From Haliovirga abyssi (lineage in GTDB: Bacteria; Fusobacteriota; Fusobacteriia; Fusobacteriales; Haliovirgaceae): a DNA stretch of 64,000 nucleotides. Each line of letters begins with the position of its first letter. Position 1 is the first letter of the stretch. The notes under the pieces are model-generated. The model made no database searches, was not told where the DNA came from, and was given only the letters and a program-made list of their open reading frames with translations. Location of the stretch: the NCBI RefSeq assembly GCF_030295325.1, contig NZ_AP027059.1:1732637-1796636 (forward strand). Reading direction: 5' to 3'. The position numbers were made by a program, and so were the translations under genes. Below, in pieces: positions 1-64,000 of this stretch.

Positions 1-67
1 TATGAGGACAAAGCTCACATTGAACTCTATTATCAGAAAGTTTTTTATAATATTTTGCCTCTTTCAT
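1..67 (-). CDS. amrS: AmmeMemoRadiSam system radical SAM enzyme, N-terminal fragment
   Basis: Partial gene that runs off the low end of the window. The visible N-terminus begins MKEAKYYKKL and reaches CELCPH, the usual opening of AmrS-type radical SAM proteins, which have a Cys-x-x-Cys-Pro-His module before the radical SAM core. An AAAGGAGGTG ribosome-binding site lies just upstream of the ATG at 65-67. It follows the AMMECR1-family gene at 120-647, its standard partner, with a repeat arm (85-119) in the gap. The catalytic domain is outside the window, so the call rests on about 22 residues plus context. Confidence 0.7.
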   Translation of the reverse strand, partial: MKEAKYYKKLSDNRVQCELCPH

Positions 68-84
68 ACAGAACACCTCCTTTA

Positions 85-119
85 GGAACGTTTGAAAAAT
101 AAATTTCTTATATTTTGTC
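85..119. repeat. Single arm of the GGAACG MITE-like repeat
   Basis: This stretch reads GGAACGTTTGAAAAATAA and continues through a TTCTTATATTTTG end, closely matching the left arm of the palindromic element seen whole at 59336-59434. It occupies the gap between the stop codon of the AMMECR1 gene and the ribosome-binding site of the next gene. No opposite arm is present, so it is a solo remnant. Confidence 0.7.
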
Positions 120-647
120 TCAAAAAAATCTTTTAGCCTCAAATTTATATATCGTCAAATCTTCTATTTTAGTGCCAAATGGCATTCCTGCTTTCTGCTT
201 AACTATTGAAATTTGTTCATCTATAGTATCAACTCCATCTAAATCAGGCAATAAAACTCCTTGCCTTCCAAACTGGTCCACTAAAATTATCCCATATATT
301 TTAGGATTCAGCTCTTCTATATTTTTAACTATTTCAGGTTCTGTTAATACATCAACTGAAACAGTTAAATTTTCAAGTTCATCTTCTGTTACAGCCATAA
401 ATCTCGGATCACGACTACAAGCTGATATTGCATTTCCCCTTATCTCCTCATATAAATCTTCTCTTACTGGAAGTATTGTACCTATACAACCTCTAAGTTC
501 TCCATTTTTTTTATGCAAAGTAACAAAACAGCTTCTTTTTACTTTTAATTCTTCACTTTTATCTATTTTTTCTTCTTTTATATTTGCAACATAATTTTTT
601 ATAGTTTCCCAAGCTAATTTCACATATATTGATTTTGCTTCATACAT
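120..647 (-). CDS. amrA: AMMECR1-domain protein (AmmeMemoRadiSam system protein A)
   Basis: The 175-residue product matches the AMMECR1 family throughout. It shows the signature LRGCIG near residue 53, then a stretch with SRDPRF, the ELENLTVSVDVL strand and the GxxGVLLPDLDGVDT segment. The family belongs to a three-part set with Memo and a radical SAM protein whose biochemical role is poorly known. The start is set at the ATG at 645-647, behind GGAGGTG; an upstream TTG at 662 overlaps that ribosome-binding site and is rejected. The amrS homologue follows on the same strand. No Memo gene is visible here. Confidence 0.9.
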   Translation of the reverse strand: MYEAKSIYVKLAWETIKNYVANIKEEKIDKSEELKVKRSCFVTLHKKNGELRGCIGTILPVREDLYEEIRGNAISACSRDPRFMAVTEDELENLTVSVDVLTEPEIVKNIEELNPKIYGIILVDQFGRQGVLLPDLDGVDTIDEQISIVKQKAGMPFGTKIEDLTIYKFEAKRFF

Positions 648-721
648 AAATAACACCTCCAAATTAATAAACTTATAACACTTAAATAATAACCTATGCT
701 TTTCTAAAAATCAAATTATAT

Positions 722-755
722 TTAAAAAAAAATAGGAGCGATAGGACATCGCTCC
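722..755 (-). terminator. Intrinsic terminator after the YdbC-like gene
   Basis: A perfect 8-bp stem, GGAGCGAT (735-742) with ATCGCTCC (748-755), closes a 5-nt loop. On the minus strand it is followed by a run of T residues (complement of 724-732). It lies 23 bp past the stop of the YdbC-like gene. Confidence 0.85.
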
Positions 756-777
756 GGCTATCTTTGCTTATATTTTT

Positions 778-1017
778 TTACACCATATCTAAACTATCAA
801 TATCTATTTCATTAAGCATTTTTTTCAATTCTTTTAATTCAGATTTATTCAAAGTTACACCTTTTCCCATTTTTTCATGTGTTTCATTCCAATCTCTAAT
901 ATCAGCTTTTGCTTTTCTATCGTTCCAAGATATAAGGTTTAATTCTTTACTCCATCCTTTAGCCCCTTCTCCTATTAAACCTAATTTATCTACAATTTCA
1001 AATTTTATTCCAGCCAT
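778..1017 (-). CDS. YdbC-family PC4-like single-strand DNA-binding protein
   Basis: A 79-residue protein with the pattern of the YdbC family, a bacterial version of the PC4/p15 coactivator fold that binds single-stranded nucleic acid. Recognisable parts are the N-terminal KFEIVDKLGLIGEG strands, the WSKELNLISWN core, DIRDWNETHEKMGKG and a C-terminal helix. It is a complete family length. AGGAG lies 7 nt before the ATG. The gene sits 17 bp after the RhuM-family gene and ends in a strong terminator, so the two may be cotranscribed. Its role in this cell cannot be told from sequence. Confidence 0.8.
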   Translation of the reverse strand: MAGIKFEIVDKLGLIGEGAKGWSKELNLISWNDRKAKADIRDWNETHEKMGKGVTLNKSELKELKKMLNEIDIDSLDMV

Positions 1018-1034
1018 TTCAAAATCTCCTAAAT

Positions 1035-2033
1035 TTATTTTTTACTCAAATCAAATAACTTCTTAACCTCTTTATCAAAATCAGACTCGATTGGTTGTTT
1101 TTTATTATATTCTTTATATTCTTCAAGTGCTTTTTTATCAGCTTTTTCTTTTGAGATTTTGCCCTTGCCTTCAAGAATTTTATATTCATTAAATTCTAAA
1201 AATTTAATAACACTTTTTGCAAATTCTGACATAGTGAATGCATTTCTTCTTTCAATAATATTTTCAATATAGTCAAAAAATCCTGAGATTGCTCTTTCCA
1301 GTTTTTTTATTTCATCTTCTGTTAGATAGTTCTTTGCAATTGTAACATCACTTGATAATATCCTGCCATCAGGTGCATTTTTCCAAGTTGTTAATCCCAT
1401 ATAAGATTGTTCTTTATCAGCTTTAGTGTAAATGATTTCTCCTGCTGTTTTCCCTGTAATGGCAAAGTGAAATTTATTTTGTACTGTCGCAAAAAAATCT
1501 TTTGTAGTTTGTGATTTTGGGTCGTAGTCAATACTACATTCAGCAAAAATATCTGTTATTTGCTGGTAAATTCTTCTTTCACTTGCTCTTATAGACCTTA
1601 CTTTTTCAAGTAGCTCTCTAAAGTAATCTTTTTCAAAGAATTTTTTACCTTGTTTTAGTCTGTCATCATCAATGGTAAAACCTTTTATGATGAATTCTTT
1701 TAAAACTGATGTTGCCCATATTCTAAATTGAGTTGCTCGTTTTGAGTTTACTCTGTAACCTACAGCTATAATCATATCAAGGTTATAGAATGAAGTATTA
1801 TAGTTTTTCCCATCAGAAGCAGTTATTCGAAATTTTCGAATAACTGAATTTTCATCTAATTCTCCACTTTTAAATATTTCCTTTATATGGTAGTTTATAG
1901 TATTTACTTCTACTTCAAAAAGTTCTGACATCATTTTTTGTGATAGCCATAGGGTTTCTTCTTCTAGAAATATTTCTAGTTTTACTTTTCCATTTTCTGC
2001 TGTGTATAGAATAAATTGTTGTAGTTTTTGCAT
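1035..2033 (-). CDS. RhuM-family protein (virulence-associated type)
   Basis: A 332-residue RhuM-type protein. The N-terminal half has the DNA-binding-like block with WLSQKMMSELFEV, the NxINYHIKEIFKSGEL stretch and the family hallmark YRVNSKRATQFRIWAT. The C-terminal half carries a YMGLTTWKNAPDG segment and a helical tail, and has no Fic motif, unlike the RhuM protein at 19450-20439. The start is the ATG at 2031-2033 behind GGAAGGTG; a TTG at 2048 is rejected. The molecular function of RhuM is not established. Its place beside an Abi remnant and a cassette cluster fits an accessory role. Confidence 0.85.
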   Translation of the reverse strand: MQKLQQFILYTAENGKVKLEIFLEEETLWLSQKMMSELFEVEVNTINYHIKEIFKSGELDENSVIRKFRITASDGKNYNTSFYNLDMIIAVGYRVNSKRATQFRIWATSVLKEFIIKGFTIDDDRLKQGKKFFEKDYFRELLEKVRSIRASERRIYQQITDIFAECSIDYDPKSQTTKDFFATVQNKFHFAITGKTAGEIIYTKADKEQSYMGLTTWKNAPDGRILSSDVTIAKNYLTEDEIKKLERAISGFFDYIENIIERRNAFTMSEFAKSVIKFLEFNEYKILEGKGKISKEKADKKALEEYKEYNKKQPIESDFDKEVKKLFDLSKK

Positions 2034-2131
2034 TATATCACCTTCCAAATTTTAGAGTATTATAACTTCTTTTGCTTTTTACAATTGAAATTATAATCTA
2101 TAATATTTTAAAATAAACTATCAAACTTATA

Positions 2132-2968
2132 TTATTTTTGAATTTCTAATAACAATGATGTTATTTCATCTAAATTTTTATTTGACTCAATCAAAACCTG
2201 ACAACAATTACCGTTATAAAATTTTTGAATTCCCTCTGATAATTCTTTTATTTTATGTTCTTTTATTCTTTTTTTTACTTCATCAATATGAAGCATTACA
2301 ACTATTATTATCTTGCTTTTTCTAATTTTAATATATGCAAAATTTCTTTTTTTTCTTAATGAAATATAATATCTTTGTGGATTATAAATTATTTTATTAG
2401 TTTCTAAGGACAGATTTGTCTTAATTTTATTATATATATCTTTAATTTCATCCTTAACTCCATCCAGATGATATTCTTCTGAATAATTTACAATAGACTT
2501 ATTTTCTTCACTTGCTTCAGCAATATCAATAGTTTCAATATTTTCAAAATATTTTTTTATAAATACTTCTTTACTATTCTTTTCCAAATCTGATATTCTT
2601 TCTACAAAATTAACATGATTAAAGGTTTTAAAAAAGTTATCACTAGATAAGTGACCAAAAGCTCCATGCCTTTCGGCAAAAGTATATGCAACTTTAGTTT
2701 TTATAGAAATTTATATCTTTTCCAAATACAGTAAAATTATATTTCTTAATTCTCTGTCAAAATAGTATAAATCAATTACTTCCTTTATATCTACTTTATC
2801 ATAAGAGTTTGGAAACTATTCAAAAAATTTAAGGCAATTACTAAATTTATAATAATTTACATTTGAAAGAAATTTTACCATTTTATCTTTATTTTCAATG
2901 ATAATACCTCTCGATTCTAATATATTTATCTGTTCAATAAAAGATTTATGCTCTTTTAAATACTTCAT
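2132..2968 (-). pseudogene. Broken Abi_2-family abortive infection gene with C-terminal DUF5655-like domain
   Basis: Reading down from the ATG at 2966-2968, which has a strong AGGAGG site, a single frame encodes an Abi_2-like N-terminus (MKYLKEHKSF, NYYKFSNCLKFFE, then DLYYFDRELRNI, ISIKTKVAYTFAERHGAFGHL). That frame is cut by TAG at 2816-2818 and TAA at 2711-2713. After the second stop it stays open to 2132 and ends in about 100 residues that resemble DUF5655 (YISLRKKRNFAYIKIRK). Both stops fall in conserved stretches and no frameshift is needed, so this is a gene lost by point mutation. A TTG at 2585-2587 could start a C-terminal fragment, but no good ribosome-binding site precedes it. Confidence 0.8.
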
Positions 2969-2981
2969 AATTCCTCCTAAA

Positions 2982-3042
2982 AAAAAGAAACCAGCCCCTG
3001 GTACGCTTCCATGGATAGGCGTGGCTGGTACAGTTCTTTATA
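2982..3042 (-). ncRNA. AbiF-like small RNA upstream of the Abi_2 gene
   Basis: Minus-strand unit of about 60 nt with its own promoter and terminator, ending 14 nt before the Abi_2 start codon. The outer stem pairs ACCAGCC (complement of 3023-3029) with GGCTGGT (complement of 2990-2996), followed by TTTCTTTTTTTT. An inner ACGC/GCGT helix leaves an ACCAGG bulge that could pair with CCT in the loop as a pseudoknot. A family of structured RNAs named AbiF is known upstream of Abi_2 genes; the position and layout agree, but I have not compared it with the covariance model. Confidence 0.6.
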
Positions 3043-3048
3043 CAATTA

Positions 3049-3077
3049 ATTATAACACTATTTATATAAAAAATCAA
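3049..3077 (-). promoter_or_regulatory. Promoter of the AbiF-like RNA
   Basis: Minus-strand TTGATT (complement of 3072-3077), a 17-bp spacer, then TATAAT (complement of 3049-3054). This is a near-consensus sigma-70 promoter placing the start close to 3042, just ahead of the RNA hairpin. Confidence 0.75.
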
Positions 3078-3189
3078 TTTTTCATTGATATAATAAGTAA
3101 CTTTCAATTTATTAAATTTTCAATATCATAATTAAAAAATCTTGAATCCAATTGAAACATAAATACAAAGTCAAATATAGACTTACTTG

Positions 3190-3322
3190 CCTATAACGGT
3201 TTTCGTGTCAAACGAAATCAATTAGACGGTTAGCGGAACAATCAGCGGATAGCTAAAGGGCGCACGTTAGACAAGATTAGGGGACGCGACCGCGCTCAAC
3301 AATCTTGGCTAGCTGTTATGAC
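3190..3322 (-). other. attC-like recombination site A (end of cassette 3)
   Basis: Imperfect, relatively GC-rich inverted repeat after the last gene of the cassette. Read on the minus strand it starts at the outer arm GTCATAAC (complement of 3315-3322) and ends at CGTTATAGGC (complement of 3188-3197), matching the AAC...GTT arms of attC. Inside are nested helices: CAGC..TAGCTAA with TTGGCTAGCTG, and AAGATT with AATCTT (near 3273 and 3300). The outer arm is the exact reverse complement of the 5' end of the same cassette at 5057-5064, and similarity continues about 12 bp further. The inner half (3200-3240) has extra hairpins. Confidence 0.65.
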
Positions 3323-3362
3323 TCGTAGGCAGACTGGTTTTTATCAAAAATTATTATTACAC

Positions 3363-3995
3363 TTATTTTTCACTTTTTTTTAAAATATCAATTCCGTTTT
3401 GCACTGCATTAATTGAAAAAGCTTGATAAATATTATAAAAGAATAGTAACATTTCAAAAAATAGATAAATATTTGCAATCAAGTAAATTGTAGTAAAAAA
3501 TATTTTAATCAGTATCTTTATTTTTGAATTTAATGATTGTAATGATATTACAACCATAGAATTATTAAGCAAAAATATAATGATAAAATTAAAAAATAAA
3601 AGTATCAATATATATATACAAATTCCCAAAAACTGATAATTATATATTTTAAACTTACTAGTATTATTTTGCGAATGTACCAATAATGTTTTTAGTATAT
3701 TTTCTCCAAGTAGGGCTTGAAAAATAGCATAACCTGTAAAAACTAGTGTGATAAAATACAATGATATATTATTAAGATGACTTACAATTTCTTTTATTTC
3801 TAAAATATATTTATTTGAATTTACTTCTATAAAAGTCATTAAAAATATAAAGAATAAAAGAATTATTAGCATAAGAAGAGTCTTTGGTTTAAATGACAAA
3901 CTAAACGTTGAACAAAAAGATTTTTTTATGACTTTTTCAAAAGAGTCTTCAAGCATTAAGTCTTCAAGACTTTTGGTCAGTTTTTCTTTTATCAT
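3363..3995 (-). CDS. Four-helix integral membrane protein, cassette gene
   Basis: A 210-residue protein I do not recognise. A charged N-terminal 35 residues precede four clear hydrophobic segments at about 38-58, 75-98, 120-145 and 160-190, followed by a short cytosolic-type tail ending KKSEK. The start has AGGAGAAAAAGG upstream and lies 10 bp after the stop of 4006-5004, so the two genes are translationally close and in the same cassette. A soluble protein paired with a small membrane protein is a common layout in anti-phage modules, where the membrane partner is the effector. That role is inference only. Confidence 0.7.
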   Translation of the reverse strand: MIKEKLTKSLEDLMLEDSFEKVIKKSFCSTFSLSFKPKTLLMLIILLFFIFLMTFIEVNSNKYILEIKEIVSHLNNISLYFITLVFTGYAIFQALLGENILKTLLVHSQNNTSKFKIYNYQFLGICIYILILLFFNFIIIFLLNNSMVVISLQSLNSKIKILIKIFFTTIYLIANIYLFFEMLLFFYNIYQAFSINAVQNGIDILKKSEK

Positions 3996-4005
3996 CCTTT
4001 TTCTC

Positions 4006-5004
4006 CTATCTATTATTTAACATCATTAGAAATGCAGGGTTATTAAAAATTCTTTCAATTCTCCATAAATTATTTTCATAAATATCTTTATTTTCTTTGC
4101 TTAATCCTCTCATCTCACTTTTACTTAATCTAGCCTTTTCTATTAATAAATTTGTATTTTCAACTTCCGAATTATGTTCAGGCAACTCAATTATTAATTC
4201 TTCTTTATATTCCTCTTCGCTTACTACTGCAGATTGTCCACTTTTGTCAACTCCTAAAATTTTGGACTTAGCAGTACCTTTTGTCCCTTCAACAAGATTA
4301 GCTACTTCATCATAATTTTTTGGGCTATTTATAGAAACATTCCCTGAATTTGCTTTTAATATTTCAATCTCTTCTCTAAAAGAATTAAAAATATCATTTA
4401 CAATAACTTCTCCATTTAATGGATAAATTTTCAATTCAATTCTATTTATTTTTTGAAGCTCTTCAAGTTGTTTTCTTAATTTTTCTTTTGATGGAAAAGC
4501 AACAATATTTAAACTAATATCAGGTAATAAAGAAATTTCCTTTTCTTCATCTTTTTCAAGTTTTTTTCTAATTTTATTTTCTTGTCTAATATATTTTTTT
4601 ATTATGCCTTTTGTATGAGTTTCAAAATTCTTTATTGTAGGACTTCCTTTTTGATTTTTAATTAATATTAGTCTATGATTACTTAATAAAATTATAAAAA
4701 GGGAAAATGGTGCGGTACTGTATATTTCATTTTTTTCAATCAACTGTCCATCTCTTAGATCAGATTTTATTTCTAATTCTGTCTTTTTTACAAAACAGCC
4801 TTTTAAAGCATATTCATCTCCAAATTTTATTATTTCAATATCTTTAAATGCAAAATACTTATTTTTTCCCGATTTATTAATTAATTCACTTTTTAATGCT
4901 GGATAAATAATTGTATCAAAATAATTTAACATTGGTTCATTTTCTTCACCAAAAGTACAGTTAAAATTTGCTACATTATAATACTTAAACCCTTTTATAT
5001 TCAT
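4006..5004 (-). CDS. Unknown soluble protein, cassette gene
   Basis: A 332-residue protein without recognised domain, signal peptide or membrane segment. Residues 1-135 look like mixed alpha/beta with short strands (FGDEYALKGCFV, FSLFIILLSNHRLILIKN). Residues 135-165 are highly charged and probably coiled coil. A second folded part spans about 170-230, then a Gly/Ser/Lys-rich linker and a C-terminal helical piece with LSKSEMRGLSKENKDIYE. It is the first gene of a two-gene cassette whose 5' boundary is the G^TTATGAC core at about 5063. The downstream partner is the membrane protein at 3363-3995. Confidence 0.7.
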   Translation of the reverse strand: MNIKGFKYYNVANFNCTFGEENEPMLNYFDTIIYPALKSELINKSGKNKYFAFKDIEIIKFGDEYALKGCFVKKTELEIKSDLRDGQLIEKNEIYSTAPFSLFIILLSNHRLILIKNQKGSPTIKNFETHTKGIIKKYIRQENKIRKKLEKDEEKEISLLPDISLNIVAFPSKEKLRKQLEELQKINRIELKIYPLNGEVIVNDIFNSFREEIEILKANSGNVSINSPKNYDEVANLVEGTKGTAKSKILGVDKSGQSAVVSEEEYKEELIIELPEHNSEVENTNLLIEKARLSKSEMRGLSKENKDIYENNLWRIERIFNNPAFLMMLNNR

Positions 5005-5056
5005 TTTTCCTCCTCAATTTTTTTCTAGTAAGAATAGTAACTAAGTTTGCCTATGT

Positions 5057-5145
5057 GTCATAACGTGCTTATAATTAGACAATGCCTTTGAGTGAGGTAC
5101 AAACCACCGAAAAGATATTGCTTTAGCATTGTTATACGACGTTCA
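5057..5145 (-). other. attC-like recombination site B (end of cassette 2)
   Basis: On the minus strand it runs from the arm CGTATAAC (complement of 5131-5138) through a perfect 7-bp helix, ACAATGC with GCATTGT, to the arm CGTTATGAC (complement of 5057-5065). The first arm is the exact reverse complement of GTTATACG, the 5' end of the unit at 6722 and below. The second arm donates the 5' end of the next unit. The spacing of the two helices and the unpaired bases between them are as in attC sites. It separates the DUF4062 gene from the next pair of genes. Confidence 0.7.
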
Positions 5146-5212
5146 GTTTGTGATGTCGTACTTCTTTATTCACAAAATTACTATATTTACTTTGCTTATT
5201 ATTTTATTAAAT

Positions 5213-6094
5213 TTAGAGATTAATTTGATTAATTTGATTTGTTAATATAGAAATAATTTTATCACCATTCACCCAAAATGCATTAAAAGATTTACTGCCA
5301 CCTAAATAAACTTGATGGTTTTGAATTCTTTTGAGTTCTGTAATAACTTTTATTAACTCTTCCTTATTTGGTAATTCTATATTAATTTTGCCCAAAAAAT
5401 AAGTTAATTCAGATTGAATCTGTTCTAATATATATTTACCATCGTCAATAGTATAAGTTCCCGAGTCTTTTTCAGTAATCCAATCTATTTTAAAAGAATT
5501 AAAATTTTTTTTTAATTCTTTTAAAATATAATGATTATTATCAAAATTATTTTCAAATTTTGTTTGTATATTGTTTTCAAAAGTATTTGATAGATTTTGT
5601 GCTACTAAAGTTAAGTGATTATTAATTTTACTTTTAAATTCTGAAATACTTGAAAAATTATCTACAACTCCTTGTTCATAAAGGTAATTTTTAAAATTAG
5701 TTAATTTTTCATATTGTAAACTATCTATACTTGAAGGAACAATTGGTGTATTTGAAAAATAAATCATTGTTTTTTTATCGCTACTGATAAATTGATTAAT
5801 TTCTTCAATAGTTCCAGATTCTTCAACACCAGTTGGAGTCCCTAATCTTGTCCAAAAAACTCCAATAAGAATATCACAATCATTTACAATTTGTTCATTA
5901 ATAATTTCCTGTGGTCTTCCTCCTAATTCAGGAGTTACATTTGCTTCCCACATTACAGGAGAAAACATAATTTTATAATGAGTTGAATTAATCATGTTCC
6001 AATTAAATATTAAATTTTTAAGTTCTTCCCTCTCTTGCGAAACATCTGACGGTGAAGCAATTAAAATTTTGTAAACAATACATTCATATGACAT
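5213..6094 (-). CDS. DUF4062 domain protein, cassette gene
   Basis: The first 140 of 293 residues match DUF4062: KILIASPSDVSQEREEL at the N-terminus, a VMWEANVTPELGGRPQEIIN stretch, then NDCDILIGVFWTRLGTPT and GTIEEI. In other proteins this Rossmann/TIR-like module sits in front of signalling or STAND-type NTPase domains. Here the remaining 150 residues are helical and contain no P-loop, so it is a short stand-alone form. AGGAGGACAAA precedes the ATG. DUF4062 genes recur in cassette arrays and defence loci from general knowledge; the function of this protein is unknown. Confidence 0.8.
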   Translation of the reverse strand: MSYECIVYKILIASPSDVSQEREELKNLIFNWNMINSTHYKIMFSPVMWEANVTPELGGRPQEIINEQIVNDCDILIGVFWTRLGTPTGVEESGTIEEINQFISSDKKTMIYFSNTPIVPSSIDSLQYEKLTNFKNYLYEQGVVDNFSSISEFKSKINNHLTLVAQNLSNTFENNIQTKFENNFDNNHYILKELKKNFNSFKIDWITEKDSGTYTIDDGKYILEQIQSELTYFLGKINIELPNKEELIKVITELKRIQNHQVYLGGSKSFNAFWVNGDKIISILTNQINQINL

Positions 6095-6144
6095 TTTGTC
6101 CTCCTATAATTTTTTATTTTTGTGGCTTGCTGAATCGATGTAAA

Positions 6145-6230
6145 TATGTCGGTTGGCATTGATTTATGCGACTGTCCCATTCAGATTTTACTTGCATCTC
6201 TGCCTAGAATGCCAAACGCCGAATGACATA
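6145..6230 (-). other. Imperfect hairpin C between two cassette genes
   Basis: A strong bulged stem: TTGGCATT (6153-6160) pairs with AATGCCAA (6208-6215), flanked by outer arms ATGTCGG (6146-6152) and CCG-AAT-GACAT (6218-6229), with three unpaired bases. The layout is attC-like, but the outer arms read TATGTC/GACATA where attC sites have AAC/GTT. The arms agree with each other and not with the 5' end of the preceding gene. It is either a divergent attC or a hairpin internal to a two-gene cassette. Confidence 0.5.
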
Positions 6231-6264
6231 GATGAAGTGTGGTTTTCATTTTATCTATCTAGTA

Positions 6265-6678
6265 TTAGGTGAAGTTTTTTCTTAATTCTTTAGAAAATTC
6301 AATTCTTAATAGCTTTACATTTTCTCTAACCTCTCCTCGCCATTTCTTTAAATTGTTTACTCTACCTAATTTCCTCTGTAAAAAATATTGAAATAATTTT
6401 TCCATTAAAATCTCAATGTTTTTTGGTGCAACTCCATCAATGTAAAGTATATGTATTTTCTGAGATGCTACTCTGATTTCGTCTGGAAATGTATTATAAT
6501 CATCTCTATTAGTTGCTGATACCAAAGAGATGAAAAAAGAAAAATTTTTGTATTTCTCATTTCTTATCCAAAGATTGAGGTCGCGCCTTCTTTGTAATCT
6601 ATGATTAGCTATAAGAGAAACAACTTGCCCAGCAAGACCACCAGCAAGTAGTGAAGATAGAATTTGATTTAGTTCCAA
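6265..6678 (-). CDS. Small membrane-anchored protein, cassette gene
   Basis: A 137-residue protein of unknown function. The TTG at 6676-6678 is taken as start because AAAGGAGTG lies 8 nt upstream; an open frame continues higher to 6753 but runs into the attC-like site. Residues 5-25 (ILSSLLAGGLAGQVVSLIAN) form one membrane segment, followed at once by a basic HRLQRRRDL stretch and a soluble helical domain ending in a basic tail. Single-helix proteins of this form are common in integron cassettes. It probably belongs with the DUF4062 gene, since cassette-end complementarity joins the two. Confidence 0.7.
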   Translation of the reverse strand: MELNQILSSLLAGGLAGQVVSLIANHRLQRRRDLNLWIRNEKYKNFSFFISLVSATNRDDYNTFPDEIRVASQKIHILYIDGVAPKNIEILMEKLFQYFLQRKLGRVNNLKKWRGEVRENVKLLRIEFSKELRKNFT

Positions 6679-6713
6679 AATAAACACTCCTTTAAATTTT
6701 AATATACTAAATA

Positions 6714-6802
6714 TCGTATAACGGATTTGCAGACAGACGCAGTCTATGAACATACAGCAATAGCGTAGTGAGAATAAATTGAGTCTGCTGACATGTTAGT
6801 AG
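6714..6802 (-). other. attC-like recombination site D (end of cassette 1)
   Basis: The clearest site. Minus strand: outer arm CTACTAAC (complement of 6795-6802), spacer, inner helix GCAGAC (complement of 6783-6788) pairing with GTCTGC (complement of 6729-6734), spacer, then CGTTATACG (complement of 6715-6723). The outer arm is the reverse complement of GTTAGTAG. The sequence AGTAGAA stands at the start of the same cassette (8335-8341), directly after the group II intron, which explains where the GTT went. It begins 13 bp past the stop codon of the PIN gene. Confidence 0.75.
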
Positions 6803-6814
6803 AAGTGAATCTTA

Positions 6815-8305
6815 TTAAAAGTCTAGCTCTTCACTACAAGAAGTACAAAATCCATTTAACGCATCAAATTCTCTGGATTTTTTTAAACCGCATGCAGGAC
6901 AAACAAATCCATTTGAATCATCATTCATACAGCTATTACAAATAGGCTCCCCTCTACTATTAAAAAAAATACCTTCATTTTTTCCGCATTCAACACATAA
7001 ATCAGCACTATCTGTAAAACTTTCTTCTTCCATTTCTATATAAATATCATCAATTCTAATTTCATAATTTTCATTTATGTCATCAGAAAATAATTCAATT
7101 TCTCTACTAATTTCAATATCAACATACCCCTTTAAATGATGAGTTATTGTGTTATCTGATAAAATAACCTCTTTTGTATCAGAATCTCTTCCCCAATATA
7201 TCCTTGAGAAGGCATCAAGTTTTATTTGAAATTTTAATTTATAATTAGCCTCACCAAACTCATAACCTTCAAAACTATATTCTAATAAATTGATTTCATC
7301 TATTTCTTCAGATAACTCAAACTCTGAACCATCATAATTTGATAAACTTGACGTATTTACATAAGATTCACCAGAGTAAATTAGCTTCTCATTTATTATA
7401 TTTTGAATATCTCCGCTCTCAATTAAAGAGTTGATATAATCATCTAAATTGAATTTAAATATTACATCTACTTTATCTGGTATTGATAAATTTAAGATTC
7501 TTGACATATTTATATAAAACTCTTCTGAATTTAATCCAATAATTTTTCGTTTTGTATAATCTTCAAATTCTTTAGTTAATTGTTTATGAAACGTTTTCCC
7601 GTTTTCCCACCAATCTTCTTTGACATCATCTGTTACAAATATTAAGTTTTTATTATTTTTCTCAGCATATTTTAAACATTCTTTCCATATAATTAAGTCA
7701 TTGTATTTATCAATTCCATCCTTTGATTTTTCATCTTTAAAACCAGGAGGGACTTGTTTTTTGTATCTAGTTTTTCCTTCTTCACAAATTTTATATAGTT
7801 CGTTAATGCTAAGTTCAGGAAAATATCGATTTAAATCTTCCATGTTTACAAAAAACTTTTTAACTTTATCTTCTGAAAAAATATCATCACTTATATTTTG
7901 AAAAATGTCATGATTTTCTACATATTCATCTAAAGTAAAAATTATTTCATTAAATTTACTTTCAATATTTTCTTTCAATTCATTGATATTAGGAAACTTA
8001 AATCTCTCAAGAATTAATAATTGCTTATTAATTCCTTCTTTTGAACTTTTGATTTTATTTTCAAACTCTTTTGGAATGTTCTTATACTTCTTTTTTTGAC
8101 GTCCTAAAGCAGATTGATTATTTCGTGAAAATTCTCTTTTTACAGTTGCTGGAATCATTATTTTGTCTTTGAGTTTCTCTAATAAATTAATAAAAAAATC
8201 CCCAATTTCTGGAGAATATTCGTATATATTTAAATAAACACTACTATCCAATATTATTATATAATCTTCTTCCATAAATTTATTGATTTCATTTTCTAGC
8301 TTCAT
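6815..8305 (-). CDS. PIN-like nuclease with C-terminal zinc ribbons, cassette gene
   Basis: A 496-residue protein. The N-terminal 260 residues resemble the PIN_8-type PIN-like domain: IIILDSSVYLN with the first acidic residue, a helical insert with SRNNQSALGRQK, a second acidic site in DKYNDLIIWKECL, and LIFVTDDVKEDWW with the last. A middle beta-rich region follows, and the tail has two Cys4 modules (CVEC..CNSC and CPAC..CTSC). The start is the ATG at 8303-8305, after AGG; an upstream GTG frame to 8392 would translate intron domains V and VI and is rejected. It is probably an RNA- or DNA-cutting accessory protein. Confidence 0.8.
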   Translation of the reverse strand: MKLENEINKFMEEDYIIILDSSVYLNIYEYSPEIGDFFINLLEKLKDKIMIPATVKREFSRNNQSALGRQKKKYKNIPKEFENKIKSSKEGINKQLLILERFKFPNINELKENIESKFNEIIFTLDEYVENHDIFQNISDDIFSEDKVKKFFVNMEDLNRYFPELSINELYKICEEGKTRYKKQVPPGFKDEKSKDGIDKYNDLIIWKECLKYAEKNNKNLIFVTDDVKEDWWENGKTFHKQLTKEFEDYTKRKIIGLNSEEFYINMSRILNLSIPDKVDVIFKFNLDDYINSLIESGDIQNIINEKLIYSGESYVNTSSLSNYDGSEFELSEEIDEINLLEYSFEGYEFGEANYKLKFQIKLDAFSRIYWGRDSDTKEVILSDNTITHHLKGYVDIEISREIELFSDDINENYEIRIDDIYIEMEEESFTDSADLCVECGKNEGIFFNSRGEPICNSCMNDDSNGFVCPACGLKKSREFDALNGFCTSCSEELDF

Positions 8306-8395
8306 GTTATTCCTAACTCCCTTCATAATTAGATTTCTACTGTAGGGTCGAGCTCGGATGCACATCCAAACTATGTTTTCAGACCCCGCCACCTC

Positions 8396-8428
8396 AAACC
8401 GTACGTGCGGTTCTCCCGCATACGGCTT
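8396..8428 (-). ncRNA. Group II intron domain V
   Basis: A 33-nt hairpin on the minus strand opening AAGCCGTATGCGG, loop GAGAA, closing CCGCACGTACGG. It carries the catalytic AGC triad and the 2-nt bulge of bacterial domain V. The catalytic core is intact although the intron is truncated at its 5' side. Confidence 0.85.
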
Positions 8429-8476
8429 TCCTATTAACTTCTTTTCAAATCATATAAGTTTATTCTGGTATAACTT

Positions 8477-9283
8477 TCACTCTGGTATATATTTTACTTT
8501 ATAGTTATCAAATAACCCTATTTCATTATATAACCAATCATTACTCCATCTTTTCCAACCATATCCCTTTTTTCCTCGTTGCTTCATTAGGTACCTTCTC
8601 AATTTCTTCTCCACATAATTTCTTACATATGAAAAACACTTTGATGAGTTCCCTATTGAAAAATAATTTACCCACTCTCTTAATGTTGTATTTAGCTCAT
8701 TTACCAGTATTTGAAATATTCCTAGTGTTCTATGTCTTCTTACTACTTCTTTTATCTTTTCTAACAATCCTTTCCTCTTCTTTGATTGTGGTATTGTCAG
8801 TATTCCCCATTTCCCACTTTTATTCCTTCGCCTTTTAATTATAAATCCTAAAAAGTTTATTACCCCACCTTTTTTCAAATCTACTACTCTTGATTTCTCT
8901 TTATTTATTGTTACCCCCATTTTCTCAAATTTTTCTTTCAACCTTTCAATTACCTTACTTAACAACCTTCTCATACTTGAATGACTTGATACTGTTACTA
9001 CTAAATCATCTGCGAATCTAGCATAATCTAGCTCATAATATTTACCTTTTTGCTTGGTTACTTCTTTTGCTTTTTCTAACATTTTATCAATATCATTTAA
9101 ATATAAATTTGCAAATAACAGGGATATTACTCCACCTTGTGGCACTCCTGCTTTTCCACTAGCTTTTAATATCAATTTTATTAAATATAATACTTCTTTA
9201 TCTGATATTTGCTCCGATATCTTCTTTAACAATATATGGTGTTTTACTGTATCAAAGTAATTTGATACATCTAAATCGCTCAC
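8477..9283 (-). pseudogene. Group II intron reverse transcriptase/maturase, N-terminally truncated
   Basis: The 268-residue open frame starts inside the reverse transcriptase at the RT3-like block (DLDVSNYFDTVKHHIL). It continues through GVPQGGVISLLFANLYLND and the active-site YARFADDLV, then the thumb, and ends with the group II maturase (GIIM) domain (REWVNYFSIGNSS, and GKKGYGWKRWSNDWLY). About 80-100 residues with RT0-RT2 are missing, and upstream the frame meets TAG five codons above KRKWKV. The GTG at 9283 is not a convincing start. The family can splice and retrotranspose; this copy should not be autonomous. Confidence 0.85.
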
Positions 9284-9406
9284 TTTCCATTTCCTTTTGG
9301 TATCTCTTGTTTCCTATCCTTTTTGGGTTTATATATCTTTTATACTCTTCTTGTTTTTTTTTAAAATTATTTTAATAAAGTTACTCTCTGTCTTTATCTC
9401 CCTTAA

Positions 9407-9436
9407 ATTCTACTATATTTATTCATCCTATGTCAA
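9407..9436 (-). promoter_or_regulatory. Strong promoter facing the intron remnant and cassettes
   Basis: Minus-strand TTGACA (complement of 9431-9436), 18-bp spacer, TAGAAT (complement of 9407-9412), followed by a GGGAG that precedes no gene. It may drive the cassette genes, as an integron Pc promoter would, or be what remains of a deleted upstream gene. Confidence 0.55.
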
Positions 9437-9619
9437 TGTTTATCCAACGTCTTTATGTTTAATGCTTCACCAATTTAATTAATTCTTTATTATAACTAAA
9501 TTTAACAAATATTATCTTTTGATTTTTATATAACACTTTCTTAAATCAAATCTAAACTAGAATTTTTAATCACTTCTCAATATTTTTTTAACATTTTGCT
9601 AAAAAAATATTAAAAAAAA

Positions 9620-9669
9620 CAGCACAACTTATTTTCTAAACAAATTTATACTTTACTAAGTAATAAAAT
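9620..9669. repeat. Dispersed repeat, copy 1 (TTATTTTCTAAA family)
   Basis: The segment CACAACTTATTTTCTAAACA and its continuation through AAATTTATACTTTACTAA match stretches at 48344-48393 and 61453-61500. All three copies are intergenic, in the same orientation, about 50 bp long. Confidence 0.65.
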
Positions 9670-9784
9670 TATTTTTATTTACTTCAAAACTTTTATTACA
9701 GTAGCAATATTTTTCTGCTATCAAATCATTATGTTCCTGCAAATCCACAGGAAATATATTTTCAATCTATCTATCCCCATCCAA

Positions 9785-9817
9785 AAAATCAAAAACAGGT
9801 GGTGGAGCCACCTGTTT
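9785..9817 (-). terminator. Terminator of the MacB efflux operon
   Basis: Ten-bp stem, AAACAGGTGG (9793-9802) with CCACCTGTTT (9808-9817), loop of five. On the minus strand it is followed by TTGATTTTTT, so it ends transcripts coming from the genes above 10224. Confidence 0.8.
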
Positions 9818-9924
9818 CATTTGGGGAATGAAAAGAAAAGCTCGTAGAAATTTTCCTTTATCAAAAATATACTTAATTTATATTAATAATTTATTATACT
9901 CCTCCATAAATCTTCTGTCAAACC

Positions 9925-10000
9925 TCACTTTTGTCCCAAACAGATATTTTTCCGACCTGAACAGGCACTTTTATGACTCAAATAGATACTTTTATGTCTT
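9925..10000. repeat. Degenerate 21-bp tandem repeat
   Basis: About four imperfect units of 21 bp. On the minus strand each resembles AAAAGTATCTGTTTGRGTCA. One minus-strand frame reads KYLFES-stop-KCLFRSEKYLFGTK, so the period equals seven codons, but stops interrupt it and no start is seen. Confidence 0.5.
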
Positions 10001-10223
10001 AAACTAAAAAATTTAATTTTTTTAAATATCCCTCTTAAAAAAATACAGTATAAAATAATTATAAATTTTTAATATGAGTATAACCCCAGATAATCACTAA
10101 CTTCTATTCATATTCTTACTCCCTCAATCTTTTCTTAGTGTAACTTAGCGTCCTCCTTTCTTTGTGCTGAAATTATTTCCCCCCAAAAAAGTTAAAACTA
10201 TAATCAAAACTTATTCTCAATTT

Positions 10224-11432
10224 TTACTCATACCTAAGCGCATCTATAGGATTTAATTCCGAAGCTTTTTTAGCAGGATATGTCCCAAATATCACTCCAA
10301 TTCCACAAGATACAACTATAGCTAATATTAATATAAAATAATCTATAATTGGTTTTATTCCAATAAATGTTCCTACTATATTGCTTAATAATATTCCTAA
10401 TATTATTCCAATTATCCCTCCTAAAACACTCAGAAATATTGCTTCAATTACAAATTGAAATAGTATATCTATCTTTTTTGCTCCTAACGCTTTTCTTATT
10501 CCAATCTCTTTTATCCTTTCGGTTACACTTACAAGCATTATATTCATTATACCTATTCCGCCTACAAATAAGGATATTCCAGCTACAGATGTCAAAAGTA
10601 GCGATAATGTAGTAAGTATTTTATTAAATGAGTCTAATTGCGAAAATTTAGCTGAAACTTCATATATATCTTTTTTATTATGATTTTTTTCTAATAAATC
10701 CACTATCTTACCAGATGTATCATCTTTTTTATTAACATCATTTACTAAAATAGTTATAGAAGATATTTGTACATCTTCTACATATTTTTGAAAAGTAGTA
10801 TATGGAATATAAAATTGATAATATTCTCTCCCAAATGAACTCATAAGAGCTTTCATTTGATTTTCAAATACTCCTATAATTATAAATCTAGACCTGTTTT
10901 TTTTCTTAAATTGAAGCTCAACTTCCTCTCCAGCTACATCTAGTCTTCCAAATTTTTTCATAGCATACAAATCATCCACTAATATATATTTCTTACTTTT
11001 TTCTATATCTCCTTTAATAAAACTTCTTCCATATATCATATTTAAACTGTTAATGTCTTTCACATATTCATTAGAAGATGAAAGCCCTCCAAATCCTCTT
11101 GTTTTTTTAGTAATTGCTACTCTCATTCTTGTATGCATTGAAGGAGATATTGCTTTTACATTCTCTAATTTTTTTATTTGCTCAATATCATCTTTTGTTA
11201 TATAATCTCTTTTTGTTAATATTTGGTCTTTAGATTGAACAGATATAGTAACTTTTTTATCTGCCAATTCTATTAAATTCCCAGTTATTGACTGCTGACT
11301 TCCTTTTCCTATCATAGAAATCATTATTACAGATGATATCCCTATTATAATTCCAAGCATAGTTAATAAACTTCTTATTTTATTACTATTTAAACTTTTA
11401 ATCGCAAAATTTATTATCTCTATAAATTCCAT
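10224..11432 (-). CDS. MacB-type ABC transporter permease
   Basis: A 402-residue FtsX/MacB-type permease. One N-terminal membrane helix (LLTMLGIIIGISSVIMISMI, about residues 21-42) is followed by a periplasmic MacB_PCD domain of about 240 residues. Three C-terminal helices (about 275-300, 325-350, 360-385) surround the conserved VTERIKEIGIRKALGAKK. In MacAB-TolC systems the permease does not move substrate through its own membrane helices but drives export from the periplasm. It is split from its ATPase (11588-12262), whereas E. coli MacB is one chain. GAGGTG precedes the ATG. It is the last gene before the terminator at 9785. Confidence 0.9.
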   Translation of the reverse strand: MEFIEIINFAIKSLNSNKIRSLLTMLGIIIGISSVIMISMIGKGSQQSITGNLIELADKKVTISVQSKDQILTKRDYITKDDIEQIKKLENVKAISPSMHTRMRVAITKKTRGFGGLSSSNEYVKDINSLNMIYGRSFIKGDIEKSKKYILVDDLYAMKKFGRLDVAGEEVELQFKKKNRSRFIIIGVFENQMKALMSSFGREYYQFYIPYTTFQKYVEDVQISSITILVNDVNKKDDTSGKIVDLLEKNHNKKDIYEVSAKFSQLDSFNKILTTLSLLLTSVAGISLFVGGIGIMNIMLVSVTERIKEIGIRKALGAKKIDILFQFVIEAIFLSVLGGIIGIILGILLSNIVGTFIGIKPIIDYFILILAIVVSCGIGVIFGTYPAKKASELNPIDALRYE

Positions 11433-11452
11433 CTTTTCACCTCTTTTTTTTT

Positions 11453-11505
11453 CAGAGTCCTCTTAGAAAGTCTAAAACTCTTAAAATACCTATAATTCTT
11501 AGCAT
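11453..11505. repeat. Dispersed repeat GAGTCCTC...CTTAG, copy 1
   Basis: Reads CAGAGTCCTCTTAGAAAGTC and on to ACCTATAATTCTTAG. It matches 59290-59335 with about one mismatch in six. In both places it lies beside sequence of the GGAACG element (11565 and 59336), so it may be part of a larger mobile unit. Confidence 0.6.
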
Positions 11506-11564
11506 TTTAAAACATTGCTTCCACCTCTTCTAACTCTTTCCTAAATTCCATTATCTTATTCTTA

Positions 11565-11600
11565 TGAACGTTTAAAAAATAAGCTTCTTATATTTTATTA
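11565..11600. repeat. Single arm of the GGAACG MITE-like repeat
   Basis: Reads TGAACGTTTAAAAAATAAGC then TTCTTATATTTT, one arm of the palindromic element. It overlaps the last codons and stop of the ABC ATPase gene, so this copy supplies the end of that reading frame. Confidence 0.65.
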
Positions 11601-12262
11601 TCTCCTATTACCAATCCATCTTTTACAGTTATTATCCTTTTAGAATTTTTTGCTATCTCCTGCTCATGAGTTACCATTATTATAGTTGCTCCTTCATTAT
11701 TTAATTTTTTAAATATTTCCATTATCTCTATTTCAGATTTTGAATCCAAATTTCCTGTAGGTTCATCTGCTAATATTATTTTAGGATTATTTACTATTGC
11801 TCTTGCTATTGCAACTCTTTGCCTTTGTCCACCACTTAATTCATTTGGTTTGTGATGCATCCTATCTGTCAGCCCTACTTTTTCAAGTGCTTCTTTTGCT
11901 TTTTTTATTCTAGTTTTTAAATGTACTCCGCCATAAACCATTGGTAACTCTACATTTTCAAGTGCATTTAATTTAGCCAGCAAATTAAATGATTGAAATA
12001 CAAAACCTATTTTTTTATTTCTGATTATAGCTAATTGATTATCATTTAATTTTGATACATCTTCATTATCTAAATAATAATCTCCTTTAGTTGGAACATC
12101 AAGACAGCCTAATATATTCATAAGAGTTGATTTGCCACTTCCACTACTACCTATTATTGATACAAATTCCCCTTTATCTATATTTATACTAACTCTATCT
12201 AACGCTTTTAAAATTATATCTCCCATTTTATAATCTTTTTCTATCCCTTTTAATTTTATCAT
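11588..12262 (-). CDS. MacB/LolD-type ABC transporter ATPase
   Basis: A 224-residue ABC ATPase of the MacB/LolD branch: Walker A GSSGSGKST, Q-loop FVFQSFNLL, signature LSGGQRQRVAIARAI, Walker B ILADEPTGNLD, switch His in MVTHEQE. It energises the permease downstream. The start is the ATG at 12260-12262 with GAGGTG six nt before it; the upstream GTG and ATG overlap that site. It lies between the adaptor and the permease in the same orientation. Its last residues (GDNKI) fall in a repeat arm, so the C-terminus may differ slightly from relatives. Confidence 0.93.
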   Translation of the reverse strand: MIKLKGIEKDYKMGDIILKALDRVSINIDKGEFVSIIGSSGSGKSTLMNILGCLDVPTKGDYYLDNEDVSKLNDNQLAIIRNKKIGFVFQSFNLLAKLNALENVELPMVYGGVHLKTRIKKAKEALEKVGLTDRMHHKPNELSGGQRQRVAIARAIVNNPKIILADEPTGNLDSKSEIEIMEIFKKLNNEGATIIMVTHEQEIAKNSKRIITVKDGLVIGDNKI

Positions 12263-12311
12263 TTTCATCACCTCAATTATTATTTGATTTTTTTAATCTT
12301 ATTATAATCTC

Positions 12312-13793
12312 TTACCTTGGAGGCCCTTGAAAATTATTCTTACTATTTTTATTACTACTTCTTTTTTTACTCTTAATCTTACTTCTTATATGAGAAACTG
12401 GATTCACCCTTTCACCATCTATTAATCCTGATGGATTGACAATTATTCTTTCTTTTTCATTTATTCCTTTTATATTAGCCACAAAATCATTTTTATCTAT
12501 TACTTTTATATATTGTTTTTTTGCAACTCCATTCTTTAACGTAAACAGAAATGCTTTATTCCCCTCATTTTGAATTGCAAATGCTGAAACTAATAACGCA
12601 TTTTTTTTCTGCTTTGTAATTATCTCACAATTAACTTCATAATTAGGTTTTAAATTTTCTCCATCATTAAATTTTATTTCTATAGGAACCACAATATCAG
12701 TATATCCAGAACCACTCTCTTTTTCTGCTATTTCTGATATTTTTGTAATTACTCCTACAATTTTTTTATTTGATTTCAAACTTTCAGAAGTTACATTAGC
12801 TTTCTGCCCAACCTTAACATCTTTTATCTCTGTACTTATTACATTTGCTGTAATTATTTTAGAATTCATATCCTCAATTGTCATTATATTTTGATTAGTA
12901 TTTATTTTAGCATTTTCATCGATTTTTACATCTGTAACAACCCCATCTACAGGAGCTGTTATTTGCAATATATATCTATCTAAATTTTCTTTAGCATCTT
13001 TCAAATTTAGATCAAGTTTTTCTATATTATTTTTAGAAATTATAATACTATTTTTTTGCTTTAATGTATCTAAATTATAACTTTTTATCAAATCATTATA
13101 CTCTTTTTCATTTAAACTTATATCTTTTTTTAATTGTTCTATTCCTTTACTGTTTTCTTTTATGTCAGTAACTTTTTTCTCAATATTTCCTTCTAAACTT
13201 TTTATATCATTCCCCAAATTTTCAACATCTAATTGACTAATTCCACCTATTTCCAATAATTTTTTCTTTACTTCATAATCTTTATTTTTTGTTTCAAGTT
13301 GAGCAACTAAAGTTTCTTTTTCTAATTTCTTTATTCTTAAATTTTCTTCATTTGTTGTTATACTATCCTTTAAATCTTCTATTGATTTCTCCTTTTTTAA
13401 TACTGCTGTATTATTAACTTCATAATTATATTCTTTTAATTTAGCTTTTTCATTTTCTATATCTAATTCTATTCTCTTTATATTTCTTAATACTAAATTC
13501 CTATCATATGGATTAAATGTTACTAAAATATCCCCTTTTTTTACTCTATCTCCAACTTCTACAAAGATTTTTTTTGCTGTTTCTGCCTGAGCTAAATACA
13601 CATTAACTACATTTTTTACTTCTACAACTCCATCTACTTTTATTGTTTCTAAATAATCTCCTTTTTTAGCTTTTTCTACTACAACATCTTTTATTTTAGA
13701 GCTATTCTTACTATTTTTACTGTTTTTTTGAATGTAGAAATATCCACTTCCTAAAATAATCAAAATTACTACAAATATCGATATTTTTTTCAA
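12312..13793 (-). CDS. MacA/HlyD-type periplasmic adaptor protein
   Basis: A 493-residue membrane fusion protein. An N-terminal anchor (about 5-24) is followed by the first lipoyl half (VEVGDRVKKGDILVTFN). A long alpha-hairpin coiled coil covers about residues 95-265, then the second lipoyl half (LQITAPVDGVVTDVKI) and the beta-barrel and membrane-proximal domains, with a basic Asn/Lys-rich tail. It would link the MacB-like pair to TolC. TTG at 13791-13793 is chosen as start, since GAAGGAG lies eight nt upstream. The frame extends higher only through a repeat fragment at 13811-13826. Confidence 0.88.
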   Translation of the reverse strand: MKKISIFVVILIILGSGYFYIQKNSKNSKNSSKIKDVVVEKAKKGDYLETIKVDGVVEVKNVVNVYLAQAETAKKIFVEVGDRVKKGDILVTFNPYDRNLVLRNIKRIELDIENEKAKLKEYNYEVNNTAVLKKEKSIEDLKDSITTNEENLRIKKLEKETLVAQLETKNKDYEVKKKLLEIGGISQLDVENLGNDIKSLEGNIEKKVTDIKENSKGIEQLKKDISLNEKEYNDLIKSYNLDTLKQKNSIIISKNNIEKLDLNLKDAKENLDRYILQITAPVDGVVTDVKIDENAKINTNQNIMTIEDMNSKIITANVISTEIKDVKVGQKANVTSESLKSNKKIVGVITKISEIAEKESGSGYTDIVVPIEIKFNDGENLKPNYEVNCEIITKQKKNALLVSAFAIQNEGNKAFLFTLKNGVAKKQYIKVIDKNDFVANIKGINEKERIIVNPSGLIDGERVNPVSHIRSKIKSKKRSSNKNSKNNFQGPPR

Positions 13794-13954
13794 TTTTCTC
13801 ACTCCTTCTTTATTTTTTAAACGTTCTTTAACCACGAATATACCGAATTACCTCGAATAAAATCTTTTAAATTCGTTAACACTAATGTCATTCGTAGTTT
13901 CAATCTTTTTTCTTTTTTTTGCAATTTTTTTGATTTTATCTTTAAGCTATCACC

Positions 13955-15172
13955 CTAAAGTCCCATTCTATATTCTGCATATTTTAAAATGTAATCTAAT
14001 TTCAAATTAATCAAATTAATCTTAGAATTCTCCAAATCATTTTTTATTTTTAAAAATGTATTTATATCTTCTACTCCATATTCATATTGTATTTTTACAA
14101 TTTTATAATTTTCCTCCAATCCTTCTATTTTCTTATTTTGATTTTCTATTAATAATTCATCATTTTTTAATTCATAATACTTTTTCTTTATTGCTATAAT
14201 ATTCTCTTTAATAATTTCATCTGAATTCATCTTATTTATTTTCCCTGTTATATCGCTATTTTCATATTCAATTTTTTTCTTTCCGCCATCAAATATATCA
14301 TAACTTAAACTAACCCCTAAACTCCAATCCCAATCTTTAAAAATTTTAGAAAGTTCGTCAGAATTTGACGAATAATTAGCATTAAAACTTACTACAGGAT
14401 AATCTTTACTTTTTATAATTTTTTTATCCAACATATTTATATCATTCTGCAAATTTATATTCTTTATATCATCGCTACTCTTTTTATAATTTTCTATATC
14501 TTTTTCTAAATCTATATACATCTTTTCATACTCAATATTTTTTAATTCTATCTCTTCATTTTCTCCTGTTATCCTTTTTAATTCTTCTATTGTTATTAAA
14601 TAATTACTATTATTTTTTATCATATTAGCTTTTACATCTAATATTTCAGTTTCAATAGTTAGTAAATCTTGTTTTTTTCCTGCTTTTTCTTTATATAACA
14701 ATTTTTGCTTTTCTTGTTCTTTTTCTAATTCTTTTAATGAATTCTCATAAATATTTTTTTGATTTTTATATTTTAATATATCCAAATAATTTACTAATAT
14801 TTCATATTTAATTTGTTTTTTTTCTTTAGAAATTTCTATATTTTTCATTTGTATATTTACATTCTCTTTTTTTTTGTTATATTTTTTTAATCCTCCATCA
14901 AATATTTTTTTATCTAATGAAATTGAATTAGAATAATTTAATTTCTCCCTATTTTCATCTTTGTTTACTCTATCACTAAGTTTAATAGTTGGAAAATTAT
15001 CAGTATTTATGATTTTTAGATTATTTGATATTTTTTTTAATTCTAAATCTTTAACTTTTATTGTACTATTGTTTTTCATAGCACTATTTACCAATATCTC
15101 ATATGTAACTTCTTTACTATATGTAAATAAAGTTATTACTAAAATTAATATTAATATAATCAATTTTTTCAT
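13955..15172 (-). CDS. TolC-like outer membrane efflux protein
   Basis: A 405-residue outer membrane efflux protein with a signal peptide (KKLIILILILVITLFTYS) and two OEP repeats of long helices. The repeats are recognisable by KYEILVNYLDILKYKNQ with LLYKEKAGKKQDLLTIE in the first half, and KKYYELKNDE with IQYEYGVEDINTFLKIKNDL in the second. The beta-strand piece VVSFNANYSSNSDEL is visible near 255. It would form the exit duct for the MacA/MacB-like partners just downstream. AGGAG precedes the start. Confidence 0.88.
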   Translation of the reverse strand: MKKLIILILILVITLFTYSKEVTYEILVNSAMKNNSTIKVKDLELKKISNNLKIINTDNFPTIKLSDRVNKDENREKLNYSNSISLDKKIFDGGLKKYNKKKENVNIQMKNIEISKEKKQIKYEILVNYLDILKYKNQKNIYENSLKELEKEQEKQKLLYKEKAGKKQDLLTIETEILDVKANMIKNNSNYLITIEELKRITGENEEIELKNIEYEKMYIDLEKDIENYKKSSDDIKNINLQNDINMLDKKIIKSKDYPVVSFNANYSSNSDELSKIFKDWDWSLGVSLSYDIFDGGKKKIEYENSDITGKINKMNSDEIIKENIIAIKKKYYELKNDELLIENQNKKIEGLEENYKIVKIQYEYGVEDINTFLKIKNDLENSKINLINLKLDYILKYAEYRMGL

Positions 15173-15249
15173 TTTATTTTCTCCTTTCTTCTGTTTTAAA
15201 TATAATATCGAAATAGAGGAGCTACTTGCTCCTCTATTTTATACGAATA

Positions 15250-15717
15250 TTAATATGCTCTTTTAACTCTTTTAGGTTCATTGCCTCTTTTAGGTCTATT
15301 TCCTTTTCTTTTCTTTTGAAATTTCATTCTTTTATCATTTCTTTGTCTCATTTCTCTAAATATCATTTTAAATTGTGCTTCAGTTATATATTTTTTTAAT
15401 TCTTCTTTTACTTTCAAAATTTTTATTTTAGCTTTTATTCTATATCCTGATGATTTTTTCATTAAATTTTCTATTTTAACCCAATCTTTAGTTTCATCTA
15501 AAAGTAAATATTTAATATCTAAATCTACTTTTTTAGCTTCTATTTGATTTTTTTCTATTTCAATTTTTGCTAATTTCGACAGATCTAATGCTTTTTCTAT
15601 ATTTGCTTCACTAACTCCTGCTTTTATAAATACATCTTTTGGAATATTTTCCAAACCTGCAGAAAAACTAAATGCTGACAACAAAACTCCTATTAATACT
15701 ACTAAACTCTTTTTCAT
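15250..15717 (-). CDS. Spy/CpxP-like small periplasmic protein
   Basis: A 155-residue secreted protein: signal peptide MKKSLVVLIGVLLSAFSFSA, then an all-helical body with a YITEAQFKMIFREMRQRND stretch that resembles the LTxxQ repeat of Spy/CpxP proteins, and a very basic tail (KKRKGNRPKRGNEPKRVKR). Spy-family proteins act as periplasmic chaperones or stress sensors. It sits between an ECF sigma/membrane protein pair and an efflux system, which suggests a sensor role. The family call is moderate because the motif is only approximate. The start is the ATG at 15715-15717 behind AGGAG. Confidence 0.6.
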   Translation of the reverse strand: MKKSLVVLIGVLLSAFSFSAGLENIPKDVFIKAGVSEANIEKALDLSKLAKIEIEKNQIEAKKVDLDIKYLLLDETKDWVKIENLMKKSSGYRIKAKIKILKVKEELKKYITEAQFKMIFREMRQRNDKRMKFQKKRKGNRPKRGNEPKRVKRAY

Positions 15718-15785
15718 CTTTATCATCTCCTAATTTTTATTTTATAAAATTTCAAATATTTGCCGGCAACAATTTAAAATTTTAG

Positions 15786-16061
15786 TTATAAACCTAATAA
15801 ATCATCATATATGCTTTGCTTTGTTCCTAAATTTACATTTACTGTATCTTCCAAATTTACATTTTCTTGATATAAAGTCGCCACATAAGCTAAATTTTTC
15901 CCTTCAATATTTGTTCTAAAATTATTTCCAAAATATCCAACTGTAACTACAAGAAATAAAAGCATCGATACTATTCCTCTTTTATATAATCTATTCTTTG
16001 CTTTTTCCTCTTCTAGTAATTCTTTATATATATTTATTTTTATTCTATCTTTTCTATCCAT
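15786..16061 (-). CDS. Small membrane protein, probable anti-sigma factor
   Basis: A 91-residue protein with a charged cytosolic N-terminus (about 1-27), one membrane helix (RGIVSMLLFLVVTVGYFG, about 28-47) and a 44-residue periplasmic tail. It overlaps the end of the ECF sigma gene by 8 bp. That overlap and topology are typical of anti-sigma factors, but there is no zinc-binding motif or other family signature. Together with the Spy-like protein next to it, a stress-sensing complex is plausible. Confidence 0.6.
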   Translation of the reverse strand: MDRKDRIKINIYKELLEEEKAKNRLYKRGIVSMLLFLVVTVGYFGNNFRTNIEGKNLAYVATLYQENVNLEDTVNVNLGTKQSIYDDLLGL

Positions 16062-16515
16062 TTATCTCGCCTCCCATTAAATTTAATGCTTTATAATATT
16101 TAGCTTTTACAGTAGACAATTTCATTTTTAAAAGTTTTCCTATTTCACGAAATTTATATCCATAAATTGTATGAAGTACAACTATCTTTTTATTTTCTTC
16201 GTCTAATTCATCTATCTTTTTATTTATAAATATTAAATCATCAATTATTTCTACATCATCACAAATATGATTATCTTTTAATTCAAACTCCTCTTTTTTC
16301 TTCCTAAAAAAATCATAAGTTTTGTTTATAGCTATTTTATATATCCAAGTATATATATTTGATTTTTTGTTAAATTTTTTCAAATTTTTATATACAGATA
16401 TAAAAGCATTTTGAACTATATCTTCTGCATCTTTTTCATTATTAACCATTGAATATACTTTGTTAAATATTCTATCAAAATATTCATCATATATATCATC
16501 AAAATTGTATTTCAT
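16054..16515 (-). CDS. ECF-family RNA polymerase sigma factor
   Basis: A 153-residue sigma-70 family ECF factor. Region 2 reads EYFDRIFNKVYSMVNNEKD then AEDIVQNAFISVYKNLKKF and IYTWIYKIAINKTYDFFR. Region 4 reads EENKKIVVLHTIYGYKFREIG then LLKMKLSTVKAKYYKAL. It lacks sigma regions 1 and 3. The start is the ATG at 16513-16515 behind GGAGG; a TTG four codons up overlaps that site. It heads the block that runs through the membrane protein, Spy-like, TolC, MacA-like and MacB-like genes, all codirectional, and likely controls them. Confidence 0.92.
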   Translation of the reverse strand: MKYNFDDIYDEYFDRIFNKVYSMVNNEKDAEDIVQNAFISVYKNLKKFNKKSNIYTWIYKIAINKTYDFFRKKKEEFELKDNHICDDVEIIDDLIFINKKIDELDEENKKIVVLHTIYGYKFREIGKLLKMKLSTVKAKYYKALNLMGGEING

Positions 16516-16547
16516 TAATTCCTCCAATTTTTTATCTCTTACACTTT

Positions 16548-16577
16548 ATTAGACGCATGAAATTCCAAAAAAGTTAT
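16548..16577 (-). promoter_or_regulatory. Possible ECF-type promoter ahead of the sigma operon
   Basis: Minus-strand ATAACT (complement of 16572-16577), 16-bp spacer, CGTCTAAT (complement of 16548-16555). An AAC core with a CGTC box about 16 bp later is the usual layout of ECF autoregulated promoters. One instance only, so tentative. Confidence 0.4.
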
Positions 16578-16585
16578 TAAAAAAA

Positions 16586-16618
16586 ATAAAAATCCTGATT
16601 TTTTTTTCAGGATTTTTA
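16586..16618 (-). terminator. Terminator after the DUF4139 gene
   Basis: AAAATCCTGA pairs with TCAGGATTTT (16607-16616) around an eight-base loop, with T-rich flanks on both sides. It stands between the DUF4139 gene and the sigma operon and may work in both directions. Confidence 0.75.
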
Positions 16619-16623
16619 TTTCT

Positions 16624-16650
16624 CCCCTTCTCCTAAATTAGGAGAAGGGG
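16624..16650. repeat. CCCCTTCTCC palindrome
   Basis: CCCCTTCTCCTAA / TTAGGAGAAGGGG forms a 27-bp nearly perfect palindrome, followed by ACGGGGGATGAGG. Unusually GC-rich for this window. Similar sequences occur as dispersed repeats in many bacterial genomes; only one copy is seen here. Confidence 0.55.
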
Positions 16651-16720
16651 ACGGGGGATGAGGTCTATGCCTCTAATTAAAATTCTTAACACACTAACAT
16701 TAACTTTTTAATAAATTCAA

Positions 16721-18052
16721 CTACCTTTTCACCCTATAAGTAAATTTCAAAACATAAGTAGAGTCTCTATTTATATCTATTGGAAAAATAATTTTTTTAA
16801 TACTATCTTTAACATACTTTGTATTAGAATTCAACATTTCCCAATCGCCATACAAACTATGCTCTATATTTATTTTTATTTTTTCATTTTTATGATTTTT
16901 TATTGTATATTTTATAGTTTTTTCATATATTCTTTTAGATATCTTTTTATAATTAATCTCTTTATATTCAACCTTAACATCAAAGACTTTTCCTGCTACA
17001 ACTTTTATATTTTCATCTTTTGGAGTGTGATTTATTCTATCTTCTCCAACAAATTCACTGCTATTATCTTCTAAATCTTTTTTATATATCTTTATTTTCC
17101 CTTTTGGAAATGCTATTCCCAATCCATTATTTTTACTATTCTCAAATGAAACTATAACTTTTGTCTCTTTATTTGTATTACTATATGAATAATATTTTTT
17201 ATATTTAATATTATTTCCACTTATAAATTTTATTTGTTTTGATTGATTGTTTTTTACATTCAAATTTCTATTTAAAGTATACATATGATAATCAAAAAAA
17301 CTTTTTTCTTTAAAATTGTCTTTTGGAGAATTTGAAGCAAGCATACTTCTTTTCATTAAAAATAACCCTTCATTATTATTAGCTCTATTTACATCTCCTG
17401 CTATTAATTTTAATTTTGTATTTTTATAATCTTTTCCAGAATTATTATTTATATTTACCCATCCAATTAAATTTAGTCTCTTATTTTCTAAATTTATAAC
17501 ATAATTTGCTTCCCATTTTATTCCCTTTGTCAAATAAGATACTTCTAATTCATTACTAGAAGTTCCCTCTTCAATATCCCAGATTAATGCTGGTTTTAAT
17601 CTTAATCCTTCTATCATTTTAGGAAGTATTATTTTATCTACCCCAACTCCAAGATATATTTCACCGCTTTTTTTATCTTTTAAAACTATTCCGCCTTTTA
17701 CACTTAATAAAGTACAGTTTATTTTAGACTTATTTTTTGTGTATATTACATCTTCGCCTATATATTTTTCTAATAATTTATTCATACTAACTAAATCATA
17801 CTCATAATTTAAAGATAAAATATTAACTCCGTTAACAATTATAGAATCAGGCTCTATTTTTTGAGCTACATCTAAATAATTTATAATCTTCTCGCTGTTT
17901 GAAATATTTGAACTATCTCTAATTTCCCTAACTAATCCAAAGCCACCATTATATATTGTTAAACTGTTTTCTTGGATATCTTTTGAAGTAGAACTATATT
18001 CTGCAAATGCCATATTACTGATAATCATTAATAATATTAATATTCTTTTCAT
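16721..18052 (-). CDS. DUF4139 domain protein, exported
   Basis: A 443-residue secreted protein: signal peptide MKRILILLMIISNMAFA, then the DUF4139 pattern with SLTIYNGGFGLVREIR, an LDVAQKIEPDSI region, ELEVSYLTKGIKWEANYVI and GWVNINNNSGKDYKNTKLKL. The C-terminal half has the beta-rich repeats with KRIYEKTIKYTIKN. No enzyme motif is visible. Such proteins are frequent in outer-membrane bacteria, with unknown function. It stands alone between two terminators or promoters. Confidence 0.8.
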   Translation of the reverse strand: MKRILILLMIISNMAFAEYSSTSKDIQENSLTIYNGGFGLVREIRDSSNISNSEKIINYLDVAQKIEPDSIIVNGVNILSLNYEYDLVSMNKLLEKYIGEDVIYTKNKSKINCTLLSVKGGIVLKDKKSGEIYLGVGVDKIILPKMIEGLRLKPALIWDIEEGTSSNELEVSYLTKGIKWEANYVINLENKRLNLIGWVNINNNSGKDYKNTKLKLIAGDVNRANNNEGLFLMKRSMLASNSPKDNFKEKSFFDYHMYTLNRNLNVKNNQSKQIKFISGNNIKYKKYYSYSNTNKETKVIVSFENSKNNGLGIAFPKGKIKIYKKDLEDNSSEFVGEDRINHTPKDENIKVVAGKVFDVKVEYKEINYKKISKRIYEKTIKYTIKNHKNEKIKINIEHSLYGDWEMLNSNTKYVKDSIKKIIFPIDINRDSTYVLKFTYRVKR

Positions 18053-18102
18053 TGTTACGCCTCCATTTTAATTTATTTTTATAATGCTTTTGAAATAAGG
18101 AA

Positions 18103-18654
18103 CTACCCTACAACCAATATCTTCACACCTATTCCGATTAATATAATCCCACCTATAATCTCTATTTTATTTCCAAATAAATCACCCAATTTATTCCCAA
18201 GATATACACCAATTACAGAGATGAAAAATGTAACTATCCCAATTATCACAGATGGCTCCATTACATCTATTTTTAATAATGAAAATGTTACTCCCACTGC
18301 TAAAGCATCTATACTAGTAGCTATTGCCAATAATAATAAATTTATCATACTCAAAACATCTTTTTTAGCTTCTGATTCCTCTATTACAAATGATTCATAA
18401 ATCATTTTACCTCCAATAAAAAGCAACAATAAAAATGCAACCCATCTTGAATATTTACCAGCATATTTCACAAAACTATTCCCTGCAAGCCATCCTAAAA
18501 TTGGCATTATAGCCTGAAACACTCCAAAAAAACTACCTATTTTTATAGAATGTCCTATTTTTAAATTTTTTATTGCAATTCCACTTGAAATCGAAACTGC
18601 AAAAGCATCCATTGCTAGCCCTATCGCTATTAATAAAATTGAAACTAAGCTCAT
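18103..18654 (-). CDS. mntP: Manganese efflux pump MntP (YtaF-like)
   Basis: A 183-residue, six-helix membrane protein of the MntP family. It shows the two related halves with the characteristic Asp motifs, GLAMDAFAVSISSGIAIK near the N-terminus and ATSIDALAVGVTFSLL in the middle. The family exports Mn(II). The start is the ATG at 18652-18654 with AAGGA eight nt before. An open frame continues up to 18729 without a better start. A 7-bp inverted repeat lies in the leader at 18690-18709. No yybP-type manganese riboswitch is seen. Confidence 0.88.
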   Translation of the reverse strand: MSLVSILLIAIGLAMDAFAVSISSGIAIKNLKIGHSIKIGSFFGVFQAIMPILGWLAGNSFVKYAGKYSRWVAFLLLLFIGGKMIYESFVIEESEAKKDVLSMINLLLLAIATSIDALAVGVTFSLLKIDVMEPSVIIGIVTFFISVIGVYLGNKLGDLFGNKIEIIGGIILIGIGVKILVVG

Positions 18655-18689
18655 AATCATAATCCTTTCTAAATCACATTTGTAATTAG

Positions 18690-18709
18690 GAACATTTTTA
18701 ATAATGTTC
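18690..18709. promoter_or_regulatory. Inverted repeat upstream of mntP
   Basis: GAACATT and AATGTTC separated by six bases, about 36 bp before the mntP start. There is no T run after it, so an operator is more likely than a terminator. The binding protein is unknown. Confidence 0.35.
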
Positions 18710-18749
18710 ACATCTATAAAATTCACCAAAACTACTTTTTTATATCTAA

Positions 18750-19463
18750 CTATTTTTTTCCACCATAAACAGAGTAATTATAATATTTCCATATTACATC
18801 AATATCTTTAAACCCTATTTCTTCAAGCCAATTCAAATGATTTATCAATGTAGTTGGGCTATCTTCTTCTTGATATTTTTCTAACCAAATATTTTCTATC
18901 TCATCAATCGAACAACTTTTTTTCATAAATTCTATCCATTTATTCATATAAACATCTTGAACTTTATAATTAGAACCTAAAACTACATCTGCATTATAAA
19001 ACACTCCATTTTGAGATAAAGCATTATAGATTTTGTTATAAAATATTTTTTTATCCTCGTCTGTTACCAAATGATGTAATGCTAGTGAAGATAATATAAC
19101 ATCATATTTTTTTAAAAATTCGAAATTATAGAAGTCTCCAACATAATAATCGACATCATTATATTTTTCCAACTTGATTTTAGTCATCTCTATCATATTT
19201 TTAGACAAATCAACCGCAGTTAATTTAGCATTAGGAAATTGTTTTTTTACTTTATCAAGTATATTACCTGTTCCGCATCCTAAATCTATAACCTCTATTT
19301 CACTATTTTTCTCAAAAGGTATAGATAAAATTAATGCTTCAAGCATTTCTTTATAAAATGGAATCAATTTCAGTATTATTCCATCAAACTCTTTAGCCTC
19401 TTCTTCAAAATGATTTTTTATTTTGTCAATTTTCTTTTTTTCTTTCATTTCAATTATCTTCAT
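18750..19463 (-). CDS. Class I SAM-dependent methyltransferase
   Basis: A 237-residue methyltransferase with motif I VIDLGCGTGNILDKV, motif II LTAVDLSKNMIEM, an acidic YYVGDFYNF loop and a VILSSLALHHL post-II strand. The layout matches the ubiquinone/trans-aconitate-type small-molecule methyltransferase group, but the substrate cannot be told. The start overlaps the end of the RhuM-Fic gene by 14 bp, so the two are probably translated from one mRNA. A second ATG lies five codons in. Confidence 0.88.
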   Translation of the reverse strand: MKIIEMKEKKKIDKIKNHFEEEAKEFDGIILKLIPFYKEMLEALILSIPFEKNSEIEVIDLGCGTGNILDKVKKQFPNAKLTAVDLSKNMIEMTKIKLEKYNDVDYYVGDFYNFEFLKKYDVILSSLALHHLVTDEDKKIFYNKIYNALSQNGVFYNADVVLGSNYKVQDVYMNKWIEFMKKSCSIDEIENIWLEKYQEEDSPTTLINHLNWLEEIGFKDIDVIWKYYNYSVYGGKK

Positions 19464-20439
19464 TTATCAAATTCACCAACACTTTCACAATAATATCTTT
19501 TTCTTGCGGTCTACTTTCTGCTATCATAAGTGTAATAGCCACAAGTGCATTGTCAGCTATTCTTTTGCTCCCATCTTCCTTATAAATTATATTATTAATT
19601 CTCATAAAATATATAAATATTGCAGCTGCAATTCTTTTATTCCCATCTGAAAAGGAATGATTTTTCACAACAAAATATAACAAATTAGATGCTTTTTCCT
19701 CTATACTTGGATATACTTCTTCTCCAAAAGCCGTTTGATAAATTGCCCCTAATGAACCTTTAAAGGAATCATCTTTTTCATTACCAAATAAATCACTTGG
19801 AAATTCTGATTTCATACTTTCTATTACTTTCATTGCTTCTTCATATCTTAATATATACGCTTCTTTTTTTGTAGTTTTTCCAATTTGTAATATCTGATGA
19901 TCATATTCATCAAGTATAGTAAGAGCATATGTATATTCGGAAATTACTTTTAAAAGACCTTTTGCTTCTCCTAATTCTATTTTTTGATTTTCAATAGTTC
20001 TATTTAATATTTTCATTGTAGTTTGCAAATCTTTTAACTTTTGATTTTGTTCTTTTAGTCTTTTTTCATTTATTGTATATCCGTTTATCAAATGTTGTTT
20101 TAATAGATTTGTTGCCCAAATTCTAAATTGAGTACCTCTTTTTGAATTCACCCTATAACCTACTGAAATAATTAAATCTAAATTAAAATATTCTATTTCT
20201 CTTTTTACTTCTCTTCCGCCTTCACTTTGAACTGTTGCAAAAAATGCAACAGTTGAATCTCTCATTAACTCTTCACTATTATAAATATTTCTTATATGTC
20301 TCGAAATTACTGATTTATCTCTTTCAAATAAGTCAGAAATTTGATTTAAACTTAGCCATACAGTCTCCTCTTTTAAATTAACATCAATAGAAATATCCCC
20401 ATCATCTGTTTTATAAAACATTACCTCTTTATTCTCCAT
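19450..20439 (-). CDS. RhuM-Fic fusion protein
   Basis: A 329-residue protein with an N-terminal RhuM block (VWLSLNQISDLFERDKSV, YRVNSKRGTQFRIWATNLL), a coiled-coil linker at about 130-165, and a C-terminal Fic/DOC domain with NHSFSDGNKR. Fic enzymes usually AMPylate or phosphorylate proteins; the intact H-x-F-x-x-G-N-(K)-R motif indicates an active enzyme. RhuM-Fic proteins are often toxins or defence components. A second, broken copy lies at 24766-25572. No separate antitoxin gene is next to it. Confidence 0.88.
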   Translation of the reverse strand: MENKEVMFYKTDDGDISIDVNLKEETVWLSLNQISDLFERDKSVISRHIRNIYNSEELMRDSTVAFFATVQSEGGREVKREIEYFNLDLIISVGYRVNSKRGTQFRIWATNLLKQHLINGYTINEKRLKEQNQKLKDLQTTMKILNRTIENQKIELGEAKGLLKVISEYTYALTILDEYDHQILQIGKTTKKEAYILRYEEAMKVIESMKSEFPSDLFGNEKDDSFKGSLGAIYQTAFGEEVYPSIEEKASNLLYFVVKNHSFSDGNKRIAAAIFIYFMRINNIIYKEDGSKRIADNALVAITLMIAESRPQEKDIIVKVLVNLINEDN

Positions 20440-20464
20440 ATTAATTTCACCTTCTCTCTAATTC

Positions 20465-22150
20465 TTAAAATATCCTCTTCCTAATTCTATTTATCGTAGC
20501 CCCTATCTCAAATCTCCTTGCAAATACCATATTCCCACTTTCATATTTTAAAAATTTAGTTATATTTTGAGAATTTATCTCTTCTTCTATCTTTTGCAAA
20601 ATATCTTTTAATAATAATTTTCCACTATTTTTATTTATTATATATTTTATCACATTTCCAATAAATTCAACTTGTCCCTTTTCTACAAGTTGTTCCAGAT
20701 ATCTCAAATCAACTTCTTCTGTCCCTATAATTATTTCATCCAAATCTCTACTTTTGATTTTATCTTTTTTTTCTATAATTTTTCCAATATTTTTTATATC
20801 CAAATATCTATTTCTAACTTTTACCTCTTCATCCAAAATTTCTTTTGTTATTGAATAGTCTTTATATTTTTCTATTACAGCCTTAGCTTCTTTTGTTATA
20901 TCTTTTACTTTATACTCATCCAACATTAAAACTGTATCTGCAATATCAAAATAATCTCCTAATCCACCAACTACAACAATTGTAGATATTCCACTTTTTT
21001 CATACATTGCTTGAATTCTCTCTACAAATGGAGTTATTGGTTCTTTTTCTTTTTTTATTATCTCTTGTATTTTTACATCTCTCATCATAAAATTTGTAGC
21101 TGATGTATCTTCATCAATTAATAATAGTTCTGCACCTAATTCCATACTTTCTATTATATTAGCAGCTTGCGAAGTTGATCCACTTGCATTTTCTGTATAA
21201 AAATTTTCTGTACTTTTCCCATATGGCAAATTATTTATAAATGGAGTTATATCTACTCCTGATATTCCTCTTCCATCTTCTGCTCTTATTTTTACTGCAT
21301 TATAATTTGTTATCACCATTTCTCTACCATCATTAGGTATATGATTATATATCCCTTTTTCAATTGCATCTAATAAAGTACTTTTTCCGTGAAATCCACC
21401 GCCAGTTATAATTGTTATCCCTTCTTTTATTCCCATCCCTTTTATTTTATCTCCATTTTGTAGTTCCAATTCAATTTCAAATTCTTTTGGAGACATAAAT
21501 TTTATAGCATTTTTTAACGGCTTCTCACTAACTCCACTCTCTCTTGGTAATATTGATTCATTTGCAATAAATGCAACTAATTTTCTTTTTTTTATCTCTT
21601 CTCTAATATAATCACTTCTTTCATTTACCTTTATATGTTTTGTTAAATTTTCATATCCAACTTTTTCTTTTTTTAAATATTTTACAACATTAGGTAACTC
21701 TACAAAAATCATCTCTTTAGCCTCTTTTGATAAAACTCTTCTCCCTGCAGCAGGCAATCCCATATAAAATCTAATTTGCAATATATCATTTTCTATTTCC
21801 ACAGAACTTCTTTTTAATATCTCTTGCCCATTTCTATAAATAAATATAGCCCCGCTTTTACCTGTTCCTCTTTTACCTTTTGCTTCTTTCCAAATTGCTT
21901 TTTCAAAAACTCTACTTACATAATCTTCAAATGCTACTTTTTTTGAAATATTTGAATACATTTCACTATTATATCCATATTTTTTTAAATCTATCTCTAC
22001 TTTAAGTAATGAAGGAGATGCAAATGGATCTCCTTGAACTTTAATTATTTCCAAAATATAATCATTAAAATTATATCTTCCTTTTATATCTTTGTATGCT
22101 CTATAACCTTTGCCATCTATCTCTCTTAATTTTGTATTAAGCCTTTTCAT
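20465..22150 (-). CDS. Predicted ATPase of the ABC class (PF09818 type)
   Basis: A 561-residue protein of the stand-alone ABC-class ATPase family. After an N-terminal domain with YRAYKDIKGRYNF and DYILEIIKVQGDPFASPS comes GLPAAGRRVLSKEA, the Walker A ITGGGFHGKSTLLDAI and the Walker B LLIDEDTSATNFMMRD. There is no membrane partner and the function of the family is unknown. Its start overlaps the stop of the ArsR gene by 4 bp, so it is translationally coupled to that regulator. Confidence 0.88.
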   Translation of the reverse strand: MKRLNTKLREIDGKGYRAYKDIKGRYNFNDYILEIIKVQGDPFASPSLLKVEIDLKKYGYNSEMYSNISKKVAFEDYVSRVFEKAIWKEAKGKRGTGKSGAIFIYRNGQEILKRSSVEIENDILQIRFYMGLPAAGRRVLSKEAKEMIFVELPNVVKYLKKEKVGYENLTKHIKVNERSDYIREEIKKRKLVAFIANESILPRESGVSEKPLKNAIKFMSPKEFEIELELQNGDKIKGMGIKEGITIITGGGFHGKSTLLDAIEKGIYNHIPNDGREMVITNYNAVKIRAEDGRGISGVDITPFINNLPYGKSTENFYTENASGSTSQAANIIESMELGAELLLIDEDTSATNFMMRDVKIQEIIKKEKEPITPFVERIQAMYEKSGISTIVVVGGLGDYFDIADTVLMLDEYKVKDITKEAKAVIEKYKDYSITKEILDEEVKVRNRYLDIKNIGKIIEKKDKIKSRDLDEIIIGTEEVDLRYLEQLVEKGQVEFIGNVIKYIINKNSGKLLLKDILQKIEEEINSQNITKFLKYESGNMVFARRFEIGATINRIRKRIF

Positions 22151-22449
22151 TCCTCTTCTCCTTTTAAATCTTTTATATATTCTGCATAAAAATTTTCACC
22201 TAATTTTATAATTCTTTTCATTTCTGAATTTTTTATTCTATAATATATATTTAATCCTCTTTTTTTCCCAATAATTATTCCTGCCTCTTTTAATATCTTT
22301 AAATGTTGTGATAAATTAGGTTTACTAAAATCTAATTCTGGTTCTATTTCACATACACATTTAGGCTCTTCTGATAATAACTTTACAATTTTATATCTAA
22401 GTGGATGCCCCAAAGCTTTAAACATTTTTGTAATTATCTCTTCTTTCAT
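22147..22449 (-). CDS. ArsR-family transcriptional regulator
   Basis: A 100-residue winged-helix regulator: MFKALGHPLRYKIVKLLSEE, then CVCEIEPELDFSKPNLSQHLKIL covering the recognition helix, and a KKRGLNIYYRIK wing. The CVCE pair sits where ArsR/SmtB proteins have a metal-binding ELCVC motif, so metal or thiol sensing is possible. Its direct neighbours are the ABC-class ATPase (overlapping) and the glycosyltransferase-permease fusion 18 bp upstream. Confidence 0.88.
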   Translation of the reverse strand: MKEEIITKMFKALGHPLRYKIVKLLSEEPKCVCEIEPELDFSKPNLSQHLKILKEAGIIIGKKRGLNIYYRIKNSEMKRIIKLGENFYAEYIKDLKGEEE

Positions 22450-22466
22450 TTTTATCTCCTTTATTT

Positions 22467-24737
22467 TTATATTTTTTTATAATTCTCTTCCTTAAAAAAC
22501 CTCATTACAATTTTAACATAAAACATCAAAATTATAAATACTATTATTGAAAATGCAGCTGCATACCCATACCATCCTTCTCTAAAAGGCCAATAATTAA
22601 GCTCCATTAATATTGTCATATTGCTTTTTCTACTTCTTAATATGTTTATTACATTAAATTGATTAAATGTCCATATTATACTTAAAATAACTCCTGGCAT
22701 TATAACAGGTTTTAATAATGGTAATGTTATATGCCTAAATTGTTGCCATTTTGTAGCTCCATCTATACTAGAAGCTTCATAATATTCATCTGAAATTGAT
22801 TTTAATCCTGACAAAGAAACTATCATTAAAAATGGAAAACTAAGCCATATATTTACAACTGTTGCTGAGAAAAATGGCAATGAAACAAAATATCCTTGTG
22901 TCGCGAAAACCGTTCCTATAATATCTCGCAATATTGGTATTTTAATTACATCATCTACTTTTATAAATGATCTATTTAACCAATCTACTTTGCCTATTCC
23001 AAATATAGATAAAAATGGAGCTAATATCATATTAAAAATACCATATTTTTTATTTAAAATTATTTTCCACATATATGCAGTTATATAACTTGGAATTGCC
23101 CAAGTTATCATTAATATACTTATATAAAATCTTCTAAATCTAAGCGTTTTTTTATTTAATATAAGAGCTAACCCTAATCCAAGTCCCAATCCAAATAGTA
23201 TATTCCATATACTCCACCATAAAGTCATAAAAGCTACATTCCAAAATATAGAGTCTTTATTAAGTAATATCCACATATAGTTCCCAAGTTCAATAAAATT
23301 AAAATTAGCATAACCTGTTTCTAATGAATAATCTGTAAAAGATAAATATATTGATAATATTACAGGGAATAAAGTTAAAATTATAGTTCCTAATATTGCT
23401 GGAAAAATAAATTTATATGCAAGAGAAGCTTTTTTATATTTTTCAATCTTTTCTTTTGTCATAAATTTAATTAATTTTACAGTTCCAATAAAAACTACTG
23501 CAAGCCCTAACATTATAAATATAAATGGCATAACTGAATTTTCACTTTTCACCATATTTTGTGCTTTCATTACACTTATTATTATATTATAAATGCTATA
23601 TAAAATTACACTCCAACCAAATATTATCACATATAACCATTTCCTACCAGATTTATTTTCTATATTATCTTCAATTTTTTCTATATATAATTCTTTTAAT
23701 TTTATATATAATTTTGAATAAAATTCTGCAGCAGCGATACTCATTACAGGTATAAAAATAAGTGTATATTGTGGCCATTTTGTAGGATAAATAATTAAAA
23801 ATATTGCATTTACAAAAAACCATGTCCCTAAAATTCGATTTTTTTTATAAAGAGCTTTTGCTCCAAATACAGCTCCAATAAAAATCAAAGAATCTATTCT
23901 TATAAAAAAAGCATTAAATGGCTTCCATGGAACACTTTGTAAAAGCCATATCATTTGCATATAAAAAGGAAATCCTGCTTTTTTTACAAATTCCCCAGTA
24001 GAATAATTTTTATGAAAAAGTATTGATTCTTTCAGCCTATGAAATGTATCTGTCCATAATATAGGATCAAAAATAAAAAATGTTGCAAATGCCACTATTC
24101 CATATATAAAAAACAGTTTTCTATTCTTTTTCGTTTTTATAAATAAAAATGGCAATATTGTTATTGCAGTTGTTGCAGTTATATATTTTGATGCAAAAGC
24201 CATTCCTATAGCCATAGCTGAAATCAAAAAATATTTATCAAATTTTTTACCATTCATTTTAATAAAAGCAAGTATTGCTAAAGTAGCAAAAAATGTAGCT
24301 CCACTATCTAACATTGCTTCTGCTGAATATTTTATTTGCCAGGTTGAAACTGCCATAAATATTCCTGCAATTGGATTTATTAGATATATAAGAGCAAGAT
24401 GTGCTACAGAAAATAAAACGGATATAATTCTTGATATATTAATCTGTGCAATAAATGTTGTAACATCCATTCCAAATAGACTTGCTAAATATATCCCTAT
24501 TCCATATATTAATTTAATCAAAATAGGATGCTCTATATTCTCTTTAAAAGTTATAATCTTATAAAAATCTCCTAATTTCAAATAATCAGCATATTTTTTT
24601 GCAATTGGTACATACACATTTTCATCAAAATCAATTCCAAGTTTAATAGTAGCATGCCATCTCAGTAGAAAAGAAAAAACAAGGAAAAGAAGAAAAAACA
24701 GCATAAATTTTTTTGATCTTTTTCCATTCAAATTCAT
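22467..24737 (-). CDS. Fusion of a GT39-like membrane glycosyltransferase and a MalF-type ABC permease
   Basis: A 756-residue membrane protein in one uninterrupted frame. Residues 1-400 look like a GT39/PMT_2-type glycosyltransferase: an early GIDFDENVYVPIAKKY loop with the expected acidic residues, then at least eight membrane helices. Residues 440-756 are a sugar ABC permease of the MalF type: LAYKFIFPAILGTIILTLFP, six helices and the EAA loop EASSIDGATKWQQFRHITLP. No binding protein or second permease is near. GGGAGG precedes the ATG. The N-terminal family call is moderate; the permease call is firm. The nearest sugar gene is GH15 at 25847. Confidence 0.82.
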   Translation of the reverse strand: MNLNGKRSKKFMLFFLLFLVFSFLLRWHATIKLGIDFDENVYVPIAKKYADYLKLGDFYKIITFKENIEHPILIKLIYGIGIYLASLFGMDVTTFIAQINISRIISVLFSVAHLALIYLINPIAGIFMAVSTWQIKYSAEAMLDSGATFFATLAILAFIKMNGKKFDKYFLISAMAIGMAFASKYITATTAITILPFLFIKTKKNRKLFFIYGIVAFATFFIFDPILWTDTFHRLKESILFHKNYSTGEFVKKAGFPFYMQMIWLLQSVPWKPFNAFFIRIDSLIFIGAVFGAKALYKKNRILGTWFFVNAIFLIIYPTKWPQYTLIFIPVMSIAAAEFYSKLYIKLKELYIEKIEDNIENKSGRKWLYVIIFGWSVILYSIYNIIISVMKAQNMVKSENSVMPFIFIMLGLAVVFIGTVKLIKFMTKEKIEKYKKASLAYKFIFPAILGTIILTLFPVILSIYLSFTDYSLETGYANFNFIELGNYMWILLNKDSIFWNVAFMTLWWSIWNILFGLGLGLGLALILNKKTLRFRRFYISILMITWAIPSYITAYMWKIILNKKYGIFNMILAPFLSIFGIGKVDWLNRSFIKVDDVIKIPILRDIIGTVFATQGYFVSLPFFSATVVNIWLSFPFLMIVSLSGLKSISDEYYEASSIDGATKWQQFRHITLPLLKPVIMPGVILSIIWTFNQFNVINILRSRKSNMTILMELNYWPFREGWYGYAAAFSIIVFIILMFYVKIVMRFFKEENYKKI

Positions 24738-24765
24738 TAACTTCCTCCCATTTTATAAAATTATT

Positions 24766-25572
24766 TTATATAAAAATTTTATTTCCATCACTAAATGAAT
24801 GATTTTTCACAATAAAGTATAGAAGATTTGCTGCCTTTTCCTCAATACTTGGATAAACTTCTTCCCCAAAAGCTGTTTGATATATTGCTCCAAGAGAACT
24901 CTTAAATGATTCATCTTTCCCATTTCCAAATAAATCAGTTGTGAATTCATTTTTCATACTTTCTATTACATTCATTGCTTCTTCATAATTTAAAAGATAT
25001 GCCTCTTTTTTACTTGTATCTCTCATTTTAACTTCTTGATGGTCATATTCATCAAGTATTGTAAGTGCATAAGTATAATCAGAAATTACTTTTAAAAGCC
25101 CTTTAGCTTCTTCCAAATCAACTTTTTTAGTCTCAACTGTTCTTTCAAGTATTCTTATTGTACTCTGCAAATCTAATAATTTTTGATTTTGTTCTTTTAA
25201 TCTTTTTTCATTTATTGTATATCCTTTTATTAAATGTTGTTTTAATAAATTAGTAGCCCATATTCTAAATTGAGTACCTCTTTTTGATTTTACTCTATAT
25301 CCAACTGATATTATTACATCAAGATTATAGTATAAAGTATCATATACTTTCCTATCACTGGCAGTATGTGCAAAATTTGCACTAACTGAATTTTTATCTA
25401 GTTCTCCTTCTTTAAAAATATTATTTATATGTCTTGTAATTACTGTTCTATCTTTTCCAAATAACTCAGCCATCTGCTTTTGGCTTAACCAAACTGTATC
25501 TTTTTTTTAATTTACATCAACAGAAACAGTTCCATCATCTGCTTTATACAATATTATATCTTTATTTCCCAC
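24766..25572 (-). pseudogene. Broken RhuM-Fic paralogue
   Basis: Close relative of 19450-20439. From a GTG at 25570-25572 (with AGGAG upstream) the frame reads NKDIILYKADDGTVSVDVN, meets TAA at 25507-25509, and then continues KKDTVWLSQKQMAE. An ATG at 25471-25473 opens the remainder, which follows the paralogue to NHSFSDGNK and then ends IFI-stop. The Fic active-site Arg and about 60 C-terminal residues are lost. One nonsense codon and a 3' deletion make it non-functional as a Fic enzyme. Confidence 0.85.
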
Positions 25573-25628
25573 TTTTATATTCTCCTGTATTTAATTTTTT
25601 TCAAGGCCAATTCTTTCATAGATTATCT

Positions 25629-25755
25629 GGGCGTGCCAACGGCACAATGTCGTCAAGTTAATGACAATTTATAATTTTATATCGGGTTTGCCAACGGCAA
25701 AACCCCTACATTATAAAATAAATTAATACTGTAGGGGCTTGCCGTTGGCAAGCCC
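25629..25755. repeat. Cluster of TGCCAACGGCA palindromes
   Basis: Three related GC-rich palindromes: GGGCGTGCCAACGGCAC at 25629, GGGTTTGCCAACGGCAAAAC continuing CCCTACA at 25684-25710, and TGTAGGGGCTTGCCGTTGGC continuing AAGCCCA at 25730-25755. The last two are in opposite orientation and can form one long hairpin around an AT-rich loop. They fill most of the gap between the broken RhuM-Fic gene and GH15. Confidence 0.7.
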
Positions 25756-25846
25756 AGTTCTTAGCTTGATGACATTACTCTGAATCTACCCCAAAATCCC
25801 ATATCCATAAGATTATAGACAAAAATAAATTGCCCCTAGTAATTTT

Positions 25847-27802
25847 TTAAACATTCCCTATTAATTTTTTTCCTGTCTTTTTCACATATTCATTTACTAA
25901 CAAAATATACATAGAATGGCTTAATATATAAGGTGCTATTGAAATTGATTCTCCAGTATGAGGATGTACTTGCTCTGCTAAAATTCCTGAATCTAAAGTT
26001 TTATCTTCTGCCCATTCTAATATCTCTTTAACTTTTTCAAAGTTATCTATTTTCAAATAATAAAATCCTGCTAATAATGTTGTATATACCCAAGGATTTC
26101 CAGGTATATTTTTTATATCTCTTGTTAATTGATGATACCTATCATTATTAAATCTTGCCATTCCACCAATTTCACTTTTTATCCATAATTTATCTACTGT
26201 TTTTTCAGAAGTTAATAATAATCTCTCTTTATATTTATCATAAAAATTATCAAATAACAAAGTTAATAACATACTACTATCATATTTAATATCCTTTTTA
26301 TCTTCTCTATCTCCATTCTCTGTAATAGTTGTTACAAATCTTTTTTCTTTTTCAATCCAAAATTTTTCAAATAAATTATCCAAATAATTTATAGATTTAT
26401 CAATTTTTTCTCTTAATCCATCTCTATCAAAAATTTCTATAAACTCTTTTGAAACTACTAATGCTTCATATATTGAAGCTATTGTATAAAAATGTATCCC
26501 TTTTTTTTCTTCCCAAATATCATAACTCGAAAATGGCATTTTAGTTCCTTCATTAATATACTCCACTAAGAAATTTAATGATGGTTCTATCAAATCATCA
26601 TAAATATCTTCTATAAACTTCATATCTTTTGATATTTTATAATGTTTATATAATGCGATTAATAGCATAGATGTATGATCTTCTTGTATTGGAAGCTGTA
26701 ACTCTCCTTTTACTATCCAAGAATGTGAACTAGAAGCCATAGATCCATTTGAATGATATTTATTCCAAAAAAAACCACCTTTTGTTATCACGCTAGTTAA
26801 AAATTTAAATATTCTCCTACTAACTTCTGTATATCCTGCTTCATCCAAAGCCATTGCTCCTAAAGCGGCTTCTCTTGGCCATATATAATTATATGTATCT
26901 CTATTAAATTGAACATGTTCATAATCAACAGAACTTATTAATGCTCCATTTTCATTAATATGACTTTTTATAACCATTATACTTTTTTTAAATAAATCTT
27001 TAAATTTATAATCTAAATTACTAAAATCAAGTTCCCTCTTATTTATAAAATTTTTCCAAAAATTATCTGTTTCTTCTATTAAATTTTCTATCCCTCTACT
27101 TAATACAAAATTATTTAATTCTCTCATATCTTCAAAATTTTTCCCTGCACCTATCCAATAATAAAAAGTTTTTTTAGAATTAGCTTTTATAAAAGTTTTC
27201 AAACTAAATAAACTATTTATTCTTCCTTGTGCAATTGAATTCATCTCTAATTTACCATCTTCTGCATCTTTATAATTATATCCTTCTCCTAATGTAATAT
27301 TCTCTATGTTATATTCATACATTGACTGTCCATCTACCATCCCATTAAAAATAAAATATCTTCTTTTTTTATATTGAATTATCCCCTTTGTAATTGGATC
27401 ATAAAGCCCTGTATTATTTTTATTTTTTCCATATAATTTTAGATTATGATGAAAAAACACCATAATCTCTTTATCTTCTTTATTTAAATTTTCAACTTCA
27501 ATTTTTCTCAAAAAAATATTCTTTTTATAATGTACTGTTGATTTTTCTCTGATTTTTATATTCAAATATTCTGTACTTGCGACAATATCTGATACTAAAG
27601 AATCCTTCATATATTTTATATTTTTTTCCCATTCTTCATCTACCCAAGAAAATTTACCATCTACCCAAAATCCTATCCTATTTTTGTCCTCTTCAAGATG
27701 ATTTTCCTCCCCAATATGAGGGAAATATATATCTCGAATACATAAATTAGAATCATAAGTTAAGATCAAATTTTCATTTCCAAGAACAATCTCTCTAGCC
27801 AC
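25847..27802 (-). CDS. Glycoside hydrolase family 15 protein (glucoamylase-like)
   Basis: A 651-residue GH15 enzyme. An N-terminal beta-sandwich of about 270 residues opens with LGNENLILTYDSNLCIRDIYFP. The (alpha/alpha)6 barrel includes FNRDTYNYIWPREAALGAMAL, SSSHSWIVKGELQLPIQEDH, the acid-side SSYDIWEEKKGIHFYTIA and the base-side LAEQVHPHTGE. There is no signal peptide, so it acts in the cytoplasm, most likely on maltooligosaccharides, related dextrins or trehalose. It precedes the broken RhuM gene and the MalF-like fusion, and follows dnaB, each with its own spacing. Confidence 0.9.
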   Translation of the reverse strand: MAREIVLGNENLILTYDSNLCIRDIYFPHIGEENHLEEDKNRIGFWVDGKFSWVDEEWEKNIKYMKDSLVSDIVASTEYLNIKIREKSTVHYKKNIFLRKIEVENLNKEDKEIMVFFHHNLKLYGKNKNNTGLYDPITKGIIQYKKRRYFIFNGMVDGQSMYEYNIENITLGEGYNYKDAEDGKLEMNSIAQGRINSLFSLKTFIKANSKKTFYYWIGAGKNFEDMRELNNFVLSRGIENLIEETDNFWKNFINKRELDFSNLDYKFKDLFKKSIMVIKSHINENGALISSVDYEHVQFNRDTYNYIWPREAALGAMALDEAGYTEVSRRIFKFLTSVITKGGFFWNKYHSNGSMASSSHSWIVKGELQLPIQEDHTSMLLIALYKHYKISKDMKFIEDIYDDLIEPSLNFLVEYINEGTKMPFSSYDIWEEKKGIHFYTIASIYEALVVSKEFIEIFDRDGLREKIDKSINYLDNLFEKFWIEKEKRFVTTITENGDREDKKDIKYDSSMLLTLLFDNFYDKYKERLLLTSEKTVDKLWIKSEIGGMARFNNDRYHQLTRDIKNIPGNPWVYTTLLAGFYYLKIDNFEKVKEILEWAEDKTLDSGILAEQVHPHTGESISIAPYILSHSMYILLVNEYVKKTGKKLIGNV

Positions 27803-27850
27803 AATATCACCCCTTTTTTGATTAACAATTATTATTATTAATTATCTTCT

Positions 27851-29182
27851 CTATTCTTCCCTCATAGTATAATTTTCAAATTTAGTAATTTCATTAAAAA
27901 ATCTAAGATGTACAGTTCCAACTGGACCATTTCTTTGTTTTCCTATAATTATCTCTGCAATCCCTTTTAATTCGCTATCTTCATTATAATAATCATCTCT
28001 ATATAAGAATATAACCGCATCTGCATCTTGTTCTATAGCTCCCGAATCTCTCAAATCAGAAAGCATTGGTCTTCTATCTGATCTTTGCTCTGGTGCTCTT
28101 GATAATTGAGATAATGCTATAACTGGAACATCTAATTCTCTTGCCAATCCTTTTAAAGAACGAGATATTTCTGAGATTTCTTGTTGCCTGCTTTCTCCGC
28201 CCCCACTTCTTCCGCTTATTAATTGTAAATAATCAATTAATATCATATCTAATTTATTTTCAGCTTTTAATCTTCTTGCTATAGTTCTTATCTCCATTAC
28301 AGTTACATTTGGAACATCCGCTATATATATTGGTGACTCTGCTAGTCTACCTGTTGAAATCCCTAGCTTTTGCCACTCTTCAGGTTGAAGAAATCCATTT
28401 CTTATTTTATTTAATTGAACTCTTGCATCTGCAGCTATTAATCTTTGAAATATTTGAGAATTTGACATCTCCAAACTAAATATTAATACACCTTTATCTT
28501 CATGAACTCCTGCATTTAATGCTAGATTTAATGCAAATGCAGTTTTTCCCATACTTGGTCTTGCAGCTATTATTATTAGATCCGATGGATGAAATCCAGA
28601 AAGCATTCTATCAAATTCAGTAAATCCTGATGATATTCCTGTAACTTCTCCTTTATTAGCATAAACTGTTTCCAATCTTTTAAATTCTTCATCAACTAAA
28701 TCTTTTACAGATACTACTTCTTTATTTTCCTTATTTTGTGCTATTTTAAAAATCATATTTTCTGATTTATCTAAAATTTGATCAACTTCTTCGTAACCTT
28801 CATATGCTATTTCAACAATCTTAGTCCCCACATTTATTATTTTTCTAAGAGTTGATTTTTCTTTTACTATTTTTGCATAATTAAATATATTAGCTGCTGT
28901 AGGCACTGCTTCTGCAAGTGTATAAAGTGTTTCTTCTCCACCTATTTGCTCTAATTTATCTTGTTTTTTTAATCTTTCTGCTAATAATAAAGAATCTATA
29001 ACTTCACCTTTTTCATAAAATTTTAACATTTCATCATAAATTATTCTATGAGCTCCTTTATAAAAATCATCAGGTGCAATTATATCTACAACTTTACTTA
29101 ATGCATCTGGTTTTATTAAAATTCCTCCTATAATTGATTCTTCTGCTTCTAAATTAAATGGTATTTGTTTTTCTTGACTCAT
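27851..29182 (-). CDS. dnaB: Replicative DNA helicase DnaB
   Basis: A 443-residue DnaB: N-terminal domain with PFNLEAEESIIGGIL, a linker, and the RecA-like core with IIAARPSMGKTAFALNLA (Walker A), FSLEMSNSQIFQRL, the ILIDYLQLISG Walker B and SRSLKGLARELDVPV, SQLSRAPEQR. No intein is present. The start is the ATG at 29180-29182 behind GGAGGG. It follows rplI and lonB; rplI next to dnaB is a widely conserved order. Confidence 0.96.
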   Translation of the reverse strand: MSQEKQIPFNLEAEESIIGGILIKPDALSKVVDIIAPDDFYKGAHRIIYDEMLKFYEKGEVIDSLLLAERLKKQDKLEQIGGEETLYTLAEAVPTAANIFNYAKIVKEKSTLRKIINVGTKIVEIAYEGYEEVDQILDKSENMIFKIAQNKENKEVVSVKDLVDEEFKRLETVYANKGEVTGISSGFTEFDRMLSGFHPSDLIIIAARPSMGKTAFALNLALNAGVHEDKGVLIFSLEMSNSQIFQRLIAADARVQLNKIRNGFLQPEEWQKLGISTGRLAESPIYIADVPNVTVMEIRTIARRLKAENKLDMILIDYLQLISGRSGGGESRQQEISEISRSLKGLARELDVPVIALSQLSRAPEQRSDRRPMLSDLRDSGAIEQDADAVIFLYRDDYYNEDSELKGIAEIIIGKQRNGPVGTVHLRFFNEITKFENYTMREE

Positions 29183-29219
29183 TTTTCCCTCCACAATTAT
29201 CTAAATTTTCTAAAAACAT

Positions 29220-29240
29220 AAGCGACGTTATCCGTCGCTT
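29220..29240 (-). terminator. Hairpin at the end of lonB
   Basis: AAGCGACG (29220-29227) pairs with CGTCGCTT (29233-29240) around five bases and overlaps the lonB stop codon. Only a short T run follows (TTTTTAG), so it may be a weak terminator or an mRNA end-stabilising stem before dnaB. Confidence 0.55.
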
Positions 29241-31152
29241 ACATTAGTTCTCTTATAACATCATCAATAGATTTTACTATGACAACTTCAATTTCTACAT
29301 CTTTTGGAACATCTTTTCTATTCTCATATGGAATTAATACTTTTTTCATATTCCCCTGTATAGCTCCATATATTTTTTCTACTACTCCACCAATTGGTTT
29401 TATTTCACCTTGAATAGATATTTCACCTGTAAGTGCCACATCTTGCCTTATAGGTCTATCATCTAATATACTAACTATTAATGCTGTAATTGCTGCTCCT
29501 GCTGATGGTCCATCAACTTTTCCACCACCAATAATATTAATATGTATATCATAATTTTTTACATCTTTTTTAGTTATTGCCCTTGCTACAGTTAATGCAT
29601 TAAATAATGAATCTTTAGCCATACTCCCTGCAGTTTCATTAAATCTTACATTTCCTTTGCCTTTTTCTGCTTCAAATTTTATTCCTTCAAATTCTATTAA
29701 ACTTCCCATATAGCTAGAAACTCCAAGCCCAAAAACTCTTCCTACTTTTTGGCTGTCATCCCCTTTTTTAGAAATAATAGGATTTAATCTATTAATTTTT
29801 ATTACATTTTCCACATCTATTTTTTCTATTTTAATATTTGTTACCTCATCTTCATCCTTTAAACTATATAATATTGAGCTATACACATCTGATAATATAT
29901 TTATAGCTTTTCTTCCTTCTATAGTATAATTTGCAATTAATTTTTTTGCATCTTCAGATATTTTTATATCTAATTTTTTTGCTGCTATCTCTACAATATT
30001 TTCTATATTTTTCATTGTCAAAGGCTGAAAATAAACTTCTGCAACTCTTGATCTAATTGCAGGATTTATCTCATTTGGAGTCCTAGTTGTAGCTCCTATT
30101 AATACGAAATCAGCTGGTGCTCCATCTTTAAACAGTTTTTTTATATATTTTGGTATTTTTGGATTTTCTGAATCATAATATGCTGATTCAAAATTAACCC
30201 TTTTATCCTCTAATACTTTTAATAATTTACTTTGATATTGTGCATCCATTTCTCCAATTTCATCTATAAATAAAACTCCACCATGTGCATCTGTTACAAG
30301 ACCTGGTTTTGGTTCAGGTATTCCATCGCCCGCAAAATCTTTTTGTGCTCCTTGATAAATTGGGTCATGTACAGAACCAATTAACGGATTAGCCATATCT
30401 CTAGGGTCCCATCTCAATGTGGTTCCATCTACCTCTATAAAAGGTGATTCTTCTGAAAATGGAGTATATTTTATATTTTTCACTATATCTAATACTAACC
30501 TAGCAGCTGTAGTTTTCCCTACTCCTGGTGGTCCATATAAAATAACATGTTGTGGATAAGGTGTAGCTAATTTTGTTAATAATGATTTTATAGCTTTTTC
30601 TTGTCCTATTATCTCTGATATATCTTTTGGCCTTAAAATTTCCATTATAGTTTTCAAATTATATCTATTTTCCAATTTTTCTAAATTATTATACTTATTT
30701 TCAGTAAATTCTGTCTCTGGACCTGATTCATCAGACAATATTTTCTTTTTCATCTCTTTTATAAATTCTGTATGTTTTTTTTCCATAAGTTCATTTACTT
30801 TTTTATTAATCTCAGCTTCAACTGTTTTATATGATAATATTTCGGCTATTTTATTTTCTATTTCAGATATATATTCAGGAATTTCATCCTCTTCATATAT
30901 CATCTCAACATTATCTTTTTTCCCATTAGCTACTACTAATAAAGCATATAATTTTTTATAAATCTCTTCTGATTGTAATTCTTGCAAAACTCCTAATTGA
31001 CTTGCTTTTAATACCATCTCTTTTGAACCATATATATTTCCTAACATTCCATATAATATAGTTACTTGCTTCTCATAAAAATTTTTATTGAAATCTTTTC
31101 CATTTTTTTTTAATAAATTCTTCACACCTATTTTGTTAAAAAAATTTTCCAT
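29239..31152 (-). CDS. lonB: ATP-dependent protease LonB-type
   Basis: A 637-residue Lon-family protease of the LonB/LonC kind without the long Lon N-terminal domain. After a helical region of about 170 residues, the AAA+ module starts at LRPKDISEIIGQEKAI with Walker A LYGPPGVGKTTAARL and Walker B GGVLFIDEIGEM. The protease domain has the catalytic Ser in KVDGPSAGAAITA and Lys in IGGVVEKIYGA. It carries no membrane anchor, unlike archaeal LonB. It sits between rplI (4 bp away) and dnaB. Confidence 0.92.
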   Translation of the reverse strand: MENFFNKIGVKNLLKKNGKDFNKNFYEKQVTILYGMLGNIYGSKEMVLKASQLGVLQELQSEEIYKKLYALLVVANGKKDNVEMIYEEDEIPEYISEIENKIAEILSYKTVEAEINKKVNELMEKKHTEFIKEMKKKILSDESGPETEFTENKYNNLEKLENRYNLKTIMEILRPKDISEIIGQEKAIKSLLTKLATPYPQHVILYGPPGVGKTTAARLVLDIVKNIKYTPFSEESPFIEVDGTTLRWDPRDMANPLIGSVHDPIYQGAQKDFAGDGIPEPKPGLVTDAHGGVLFIDEIGEMDAQYQSKLLKVLEDKRVNFESAYYDSENPKIPKYIKKLFKDGAPADFVLIGATTRTPNEINPAIRSRVAEVYFQPLTMKNIENIVEIAAKKLDIKISEDAKKLIANYTIEGRKAINILSDVYSSILYSLKDEDEVTNIKIEKIDVENVIKINRLNPIISKKGDDSQKVGRVFGLGVSSYMGSLIEFEGIKFEAEKGKGNVRFNETAGSMAKDSLFNALTVARAITKKDVKNYDIHINIIGGGKVDGPSAGAAITALIVSILDDRPIRQDVALTGEISIQGEIKPIGGVVEKIYGAIQGNMKKVLIPYENRKDVPKDVEIEVVIVKSIDDVIRELM

Positions 31153-31156
31153 AAAC

Positions 31157-31606
31157 TTACTCTCCGATTATATCAATTATTATTTTAGCTTTTACTCCAG
31201 CATATAATTTTAATTCTGCACTATATTTCCCAACAGATTTTATATGCTCTTTTTCCAATTTTATTTTCTTTTTATCAATTTCAAATTTCAAATTTTCCTT
31301 CAAAGCTTTTTCTATATCTTTTGATGTTATTGAACCAAATATTTTACCATCTTTACCAGTTCTTACTTTTATTTGTAATCCTTTCCCATTAATTGTTTCT
31401 GCCAATTTTTTAGCTTTTTCCACCTCTTTTGCTTTCTTTTTACTTTCTTTTTCTGCTGCTTTTCCTAATTTATTTTTTTCCTCTTTTGTAGCTTCTATTG
31501 CTAATTGTTTAGGAGCAAGAAAATTTCTAAAATATCCTTCTTTTACTTTTTTTATTTCGCCTTTTTTTCCAACACCTTTTATATCTGCTTTTAATATAAC
31601 TTCCAT
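31157..31606 (-). CDS. rplI: 50S ribosomal protein L9
   Basis: A 149-residue L9 with the signature [20 protein letters not shown], a long charged connecting helix ([20 protein letters not shown]) and the C-terminal domain with [12 protein letters not shown]. It is complete. The ribosome-binding site GGAGGT is seven nt before the ATG. Neighbours lonB and the membrane protein at 31642 are codirectional. Confidence 0.96.
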
Positions 31607-31641
31607 TTTTAAATACCTCCTAATTTTTTATTCTTATTTTT

Positions 31642-32472
31642 TTATTTTTCTTTGTTTTTATTATTATCCTTTTTATTAATAATTTTTTTCTTAAATGAAT
31701 CCATATCTATCAAACTAAAAAATCCACCAATATAAAATGTTATGCTATAAAGAAACATTGTAATCATAACAACTAATAAATTTGATAATATTTTACTTTT
31801 TAATTTTTCTACTAAAAGATAATAGATCTCTTTTGAACCATAAATTACATATCCTAATTTTATTATCATTATAAAATTATTTATATATATATTTTCAACT
31901 TTAAATATATATTTTATTATAAATGCCACAACATATCCTAATAAAATATAATATGAAATTTTCCATTCTTTAAATTCCTTATAATCTAACATATAATAAG
32001 TTATAAATACTACAAAAAACAGATAAAAATAAGCTATAAAAAATCCATATAAACTCATATATGCAAAAACTTCATTAACAGCCACTTTACTTATTCCAAA
32101 ACTAATATAAGTTTTTTTTGCTAATTCTACTGCATTTATTATATCTTTTTGATTAAAATAAAAAAATATGTATAATAACCCCAACAAAGCAAAAGATATA
32201 ATTATAATTTTATCTATTTTTTTTATTTTGCTTTTTTCTAATAAATAATATAATAACTCTATGCTCAAAAATATTGAATACACAAAAATTGCAATTTTCA
32301 AATCAAATATTAATGCTACTAAAGCAAAAATTATAATTTCACTTAATATCATATTTTTTTTATTAATCCCATTTCTATTTTTTATACTATATCCAGGAAC
32401 AACTCCTCCAAATGCAGGAAATATCATTGATAATATTATAAATATAAATTTTGTAATTATAAACCTAACCAT
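31642..32472 (-). CDS. Multi-pass membrane protein, possibly DUF2232/YybS-like
   Basis: A 276-residue protein with seven or eight hydrophobic segments, an N-terminal PAFGGVVPGYSIKNRNG loop and a Lys/Asn-rich C-terminus. I do not see a firm family motif. The position just upstream of rplI and dnaB is where many bacteria have yybS (DUF2232), so a distant relative is possible. Its start overlaps the stop of the HEAT-repeat gene by 8 bp, implying translational coupling. Confidence 0.6.
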   Translation of the reverse strand: MVRFIITKFIFIILSMIFPAFGGVVPGYSIKNRNGINKKNMILSEIIIFALVALIFDLKIAIFVYSIFLSIELLYYLLEKSKIKKIDKIIIISFALLGLLYIFFYFNQKDIINAVELAKKTYISFGISKVAVNEVFAYMSLYGFFIAYFYLFFVVFITYYMLDYKEFKEWKISYYILLGYVVAFIIKYIFKVENIYINNFIMIIKLGYVIYGSKEIYYLLVEKLKSKILSNLLVVMITMFLYSITFYIGGFFSLIDMDSFKKKIINKKDNNKNKEK

Positions 32473-32920
32473 TCTTACTACCTGCTTTCAATTTTGATTT
32501 TAACATATTTAATTTACTACTAAAAGCAGATTTTAAATTTATATTTTTTAAAGCTTGCATAGCAAAACTTACTACAAATCCCTCTTTATCATCAAGAGCT
32601 TCTTCAAGCGAATCTTTTACTCTCAAATTTCCTATAGCTCCAAGTGCTTTTGCAGAAAATCCTCTCACAAAATAGTTACTATCATTTTTTAATCTCTCTA
32701 TTAACTTATCAATTATCTCATCAGCTTTAGAAAATTCAGATATCTCTGTACATTTTATTCTAACAAAATCATTTTCACTTTCAAACAGTTGTAATATTTC
32801 TAATTCTAGCTCTTTTGATATTTTTCCACCATTTGTTAATTTTTCTCCTATTTCGCTTAAAATTCCAAGTTGATTAGTATCTATATCTTCATTTTTTAAT
32901 TTTTCTATTAAATTTTCCAT
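32465..32920 (-). CDS. HEAT-repeat protein
   Basis: A 151-residue all-helical protein with HEAT/PBS-like repeats, best seen as IDKLIERLKNDSNYFVRGFSA followed by KALGAIGNLRVKDSLEEAL and DKEGFVVSFAMQALKNI. It is probably a protein-binding scaffold with an unknown partner. The ATG at 32918-32920 behind AGGAGA is preferred to an ATG eight codons higher, which precedes that site. It lies in a tight cluster with the M20-like gene. Confidence 0.75.
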   Translation of the reverse strand: MENLIEKLKNEDIDTNQLGILSEIGEKLTNGGKISKELELEILQLFESENDFVRIKCTEISEFSKADEIIDKLIERLKNDSNYFVRGFSAKALGAIGNLRVKDSLEEALDDKEGFVVSFAMQALKNINLKSAFSSKLNMLKSKLKAGSKNG

Positions 32921-32930
32921 AAAATCTCTC

Positions 32931-34016
32931 CTAACTTTTATCATATTTTATGATTGAGTTAAATATATATTCTATACCTGTATATATACTATTTATTTCA
33001 ATATATTCATTTTTACTATATCTTTTACCACCGTTCGCAATTCCTACTGTTACTGCTTCAATTCCTTTTTCTAATGGAATTGCTATTTCTGAGTTAGTTG
33101 GACCAGTATAGATATTAATTTTTCTTTCTTTTGCAACATCTATAAAAATTTTTTCAATATTATTCTCTTCCACTTTTTGTATTTTTCTAAAAACTTCATC
33201 TTTAATTTTAACTTTTATATTTTCTTCTTGCCCTACTCCCAATATAATACTTTTTACTATATTTAAAGCAGCTTGAAACTCTTCTTCACTATTGCTTCTA
33301 ATCTCAATTTTAATCTCTAAATTTTCTGGAACAGTATTATAATGTATGCCAGTTTCAATTCCTGCAATATTTACCACACTATTTTCTCCAAAATCTTCAT
33401 TTTTTATTTTTAATATAAAATTTCCTAAAGCGTCTACTACAGAGCTACTTACTACATTTCTCCAAATGTGTTTTCTTATCCCTTTAAATAAAATTTTACT
33501 TCTTTTCAATCCAACTGTTGTGCTATGTATTCTACCTAACCACAATCCATTAATATTAATTACACCCTTTATAGATTCTGATATCTCTTTTTCTAATAAA
33601 AATTTCATTCCTGAAAAATCACTATTTCCATTAACTGTTCCAACTAAATATATTGTATGTTTTAATTTTTCCTTACTTAAATACTCTCCTAATATAGCTA
33701 ATGATATTACCCCAAGTAAATTGTCTCCTACCCCTACACCTATTAATTCTTTTCCTGTTAACTTTATTTTTCCAACGTCTTTTACAGAATCTAAATTTGT
33801 TGAGATAACTATAGCTTCATCTTGATTTTCTCCAATTATCTTTGCAACAACATTTCCAGCTACATCTATTTTCACATTTTCTATTCCATAACTATATAAA
33901 AGCTTCTGTAAAAATACCGCTTTTTCAATTTCATTCACTTTTTCGTTTTTTAGTTTTGATAAATCAATTATATTTTGAATTATTGTATTTTCTTTCTTTC
34001 TTAAGTCACTTTTCAT
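32931..34016 (-). CDS. M20-like peptidase homologue lacking metal ligands
   Basis: A 361-residue protein with the full M20/PepT-like layout: dimer-type insertion domain in the middle, GVGVGDNLLGVISLA and C-terminal GIEAVTVGIANGG. The metal-binding residues are changed: the usual HxD is NLD (TNLDSV), the EE pair is replaced in GTVNGNSDFSG, and the last His (GGxHT) is KRYS. Only the Asp of GDN is kept. It is therefore probably a pseudoenzyme or has a different chemistry. The gene is 5 bp from the diguanylate cyclase upstream and 10 bp from the HEAT gene. Confidence 0.8.
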   Translation of the reverse strand: MKSDLRKKENTIIQNIIDLSKLKNEKVNEIEKAVFLQKLLYSYGIENVKIDVAGNVVAKIIGENQDEAIVISTNLDSVKDVGKIKLTGKELIGVGVGDNLLGVISLAILGEYLSKEKLKHTIYLVGTVNGNSDFSGMKFLLEKEISESIKGVININGLWLGRIHSTTVGLKRSKILFKGIRKHIWRNVVSSSVVDALGNFILKIKNEDFGENSVVNIAGIETGIHYNTVPENLEIKIEIRSNSEEEFQAALNIVKSIILGVGQEENIKVKIKDEVFRKIQKVEENNIEKIFIDVAKERKINIYTGPTNSEIAIPLEKGIEAVTVGIANGGKRYSKNEYIEINSIYTGIEYIFNSIIKYDKS

Positions 34017-34020
34017 ATAG

Positions 34021-35754
34021 CTACTCCTTTATATTATCATAATGTGTAACTCTATTCCTTCCATTTTCTTTTGAATAATAAAGTGCAATATCACTTCTTT
34101 TTATAAATTCTTCATCACTAAGAGTCTCATTCCCAAAATCAAATGTATATACTCCTAAACTCATATTAACTTTTAGTATTTCACCATTATAAACTATTTC
34201 TAACTTTTCAATCTCTTTTCTTATATTTTCAGCAGCTTGAATAGCCCCTCCTCTATCTGTTTCTGGTAAAATAACTACAAATTCTTCTCCACCATATCTA
34301 GCTACTATATCTACTTTTCTTGTTTTTTTCATCATTACTCTAGCAACTGCTTTTAAAACTTCGTCTCCTGCCTGATGTCCATATGTATCATTAAAAATTT
34401 TAAAATGGTCAATATCTGTCATTAAAATAGATAATTTCTTTTTATATCTTCTACCTCTTTCTATCTCTTCTGTTAATCTTTGTCTAAAATACCTATGAAT
34501 ATATAATTTTGTCATCCCATCAGTTATTGCAAGATTATACAAATTAGAATTTGCTACTGAAACAGATATTTGGCTTGCTAAAGTATTATACACTTCTACA
34601 TTATTTTCGCTATACCCTTTTTCTGCATATTTCATTCCTAAAAATATAAATCCAAAAAAATTGTTTTTAGCTATTAATGGAACTAATACTTCTATATTAA
34701 TTTTTTTAAAAAATTCTTTATGTTTTCTATAAAATTTTAAAATTCCATTATCACTTTTTTTTAAATTTGTAATAATAAATATCTCTTCATTTTCTTTTAC
34801 AAACTCTATATCTTCTTTATCTAAAACTATTTTTTCTCCTATTAAATTCTCATTTATGTCTCCACGAATATTTTTTATTTCTAATTCTTTTGTATCTTGA
34901 TCAAAATATGCTATAGCTGCTTGTGTTGTACCTGCAACTTCTGCAAACATATCAATAGAATTTTTTAGTATTTCATCTAAATTTAATGTAGAAAATATCA
35001 TCTTTGTAGCATAATTTATTGTCATTAAATCATATATCTTTTCTGTTAATTCCACATTTTTTTTCTCTATATAATTTGACTTTATTGCATTTTCTAATAC
35101 TATTTCTATTTGTCCAGAAATAGTTTCTAAAAATTCAATATCTGTTTCACTGTATTCTCCAAATTTTTTTTCCCCTAAAACCATAACATATCTAAGAATT
35201 TGGTTCCCACTATCATCATCTAACCCTTTAAAAGCTATTGTATAACCACTTTCTGAATTAGTAAAATCAATATTCTCTTTTAGCTCCTCTACATCTAAAA
35301 TTTCTATATTTTTAATTAAATTTGATGATAACAATTTTTTTATAAATTCTCCATTATTTAATATTTTAATATCATCTTTTTTCACATCAAATCCTTTATC
35401 TACAATCAATTTCAGTTTCTCATTTTCTATTCTAAAGAAAGCTCCTTTTTCTATAGACTCTACTTCAAATAACATATCAGCTATAATTCTTTCTAAAGTT
35501 TCCAAATCTTTTTCTCTTACTAAGGTTTTTATCATTTGATTAATTGCAATAAATTTAAAGTTTTTATCTGTACTTTCTAATTCTACATTTTCTATCTCTT
35601 TTTTTTCTTCTTCTAGTAATTTTATAAAATTTATGTTTTTTTCTTGTAAATTGTCTATGTTTAATTTTAATTTTTCTACTTTTATTTTAAGCAATATAAC
35701 CCCTATAAATAATATTGCACTTATACACAAAAATAATATTGACACTAGGCTCAT
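34021..35754 (-). CDS. Diguanylate cyclase with GAF-type sensor region
   Basis: A 577-residue protein: one N-terminal membrane helix (VSILFLCISAILFIGVILL), a coiled coil, two GAF-like sensor regions at about 65-215 and 245-395, and a C-terminal GGDEF domain. The active site is VARYGGEEF, and five residues before it stands RKVD, the RxxD inhibitory site. It should make cyclic di-GMP with product feedback. The GAF ligand cannot be inferred. No EAL or HD-GYP protein is visible in the window. Confidence 0.92.
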   Translation of the reverse strand: MSLVSILFLCISAILFIGVILLKIKVEKLKLNIDNLQEKNINFIKLLEEEKKEIENVELESTDKNFKFIAINQMIKTLVREKDLETLERIIADMLFEVESIEKGAFFRIENEKLKLIVDKGFDVKKDDIKILNNGEFIKKLLSSNLIKNIEILDVEELKENIDFTNSESGYTIAFKGLDDDSGNQILRYVMVLGEKKFGEYSETDIEFLETISGQIEIVLENAIKSNYIEKKNVELTEKIYDLMTINYATKMIFSTLNLDEILKNSIDMFAEVAGTTQAAIAYFDQDTKELEIKNIRGDINENLIGEKIVLDKEDIEFVKENEEIFIITNLKKSDNGILKFYRKHKEFFKKINIEVLVPLIAKNNFFGFIFLGMKYAEKGYSENNVEVYNTLASQISVSVANSNLYNLAITDGMTKLYIHRYFRQRLTEEIERGRRYKKKLSILMTDIDHFKIFNDTYGHQAGDEVLKAVARVMMKKTRKVDIVARYGGEEFVVILPETDRGGAIQAAENIRKEIEKLEIVYNGEILKVNMSLGVYTFDFGNETLSDEEFIKRSDIALYYSKENGRNRVTHYDNIKE

Positions 35755-35787
35755 ATTTTCATCCCCTTAATTTTAAAAAATACTCTT

Positions 35788-37461
35788 TTATATAAGTTCT
35801 GCTATATCTTTTGCTATTTCTAACATTGAGCTATTCTCTTTTGATAATTCTTCTAAAAAATAATATTTATAGAAATCTTTTGCAACTTGTCTTGCTGTAT
35901 TTGACATTCTTTTATCAATATCATTAGCATATTTTATTATAGTTGAATATTTTTTATACATTTTTTGCTCTCCTATAATAAGAAGTGCTATTTTTTTTAT
36001 CATCCACCACTCTTCTATATCGCTCAAAATAACATCTATTCCATTATCTAATAATTCTGATTTATAACTACTAAGAATCATTAAAGTTTTAGCTCTTATT
36101 TCTCGAGAAACTAATTTATCTAAAGCTATCTTTAATAATTCATCTTTTATTTCTCTACTTTCTCTATCTGCAATTTCTCCTAATATTACATCTAATACTT
36201 TTTCTTGCCTTGATTTTAATATTCCCAAAATCACTTCTTCAACTCTCTCATCTTTAAAATTCAAAATTGCTTTTATTGATTCTGGAAATAATGTTTCTAT
36301 CAAGCTTCTATCTTCCACTAACATTCCCAATACTTTTTCATCACCTAATTTAGAGAGTGCAATTATTACAACTTTTTTTAATTCTAAATTGGAATTGTTT
36401 ATATACCCTTCTATATAAGGAATAGCTATTTTTTTTCTAGCATCTCCTAATGCAGATATTACGTTTCTTAAAATTCTATTATCATCTTCTTCTTTTATCA
36501 TTTCAATTAATGCTTCAAAATATTCTTTATTATCTATATGTTCTAATGTTATTATAGCTAACTTTCTATTCATCCACCATTCATCTCTATTTTTCATTAC
36601 GTCCACTAACTTATTTATCACTGCTTTATTTGTTTTATTACTTTCTAACGCCAATATAGCCTTTGCTTTTAAATCTCTATCTGCACTATCTAAAACAGAA
36701 AATAAAAACTCTATTTTCCCTTTGTCTGATATTTTTGCTATATTTTCTATTATAATTGATTTTAATTTTTTACTTTCTGTAGACTTATATATTTTTTCCA
36801 ATATTTCTAAAATATTTTTTAACTTTAATTCTCCAATAGATTTAACTATTAATATTAATAGCTCCTCATCTTCTGTTGTTTCTATCTTTTTTCTTAATAA
36901 TATCTCAGCTTTTTCTTTTGGAATAAGTGTAATAAAATTAAGTAATGTAAGCTCATCTGAATCATTTAAAAAACTTTCAAAACTTTCTGATTCTTTCAAA
37001 TAATATCTAATTTCAGATTTAATAAAATTATCACCATTAGAATAGATTTTTAATAAAACTTTTACTGACTCTAATGTATTAAATTTTGCAAGAGTCTCAA
37101 TTACTTCCTTTTTTATATTATTATCTTTTGATTTAAAAAACTTTTCTAGTTCAGGTATTGCATAATAAATATTTAATTCTCTAATTGCAATTAATATCAT
37201 TTCTAAAATCTCTTTATCTTCTTGCTCAACTAATGGAAAAAAATTCTTTACAAAATTTAAATCCCCTATTTCAGTTAATGATAAAATAGCTTTAGCTCTA
37301 ATCTTTTCATCTTCCATCTCATTTCTTGCTATTCTAGTTAATTCAGATATAGCTTTTCTTGATTTTAATTTCCCTAAATTCTCAATCATCTCTATTTTTT
37401 GTGCTTTTGTTATATTTTTAGACAAATTTTCCAAATATAACATTTCATCATATGCCCCCAT
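35788..37461 (-). CDS. Large HEAT-repeat protein
   Basis: A 557-residue protein made almost wholly of HEAT-like helix pairs from residue 10 to 530, for example AISELTRIARNEMEDEKIRA, KAILSLTEIGDLNFVKNF and VSALGDARKKIAIPYIEGYI. No catalytic motif, signal peptide or membrane helix is found. It probably serves as a scaffold. The ATG at 37459-37461 behind GGAGGTG is chosen over a TTG that overlaps the site. It precedes the cyclase gene by 34 bp. Confidence 0.8.
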   Translation of the reverse strand: MGAYDEMLYLENLSKNITKAQKIEMIENLGKLKSRKAISELTRIARNEMEDEKIRAKAILSLTEIGDLNFVKNFFPLVEQEDKEILEMILIAIRELNIYYAIPELEKFFKSKDNNIKKEVIETLAKFNTLESVKVLLKIYSNGDNFIKSEIRYYLKESESFESFLNDSDELTLLNFITLIPKEKAEILLRKKIETTEDEELLILIVKSIGELKLKNILEILEKIYKSTESKKLKSIIIENIAKISDKGKIEFLFSVLDSADRDLKAKAILALESNKTNKAVINKLVDVMKNRDEWWMNRKLAIITLEHIDNKEYFEALIEMIKEEDDNRILRNVISALGDARKKIAIPYIEGYINNSNLELKKVVIIALSKLGDEKVLGMLVEDRSLIETLFPESIKAILNFKDERVEEVILGILKSRQEKVLDVILGEIADRESREIKDELLKIALDKLVSREIRAKTLMILSSYKSELLDNGIDVILSDIEEWWMIKKIALLIIGEQKMYKKYSTIIKYANDIDKRMSNTARQVAKDFYKYYFLEELSKENSSMLEIAKDIAELI

Positions 37462-37504
37462 ATAAAACACCTCCAAATAAAATCTAAAATATGTTTCCCT
37501 CTAA

Positions 37505-37703
37505 GGAACGTTTAAAAAATAATGTTCTCATATTTTGTTATAAAAACGCTTAAAGAATGTTTAAAAATAATTTTATATATTTTGTTATAAAAACGCTTGA
37601 ACCATTGAGTATTTTAAAACAAAATGAAAAGGTTATTTTTAAATCATTCCTAAAACATTGCGTATTCTAAAGCAAAATGGGAATGTTATTTTTAAGCCGT
37701 TCC
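37505..37703. mobile_element. Nested pair of GGAACG MITE-like elements
   Basis: An outer palindromic element begins GGAACGTTTAAAAAATAATG at 37505 and ends GCCGTTCC at 37703, flanked on both sides by TAA. Its centre is split by a second element, from about GAATGTTTAAAAATAA (37555) to AAATCATTCC (37651), flanked by TAAA on each side. Removing the inner copy and one TAAA restores ACGCTTAAAACATTGCG, the sequence of the uninterrupted copy at 59336-59434. There is no coding capacity. The right end touches the dnaX stop codon. Confidence 0.85.
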
Positions 37704-39175
37704 TAAGATATAATTTCCCCATCAAAAAAGTCCACAATACCTTTTACCACATCTTCTTTATTTTCCTTTTTTTTTCTATTTTCATTTATATCAAATTTCA
37801 CTTTAATCCCTTTTCCATATAACTCTTCAAGAATATCTACTAAAATTCTATAATTCTCATTTTTTTCCATTGAAATTTTATGATAACTATTTTCTTCTGG
37901 AAATGTTATATAAACTATATTTTTAACTACTTTTGTCGGCTTTGCCATATTTAAAAAAGCTACTAATGATATTTTCCTGTTTTTACATTTATTTAATATA
38001 TTCTTCCAGCCTGATTTTATAACATTAATATCTAAATTTAAATTAATTTCAGAACTTTCTTCTATAAATTCACTGTTATTATTTTTTTCTATATTATTTG
38101 GAGCAACTTCAACTATACGCTCTACCACTTTTTCTATTATTTTGGGTTTAGATTCTTCTTCTAATGCTTTGTATAAAATTAAATATCCTAATAATCGCTT
38201 ATCTTCTTCATATCTAAATTTCGAAGTTATATCAAAAATACTTTCTATTAATTTTACAGCTCTTGTTAATTCTATTTTCCCATTTTTATTTAATAATTTT
38301 TCTTGTAAATAATATGCAAAATCTTTAAAAATCTTTTCACAATCAATACCCTTTTCCCAAATATTATTTAAAAAATTTACACCTTTTTCTAAATCTTTAT
38401 CTGCAAAAATAGATTCTAACTCACTTAATAATTCCTGTGGTATTACTCCTAAAGCTTTTTCTGTTTTTTCTTTTGTTATCTCTTCACCGTAACATGATGA
38501 TAATACTTTTTCAAAAATAGAAATAGAATCCCTTACGCTGCCTTCAGATTTATTGTATATCAACTTTAAACTCTCATCATCAATAACTATTCCTTCTTGA
38601 ACAGCTATATATTTTAATCTTTCTGAAATATTATTAAAATTAACAGGTCTAAAATCATATCTTTGACACCTTGATATAATTGTGTCTAATACTTTATCAG
38701 GCTCTGTTGTTGCTAAAATAAAAACTACATGACTTGGTGGTTCTTCTAATGTTTTTAATAATGCATTAAAAGCTTCTTTTGTCAACATATGTACTTCATC
38801 TATAATATATACTTTTTTTCTTCCTTCAGTTGGTTGATAGTTTATTTTATCTTTTAATGCTCTAATCTCGTCTATTCCTCTATTTGAAGCAGCATCTATC
38901 TCTATCAAATCCATAAAACTTCCATTATCTATCCCTAAACAATTTTCACACTTATTACAAGGATTATCAGTTATCCCGTTTTCTTTACAATTTAATCCTT
39001 TTGCAATTAATCTTGCCAAAGTTGTTTTACCTGTTCCTCTAGGACCAGTAAATAGATAAGCATGTGAAATCCTATTCTCTTTCAAACTATTTCTAATTGT
39101 TCGAACAATCACGTCTTCACCATATACTTCTTCAAATTTTTTTGGCCTGTATTTTCTATACAGTGTCAAATACAT
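37703..39175 (-). CDS. dnaX: DNA polymerase III subunits gamma/tau
   Basis: A 490-residue clamp-loader subunit: LYRKYRPKKFEEVYGED at the N-terminus, Walker A TGPRGTGKTTLARLIA, the four-Cys zinc module (CKENG..CNKCENC), VYIIDEVHMLTKEAFNALLK with Walker B, and sensor 1 LATTEPDKVL with the SRCQRYDF arginine finger. The C-terminal part is short and charged. The stop codon TAG is made by the flank and first base of the inserted repeat element, so the original end may have been altered. Confidence 0.95.
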   Translation of the reverse strand: MYLTLYRKYRPKKFEEVYGEDVIVRTIRNSLKENRISHAYLFTGPRGTGKTTLARLIAKGLNCKENGITDNPCNKCENCLGIDNGSFMDLIEIDAASNRGIDEIRALKDKINYQPTEGRKKVYIIDEVHMLTKEAFNALLKTLEEPPSHVVFILATTEPDKVLDTIISRCQRYDFRPVNFNNISERLKYIAVQEGIVIDDESLKLIYNKSEGSVRDSISIFEKVLSSCYGEEITKEKTEKALGVIPQELLSELESIFADKDLEKGVNFLNNIWEKGIDCEKIFKDFAYYLQEKLLNKNGKIELTRAVKLIESIFDITSKFRYEEDKRLLGYLILYKALEEESKPKIIEKVVERIVEVAPNNIEKNNNSEFIEESSEINLNLDINVIKSGWKNILNKCKNRKISLVAFLNMAKPTKVVKNIVYITFPEENSYHKISMEKNENYRILVDILEELYGKGIKVKFDINENRKKKENKEDVVKGIVDFFDGEIIS

Positions 39176-39185
39176 AATTTACCTC

Positions 39186-40592
39186 CTACTCTAATCCATA
39201 CGCATTCATCTTTGACCTAAGTGTATTTCTAGTTATTCCTAAAAGCTCTGCTGTATCAACTTTTTTTCCATTTGTACTTTCTAGCAGTTGTCTTATAAGT
39301 TCTCTTTCTACCCTCGATATTATACTATTATAATAATTTTTTTCTTTATTTTGACTTAATATAGATAATTCTCCCTCTATCCAATCTGCTAAAATCCAAT
39401 CTTGAATATCTCCATGTCTTTTAGAAATTTTAGCTCCTGTTACATCTCCTGGTAAATCCTCTGGAAGTATACTATCTCCTCTACAGACTGCCATACCGCT
39501 TTTTATAGAATTTTTTAATTCTCTAATATTTCCTGGCCAATCATAACTCATTATTTTTTTCATTGCTAGTTTTGATACACCTTTTATATTTTTATTTAAT
39601 TCTCCATTAAAAACTTTTACAAAATGTTCTATTAATATAGGAATATCATCTTTTCTTTCTCTTAATGGTGGCAATTCTATTTCAACAACTTTTAATCTAT
39701 GATACAAGTCATCTCTAAATTTTCCATCTGTTATCATATCTTCTAAACTTTTATTTGTAGCTACAACAATTCTAACATCTACACTTATTGTTTCTGTCCC
39801 ACCTACTCTAACAAATTCATTTTCTTGTAATACTCTCAATAATTTAGCTTGAATATCTAATTCCATATCTCCAACTTCATCTAAAAACAGAGTACCTTCA
39901 TTAGCCAATTCAAATTTTCCTATTTTTCTTGCTATAGCTCCAGTAAACGCACCTTTTTCATATCCAAAAAATTCACTTTCCATTAATGTAGAAGGTATTG
40001 CTGTACAATTAACAGCAACAAATTTATCATCTTTTCTATCACTAAATTCATGAATAGCTTTTGCAATTAATTCTTTTCCTGTTCCACTTTCTCCTGTTAT
40101 TAATACAGAAACATTGCTTGAAGCAACTTTTCCTATCAATTTAAATATCTCAATCATTCTCTTGGTAGTTCCTATTATCTCATCCTCTTCCCCAAAGAAA
40201 ATTCTTGGAGTAAATTTTTCAGCTTTTATCTTTTGGTCTTTCAAAGCTTTTTCTGAAACTGTTAAAATTTCTACCCCTTCTAAAGGTTTTAATATATAAT
40301 CATACGCTCCATTTTTTATAACACCTGCTATCATTTGAAGTGTACTATTTTCTCCTATAACTAGCACTACAATCTTTTTATCAATTGATGATATCTCTTT
40401 TACCAAAATCATCAACTCATCATATTCAAATTTGTCAGAATCTATAACAACAATATTATATTTCTTTTTTTTAAACTCTTTATTTACTAAAAGGCCTCCA
40501 TCTTCATAATCGATACTATCTCCATTTTCTATAAACAATCTAGTTAATATATCTCTCTCTTTATCTTCTATTTCTATTCCCAAAACCTTCAT
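39186..40592 (-). CDS. NtrC-family sigma-54-dependent response regulator
   Basis: A 468-residue regulator: a receiver-like domain (about 1-120) with phosphoacceptor region NIVVIDSD, an AAA+ domain with Walker [19 protein letters not shown], the sigma-54 contact GAFTGA, Walker [10 protein letters not shown] and R-fingers, and a Fis-type HTH at the end ([19 protein letters not shown]). It would activate sigma-54 promoters by ATP hydrolysis. No histidine kinase lies beside it. The start is the ATG at 40590-40592 behind GGTAGGTG. Confidence 0.92.
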
Positions 40593-40597
40593 ATATG

Positions 40598-41497
40598 TCA
40601 CCTACCTTTAATTAGTCTAAAATTTATTGTTACTATGACACTTCCCGAAAGCTTAACTCCTTTATCTTGAATTATAAGCCTCCAATTTTTACCTGCATCT
40701 ACTGCTGATTTATCTAAAATGGTATAAGAACTTTTTTTCTTTATTCTTATCTCTTTTACTCTTCCTTCTGCACTTACATTTAAAATTAATGTTACTTTTC
40801 CTTCCCAACCATTCTTTTCTGCAACTAATGGATATTTTGGCTTTACATATTTCAAAATTTCAGCTTTTCCAACTCCATCTACTACTTCATCAATCGTTAT
40901 CCCTTGAGGAATTTCTGTTGATGATAATCCCCCTTCTTGAATTTCTCCTTTTACAGGAATAACTTCATTTTCTGTTATAATTGATTCATCTTTTATCTTT
41001 GGGGTAAATTCTTCTATTTTGCTATTTTGTATATCCAAATTAGGTTCTAATATTTTTAATTCTTCTTTCTTTTCAGCTTTTATATTTTCTATTTTAGATA
41101 TATGCTCTATAGAAGGATTCTTTGTAGTTTTATTAATTGGAATATCTATTATTTTCCCTAAATTTCTATTTTTTTTAACTGGAACATCTATTTTTTCTAT
41201 TAAATTTTTATAATCTATCTTTTTAAATTCTACAACTTTAGGTTTTGTTATTTTCTTTTTTAATTTTTTCCCTTGTTTTTTTACTTTAATTTTTTTTCTA
41301 ACTTTTGCTTTTTTTGTTTTCACAGCTTTTGTCTTTGTAGAATAAAGCTTTACAAAATTTGCTTTAATCTTTTTTCTTTCTACTATTTTTTCTTCATAGT
41401 TTGTTTTAAAATTTATTGGAATCAAAAATAATAAATTATGAATTAGTATTGATATAACTATTGCAAATATAAATATCTTGTTGTCATTTTTCTCCAT
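40598..41497 (-). CDS. tonB: TonB-like energy transducer
   Basis: A 299-residue TonB-type protein. A single N-terminal membrane helix (IFIFAIVISILIHNLLFLI) contains the conserved His needed for ExbB contact. A long Lys/Pro-rich periplasmic linker (about 40-215) follows. The C-terminal TonB domain has PKYPLVAEKNGWEGKVTL, then VSAEGRVKEIRI and SAVDAGKNW. Gene order exbB-exbD-tonB is standard; it sits 8 bp past exbD. The likely client is the beta-barrel at 42597 or receptors elsewhere. Confidence 0.9.
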   Translation of the reverse strand: MEKNDNKIFIFAIVISILIHNLLFLIPINFKTNYEEKIVERKKIKANFVKLYSTKTKAVKTKKAKVRKKIKVKKQGKKLKKKITKPKVVEFKKIDYKNLIEKIDVPVKKNRNLGKIIDIPINKTTKNPSIEHISKIENIKAEKKEELKILEPNLDIQNSKIEEFTPKIKDESIITENEVIPVKGEIQEGGLSSTEIPQGITIDEVVDGVGKAEILKYVKPKYPLVAEKNGWEGKVTLILNVSAEGRVKEIRIKKKSSYTILDKSAVDAGKNWRLIIQDKGVKLSGSVIVTINFRLIKGR

Positions 41498-41505
41498 TTC
41501 ATCAC

Positions 41506-41919
41506 CTACTCTTTTTCGTCAGTAGCAATATCTAATTCCAAAGCTCCTGCATCTTTAGCTTTGCTCATAATCTCTACAATTATACCATAACTCAAAGATT
41601 TATCTGCTTTTATTATAACGTTATACTTTTTAAGCTCTTTTAACTTGTCCGATAATTTGTTTTCAAAATTTTCATTTGATACTTTTTTTCTATTAATATA
41701 TATATTTTTTTGTTTTGTTATAGATACAATTACTTCTCTTTCTTGTGGCAACTCTTTAACTGCTGATTCTGGCAATGTTATATTTATTCCTGTATTTATG
41801 TCAGTAAATGTAGTACTTACCATAAAAAATATTAAAAGTAAAAAAACTACATCTATTAGTGGTGTTAATTCCAAAAACATATCTTTATTTTCTCTTCTAT
41901 ATTTTGGTCTAAATTTCAT
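41506..41919 (-). CDS. exbD: ExbD/TolR-type proton channel subunit
   Basis: A 137-residue ExbD: cytosolic N-terminus (KFRPKYRRENKD), one membrane helix LTPLIDVVFLLLIFFMVST with the essential Asp at position 23, and a periplasmic domain containing TGINITLPES and VIIKADKSLSYG. It works with ExbB to turn the proton gradient into motion of TonB. The ATG at 41917-41919 is favoured; the GTG three codons higher lies in the ribosome-binding region. It follows exbB by 9 bp. Confidence 0.92.
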   Translation of the reverse strand: MKFRPKYRRENKDMFLELTPLIDVVFLLLIFFMVSTTFTDINTGINITLPESAVKELPQEREVIVSITKQKNIYINRKKVSNENFENKLSDKLKELKKYNVIIKADKSLSYGIIVEIMSKAKDAGALELDIATDEKE

Positions 41920-41928
41920 ATCTCCCAC

Positions 41929-42528
41929 CTACCCTAATATATTTAAAAATTCTACAGCAGTTTTTTCCATTTCATTTGTCAAACTATCAATCTTCTTATT
42001 AAAGTAATTATACATTATAAGTGCTGGAATTGCAACTGTAAGTCCTGCAGCAGTTGTAATTAAAGCTTGGGATATTCCCCCAGCTAACATTTCCGGTTTT
42101 CCTATCCCTTGATTCGATATTACATTAAATGCTTTTATCATTCCTGTTACAGTTCCTAATAGTCCTACCAATGGAGTTACATTTGCTGCCATTCCTAATA
42201 TCCACATATATCTTTCCAAAAATGGAATTCTTTCTAATATTGTTTCTCTTATCTCTTCTTCTAATACATCTCTATTACTATCAGAATTCTCTAATATTGT
42301 TTCTAAAATTCTTGCAACTGAATTATTATATCCTCTACAATAATTTATTGCCCCATCTATATCTTTTCTCTCTAAATAATTCTTTATATTTTCTTTTAAT
42401 TCCTCATAATTTGCTCTCTCAACAACTATAAAATAATATAGTCTCTCTATTATTACTGTTAATCCTGCTATTGATAATAATAATATTCCGTACATTAATG
42501 GTCCGCCTTGTGCAAAAAGTTCTCTCAT
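41929..42528 (-). CDS. exbB: ExbB/TolQ-type proton channel subunit
   Basis: A 199-residue MotA/TolQ/ExbB-family protein with three membrane segments (about 12-32, 110-135, 148-172). The conserved core reads MAANVTPLVGLLGTVTGMIKA then GISQALITTAAGLTVAIPALI. It assembles as a pentamer around ExbD. First of the exbB-exbD-tonB run, 69 bp after the barrel protein gene. Confidence 0.93.
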   Translation of the reverse strand: MRELFAQGGPLMYGILLLSIAGLTVIIERLYYFIVVERANYEELKENIKNYLERKDIDGAINYCRGYNNSVARILETILENSDSNRDVLEEEIRETILERIPFLERYMWILGMAANVTPLVGLLGTVTGMIKAFNVISNQGIGKPEMLAGGISQALITTAAGLTVAIPALIMYNYFNKKIDSLTNEMEKTAVEFLNILG

Positions 42529-42596
42529 CTATACCCCTCCTATTTTTTTATTCCTTAAATGATTTTATAAAAAGCAATTAATTGTTTATTTAAATC

Positions 42597-44261
42597 TTAA
42601 TAATTCATTTTAAATTCTAACATTATCTTTCTTGAATCCACTGGATAATTTGATTTTTTATTTTCACTATAGTTAAATAAATTTAATATATTCAAACTTA
42701 TATCCATACTTTCACTAAATCTATAAACATTATATAAATTCAGTGTTTTATATAATCCTATATAACTTTTTTCATCTTCTTTCCCATACATTTTACTATA
42801 AAATTTACCTTCTAATCTAGATTTTAAATTATTTTTTTCATAAACTACATTTAATACTACTCTATTACTTGGATTAAAACTAATATTTTCTAAATTACTA
42901 TATGTATATGAAACATCTCCTCTTAAATAGTTATTATATTTATAATTACTATTTAAAGTTAAATTCCACCAATTTAAATTCTTTTTAGAATTAATAACAG
43001 ATATTGGTATTTCATTTGCAATCTTACTGTCTTCTTCTGCGTATATGATTTTATTTTTTACAAAATTATATATAATTCCCGCTTCTACATTTAATTTTTC
43101 ATTTCCATATTTACTTCCAAACCCTGTTTTAAATATATCTTCATTTTCCAAAGAACTATATGGTAAAACATCATTCCCAAATTCAAACCCAGATAATATA
43201 TCTTTATTAACTTCTCTCAAACTATTTTTCATAATATTAAAATTAACACTAAATATATCACTTAAACTTTTATCTCCACTTACTTTTAATTTATAATTTT
43301 GCTCTCCTACACCGTCTACATTTGCTACTTCTAATGCAACCCCTAAATCCAAGTTTATATCACCATATTTTTTTAATTTTAATTTATCGTTTCCTTTTAC
43401 TCTTATAGAATTCAAATTAAAATCATCTAATCCATCTGAAAAATATTCCAAATTAAATTCCATAAAATCCTCTTTTAATAGTTTTATATATTTTCCATAA
43501 ACATTATAATATCTATTATTATATTCTCTTATTGGAGCAGTTACTGATTTTGTTTGATTAAAAAAAGCATCTAATCCTATATTTAGATTTTCAGATTTTT
43601 TTATTATTACATCTGAATTAAAATTTATTTCAGACTTCTTTTCTTCTTTAAATGTATCAACTTTAGCTGTTGCATTGTCTTTTCCTGGAAAATTTTGGTT
43701 TATTATTATATGAGATAAAGCTAAATTCATATTTTTATGCCAAAGTTTTACAAAATAATTATCTGTACTTTCATTATCATTTCTTCTATCTTCACCTTTT
43801 ATTTCTCTACCTAAATGCAAAAAATATGTTAAATCTTTTTCTTTATCATCGTTAGTATAATCTATTATGTACTTAAATGCATCAATTCCTTTATATCCGC
43901 CTAGTCCAAATGTTATATAGTTATCATAATTTTTAGATTTTTTATCTTCTGATTTCATTATAACTTTTGGTGTGTTATACACATATATATTATATTTTAA
44001 TTCACTTTCACTTACATCATTTTTAATTTTTATATTCTTTATATTCAAACTTTTTAAAAATTTAAGTTTTTCATCTTTTAACTTAATTTGTAACTTTTCA
44101 TCTTTTATTTTTATTTTATTACTTTTCAAATCTAACTCTTCTTTATAATCTCTTTTATCTTTTCCAACTACATCTTTTTCTCCTAAATTATAATTTTCCT
44201 CTGAAAAAACTAAATTTATTAATAGAAAAAAACCTATTATACTAATTAATAACTTTCTCAC
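42597..44261 (-). CDS. Outer membrane beta-barrel protein, TonB-dependent-receptor-like without plug
   Basis: A 554-residue exported protein with signal peptide MRKLLISIIGFFLLINLVFS. After a Lys-rich segment at about 35-80 it is made of alternating amphipathic strands (for example FMEFNLEYFSDGLDDFNLN and YLRGDVSYTYSNLENISF) and ends in KIMLEFKMNY, an aromatic barrel terminus. Its late strands (YKTLNLYNVYRFSESMDI, LNLFNYSEN) resemble TonB-dependent receptors, but no TonB box or plug domain is seen. It lies between the TPR protein (4-bp overlap) and exbB. Confidence 0.75.
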   Translation of the reverse strand: MRKLLISIIGFFLLINLVFSEENYNLGEKDVVGKDKRDYKEELDLKSNKIKIKDEKLQIKLKDEKLKFLKSLNIKNIKIKNDVSESELKYNIYVYNTPKVIMKSEDKKSKNYDNYITFGLGGYKGIDAFKYIIDYTNDDKEKDLTYFLHLGREIKGEDRRNDNESTDNYFVKLWHKNMNLALSHIIINQNFPGKDNATAKVDTFKEEKKSEINFNSDVIIKKSENLNIGLDAFFNQTKSVTAPIREYNNRYYNVYGKYIKLLKEDFMEFNLEYFSDGLDDFNLNSIRVKGNDKLKLKKYGDINLDLGVALEVANVDGVGEQNYKLKVSGDKSLSDIFSVNFNIMKNSLREVNKDILSGFEFGNDVLPYSSLENEDIFKTGFGSKYGNEKLNVEAGIIYNFVKNKIIYAEEDSKIANEIPISVINSKKNLNWWNLTLNSNYKYNNYLRGDVSYTYSNLENISFNPSNRVVLNVVYEKNNLKSRLEGKFYSKMYGKEDEKSYIGLYKTLNLYNVYRFSESMDISLNILNLFNYSENKKSNYPVDSRKIMLEFKMNY

Positions 44262-47080
44262 TTATTTGCACCTCCTGTTTCAAAAAATTTTTTATATTCA
44301 TTTTTCTTTTGTGGCATATTTTTAATTAACTCATCATAATATTTTTTAGCTTTCTTTAAATCTTTATTTTTCAAACTATTTATTAATAATCTTTCTACAA
44401 CCACATTTATATACTTTGAATTTTTATAATTATCATAAAATTCTTGATAAAATTTTAATGCTCTATCTAAATTTCCAGATTTTTCATAATTTTCTGCAGT
44501 TTTCAACGTAGCTATATCCTGCAAACTACTATTAGAATATACTAATTTTATCCTTAAGAAAGCTGTTATTGCAGCTTTATAATTTCCTTCCTCTTCAAAA
44601 GAAATTCCTATTTTGAATATGCTTTTATCTTTATATTCACTTATTCTATAATCTAAAACTTTGTTAAAATATACCCTTGCAACATTATATTGTTTATTAT
44701 TCAAATAAAAACTTCCCATATAGAAAAATCCTTTATCTGCATTTTTAACATCCTTTGTTACCTTTTGGTATTCTTTTAAGGCTTTTTCTTTATTCCCTTG
44801 CTTTTCATATATTACCCCTAGCCATATACTTTTAAAGCTACTATCTTTTAATTTTTCCAACCATTTTAAAGCTTTTTCATATTCACCATTTTTATAGTAA
44901 CTTCTTACTAATATATCAATTAAATTTATTTTCACTTCTTCTTTATTTGTCACATTTAATAATTTAGAAAATTCAGCTTCAGCCCCTGAAACATCTCCAT
45001 TTTCTATATAAATATTCCCTATATAAAAAAGTACATCTTCTAAATAAGCTTTATCTTTACTATATTTTTTTATAAATAATTTTCCATAACTTAATGCCTC
45101 TTTATATCTTTTATCTGAATACATCAATGAAGTCAACCAATATAAGCTTTCTTTACTATATTTAGAATTAGGATAATTTAAAACTATATATTCATAATTT
45201 TTTTCTGCTAACTGATAATTTTCACTGTTATAATAAATCTCAGCTAACATAAAAAAAGCAAATGGCTTTTCATCTTTATATCCTTTTAGTTTTTCATAAA
45301 TTTCAATTGCTTTACTATAATCCTTTAATTTAAAATATGAACTTCCCTTTTTCTTTATTATATAAACTTCATTATCATTATATTTTTTAGTATACATATC
45401 ACAATATTTTATTGACTCTTCAAATTTGTTTTCATTAAATAAAACTTCTATTAATTTTAAATATGCTCTTTTAGTATATTTATTATCTTTCAAAATTAGT
45501 TTTTTAAGTTCTATTGCAGCAGGCTTATAATTATGTAGCGCCATAAAAGTAACTGCATTAAGCCAAGATTTTTTATTTTCATTTTTTATATCTTTAATAT
45601 AAATTAAAGCTTGCTCATATTTCCTTTCATCAAATAAAACAGTAATTAAATTATTAATTATAATTTCATTTTTTTCTTTTTTCAAAAATTCTTTATATAA
45701 AATTTCTGCCTTTTTATTTTCACTTTGTTCTGCATATAAATTTCCCATTAAAGAATATATATCCAATTTTTTTGTAATATCTTTATCATAATTCTTTTTA
45801 TAATCTTCAAAAAGAGTTTCCATTTCTTCAACGTCTTCTTGTATATATGCTATTGTTATTAATCTATATATTGCATTTGGTGTATTTAATTTTGCATAAT
45901 ATTGCTTTGCCATTTCATAATTTTTTAAATTATATGCAGCTTCTGCAATCATATTAAATATATCTTTTTTATAATCTTTGTTTATTTTATACTCTTCTTT
46001 TTTTATCTCTTTTTCTAAATTTAATATTTCTTTATATTCTTTTTTATTATAATAAATATAAATAGAATAATAATAGTATTCATTGTTATATTTTGTGTTT
46101 TTTAATATATTTATATTTATCAAAGCATTATCATAATCTTTTAATTTCAAATAAGATAATATTAATTTATATCCCGCACCTATATCTTTATATTTTTGAA
46201 ATATTTTATTATAATATTTTGCAGATTCTTTATATTTTTTAGAATTATAATACATTTCACTTAATAAAATTAATCCATCTTTTTCTAATTTTGTATTTTC
46301 AAGCTTTTTTGCATAAATTAAAATTTCTGTGTCTTTATCTAATGCATAACTTAATTTTTCTAATGAGTATATAGACTGCACATAATATTCTGAATTTCTA
46401 AATTCTAATTCAATATTTTTGTAATATTTAATTGCTGATTCATAATCTTTTAACTTTTCATTTGCTAATCCTAAGAAGAAATATGCTTTAGCTAAATTAT
46501 CATCTTTAATTCTAACTTCTGAAATATATTCTTCCAGCACTGCTGCTGTTTTTATATATTCTTTTTCTCCGAAATAAGTTAATCCTAAATTTAGCAAAGA
46601 ATTATTGTAATATTTATCACTATATTTAATTGCCCTAGAATAATAAGTTTCTGCTTCTTTTAATGACCCTAATGAATACATAAAGTTCCCCATTAAAAAC
46701 ATAGATTTTGACTTCAATTTAGAATCGTTATGTATTTTTTCATAATAAAATGTTGCTAGTTCTTTATTATCCCATTTTATGTAAATATTCATCAAATAAT
46801 AATATGCTTCTTCTTTATAATTTGTATTTAATAACTGTAAGAATATCTCTTCAGATTTCTTATAATCTCCAACGATATAATAATTATATCCCAATAAATT
46901 TAATGCTGAATCATAAAGCTTTGAATTAGAATATCTATTTACAAATTTATTCAATTCTAAAATTGCTTCTTTATTCATTTTATTTTGATATAATTTATAT
47001 ATATAATCCATATCATCTATATCGTTAGCAAATGTGGTAAGAGAAGTCCCTAATAATAATGCAATTACCATTTTTTTCAT
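44258..47080 (-). CDS. Large exported TPR-repeat protein
   Basis: A 940-residue protein with a signal peptide (MKKMVIALLLGTSLTTFA) and tetratricopeptide-type repeats along its length, such as LNLLGYNYYIVGDYKKSEEIF, AYFFLGLANEKLKDYESAIK and LAEIYYNSENYQLAEKNY. About 20 repeats can be counted by eye. It is likely a periplasmic scaffold. Direct coupling to the beta-barrel gene, and to exbB-exbD-tonB beyond it, suggests a TonB-linked outer membrane assembly. YbgF/CpoB plays such a part with the Tol system, but this protein is several times larger. Confidence 0.82.
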   Translation of the reverse strand: MKKMVIALLLGTSLTTFANDIDDMDYIYKLYQNKMNKEAILELNKFVNRYSNSKLYDSALNLLGYNYYIVGDYKKSEEIFLQLLNTNYKEEAYYYLMNIYIKWDNKELATFYYEKIHNDSKLKSKSMFLMGNFMYSLGSLKEAETYYSRAIKYSDKYYNNSLLNLGLTYFGEKEYIKTAAVLEEYISEVRIKDDNLAKAYFFLGLANEKLKDYESAIKYYKNIELEFRNSEYYVQSIYSLEKLSYALDKDTEILIYAKKLENTKLEKDGLILLSEMYYNSKKYKESAKYYNKIFQKYKDIGAGYKLILSYLKLKDYDNALININILKNTKYNNEYYYYSIYIYYNKKEYKEILNLEKEIKKEEYKINKDYKKDIFNMIAEAAYNLKNYEMAKQYYAKLNTPNAIYRLITIAYIQEDVEEMETLFEDYKKNYDKDITKKLDIYSLMGNLYAEQSENKKAEILYKEFLKKEKNEIIINNLITVLFDERKYEQALIYIKDIKNENKKSWLNAVTFMALHNYKPAAIELKKLILKDNKYTKRAYLKLIEVLFNENKFEESIKYCDMYTKKYNDNEVYIIKKKGSSYFKLKDYSKAIEIYEKLKGYKDEKPFAFFMLAEIYYNSENYQLAEKNYEYIVLNYPNSKYSKESLYWLTSLMYSDKRYKEALSYGKLFIKKYSKDKAYLEDVLFYIGNIYIENGDVSGAEAEFSKLLNVTNKEEVKINLIDILVRSYYKNGEYEKALKWLEKLKDSSFKSIWLGVIYEKQGNKEKALKEYQKVTKDVKNADKGFFYMGSFYLNNKQYNVARVYFNKVLDYRISEYKDKSIFKIGISFEEEGNYKAAITAFLRIKLVYSNSSLQDIATLKTAENYEKSGNLDRALKFYQEFYDNYKNSKYINVVVERLLINSLKNKDLKKAKKYYDELIKNMPQKKNEYKKFFETGGANK

Positions 47081-47086
47081 AATTTA

Positions 47087-47638
47087 TCATCCCCTTGACA
47101 CTTTTTTTAATACCTCTTCTATCTCATTTACATTTACATTAGTGTTATAACACGGTCCATTAATTCTTTCATTAAATATCCCATAGACATTTAATGGAAA
47201 ACTATCATATATTCCTGTAATTAAATCCCTTTCACAAGCAACAGCAATTATAAATTTAGGCCTTGTTTTTTTTATAAATAATCTAGCTAATGTTCCACCA
47301 GTTGCGACTTTTACTTTAATATCATATTTTTCTTTTAATTTTACAATTTCTCCAATTTTACATTTCCCACACTTTTTACAATTTGATATATCTGATGTTA
47401 TTTTAAATAAACAATTATCATCTTGTAAACAATGAGGTAACAATATCGCAATTTTTTCTGTAGGTATCTTTTTTTTCTTTAGTCTATTTATGGCAAATTT
47501 ATTATTAAATTTCATAAATTTCTTTGCTAACAAACTATTATTATAATCATCATCTTTTATTTTTCTAAATATTAAAATTAAAAAAATCCATAATGTCGAA
47601 ACAATTCTATAATAAATCAACTTCAAATAATCACCCAC
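47087..47638 (-). CDS. DUF116 protein with Cys clusters
   Basis: A 183-residue protein of the DUF116 family. One membrane helix near residues 8-24, then a core with LLPHCLQDDNCLFK, SNCKKCGKCKIGEIV, the ATGGTLARLFIK loop and AVACERDLITGI, then GPCYNTNVNV. The spaced cysteines suggest an iron-sulfur or metal site. The family function is not established. It lies 4 bp downstream of udk and 6 bp before the TPR gene, in one block. Confidence 0.85.
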   Translation of the reverse strand: MGDYLKLIYYRIVSTLWIFLILIFRKIKDDDYNNSLLAKKFMKFNNKFAINRLKKKKIPTEKIAILLPHCLQDDNCLFKITSDISNCKKCGKCKIGEIVKLKEKYDIKVKVATGGTLARLFIKKTRPKFIIAVACERDLITGIYDSFPLNVYGIFNERINGPCYNTNVNVNEIEEVLKKVSRG

Positions 47639-47642
47639 TTTT

Positions 47643-48257
47643 CTATAAGAGTCTCATTAATTTAGCTACAATCATATTTATAGCCACTTTATTTTCCCCA
47701 CCTCTTGGAATTATTACATCTGCATATCTCTTAGTTGGTTCCACAAATTCTAAATACATTGGTTTTACCGTGCCTAAATATTGTTTTTTTACACTTTCAA
47801 AGGTTCTTCCTCTTTCATTTATATCTCTTTCAATTCTTCTTAACAATCTAACATCATCATCTGTATCTACAAATATTTTCATGTCAAATAAATCTCTTAA
47901 TTCTTTTTGGGCAAAAACTAATATTCCTTCTACAATAATAATTTTTGCTGGATATAATTTTTTTATATCCTCACTTCGTATATGTTTTTTAAAATCATAA
48001 ATTGGCATATTCACCTCTTTACCATCTTTAAGAGCATTTAAATGTTCTATTAACAATTCAAAATCTATAGAATTAGGATGATCAAAATTATTTTCTAATC
48101 TTTTCTCAAATGGTACACTTTTCAAATCTTTATAATACAAATCCTGTTCTATTAATTCCGCTTCCCCACGATTAAATACTTCTAATATATTTCGTGCAAC
48201 TGTTGTTTTTCCTGAACCTGTTCCGCCTGCGACCCCAATTAAAATAGTTTTTGACAT
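47643..48257 (-). CDS. udk: Uridine kinase
   Basis: A 204-residue uridine/cytidine kinase: P-loop GVAGGTGSGKTTVARNI, IEQDLYYKDL, NFDHPNSIDFELLIEHL, MPIYDFKKHIR and the lid with RRIERDINERGRTFESV. It phosphorylates uridine and cytidine for pyrimidine salvage. GAGGAGG is before the ATG. A codirectional open frame at 48172-48387 overlaps it but lacks any family features. Confidence 0.95.
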   Translation of the reverse strand: MSKTILIGVAGGTGSGKTTVARNILEVFNRGEAELIEQDLYYKDLKSVPFEKRLENNFDHPNSIDFELLIEHLNALKDGKEVNMPIYDFKKHIRSEDIKKLYPAKIIIVEGILVFAQKELRDLFDMKIFVDTDDDVRLLRRIERDINERGRTFESVKKQYLGTVKPMYLEFVEPTKRYADVIIPRGGENKVAINMIVAKLMRLL

Positions 48258-48343
48258 AAATCCTCCTCACACACTTTTCTACATTAAGTATATCACAAAG
48301 AATTAAAAAATTCAATTTTAAATCATAATACTTAATAAAAAAA

Positions 48344-48393
48344 TGGCGTAGCTTATTTTCTGAATAAAATTTATACTTTCCTAACAAAAAATA
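48344..48393. repeat. Dispersed repeat, copy 2 (TTATTTTCTAAA family)
   Basis: Reads TGGCGTAGCTTATTTTCTGA and continues AATTTATACTTTCCTAACA. It matches 61453-61500 and 9620-9669. It lies immediately beyond the terminator of the helicase gene, the same place as copy 3 relative to the porin terminator. Confidence 0.65.
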
Positions 48394-48435
48394 AAAAGAG
48401 AATTTTTCTTTAATAAGAAAAATTCCCTTTTTATT
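48391..48435 (-). terminator. Terminator of the DEAD-box helicase gene
   Basis: An 18-bp stem with one mismatch, AAAAAGAGAATTTTTCTT (48393-48410) with AAGAAAAATTCCCTTTTT (48415-48432), four-base loop, T-rich on the minus-strand exit side. Confidence 0.8.
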
Positions 48436-48438
48436 TTT

Positions 48439-50025
48439 TTATTTTCTCTTTCTCTCTTTAGCTCTTTCTATAATTGAACGTCTTCCTCTTTTATTTCTTT
48501 TAAATACTTCAAGTATAATTTCAGCTTCTTCAAATGGAACAGTTATAAATGAAAAGTTTTCAAATACTTTTACTTCTCTAATTTTTCTTGAGCTAACTTT
48601 TGCATTTTCTATAATATAATCAACAAGTGATTTTAAAGTCATATTATCTTTTTTTCCTAATGCTACAAATAATCTTACTTTTCCAGATGTATCGATTTTA
48701 GCTTCTCTTATCTCTTTATAATTATTATCTTCTAATTCTTCGCTAAATGATAATTTTAAAATTGAAGCTATCACTGCTAATGGATCCTTTTCTCCCATGA
48801 TTTCTTTTGCAAACTCTATCTCTTTATCTCCTATTTTATCATTTTCTAATATATCTAAAATATCTGATTTTATTCTCTCTTTTTTTATTTGTAAAATATC
48901 TGACACTTTCGGTAATTTACTCTTCTTTATCTTTGTATTTGCTACTTTTTGAATAAATAAAAGTTTTCTGTATTCACTTGGAGTTACAAATGTTATTGCT
49001 GTTCCTTCTTTTCCTGCTCTTCCAGTTCTTCCTATTCTATGTATATAAGATTCTGGATCTTGTGGCAATGCATAGTTAATTACATGAGACAAATTATTAA
49101 CATCTAATCCTCTTGCTGCTACATCAGTTGCTACAAGTATCATTGTTTTTTTCTTTTTAAACTTATTCAAAGTTCTTTCTCTTTGAGCTTGTGATACATC
49201 TCCATGTAATCCTTCTGCATAATATCCTCTATCAGATAATTTGCTAGCTACTCTATCTACATCTAATTTTGTTCTACAAAATACTACTCCATAAAATTCT
49301 CTTTCTACATCTATTATTCTACATAAAGCATCAAATTTATCTCTTTCGTTTAATTCAAAATATATTTGTTCTGTTAAACTTGTAGTTAAATCTTGTTTTT
49401 TTACAGCTATTACTTCATATTTATTCATATATTTTTTAGCTATATTTAAAATTTCTCTTGGCATTGTTGCTGAAAAAAGTAACACTTTTTTTTCTGCTGG
49501 TGCTTTTTCAAACACTAATTTTACATCATCAATAAATCCCATATTTAACATTTCATCAGCTTCATCAAGTATGAAATATTTTATATTTTCTAATTTTAAA
49601 GTTTTTCTATTTATATGATCTATAACTCTACCAGGAGTTCCTACTACTATATCTACTCCTCTTCTTAATTTAGATATTTGTCCTTCAATTGATTGCCCAC
49701 CATATATTGGTGCTACTACTAATTTTTTATTTCCTTTTAATGAATTTATCTCTTCTGCTACTTGTATTGCTAATTCTCTTGTTGGTGCAAGTACTAAAGC
49801 TTGAACTGATTTTGATTTTTCTTCAAGTCTATCTATTAAAGGCAAACCAAATGCTGCTGTTTTTCCAGTTCCTGTTTGTGCTTGCCCTATTATATCTATT
49901 TCTCCTTTTAATAATAAAGGAATAGTTTTTTCTTGTATTGGTGTTGGTTCTTCAAAACCTTTCTTTTTTAATGCCTTTAATATATTTTCTGATAATCCTA
50001 ATTCTTTAAACTTTGTTAATTCCAT
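48439..50025 (-). CDS. deaD: DEAD-box RNA helicase with DbpA-type RNA-binding tail
   Basis: A 528-residue helicase: Q motif FKELGLSENILKALKKKGFEEPTPIQ (in part), motif I AQTGTGKTAAFGLP, PTRELAIQ, TPGRVIDH, DEAD box FILDEADEMLNMG, SAT, and in domain 2 VATDVAARGLD and HRIGRTGRAG. The C-terminal 75 residues look like the DbpA RNA-recognition domain (VRLFVALGKKDNMTLKSLVD). It fits the CshA/DeaD group that helps RNA turnover and ribosome assembly. It follows nrnA by 23 bp. Confidence 0.94.
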   Translation of the reverse strand: MELTKFKELGLSENILKALKKKGFEEPTPIQEKTIPLLLKGEIDIIGQAQTGTGKTAAFGLPLIDRLEEKSKSVQALVLAPTRELAIQVAEEINSLKGNKKLVVAPIYGGQSIEGQISKLRRGVDIVVGTPGRVIDHINRKTLKLENIKYFILDEADEMLNMGFIDDVKLVFEKAPAEKKVLLFSATMPREILNIAKKYMNKYEVIAVKKQDLTTSLTEQIYFELNERDKFDALCRIIDVEREFYGVVFCRTKLDVDRVASKLSDRGYYAEGLHGDVSQAQRERTLNKFKKKKTMILVATDVAARGLDVNNLSHVINYALPQDPESYIHRIGRTGRAGKEGTAITFVTPSEYRKLLFIQKVANTKIKKSKLPKVSDILQIKKERIKSDILDILENDKIGDKEIEFAKEIMGEKDPLAVIASILKLSFSEELEDNNYKEIREAKIDTSGKVRLFVALGKKDNMTLKSLVDYIIENAKVSSRKIREVKVFENFSFITVPFEEAEIILEVFKRNKRGRRSIIERAKERKRK

Positions 50026-50048
50026 ATTTTTTATAACTCCTTCTTTTT

Positions 50049-51002
50049 TTATAATTTTTCTAATACTCTTTTTAATATCTCTTCTTTATCTAAGCTGGTT
50101 TTAAATCCCGCCGCCTTCACATGTCCGCCACCATCAAAAATAGCTGCAAGCTTATTTACATCTTTTCCTTTTGATCTAAAGCTTCCTTTTATTTTTCCAT
50201 CTTCCTCTTCTTTTAAAAATAATGCTATTTCACATTTTTCAAAACTTCTTAAAGATTCGACAATTCCTTCTGTATCTTCAGATTTAGCATTATACTCTTT
50301 TAAAACTTTATTTGAAAGATAGAAAAAACTTAATTTTTCTTTTTCAAAATATTCCATATTATTTAGAGCAAGTCCAAGAATTTTTAATCTTGCTTCACTT
50401 TTGTTGGCATACAAATTTTCTGTTACTTTTTCGTTATCAACTCCTATCGCCTTTAATTTTGCCGCAATATTAAAGGTATCTACCGAAACATTATTATAAC
50501 TAAAATTTCCAGTATCATTTATTATGCCACAATAAATTGCTTCTCCCATATCTTTATCAATAGCTATTTCTAATTTTGTTATTAAATTAAAAATAATTTC
50601 CGCTACTGAAGAAGCTTTAGCATCTAAATAATTTAACTCACCAAACATTTCGTTACTTGTATGATGATCTATATTAATTACAATTGAATTTTCGTTTATA
50701 TATTTAACTACTGTTCCAATTCTTTCTTTATTTGCCACATCTACTACCACTATACAATCAAAATCATATTTTAATTCTACATTTTCAACCTTTTCTATTA
50801 GCACTGAATGTGGTAAAAATCTCAAAAAAGAGGGAACATCATCTTGTATAATAAAGCGTACCATTTTATCTTCATTAGAATTAATTTTGTTCAAAGCAAG
50901 GGCTAATGCTAATCCTGCTCCTATTCCGTCTCCATCAGGATTTACGTGTGTTGTAATTAATATCCTTTTTGATTCTTTTAGTTTTTTAATTATGCTTTCC
51001 AT
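50049..51002 (-). CDS. nrnA: DHH-family nanoRNase / pAp phosphatase NrnA
   Basis: A 317-residue DHH/DHHA1 protein. The metal-binding motifs are THVNPDGDGIGAGLAL (DxD), CIVVVDVANKERIG, INIDHHTSNEMFG (DHH) and YCGIINDTGNFSY; the C-terminal DHHA1 motif is DGGGHVKAAGF. The family degrades short RNA oligomers and pAp. All ligands are present. A repeat arm lies between it and the folK fusion gene upstream. Confidence 0.92.
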   Translation of the reverse strand: MESIIKKLKESKRILITTHVNPDGDGIGAGLALALALNKINSNEDKMVRFIIQDDVPSFLRFLPHSVLIEKVENVELKYDFDCIVVVDVANKERIGTVVKYINENSIVINIDHHTSNEMFGELNYLDAKASSVAEIIFNLITKLEIAIDKDMGEAIYCGIINDTGNFSYNNVSVDTFNIAAKLKAIGVDNEKVTENLYANKSEARLKILGLALNNMEYFEKEKLSFFYLSNKVLKEYNAKSEDTEGIVESLRSFEKCEIALFLKEEEDGKIKGSFRSKGKDVNKLAAIFDGGGHVKAAGFKTSLDKEEILKRVLEKL

Positions 51003-51018
51003 ATTTTCCTCCTAATCA

Positions 51019-51043
51019 AAGAATGTTATTTTCAAGGCATTCC
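51019..51043. repeat. Single arm of the GGAACG MITE-like repeat
   Basis: AAGAATGTTATTTTCAAGGC then ATTCC is the right arm of the element. As in dnaX, the stop codon of the gene above it (TAG of folK-DUF523) is formed across the element boundary, TTTA then GGAATG. Confidence 0.65.
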
Positions 51044-51921
51044 TAAACTGAAAATATTTTGATACCTTTTTTTTCTAAAAAGTCCGCAGCAACTCCATTT
51101 CCATTGATAAGTCTGCCAGTAAAACTACCATCATAAATCTTACCAAATCCACAAGAAGGACTTTTAGCTTTTAGCATAGCATATTTAGCATTTGTTACTT
51201 TCGCTATTTTGCCAGCTTCTTTTGCCCCGTTATAAAACTCCAGAGAAACATCTTCTCCTTTCTTATTTACAACTTTTTCTCCAAATCTTTCAGCAGGAAC
51301 TCTCGGTGTAGACAATCCGCCTAACTGTTCAGGGCATATGGAAACGATACAAAACTTTTTTAAAAACTCTTTTAAAAATTTTCTGCTATTATTTCCACCA
51401 TTATATTTACAATTTATCCCAAGCAAGCAGCTACTAACTAATATTTTATCAAAATTTTTATAAATTTCAACTCTTCCACTAGCTTTAGAATAATATTTTA
51501 AAATATTTTTATTATAATATATATCTTTTAATGGATGCAATACAAAATTTCTTTTTTTATATTCTTTATGTGGTATTTGTAAATCAGTTCTATCTACTTT
51601 TATATTCTCATAAAAAATTATATCTATATCTATTGTACGTGGTCCCCATTTTATTTCTCTTTTTCTTTTTAACTTTAATTCTATTTTTCCAATTTCATCT
51701 AATAATTCATATGGTAATAATTTTGTCTTTAACCAAATTCCAACATTTATAAAGTAATCTTGTTCTAAATATCCATATGGTTCTGTCTTATACAATTTAG
51801 ATATTCTAACTACAAAACTATCATTTAAATTATTTAATTCAAATATTGCATTTAATATATTAAAAAATTTATCTCCTATATTACTTCCAATACTCAAATA
51901 CACATTTCTATTTTTTTTCAT
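51043..51921 (-). CDS. folK: FolK (HPPK) fused to DUF523
   Basis: A 292-residue two-domain protein. Residues 1-150 are 6-hydroxymethyl-dihydropterin pyrophosphokinase: VYLSIGSNIGDKF, SKLYKTEPYG, FINVGIWLKT and KWGPRTIDIDIIFYE with the catalytic acidic residues. Residues 163-292 are DUF523: KILVSSCLLGINCKYNGGN, ICPEQLGGLSTPRVPAER, then AKSPSCGFGKIYDGSFTG. DUF523 is normally a separate protein of unknown role with conserved Cys residues. The frame is continuous. It lies in a folate block with folB (56 bp above) and folC. Confidence 0.9.
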   Translation of the reverse strand: MKKNRNVYLSIGSNIGDKFFNILNAIFELNNLNDSFVVRISKLYKTEPYGYLEQDYFINVGIWLKTKLLPYELLDEIGKIELKLKRKREIKWGPRTIDIDIIFYENIKVDRTDLQIPHKEYKKRNFVLHPLKDIYYNKNILKYYSKASGRVEIYKNFDKILVSSCLLGINCKYNGGNNSRKFLKEFLKKFCIVSICPEQLGGLSTPRVPAERFGEKVVNKKGEDVSLEFYNGAKEAGKIAKVTNAKYAMLKAKSPSCGFGKIYDGSFTGRLINGNGVAADFLEKKGIKIFSV

Positions 51922-51977
51922 CTCTTCTATTTCTCCATAAAATCAAATTATAATCTTTATTTCTCACTAATCCTATC

Positions 51978-52328
51978 TCATCTATATATCTCAACCGCCA
52001 CATAATCAAGCTGTCCAGGTATTGGAACTTCTGGTTTTTTCACAGTTACCCTTACATTTTTAACTTTATCATATTTCAAAATTTCTTTTGCAATATCCCC
52101 AGCAAATTTTTCTATTAAATCATATTTTTGATTCCTATTTATAAATTCTACTTTTTCATAAATTTTGGCATAATTAACAGTATCATTCAAATTATCACTC
52201 ATTGAAGCTTTTTCCAAATCTAAATATATCTCCAAATCCACAAAAAATTTCTGTCCAATTCTCTTTTCTTCCTCTAACACTCCATGATAACCATATAATC
52301 TCATGTTCTTAATAATTATCTTATCCAT
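51978..52328 (-). CDS. folB: Dihydroneopterin aldolase
   Basis: A 116-residue FolB with IKNMRLYGYHGVLEEEKRIG at the N-terminus (catalytic-site Tyr/His region), QKFFVDLEIYLD, NYAKIYEKVE, and the Lys in VTVKKPEVPIPGQLDYVAVE. It catalyses the step before FolK in folate synthesis and is directly upstream of the folK fusion. Confidence 0.93.
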   Translation of the reverse strand: MDKIIIKNMRLYGYHGVLEEEKRIGQKFFVDLEIYLDLEKASMSDNLNDTVNYAKIYEKVEFINRNQKYDLIEKFAGDIAKEILKYDKVKNVRVTVKKPEVPIPGQLDYVAVEIYR

Positions 52329-52427
52329 ATTTTTTCTCCATTATTAATTATCATATTCTTCACGAATTAAAATCCGTTTTTATCTGTGTTTATCCTGTGG
52401 TTAAAATATCTTTTTCTTTTGTTTTCA

Positions 52428-53303
52428 TTATTTATTTTCAATTACTTTTTCTCCTATTGGCGAAAACCCTTCTCCTAAAACTTCATGTGCATCTGTAATT
52501 ATTATAAATGCTTTTTCATCAATATTTTTAATTTTTTCTCTCAAAATATATATCTCTTTGTTTTTTACTACAGTCATTATAACATTTTTGTTCTTATCTG
52601 TATATAGCCCTTTTGAATAAAATACTGTTCCACCTCTATTTATATCACTTACTATCATATTTCTTATTAAATCATACTCATCACTTATTATGTATGCTAC
52701 TTTTGAATAATTAGCTCCATCTAACACAACATTTATCATTCTACCTGTTGTATACAACGTAATTATAGCATACAAAGCAGGTTCCATTCCGAAAACAATT
52801 CCTGCTGAAGCCAATACTATAAAATCTACTCCTATTAAAGCGTTTCCTGTTTGAATTTTAAATTTTTCATGTAATATTTGTGCTATAATATCAGTACCAC
52901 CTGTACTTCCACCAATTTTCATTATTAGACCTATTCCTATCCCTGTAGTTATTCCTCCATACAAAGAAGATAACAATATATTATCTGTCACTCCATTTAA
53001 TGTAAAAATATAACTAAATGTATCTGTATAAACTGACAACATTATAGTTCCATACAAAGTTTTAAATCCATATCCTTTTCCAAAAAATTTTAATCCTGCT
53101 AAAAAAAGAGGAATATTTAAAACTAACATTACCATTCCAACAGGTAAATGAAATAGATAATATATTATTGTTGCTATCCCTGATACTCCTCCTGCTGCTA
53201 TTTTGGAAGGTATCAAAAACCAAACAAACCCTAATGAAGCCAATATTAAAGCAAAATTCATGATAATAAAATCTTTTATAAATCTTTTTTTATCTCTTGT
53301 CAC
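52428..53303 (-). CDS. YitT-family membrane protein
   Basis: A 291-residue protein with five or six membrane helices (from about 12 to 190), including FLIPSKIAAGGVSGIATIIY and GIGLIMKIGGSTGGTDIIAQ. A C-terminal DUF2179 domain has INRGGTVFYSKGLYT and VVKNKEIYILREKIKNID. The family is common in Firmicutes and Fusobacteria, with unconfirmed transport function. It is 10 bp downstream of the HPr kinase gene. Confidence 0.9.
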   Translation of the reverse strand: MTRDKKRFIKDFIIMNFALILASLGFVWFLIPSKIAAGGVSGIATIIYYLFHLPVGMVMLVLNIPLFLAGLKFFGKGYGFKTLYGTIMLSVYTDTFSYIFTLNGVTDNILLSSLYGGITTGIGIGLIMKIGGSTGGTDIIAQILHEKFKIQTGNALIGVDFIVLASAGIVFGMEPALYAIITLYTTGRMINVVLDGANYSKVAYIISDEYDLIRNMIVSDINRGGTVFYSKGLYTDKNKNVIMTVVKNKEIYILREKIKNIDEKAFIIITDAHEVLGEGFSPIGEKVIENK

Positions 53304-53313
53304 TAAATTCCTC

Positions 53314-55275
53314 CTAGTTATCCATGATGTTTTTTAAATTACCAACTATTTCATCTGTCTTTTCTTCTATTTTTTTTAAATTTTTATAATTATGTAAATA
53401 ATCTGCCGAAGAGTCATATCCAACCTTCTTAGCTCTTACATTCATTGTAGCTATCTCTACCATTGATGCTGCATTTCTTCCTGAAGATATATATAATTCT
53501 ATTTTAGGAATATCTGTTTCTAAAATTTTTAATGTTTCTTCATTATAATCAGCTTGTGATATATATGCATTACTCTTTAATTCTTTTAACTCTATAATCA
53601 TATCTATCTGTTTTTTATCTCTAACAGAGCCTAATCCATATAAAGTTTTTATATCAATAATTCCCAATCCTCTTATCTCCATAAAATATGGTATTTTATC
53701 CGCTGATCCTACTAATCTACCATCTGGATATTTTACAACCTTTACTGCATCATCAGCTATTAATCTGTGCCCTCTATGTATTAATTCTAGTGCCGTTTCA
53801 CTTTTTCCTATCCCACTTTTTCCAACTAATAGTACTCCAAATCCAAAAACTTCTACAAGTACTCCATGCATTGTTAATGTTGGCGCAAAAAACTTTTCTA
53901 ATAACTCTGTAATTTTTTCATGACTTTCAGAAATATTCTTTTCTGTTAATAATAAAATTTTATTATATCTTTTTATTGCATCACTAAAATATTCAGGAAC
54001 CGTTTTTACTCCACTTATAACTATACATGGGAAATCATATGATAAATATTTAGAAAAGTATTCTTCTCTTTTTTCTTGTGCCATTCTATCTACATATTTT
54101 AATTCTGCTCCACTTAAGATTTGAATTCTATTTTTTCCAGTTTCTTCTAAAACATCAAAAAAACCTGTAAATTCTAATGCTGGCCTATGTAAATATTTTT
54201 TATATATCTTTTTATTTTCTAATAAGGATTCTCCATTTAGAACTTTTAATCCAATTTTATCTTTTAAATATTTAACAGTCATAAAATTTAACATTTTATC
54301 ATCTCCATCATTTTTTCTTCTACTATTGTCTTTTATCAATTTATTTGTTTCTTCCATAAAATATATAGCAGAATGTTTACCAGTTTTTTTTAATCTTTCA
54401 TTTATAGCTGCTGTTTCAACTATAATAGACAAGTTTCTCCCTTGCCTAACTGGAATTGTCAATTTTGGAACCTTTATACCTAATAAATACTGTGTCTCTT
54501 CTCCTAATCCTAATCTATCATAATATTTACCTTCTTGCCAATTTTCTAATTTTACAATTAAATCTATCTCTTTCGATTTTCTAGTTGCTCCTATTCCAAA
54601 ATAATCTATAATATTTATCTCATTATTTTTAGTTAACCTAAAAAAATATTTTATATTACTTTCATCCGCTTCAGATAAAAATCCATTTTCTCCTATTATT
54701 GTATCATTTGAAATCTTTTTTACAACTAATAATTGGTCAGTTATAAACCTATGTCCTTTTCCCAATAATTCAATAGTTGTCCCTAATTTAGCAGCTTCTT
54801 CCCCATAAATTAAAATTCCTGTCCCAAACACTTCTAAAAATATAAATTTATTTAATATAATTTCAGGTGCCAACTCTTTTTCCAAATAATTTTTCAATTT
54901 TTTTATTATAGCTTCTAAAGATTTTTCAGTTTTTAAAATAGGTTTTGACGATATTTTTGCTATATCTAAAAAATCATTTTCCACTTTTATATTATCACCA
55001 ACTATAACACAAGGAAACTCCCCGTTCATGTAATGGACTAAATTATATTTTCTTATCTCTTCATCTAAAGAATATAGATACCTCATCTCATCTTTTCCAA
55101 GTAAATGGATACATTTTTCACTTTCCGTCTCCATAACTGTTATATCTCCAGTTAATTCAATCCCTGGCTTATATAATTCTGACAATACTATTTCAGAATT
55201 CAATAGTTTTTCTCCTGTTAATACCTCTAAATCCAATTCATTTGCTAATTGTTCTAGGCTTACTACTTTTTCCAT
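53314..55275 (-). CDS. hprK: Tandem-duplicated HPr kinase/phosphorylase, first copy degenerate
   Basis: A 653-residue chain made of two full HprK units in one frame. The second (about 328-653) is normal: receptor-like N-domain, then GVLLVGKSGIGKSETALELI (P-loop), HRLIADDAVKVV and the signature MEIRGLGIIDIKTLYGLGSV. The first (about 1-315) has the same layout (LTGDITVMETESEKCIHL, GHRFITDQLLVV, IIDYFGIGATRKSKEIDLIV), but the P-loop is GEEAAKLG, lacking the Gly-Lys-Ser. HprK phosphorylates HPr on Ser in carbon control. The N-copy is likely structural or regulatory. Gene start overlaps the SPOR gene by 38 bp. Confidence 0.9.
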   Translation of the reverse strand: MEKVVSLEQLANELDLEVLTGEKLLNSEIVLSELYKPGIELTGDITVMETESEKCIHLLGKDEMRYLYSLDEEIRKYNLVHYMNGEFPCVIVGDNIKVENDFLDIAKISSKPILKTEKSLEAIIKKLKNYLEKELAPEIILNKFIFLEVFGTGILIYGEEAAKLGTTIELLGKGHRFITDQLLVVKKISNDTIIGENGFLSEADESNIKYFFRLTKNNEINIIDYFGIGATRKSKEIDLIVKLENWQEGKYYDRLGLGEETQYLLGIKVPKLTIPVRQGRNLSIIVETAAINERLKKTGKHSAIYFMEETNKLIKDNSRRKNDGDDKMLNFMTVKYLKDKIGLKVLNGESLLENKKIYKKYLHRPALEFTGFFDVLEETGKNRIQILSGAELKYVDRMAQEKREEYFSKYLSYDFPCIVISGVKTVPEYFSDAIKRYNKILLLTEKNISESHEKITELLEKFFAPTLTMHGVLVEVFGFGVLLVGKSGIGKSETALELIHRGHRLIADDAVKVVKYPDGRLVGSADKIPYFMEIRGLGIIDIKTLYGLGSVRDKKQIDMIIELKELKSNAYISQADYNEETLKILETDIPKIELYISSGRNAASMVEIATMNVRAKKVGYDSSADYLHNYKNLKKIEEKTDEIVGNLKNIMDN

Positions 55276-55759
55276 CTATTTTCATCTCCCTTATAAAAGG
55301 TCCTTGAAATCCTTTTTTATTTATTTCTTTTAAAATATTTTTTGCCTCTAACTTAGAGTTAATATTTTCTACAACAACTTTATAATACTTTTTATTATTT
55401 ATCATTATACTTTTCAAAGAGGGATTAAATTCTTTCAAATCTTTTATATCCGTATTAGCTATATCTAATACGCTATATATTCCAATTTGTATGTAATATT
55501 TTTTTACCTTTTTATCGTTTTTGAAATTACTTTTTTCTATAACTCTTATTTTTTGCTTATCATCTTTTAAATTATAAAATTTATCATTTCTTATCTTTAT
55601 TCCACTTATAAATTTTTCCATAAATTGATTTCTATTTTTAATTAAATTTGTATATCTCATATTAAAATCAACAAAAATTTGTATTAAAAAATAGATTATT
55701 AATAAAAATAAAATGAAATTTCTATATTGTTTAATTTTCCTATTTTTATTATTTTTCAA
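55238..55759 (-). CDS. SPOR-domain membrane protein
   Basis: A 173-residue protein with one membrane helix (YRNFILFLLIIYFLIQIFV, about 12-30) and a C-terminal SPOR-like domain (KKYYIQIGIYSVLDIANTD, NNKKYYKVVVENI, SKLEAKNILKEI). SPOR domains bind denuded glycan strands at septa. It overlaps hprK and abuts folC (1 bp), so the three genes are coupled. The domain call rests on pattern only. Confidence 0.7.
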   Translation of the reverse strand: MKNNKNRKIKQYRNFILFLLIIYFLIQIFVDFNMRYTNLIKNRNQFMEKFISGIKIRNDKFYNLKDDKQKIRVIEKSNFKNDKKVKKYYIQIGIYSVLDIANTDIKDLKEFNPSLKSIMINNKKYYKVVVENINSKLEAKNILKEINKKGFQGPFIREMKIDGKSSKPRTISK

Positions 55760-57001
55760 TTAAATTCGCCCCTTTTTCACTTCTCCTATAAGATATAGTG
55801 AACCTGCAATAATAATTGCTTTTTTATCAAAATTCTCTTTTGCTACTTTTATTGCTTCGTTTATATCATCTATTTTTAAACTATTATCAAATTTCCCACT
55901 TCCAAGCTTATACATCTCTTCTTCTGATAATCCTCTGTCAACTGTCTTTAAAGATACAAAAATTGCTGTATCTGCAAATTTAGAAAATATATCTAATATC
56001 TCATTAACATCTTTATCTTTTAATATAGAGGTTATTACTAATATCTCTTCTCTTTTAAATTTTTTCAAAAGAGAGCGTTTTAATCCTAATGCTGCTGCTA
56101 TATTGTGTGCTCCATCTAAAATTAGATATGGATTTTTTTCTATCACTTCAAATCTACCTGGCCATTTTACATTTTTTAGACCTTTTTTTATATCTTTTTT
56201 AGAAACCCCAATTTTTTTTAACGTTTCATATGCTAATAAAAAATTTTTACTTTGAAATTCTCCATAGAGTGGAATTTCATATATTTCATTATCTATATCT
56301 ATTACAGTTGAAAATTTTTCATTATCAAACTCTACTTTATAATTATATTTTCCTATATTAACTCTGTTTACACTCTTTTTTTCTACTTCTTCAATTAACT
56401 CTTTGCAGTTTCCATAATAAATTACAGGAACATCTTTTTTTATTATTCCAGCTTTTTCTTTCGCTATTTCTCTTAAATTCTTTCCTAAATAGTTTGTATG
56501 ATCAACTGTGACATTAGTTATAATTGATACTTCAGGAACAATTACATTTGTAGAATCATATTGTCCCCCCATTCCAGTTTCAATTATTCCCCAATCTATA
56601 TTTTTTTTATCAAAATACAAAAACATAATAGCTGTTGTGACTTCAAAAAAAGTTGGTTGTATATTTAAACTCTTTATTGCTTTTTTCACTTCTAAAAAAC
56701 ACTCTACTAACTCTTCATCACTTATTTTTTTATTATTCACAGTAATTCTTTCATTAAAATCAACTAAATGAGGTGATGTATATTTACCAACATTATATCC
56801 AGATTCTATAAGAATAGTTTCCAGCATAGTTGCAACAGAACCTTTTCCATTTGTTCCTGCAATATGGATTTTTTTATAGTTATTTTCTATATTTCCTAGT
56901 TCATTCAATAATTTATCTATATTTTCCAATCCTAATTTTATACCAAATTTAGAATATGAATATAATTCATCTAATAGCTCTTCTTTTTTTAATAAGTTCA
57001 T
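55760..57001 (-). CDS. folC: Folylpolyglutamate / dihydrofolate synthase
   Basis: A 413-residue Mur-ligase-type enzyme: IHIAGTNGKGSVATMLETIL (P-loop), YTSPHLVDFNERI, ETGMGGQYDSTN, TNVTVDHTNYLGK and the C-domain YLILDGAHNIAAALGL. It adds glutamate to folates or makes dihydrofolate. The start overlaps the MFS gene above by 35 bp. With folB and folK nearby, this is a scattered folate cluster; no folP or folE is seen here. Confidence 0.94.
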   Translation of the reverse strand: MNLLKKEELLDELYSYSKFGIKLGLENIDKLLNELGNIENNYKKIHIAGTNGKGSVATMLETILIESGYNVGKYTSPHLVDFNERITVNNKKISDEELVECFLEVKKAIKSLNIQPTFFEVTTAIMFLYFDKKNIDWGIIETGMGGQYDSTNVIVPEVSIITNVTVDHTNYLGKNLREIAKEKAGIIKKDVPVIYYGNCKELIEEVEKKSVNRVNIGKYNYKVEFDNEKFSTVIDIDNEIYEIPLYGEFQSKNFLLAYETLKKIGVSKKDIKKGLKNVKWPGRFEVIEKNPYLILDGAHNIAAALGLKRSLLKKFKREEILVITSILKDKDVNEILDIFSKFADTAIFVSLKTVDRGLSEEEMYKLGSGKFDNSLKIDDINEAIKVAKENFDKKAIIIAGSLYLIGEVKKGRI

Positions 57002-58562
57002 ATATCTCTCCTGTGATTCCTATAATTAATAAAATCAATGACAAAACTGTAAAAACCACTTTATCATTTAATCCTGAAATAAGAAACCCTGTTAATACAG
57101 CTGACAATGCAAATGCTGCATTTGTTGCTGTTTGTAATGTAGCAAAAACTCTTCCTTGCATATTTTTAGGAACTACTGTCTGTAATATAGTTTCTGATAA
57201 AATTATAATAAAAGCTCCACCAAATCCAGCTAAAACTCCTATTCCTAATGCCATATATATATTTTCTATAAATGCAAATCCCGCTACAGACAGTCCAACT
57301 ATTATAAATCCTAATTTAATAAAAACTACTTTTTTCACTCTATTTCCTATAAATCCTAAGAATACAGAGCCTAAAGCAATCCCTATTCCAAGAGATGTTT
57401 GAAGGTATCCAAGTCCTTCCACTCCCATTTGTAAAGTTTCATTAGAATATTTCACCAAAAATATATATGCAACTCCACCAGCTGACATAATTCCAACATA
57501 CCTGAAAAATACAAAACTAGTTAAATCTTTATTTAAAATATATTTTATTCCCTCTTTTAATTCAGCTATAAAATTACTTTTAACATGCTTTGCTCTTTTT
57601 TCTACCTTATCTTTTTTTATAATCATTACTAATGAAAAAGATAATAAATATGTTAAAGCATCTATAAAAAATGCAAACAATATTCCAAATCTTCCTATTA
57701 AAAATCCTCCAAGTGCTCCACCAATAACTATAACTATTCTATTAGCAGAAGCCGAGAATGAATTTGCATAAACCAAATGCTCTTTAGAAACTATATGAGG
57801 CAAAAGTGCTGATTTTGCTGGTATAAAAAACTGTGTTATAAATGATATTAAAAAAGTAATTATATATATAATATTAACAAATCCTTTTTCTTCTACCACA
57901 CTAATAGACAAAGTCCCTTTTTTATTAGTTTCTACTATTTTATTTTTCTTTTTTCCATACTTCGATTCTTGAAATTTAACCATTCCAATATATTTATTTC
58001 CATTTTTTTTCAAATATATTTTTTCATAATCTTCTAATCCTGTTGTAATAACAATTTTAACTTTATCTGAATTTATATTTTTTATAGGAACTCCTGTTAT
58101 TACTAAGCTTCTATTAATTTTTTTTATCTCTATTTTCATATCATATTTTTCAGTTTTCACCTTATCATTACTTAATAAACTTTTTATTTCTGCTTTTTCT
58201 AATTTAAATTTATTATTTTGAATTTGAAATTTATATACTTCATTTTCCATTTTAACAAAATTTAATACATATAAAAGAAATAAAACTATTGTTAATGCTC
58301 TTGTAATATCTGATATAAGCATTATTCTTTTACGACTAAATCTATCTACAATCACTCCTGCGAATGGTCCTATTAATAAAATAGGCAACATTAGCCATAC
58401 CATTAAAATAGATGTTCCTATTCCAGGTGCTATTACAGCTACAAAAGCCAAATTAGCCATCCAATTTATAGCATCACCTAATTGTGATATTATTTGTGAA
58501 CTTATTAAAATTCCAAAATTTCTATCTTTTTTAAAAACATCAAAAAAGCTTTCTTTTCTCAT
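56967..58562 (-). CDS. MFS transporter with large periplasmic insertion
   Basis: A 531-residue MFS exporter of the EntS/MFS_3 type: ILISSQIISQLGDAINWMA in TM1, AGVIVDRFSRKRIMLISD as the signature loop and twelve helices in all. Between TM3 (ITRALTIVLFLLYVLNF) and TM4 (FVNIIYIITFLISFITQFF) it has about 120 extra residues, rich in Lys and strand-like, predicted outside the membrane. Members of the family normally have a few residues there. The substrate is unknown. It follows mtnN by 4 bp. Confidence 0.85.
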   Translation of the reverse strand: MRKESFFDVFKKDRNFGILISSQIISQLGDAINWMANLAFVAVIAPGIGTSILMVWLMLPILLIGPFAGVIVDRFSRKRIMLISDITRALTIVLFLLYVLNFVKMENEVYKFQIQNNKFKLEKAEIKSLLSNDKVKTEKYDMKIEIKKINRSLVITGVPIKNINSDKVKIVITTGLEDYEKIYLKKNGNKYIGMVKFQESKYGKKKNKIVETNKKGTLSISVVEEKGFVNIIYIITFLISFITQFFIPAKSALLPHIVSKEHLVYANSFSASANRIVIVIGGALGGFLIGRFGILFAFFIDALTYLLSFSLVMIIKKDKVEKRAKHVKSNFIAELKEGIKYILNKDLTSFVFFRYVGIMSAGGVAYIFLVKYSNETLQMGVEGLGYLQTSLGIGIALGSVFLGFIGNRVKKVVFIKLGFIIVGLSVAGFAFIENIYMALGIGVLAGFGGAFIIILSETILQTVVPKNMQGRVFATLQTATNAAFALSAVLTGFLISGLNDKVVFTVLSLILLIIGITGEIYELIKKRRAIR

Positions 58563-58566
58563 TGTT

Positions 58567-59265
58567 TTAGCTCTCCATATTCTCTAACATTGACAATACT
58601 ATATTTTTAGCATTTTTAGCTGCATCATTCACAAATGTTTTAAAATCAACCTTTGCAGAATGATCTGCTTTATCCGAAATGGCTCTTATTATTACAAAAG
58701 GTATATTATAAATATAACAAACTTGTGCAACTGAAGCTCCTTCCATTTCTACACAATCTCCATTAAAATTTTCTCTTAATTTATCTATTTTTTCTGATGA
58801 GCTCACAAATTGGTCTCCACTTAATATTCTCCCTATAATAGCTGAATGTTTTTTTATATTTATTTTTGCAGCTTTTTCTGCTATTTCAATTAATTTTTCA
58901 TCACCTTTGAATATTGAAGTTTTCATTCTAGGTATTTCACCTAATTTTGCTCCAAAAGCAGTAGCATCTACATCATGTTGTATTAAATCTTTTGATATTA
59001 CAACATCTCCAACTTCCAAATTATTATTAATAGCTCCTGCTACTCCAGTAAATATAATTTTATCTACATTAAATCTTTCTATTAAAATAGTTGTACACAT
59101 TGCAGAATTAACTTTTCCTATACCACTTTCTACTAGCACAATCTCTTTTCCATTAATTTCACCAACAAAAAAACTCATATTAGCCGCAACTTCTTCTTTT
59201 GATAGTTTCATATTTGATTTTAGTTCAATAATTTCTTCATTCATTGCTCCAATTATTCCTATCAT
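58567..59265 (-). CDS. mtnN: 5'-methylthioadenosine/S-adenosylhomocysteine nucleosidase
   Basis: A 232-residue MTA/SAH nucleosidase: MIGIIGAMNEEI with the catalytic Glu, VESGIGKVNSAMCTTIL, GVAGAINNNLEVGDVVIS, SGDQFVSS, VEMEGASVAQVC and RAISDKADHSAKVDF with the catalytic Asp. It clears by-products of methylation and polyamine synthesis. It is preceded by repeats and followed at once by the MFS gene. Confidence 0.95.
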   Translation of the reverse strand: MIGIIGAMNEEIIELKSNMKLSKEEVAANMSFFVGEINGKEIVLVESGIGKVNSAMCTTILIERFNVDKIIFTGVAGAINNNLEVGDVVISKDLIQHDVDATAFGAKLGEIPRMKTSIFKGDEKLIEIAEKAAKINIKKHSAIIGRILSGDQFVSSSEKIDKLRENFNGDCVEMEGASVAQVCYIYNIPFVIIRAISDKADHSAKVDFKTFVNDAAKNAKNIVLSMLENMES

Positions 59266-59289
59266 ATTAATCCCTCCTAAAAAAACATG

Positions 59290-59335
59290 AGTCCTCTCAG
59301 AAAATCTATAGCTCTTGAAATATCTATAATGCTTA
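59290..59335. repeat. Dispersed repeat GAGTCCTC...CTTAG, copy 2
   Basis: Reads GAGTCCTCTCAGAAAATCTA and on to ATATCTATAATGCTTAG, matching 11453-11505. The GGAACG element begins at its end. Confidence 0.6.
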
Positions 59336-59434
59336 GGAACGTTTAAAAAATAATGTTCTCATATTTTGTTATAAAAACGCTTAAAACATTGCGTATTTTA
59401 AAGCAAAATGAGAATGTTATTTTTAAGCCATTCC
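59336..59434. mobile_element. Intact GGAACG MITE-like palindromic element
   Basis: A 99-bp sequence whose left arm (GGAACGTTTAAAAAATAATG, TTCTCATATTTTG) is the imperfect reverse complement of its right arm (CAAAATGAGAATGTTATTTT, TAAGCCATTCC), flanked by TTA on both sides. It is the reference copy for the nested pair at 37505-37703. It has no coding capacity and could fold as one long hairpin. Confidence 0.85.
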
Positions 59435-59620
59435 TTAGTATTTTTGCACTATAACTATCTTCAATTTTCCCTTAAATTTCTCCTTCTGTTTTCAGATTTT
59501 CTCATCTATAAAAACATATTGCGTAAGTATTTTAATTTCTTACATTCACTCTAATCTCTCCCTGTAAGGGCAATTCATGAATTGCCCCTACAAAAGCCCC
59601 TATTCAAAGCATGACTTAAA
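59435..59620. repeat. Non-coding gap with GTAGGGGC-type palindrome
   Basis: Between the MITE-like element and the pyrG terminator I see no gene. At 59563-59591 stands a palindrome, GTAAGGGCAATTCATG continuing AATTGCCCCTAC, with the same GTAGGGGC/GCCCCTAC ends as the palindromes at 25684-25755 but a different centre. Confidence 0.6.
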
Positions 59621-61234
<1,614 letters not shown>

Positions 61235-61261
61235 TTATACTCTCCTTTTATAATAAATTTT

Positions 61262-61298
61262 TATATTTAAAAAAATAAAAAAAGACGAACTTATCGCC
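61262..61298 (-). promoter_or_regulatory. Terminator-like attenuator in the pyrG leader
   Basis: Minus strand: GGCGA (complement of 61294-61298), loop TAAGT, TCGTC (complement of 61284-61288), then TTTTTTTATTTTTTT. It lies between the promoter and the coding region, 28 bp before the ATG. The stem is short (5 bp, one G-T), so strength is uncertain. Confidence 0.5.
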
Positions 61299-61321
61299 AT
61301 ATACAAAATAAACTTTTTTTA

Positions 61322-61350
61322 ATTATATCACAAAGAAAATTAAATTTCAA
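61322..61350 (-). promoter_or_regulatory. pyrG promoter
   Basis: Minus-strand TTGAAA (complement of 61345-61350), 17-bp spacer, TATAAT (complement of 61322-61327). The transcript would start in or near a run of seven A residues. Confidence 0.7.
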
Positions 61351-61452
61351 TTAAAAAATAGGCTGCGCTTCATCTAGTAAAATATAAATGTTTTTCTAAA
61401 ATTTTGGCTTCTGAAAAATTTTGCCTTGAAAAATCGTATATTTCAAAAAAAC

Positions 61453-61500
61453 GGCATAGCTTATTTTCTAAATAAATTTATACTTTTCTAATAAATAAAA
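61453..61500. repeat. Dispersed repeat, copy 3 (TTATTTTCTAAA family)
   Basis: Reads GGCATAGCTTATTTTCTAAA then TAAATTTATACTTTTCTAAT. It is the longest match to copies at 9620 and 48344. A more degenerate version, GGCTGCGCTTCATCTAGTAA, stands at 61362-61400. It fills part of the pyrG-porin gap together with the pyrG promoter. Confidence 0.65.
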
Positions 61501-61524
61501 AAAGCACCCATAAAGAGTGCTTTT
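61490..61524 (-). terminator. Terminator of the porin gene
   Basis: AAAAGCAC (complement of 61517-61524) pairs with GTGCTTTT (complement of 61500-61507), followed by TTTATTTAT on the minus strand. Confidence 0.8.
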
Positions 61525-61549
61525 AAATATTATTAATTTTAAAATTTAA

Positions 61550-62596
61550 TTAAAATTCTACTTTTACTGCTGTTGAGAATGTAGTTTTTGAATCTGTAGC
61601 TTTTCCATCTTTATCCTTCAATACTTTTGAACCAGTTTTTGTCATTTCAACACTATTTGAAATAGTTAATCCATTTACAACTACATCAAACCCTGCTCCT
61701 ATTATACTTCTATCGCTATCTCCATCATAATATAATTTTTCTCCTAATTGTTTAAATGAAACATTTGTATTAGCTGTAACACCTTCTGATAAAGTTCCTA
61801 AATCATAAGCTGCCTTAGCGAACAATCCCATACCAGTTTTTTCAGTAACTTTTCCAGTAGTAGAATCTTTAACTTTATTAGTAACATTTAACATTTCTCC
61901 TGAAAGTGTTAAACTTCCCATTTTATAACTTCCTCTTGCATCAACTGCTGTTTTTGTAGCTTTTGTATCATTCATTGAGAACTCACCTGTAACAGATAAG
62001 TTTTCTACACCTGTATAAGTAGCTCCTGCTTTTAATCCCATTTTATCATCTTTTCCATCATTTGCAAAGTTTACAACCGCTGTTGTAGCTAATCCATCTA
62101 CTAATGTTGCATTAACTTCTACTCCATGTGCATCTTGTGTATCTTTTGTACCTAATTCATCTCCTACACCAGTTCCTGCTTCAAATGGTTTCAAAGTTAT
62201 ATTTAAATCTTTTGAAGCTGTATATTTCAAATAAGTATCTCCACCTTCATCATCTGCAAATTTTAATCCAATAGTTGTATCTACATTTACTTTTACTGCT
62301 GCTTCAATTTTATCGTTTACTTGTTTTGTTAACGTTAATGATGCAACAGAATCATCCTTACTATCTTCATCAGTATTATATTCTGCCGTAACTTTTGTTG
62401 TTTCATCAAATTGTTTTGTTAAGTTCAATTTGAAATATTGATCTCCAGTTTGAGATAACATTTGTCCATCTCTTGTTGAATCCATATCAATTGCTGTGAA
62501 TTCTACCTTTCCATTTACTGATGTTGTTGCTGGGTCTGCAAATACCATTCCTCCTACTAATAACATTCCTGCTAGTAAAACTGCTATTTTTTTCAT
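61550..62596 (-). CDS. Outer membrane porin-like beta-barrel protein
   Basis: A 348-residue protein with a clear signal peptide (MKKIAVLLAGMLLVGGMVFA, cut before DPATTS). The mature part is built of alternating amphipathic strands, rich in Asp, Thr and Lys (for example FKLNLTKQFDETTKVTAEYN), and it ends FSTAVKVEF, a typical C-terminal strand with final Phe. It is likely an abundant outer membrane protein; codon use and a near-perfect promoter support high expression. The ATG at 62594-62596 is preferred over GTG at 62608. It stands as a single-gene unit. Confidence 0.85.
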   Translation of the reverse strand: MKKIAVLLAGMLLVGGMVFADPATTSVNGKVEFTAIDMDSTRDGQMLSQTGDQYFKLNLTKQFDETTKVTAEYNTDEDSKDDSVASLTLTKQVNDKIEAAVKVNVDTTIGLKFADDEGGDTYLKYTASKDLNITLKPFEAGTGVGDELGTKDTQDAHGVEVNATLVDGLATTAVVNFANDGKDDKMGLKAGATYTGVENLSVTGEFSMNDTKATKTAVDARGSYKMGSLTLSGEMLNVTNKVKDSTTGKVTEKTGMGLFAKAAYDLGTLSEGVTANTNVSFKQLGEKLYYDGDSDRSIIGAGFDVVVNGLTISNSVEMTKTGSKVLKDKDGKATDSKTTFSTAVKVEF

Positions 62597-62771
62597 ACTA
62601 CCTATCACACTCCTTTTTTTATTTTTATGCCTGATACTTTTTATTATCGTTACTTTTTTTAGTAACTTTAATGTTTTATATAATATAATATTATATATAC
62701 TTTAAAAACTGCTTTGTTCTGTTTTCGGTGAAAGTTTAATCATAATAAGTTCCATTTTTAAACTTAGTTCC
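62597..62771 (-). promoter_or_regulatory. Long untranslated leader of the porin gene
   Basis: About 175 nt lie between the predicted transcription start and the ATG. The leader has an AT-rich palindrome (TTATATAATATTATATTATA near 62680) and a GTTACT/AGTAAC hairpin (near 62650). A long leader like this could serve small RNAs or mRNA stability, but no known riboswitch is seen. Confidence 0.5.
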
Positions 62772-62777
62772 TAGAAC

Positions 62778-62806
62778 AATATAATATAATTTGTCATATT
62801 TGTCAA
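62778..62806 (-). promoter_or_regulatory. Porin promoter
   Basis: Minus-strand TTGACA (complement of 62801-62806), 17-bp spacer, TATATT (complement of 62778-62783). It is among the best sigma-70 matches in the window. Confidence 0.8.
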
Positions 62807-62821
62807 GTACTTTTTTGATGA

Positions 62822-62855
62822 AAAAATAAGAATATATTAATATATTCTTATTTTT
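62822..62855 (-). terminator. Terminator of the ffh-rpsP unit
   Basis: A perfect 15-bp AT-rich stem, AAAAATAAGAATATA with TATATTCTTATTTTT around TTAA, directly after rpsP and ending in T residues on the minus strand. Confidence 0.8.
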
Positions 62856-62866
62856 ATTATGTTTTA

Positions 62867-63139
62867 TTATTTTTTAATTGTTTTTGTTGCTAAGAATTTT
62901 TCCCAAACTCCCTCTTTTGTAAGAATTGATTTTACTGTTCTTGTAGGTTGAGCTCCATTTGATAAAAACTTCAATATCTCTTCCTCTTTTAAAGTAACAG
63001 CTGCAGGATTTTTTAAAGGATCATAAGTCCCTAAATAAGCAATAGCTTTCCCATCTCTTCTTGTTAATGCTTCCATAGCTACAATTCTATAAACTGGAAG
63101 TTTCTTTCTACCTAATCTTGTTAATCTTAATTTTACCAT
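62867..63139 (-). CDS. rpsP: 30S ribosomal protein S16
   Basis: A 90-residue S16: MVKLRLTRLGRKKLPVYRIV, AYLGTYDPLKNPA and LSNGAQPTRTVKSIL. It follows ffh, the usual partner. In many bacteria khpA, rimM and trmD come next, but here a strong terminator and then the porin follow. Confidence 0.96.
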   Translation of the reverse strand: MVKLRLTRLGRKKLPVYRIVAMEALTRRDGKAIAYLGTYDPLKNPAAVTLKEEEILKFLSNGAQPTRTVKSILTKEGVWEKFLATKTIKK

Positions 63140-63200
63140 TTTGTTCCTCCTAATATATATTATTTATTTTCATAAATTTATATTTATGAATTTATTCTTT

Positions 63201-64000
63201 TTAAAAGGGCAACTTCATACCTGGAAATCCACCTTTCATACCTGGTAAACCTCCGCCACCAAACATTTTCATCATTTTTTTCATTTGTTCAAATTGTTTT
63301 AATAAATTATTTACAACTTGCACATTTGTTCCGCTACCTTTTGCTACCCTTTTTTTTCTACCTGCATTCATCAATTTAGGATTTTTTCTCTCTTCTTTTG
63401 TCATTGATTGAATAACTGCTTCTATTTTTTTCATCTCTTTTTCAGCTGGTGCCAAGTCTCCTAATTGATTAGCTCCCGGTATCATCTGAAGAAGTTTTGT
63501 TATTGGTCCTAATTTTTTTATTTGATTTAATTGTTTTAAAAAATCTTCTAAATCAAAAGTTTGTTTTTTTATTTTTTCTTCTAATTCTCTTGCTTCATCT
63601 TCATTTATAGTTTCTTGTGCTTTTTCTACTAATGAAACTACATCTCCCATCCCAAGTATTCTAGATACTAATCTATCAGGATGAAAAAGTTCTATATCAT
63701 CAAGTTTTTCTCCAACACCTATAAATTTTATTGGTTTTCCTACTACTGCTTTTATTGATAAAGCAGCTCCTCCTCTTGCATCTCCATCTAATTTAGTTAA
63801 TACTACTCCATCTATATTTAAAGTTTCATTAAATTTCTTTGCTACATTAACAGCATCTTGCCCTGTCATTGCATCTACTACAAGTAGAATTTCTTGTGGC
63901 TTTATAATTTTTCTTATATTTTTTAATTCTTCCATAAGATTTTCATCAATATGAAGTCTTCCTGCTGTATCAAATATAGCATATGTCGCATTTTCTTCTT
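63201..64000 (-). CDS. ffh: Signal recognition particle protein Ffh, C-terminal part
   Basis: The gene continues past the high end of the window; about 266 residues are visible. Seen are the G3-type DTAGRLHIDE, the TKLDGDARGGAALS G4 region, FIGVGEKLDDIELFHPDRLVSRILGMGD, and the M domain with LGPITKLLQMIPG, MTKEERKNPKLMN, SRxxRIAxGSG-like GRKKRVAKGSGT and a Met/Gly-rich tail. It pairs with 4.5S RNA to target membrane proteins. The N and G1-G2 parts are not in the window. Confidence 0.95.
   Translation of the reverse strand, partial: EENATYAIFDTAGRLHIDENLMEELKNIRKIIKPQEILLVVDAMTGQDAVNVAKKFNETLNIDGVVLTKLDGDARGGAALSIKAVVGKPIKFIGVGEKLDDIELFHPDRLVSRILGMGDVVSLVEKAQETINEDEARELEEKIKKQTFDLEDFLKQLNQIKKLGPITKLLQMIPGANQLGDLAPAEKEMKKIEAVIQSMTKEERKNPKLMNAGRKKRVAKGSGTNVQVVNNLLKQFEQMKKMMKMFGGGGLPGMKGGFPGMKLPF

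What the first reader, a model, noticed from the sequence alone, without database searches (positions are those of the whole stretch)
2132..3077. Apparently intact AbiF-like RNA in front of a dead Abi_2-DUF5655 gene
A TTGATT-17-TATAAT promoter, a hairpin with possible pseudoknot and a T-run terminator make a complete RNA unit of about 60 nt, directly before the ribosome-binding site of the Abi_2 gene. The RNA looks intact while the protein gene has two stop codons in one otherwise clean frame. The C-terminal DUF5655-like domain is an unusual addition to Abi_2. If the RNA normally restrains or serves the protein, an orphan RNA is left behind, or it has taken on another role.
Basis: partly seen in the sequence, partly recalled or inferred. 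Interest (0 to 1): 0.7.

Follow-up and report, generated by a model that had tools for sequence, protein, structure and literature searches.

The report
Decayed AbiF toxin with intact RNA
This is the wreck of a known phage-defence toxin gene (AbiF): the small RNA that normally keeps the toxin silent still looks complete, but the toxin gene has two stop codons and has lost its cutting half through fusion with the tail of an unrelated gene, so it is most likely an ordinary decaying defence module.

Summary
On the minus strand, TTGATT-17-TATAAT leads into a ~60-nt hairpin RNA, a T-run, AGGAGG and an ATG; the frame 2968-2132 has stops at codons 51 and 86 and no frameshift. The RNA is a real abiF-type RNA. 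Rfam RF03085 gives 23.6 bits, below its cut-off of 37, but it is the only match at E<=10 in the genome and lies before the genome's only Abi_2 gene; a covariance model built without the window gives 33.1 bits, E 1.8e-6. AbiF/abiF-RNA is a published type III-like toxin/RNA-antitoxin pair.

Codons 1-141 are AbiF (63% identical to an intact relative); from codon ~142 the sequence is the linker plus DUF5655 tail of an unrelated ~340-aa nuclease-like family. The HEPN RNxxxH catalytic motif is gone, so the toxin is dead on two counts. dN/dS of 0.16 points to recent loss, so an intact-looking RNA is expected without any function. All 29 other Abi_2 loci inspected have the same kind of leader, including four with broken toxins. 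Best reading: a recently dead module. A protective orphan RNA is not excluded.

The parts
3049..3077 (-). sigma-70-type promoter TTGATT-17-TATAAT, TG before the -10
   Evidence: aligned with the promoter region of intact relative L003
2982..3042 (-). abiF-type RNA unit of about 60 nt (ends inferred from promoter and T-run)
   Evidence: core 3029-2989 matches the covariance model at 33.1 bits, E 1.8e-6; Rfam RF03085 23.6 bits
2979..3002 (-). intrinsic terminator: 3' part of the RNA stem followed by a run of 8 T
   Evidence: 1 found, 0.1 expected; sequence
2973..2978 (-). ribosome-binding site AGGAGG, 4 nt before the ATG
   Evidence: sequence; identical in L003
2132..2968 (-). chimeric abiF pseudogene, 278 codons plus TAA
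2546..2968 (-). codons 1-141: N-terminal half of AbiF (Abi_2), without the HEPN motif
   Evidence: 63% aa identity to intact L003 over 1-145, none beyond; Pfam Abi_2 1-124/184; PADLOC AbiD E 1e-30
2135..2545 (-). codons 142-278: linker and DUF5655 tail of a ~340-aa nuclease-like family
   Evidence: 46% identity over 112 aa to the C-terminus of the 338-aa protein of L058; 19 related loci, none next to an Abi_2 domain; PADLOC PDC-S18 167-297
2816..2818 (-). in-frame TAG, codon 51
2711..2713 (-). in-frame TAA, codon 86

Best explanation
This is the remnant of an AbiF toxin/RNA-antitoxin module. When intact, such a module makes a short hairpin RNA from one promoter. Most transcripts stop at the RNA's own terminator; read-through makes the mRNA of the HEPN ribonuclease AbiF, and the RNA binds AbiF and holds it inactive (shown by others in C. 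difficile; inferred here). In this genome a deletion or similar recombination joined codon ~141 of abiF in frame to the linker of a nuclease-DUF5655 gene. That removed the HEPN active half of AbiF and the nuclease half of the partner. Two nonsense mutations also interrupt the frame. Whether the fusion or the stops came first is not known. The RNA unit (promoter, hairpin, terminator, ribosome-binding site) has not decayed because the loss is recent; it is probably still transcribed, with no target left in this genome. Shown here: RNA family membership, chimera, loss of the motif, stops, no other Abi_2 match in the genome. Inferred: transcription, deletion as the mechanism, recency, no current function.
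For: RNA identity: Rfam abiF is the only match at E<=10 in the genome, before the genome's only Abi_2 match; the model built without the window gives E 1.8e-6, and 7 of its 10 pairs carry compensatory changes. Chimera: AbiF similarity ends at codon ~141-145; the linker FENIETIDI...YSEEYHLDG matches L078 FENIENIDI...YTEEFHLDG; the nuclease half and the AbiF C half were not found elsewhere in the genome, as a deletion predicts. Lost motif: RNxxxH present in 25 of 29 other Abi_2 genes, aligned with R210/H215 of the solved 8vz6. Recent loss: dN 0.25, dS 1.54. Mechanism: RCd22 RNA antitoxin of AbiFCd, PMC12373285.
Against: The fusion is exactly in frame and both parts keep recognisable domain sequence, which would fit a short-lived functional fusion. 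dS is near saturation, so the age is rough. The Rfam score is below the gathering threshold. The stops rest on one assembly. The microhomology reading of the junction is by eye. The empty search for the AbiF C half had no positive control.
Confidence: 0.85

Rival explanations
1. The orphan RNA is kept by selection: it is still made and neutralises AbiF toxins arriving on phages or plasmids (an anti-addiction antitoxin), or protected the cell while the toxin was being lost.
For: RNA antitoxins of this type act in trans (PMC12373285). Every stem pair of the window RNA is kept, and differences from L003 in the hairpin core lie in loops or keep pairing. Four other broken Abi_2 genes in the order also keep an RNA leader.
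Against: The loss looks recent, so an intact RNA is expected by default: two stops imply very roughly 35-40 neutral changes in the frame (4-10% per nt), i.e. only a few in a 60-nt RNA. No other AbiF in this genome needs it. There is no expression evidence.
Confidence: 0.08
2. The stops are sequencing or assembly errors and the locus encodes a working AbiF(N)-DUF5655 fusion protein controlled by the RNA, with a new effector tail in place of the HEPN half.
For: The frame is open apart from two stops and the fusion is in frame; DUF5655 keeps 46-51% identity to intact relatives.
Against: Two independent nonsense codons, not homopolymer frameshifts, in an assembly rated 100% complete in 2 contigs. 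The fusion lacks the HEPN motif and half of Abi_2; no intact copy of this architecture was seen among the 19 DUF5655 relatives, and none of the Abi_2 genes matched by P0001 had a DUF5655 tail that was recognised in the same hit.
Confidence: 0.04
3. The RNA and leader now serve only as a terminator/insulator, or regulate a shorter translated piece (50-aa N peptide or the 151-aa DUF5655 frame from a TTG at 2587).
For: A 151-aa frame covering DUF5655 is open.
Against: I saw no convincing ribosome-binding site before that TTG (reading of the sequence only), and DUF5655 otherwise occurs attached to an effector-like domain.
Confidence: 0.03

Closest known systems
AbiF/RCd22 of Clostridioides difficile prophage phi027 (PMC12373285); PbAbiF with its RNA, PDB 8vz6
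   Same: promoter, then abiF-motif hairpin RNA, then terminator, then ribosome-binding site, then Abi_2 gene; homologous N half; same RNA family
   Different: one abiF hairpin instead of two (RCd22); the hairpin itself is the terminator; the protein gene here is chimeric, has two stops and lacks the HEPN R/H pair
Intact abiF locus L003 (G084:C58, same order)
   Same: promoter-RNA-leader 78% identical over 116 columns, RNA stems the same, protein 63% identical over residues 1-145
   Different: 290-aa open gene with a complete Abi_2 domain and RNFCAH
PADLOC candidate system PDC-S18 and its sister family (L058, L068-L086): nuclease-like N domain plus DUF5655
   Same: linker and C-terminal DUF5655 domain (46-51% identity)
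   Different: the N-terminal ~200-aa nuclease-like domain is missing and replaced by the AbiF N half

Membership tests
abiF RNA (Rfam RF03085) | score at or above the Rfam gathering threshold (37 bits) | tested here: not met
   23.6 bits, E 0.05; intact same-order relative L004 also falls short at 29.9, so the Rfam model is narrow for this order
abiF RNA (Rfam RF03085) | 7-bp outer stem, inner stem, 3' bulge and conserved loop, recognised by a profile of confirmed relatives | tested here: met
   own model without the window: 33.1 bits, E 1.8e-6, full length 1-39; all stem pairs kept
AbiF type III-like toxin/RNA-antitoxin module | RNA directly upstream of and co-oriented with an Abi_2 gene, own promoter, terminator before the gene | tested here: met
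AbiF type III-like toxin/RNA-antitoxin module | complete Abi_2 domain with HEPN RNxxxH | tested here: not met
   Abi_2 1-124 of 184 only; motif lies in the lost half
AbiF type III-like toxin/RNA-antitoxin module | open toxin reading frame | tested here: not met
   stops at codons 51 and 86
AbiF type III-like toxin/RNA-antitoxin module | RNA is expressed and neutralises the toxin | not testable with these tools
   needs RNA-seq and a neutralisation assay
PDC-S18 / nuclease-DUF5655 proteins | C-terminal DUF5655 domain | tested here: met
   PADLOC PDC-S18 E 8e-13 over 142-273; Pfam DUF5655 23.6 bits against a cut-off of 24; 46% identity to the L058 tail
PDC-S18 / nuclease-DUF5655 proteins | N-terminal nuclease-like domain | tested here: not met
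   absent; only residues 198-336 of a full-length relative match in the genome

The most novel reading that the evidence does not exclude
RNA-only abiF loci are a maintained state: after the toxin is lost, the abiF RNA stays as a cheap trans-acting antitoxin that protects the lineage from AbiF modules carried by phages and plasmids, or from their use as addiction modules. The window and four other broken loci of the order would be examples.
Probability: 0.08. Interest if true: 0.6.

Novelty: new member of a known kind. Interest (0 to 1): 0.27.

Why it matters
AbiF and its RNA are regarded as an ancestor of the Cas13 CRISPR systems, so it matters which RNA features persist when the toxin dies. 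This locus shows toxin loss by gene fusion with the RNA unit left whole, and the survey shows that a promoter-hairpin-terminator leader precedes all 29 Abi_2 genes inspected in the order, mostly without a match to the Rfam abiF model. If RNA-only loci were shown to protect against incoming AbiF, they would be an RNA form of anti-addiction. As it stands this is an ordinary, instructive decay.

Tried and rejected
Pseudoknot between loop and 3' bulge: not consistent across 11 RNAs, at most 3 pairs in the window. RNA decay through the changed loop base (CCUAU for CCUCU): the same base occurs at that alignment column in intact L005, so it is no sign of decay. A second AbiF in the genome that the RNA could serve: none. 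A second abiF RNA: none. A DUF5655 donor gene elsewhere in the genome: none. Abi_2 next to donor-type genes in other genomes: none. Similar DNA in plasmid records: none; the DUF5655 part in phage and plasmid records: none. Close relatives of the whole chimera in genome contigs: none. Literature on DUF5655: no paper in the library. First covariance model R1 used a shifted structure by my error and was not used; R2 replaced it.

Full report
OBSERVATION. Everything lies on the minus strand. Reading 5' to 3': TTGATT-17-TATAAT (3077-3049, TG before the -10), a hairpin RNA of about 60 nt (3042-2982), a run of 8 T, AGGAGG, ATG at 2968 and a 278-codon frame to 2132 with TAG at codon 51 and TAA at codon 86. 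The terminator-like site is the only one in 1.4 kb and is not expected by chance; single promoter matches are, so the promoter rests on its position and on conservation with L003. Folding energy is not unusual for this composition.

THE RNA. Rfam's abiF model gives 23.6 bits against a threshold of 37, yet it is the only match at E<=10 in the 2.7-Mb genome and sits in front of the only Abi_2 gene. Ten abiF-type RNAs from other genomes, window excluded, were aligned; 7 of 10 pairs carry compensatory changes. The model built from them finds 3029-2989 with 33.1 bits, E 1.8e-6, and nothing else in the genome. L003, the nearest relative, was among the ten, so the model is not fully independent of close kin; the Rfam result is. 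All stem pairs are kept; the suspected pseudoknot is not supported.

THE PROTEIN GENE. Pfam Abi_2 covers only profile positions 1-124 of 184. The nearest relative, L003, is an intact 290-aa AbiF, 63% identical over residues 1-145 and not beyond, with a complete Abi_2 domain. The following residues match instead the tail of a ~340-aa nuclease-like protein family: 46% identity over 112 residues to L058, 51% to L068, and the linker itself matches L078. All 19 relatives of that tail found in genome and viral contigs lack an Abi_2 domain; where the frame is complete upstream they carry the nuclease-like N domain, and no Abi_2 gene lies near the donor-type genes tested. The junction falls at codon ~141/142, where both parents appear to share a short run of bases (reading by eye). 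The nuclease half is not found elsewhere in the genome, nor is the AbiF C half, though that empty search had no positive control. A deletion between neighbouring genes is the simplest cause; a translocation is not excluded.

CONSEQUENCE. The HEPN motif RNxxxH lies in the lost half: it is present in 25 of 29 other Abi_2 genes of the order and aligns with the solved AbiF 8vz6, whose R210A+H215A variant is reported inactive (PMC12373285). In C. difficile the equivalent R202/H207 substitutions abolish toxicity. So the gene is dead twice: by stops and by loss of the active site. Codons 1-141 show dN 0.25 and dS 1.54 against L003, mostly purifying selection, so the loss is recent compared with that divergence; dS is near saturation and the estimate is rough.

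HOW IT WORKED. In C. difficile the RNA RCd22 and abiF share a promoter, most transcription ends before the gene, and the RNA binds and silences the toxin in cis and in trans (PMC12373285). A 2025 review (PMC12737573) describes PbAbiF as a toxin held inactive by its own RNA. The window has the same anatomy. Function here is inferred, not shown.

IS THE ORPHAN RNA KEPT FOR A PURPOSE? Not shown. Two stops in the frame correspond to very roughly 35-40 neutral changes, so only a few would be expected in the RNA; its intact look is no evidence of selection. All 29 other Abi_2 genes inspected have a promoter-hairpin-U-run leader, including four broken ones, L006, L011, L015 and L028 (leaders read by eye). 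RNA surviving its toxin is therefore not rare in this order and fits the expectation that an antitoxin alone is harmless.

LIMITS.

Noticed in passing
window 3266-3313 (within GC-rich 3171-3345); L065 ~1500-1550; L066 ~1500-1560: A GC-rich palindromic element with integron attC-like ends (GTTAGNCAAGATTGTTGAG...CCCCAATCTTGNCTAACG) occurs three times in this AT-rich genome. The other two lie next to CBASS-type cyclase genes, one also beside a 2TM effector and a bSEFIR gene. Possibly cassette boundaries of defence genes.
   Followed up: partly
genome C1:65285-65758 (L116): An integron-integrase-like tyrosine recombinase piece (90 bits, below the cut-off of 265; the same search also rings in all 14 control genomes) lies about 2.6 kb from the L065 copy of that element.
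   Followed up: no
window 8342-9283; L065 1726-3070: Group II introns: RNA 3' domain at 8342-8430 with a reverse-transcriptase frame at 8477-9283, and a near-identical C-terminal RT frame with intron domains beside the L065 element.
   Followed up: partly
window 1035-8392: Island of accessory genes around the abiF remnant: RhuM (PDC-S05), DUF4062 (PDC-S60) and PIN_8 genes plus three without a Pfam match.
   Followed up: partly
L006, L011, L015, L028: Four other Abi_2 genes in the order are broken or short and lack RNxxxH, yet keep a promoter-hairpin-U-run leader.
   Followed up: partly
upstream of Abi_2 in L007-L009, L012, L014, L018, L024 and in L006, L010, L011, L013, L015, L026, L028: Two recurrent leader RNA types (stems around ACCCCTGC/GCAGGGGT and ACCCCCTGCAGT/ACGCAGGG) that the Rfam searches did not match to abiF; possibly undescribed AbiD/F antitoxin RNA classes.
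   Followed up: no
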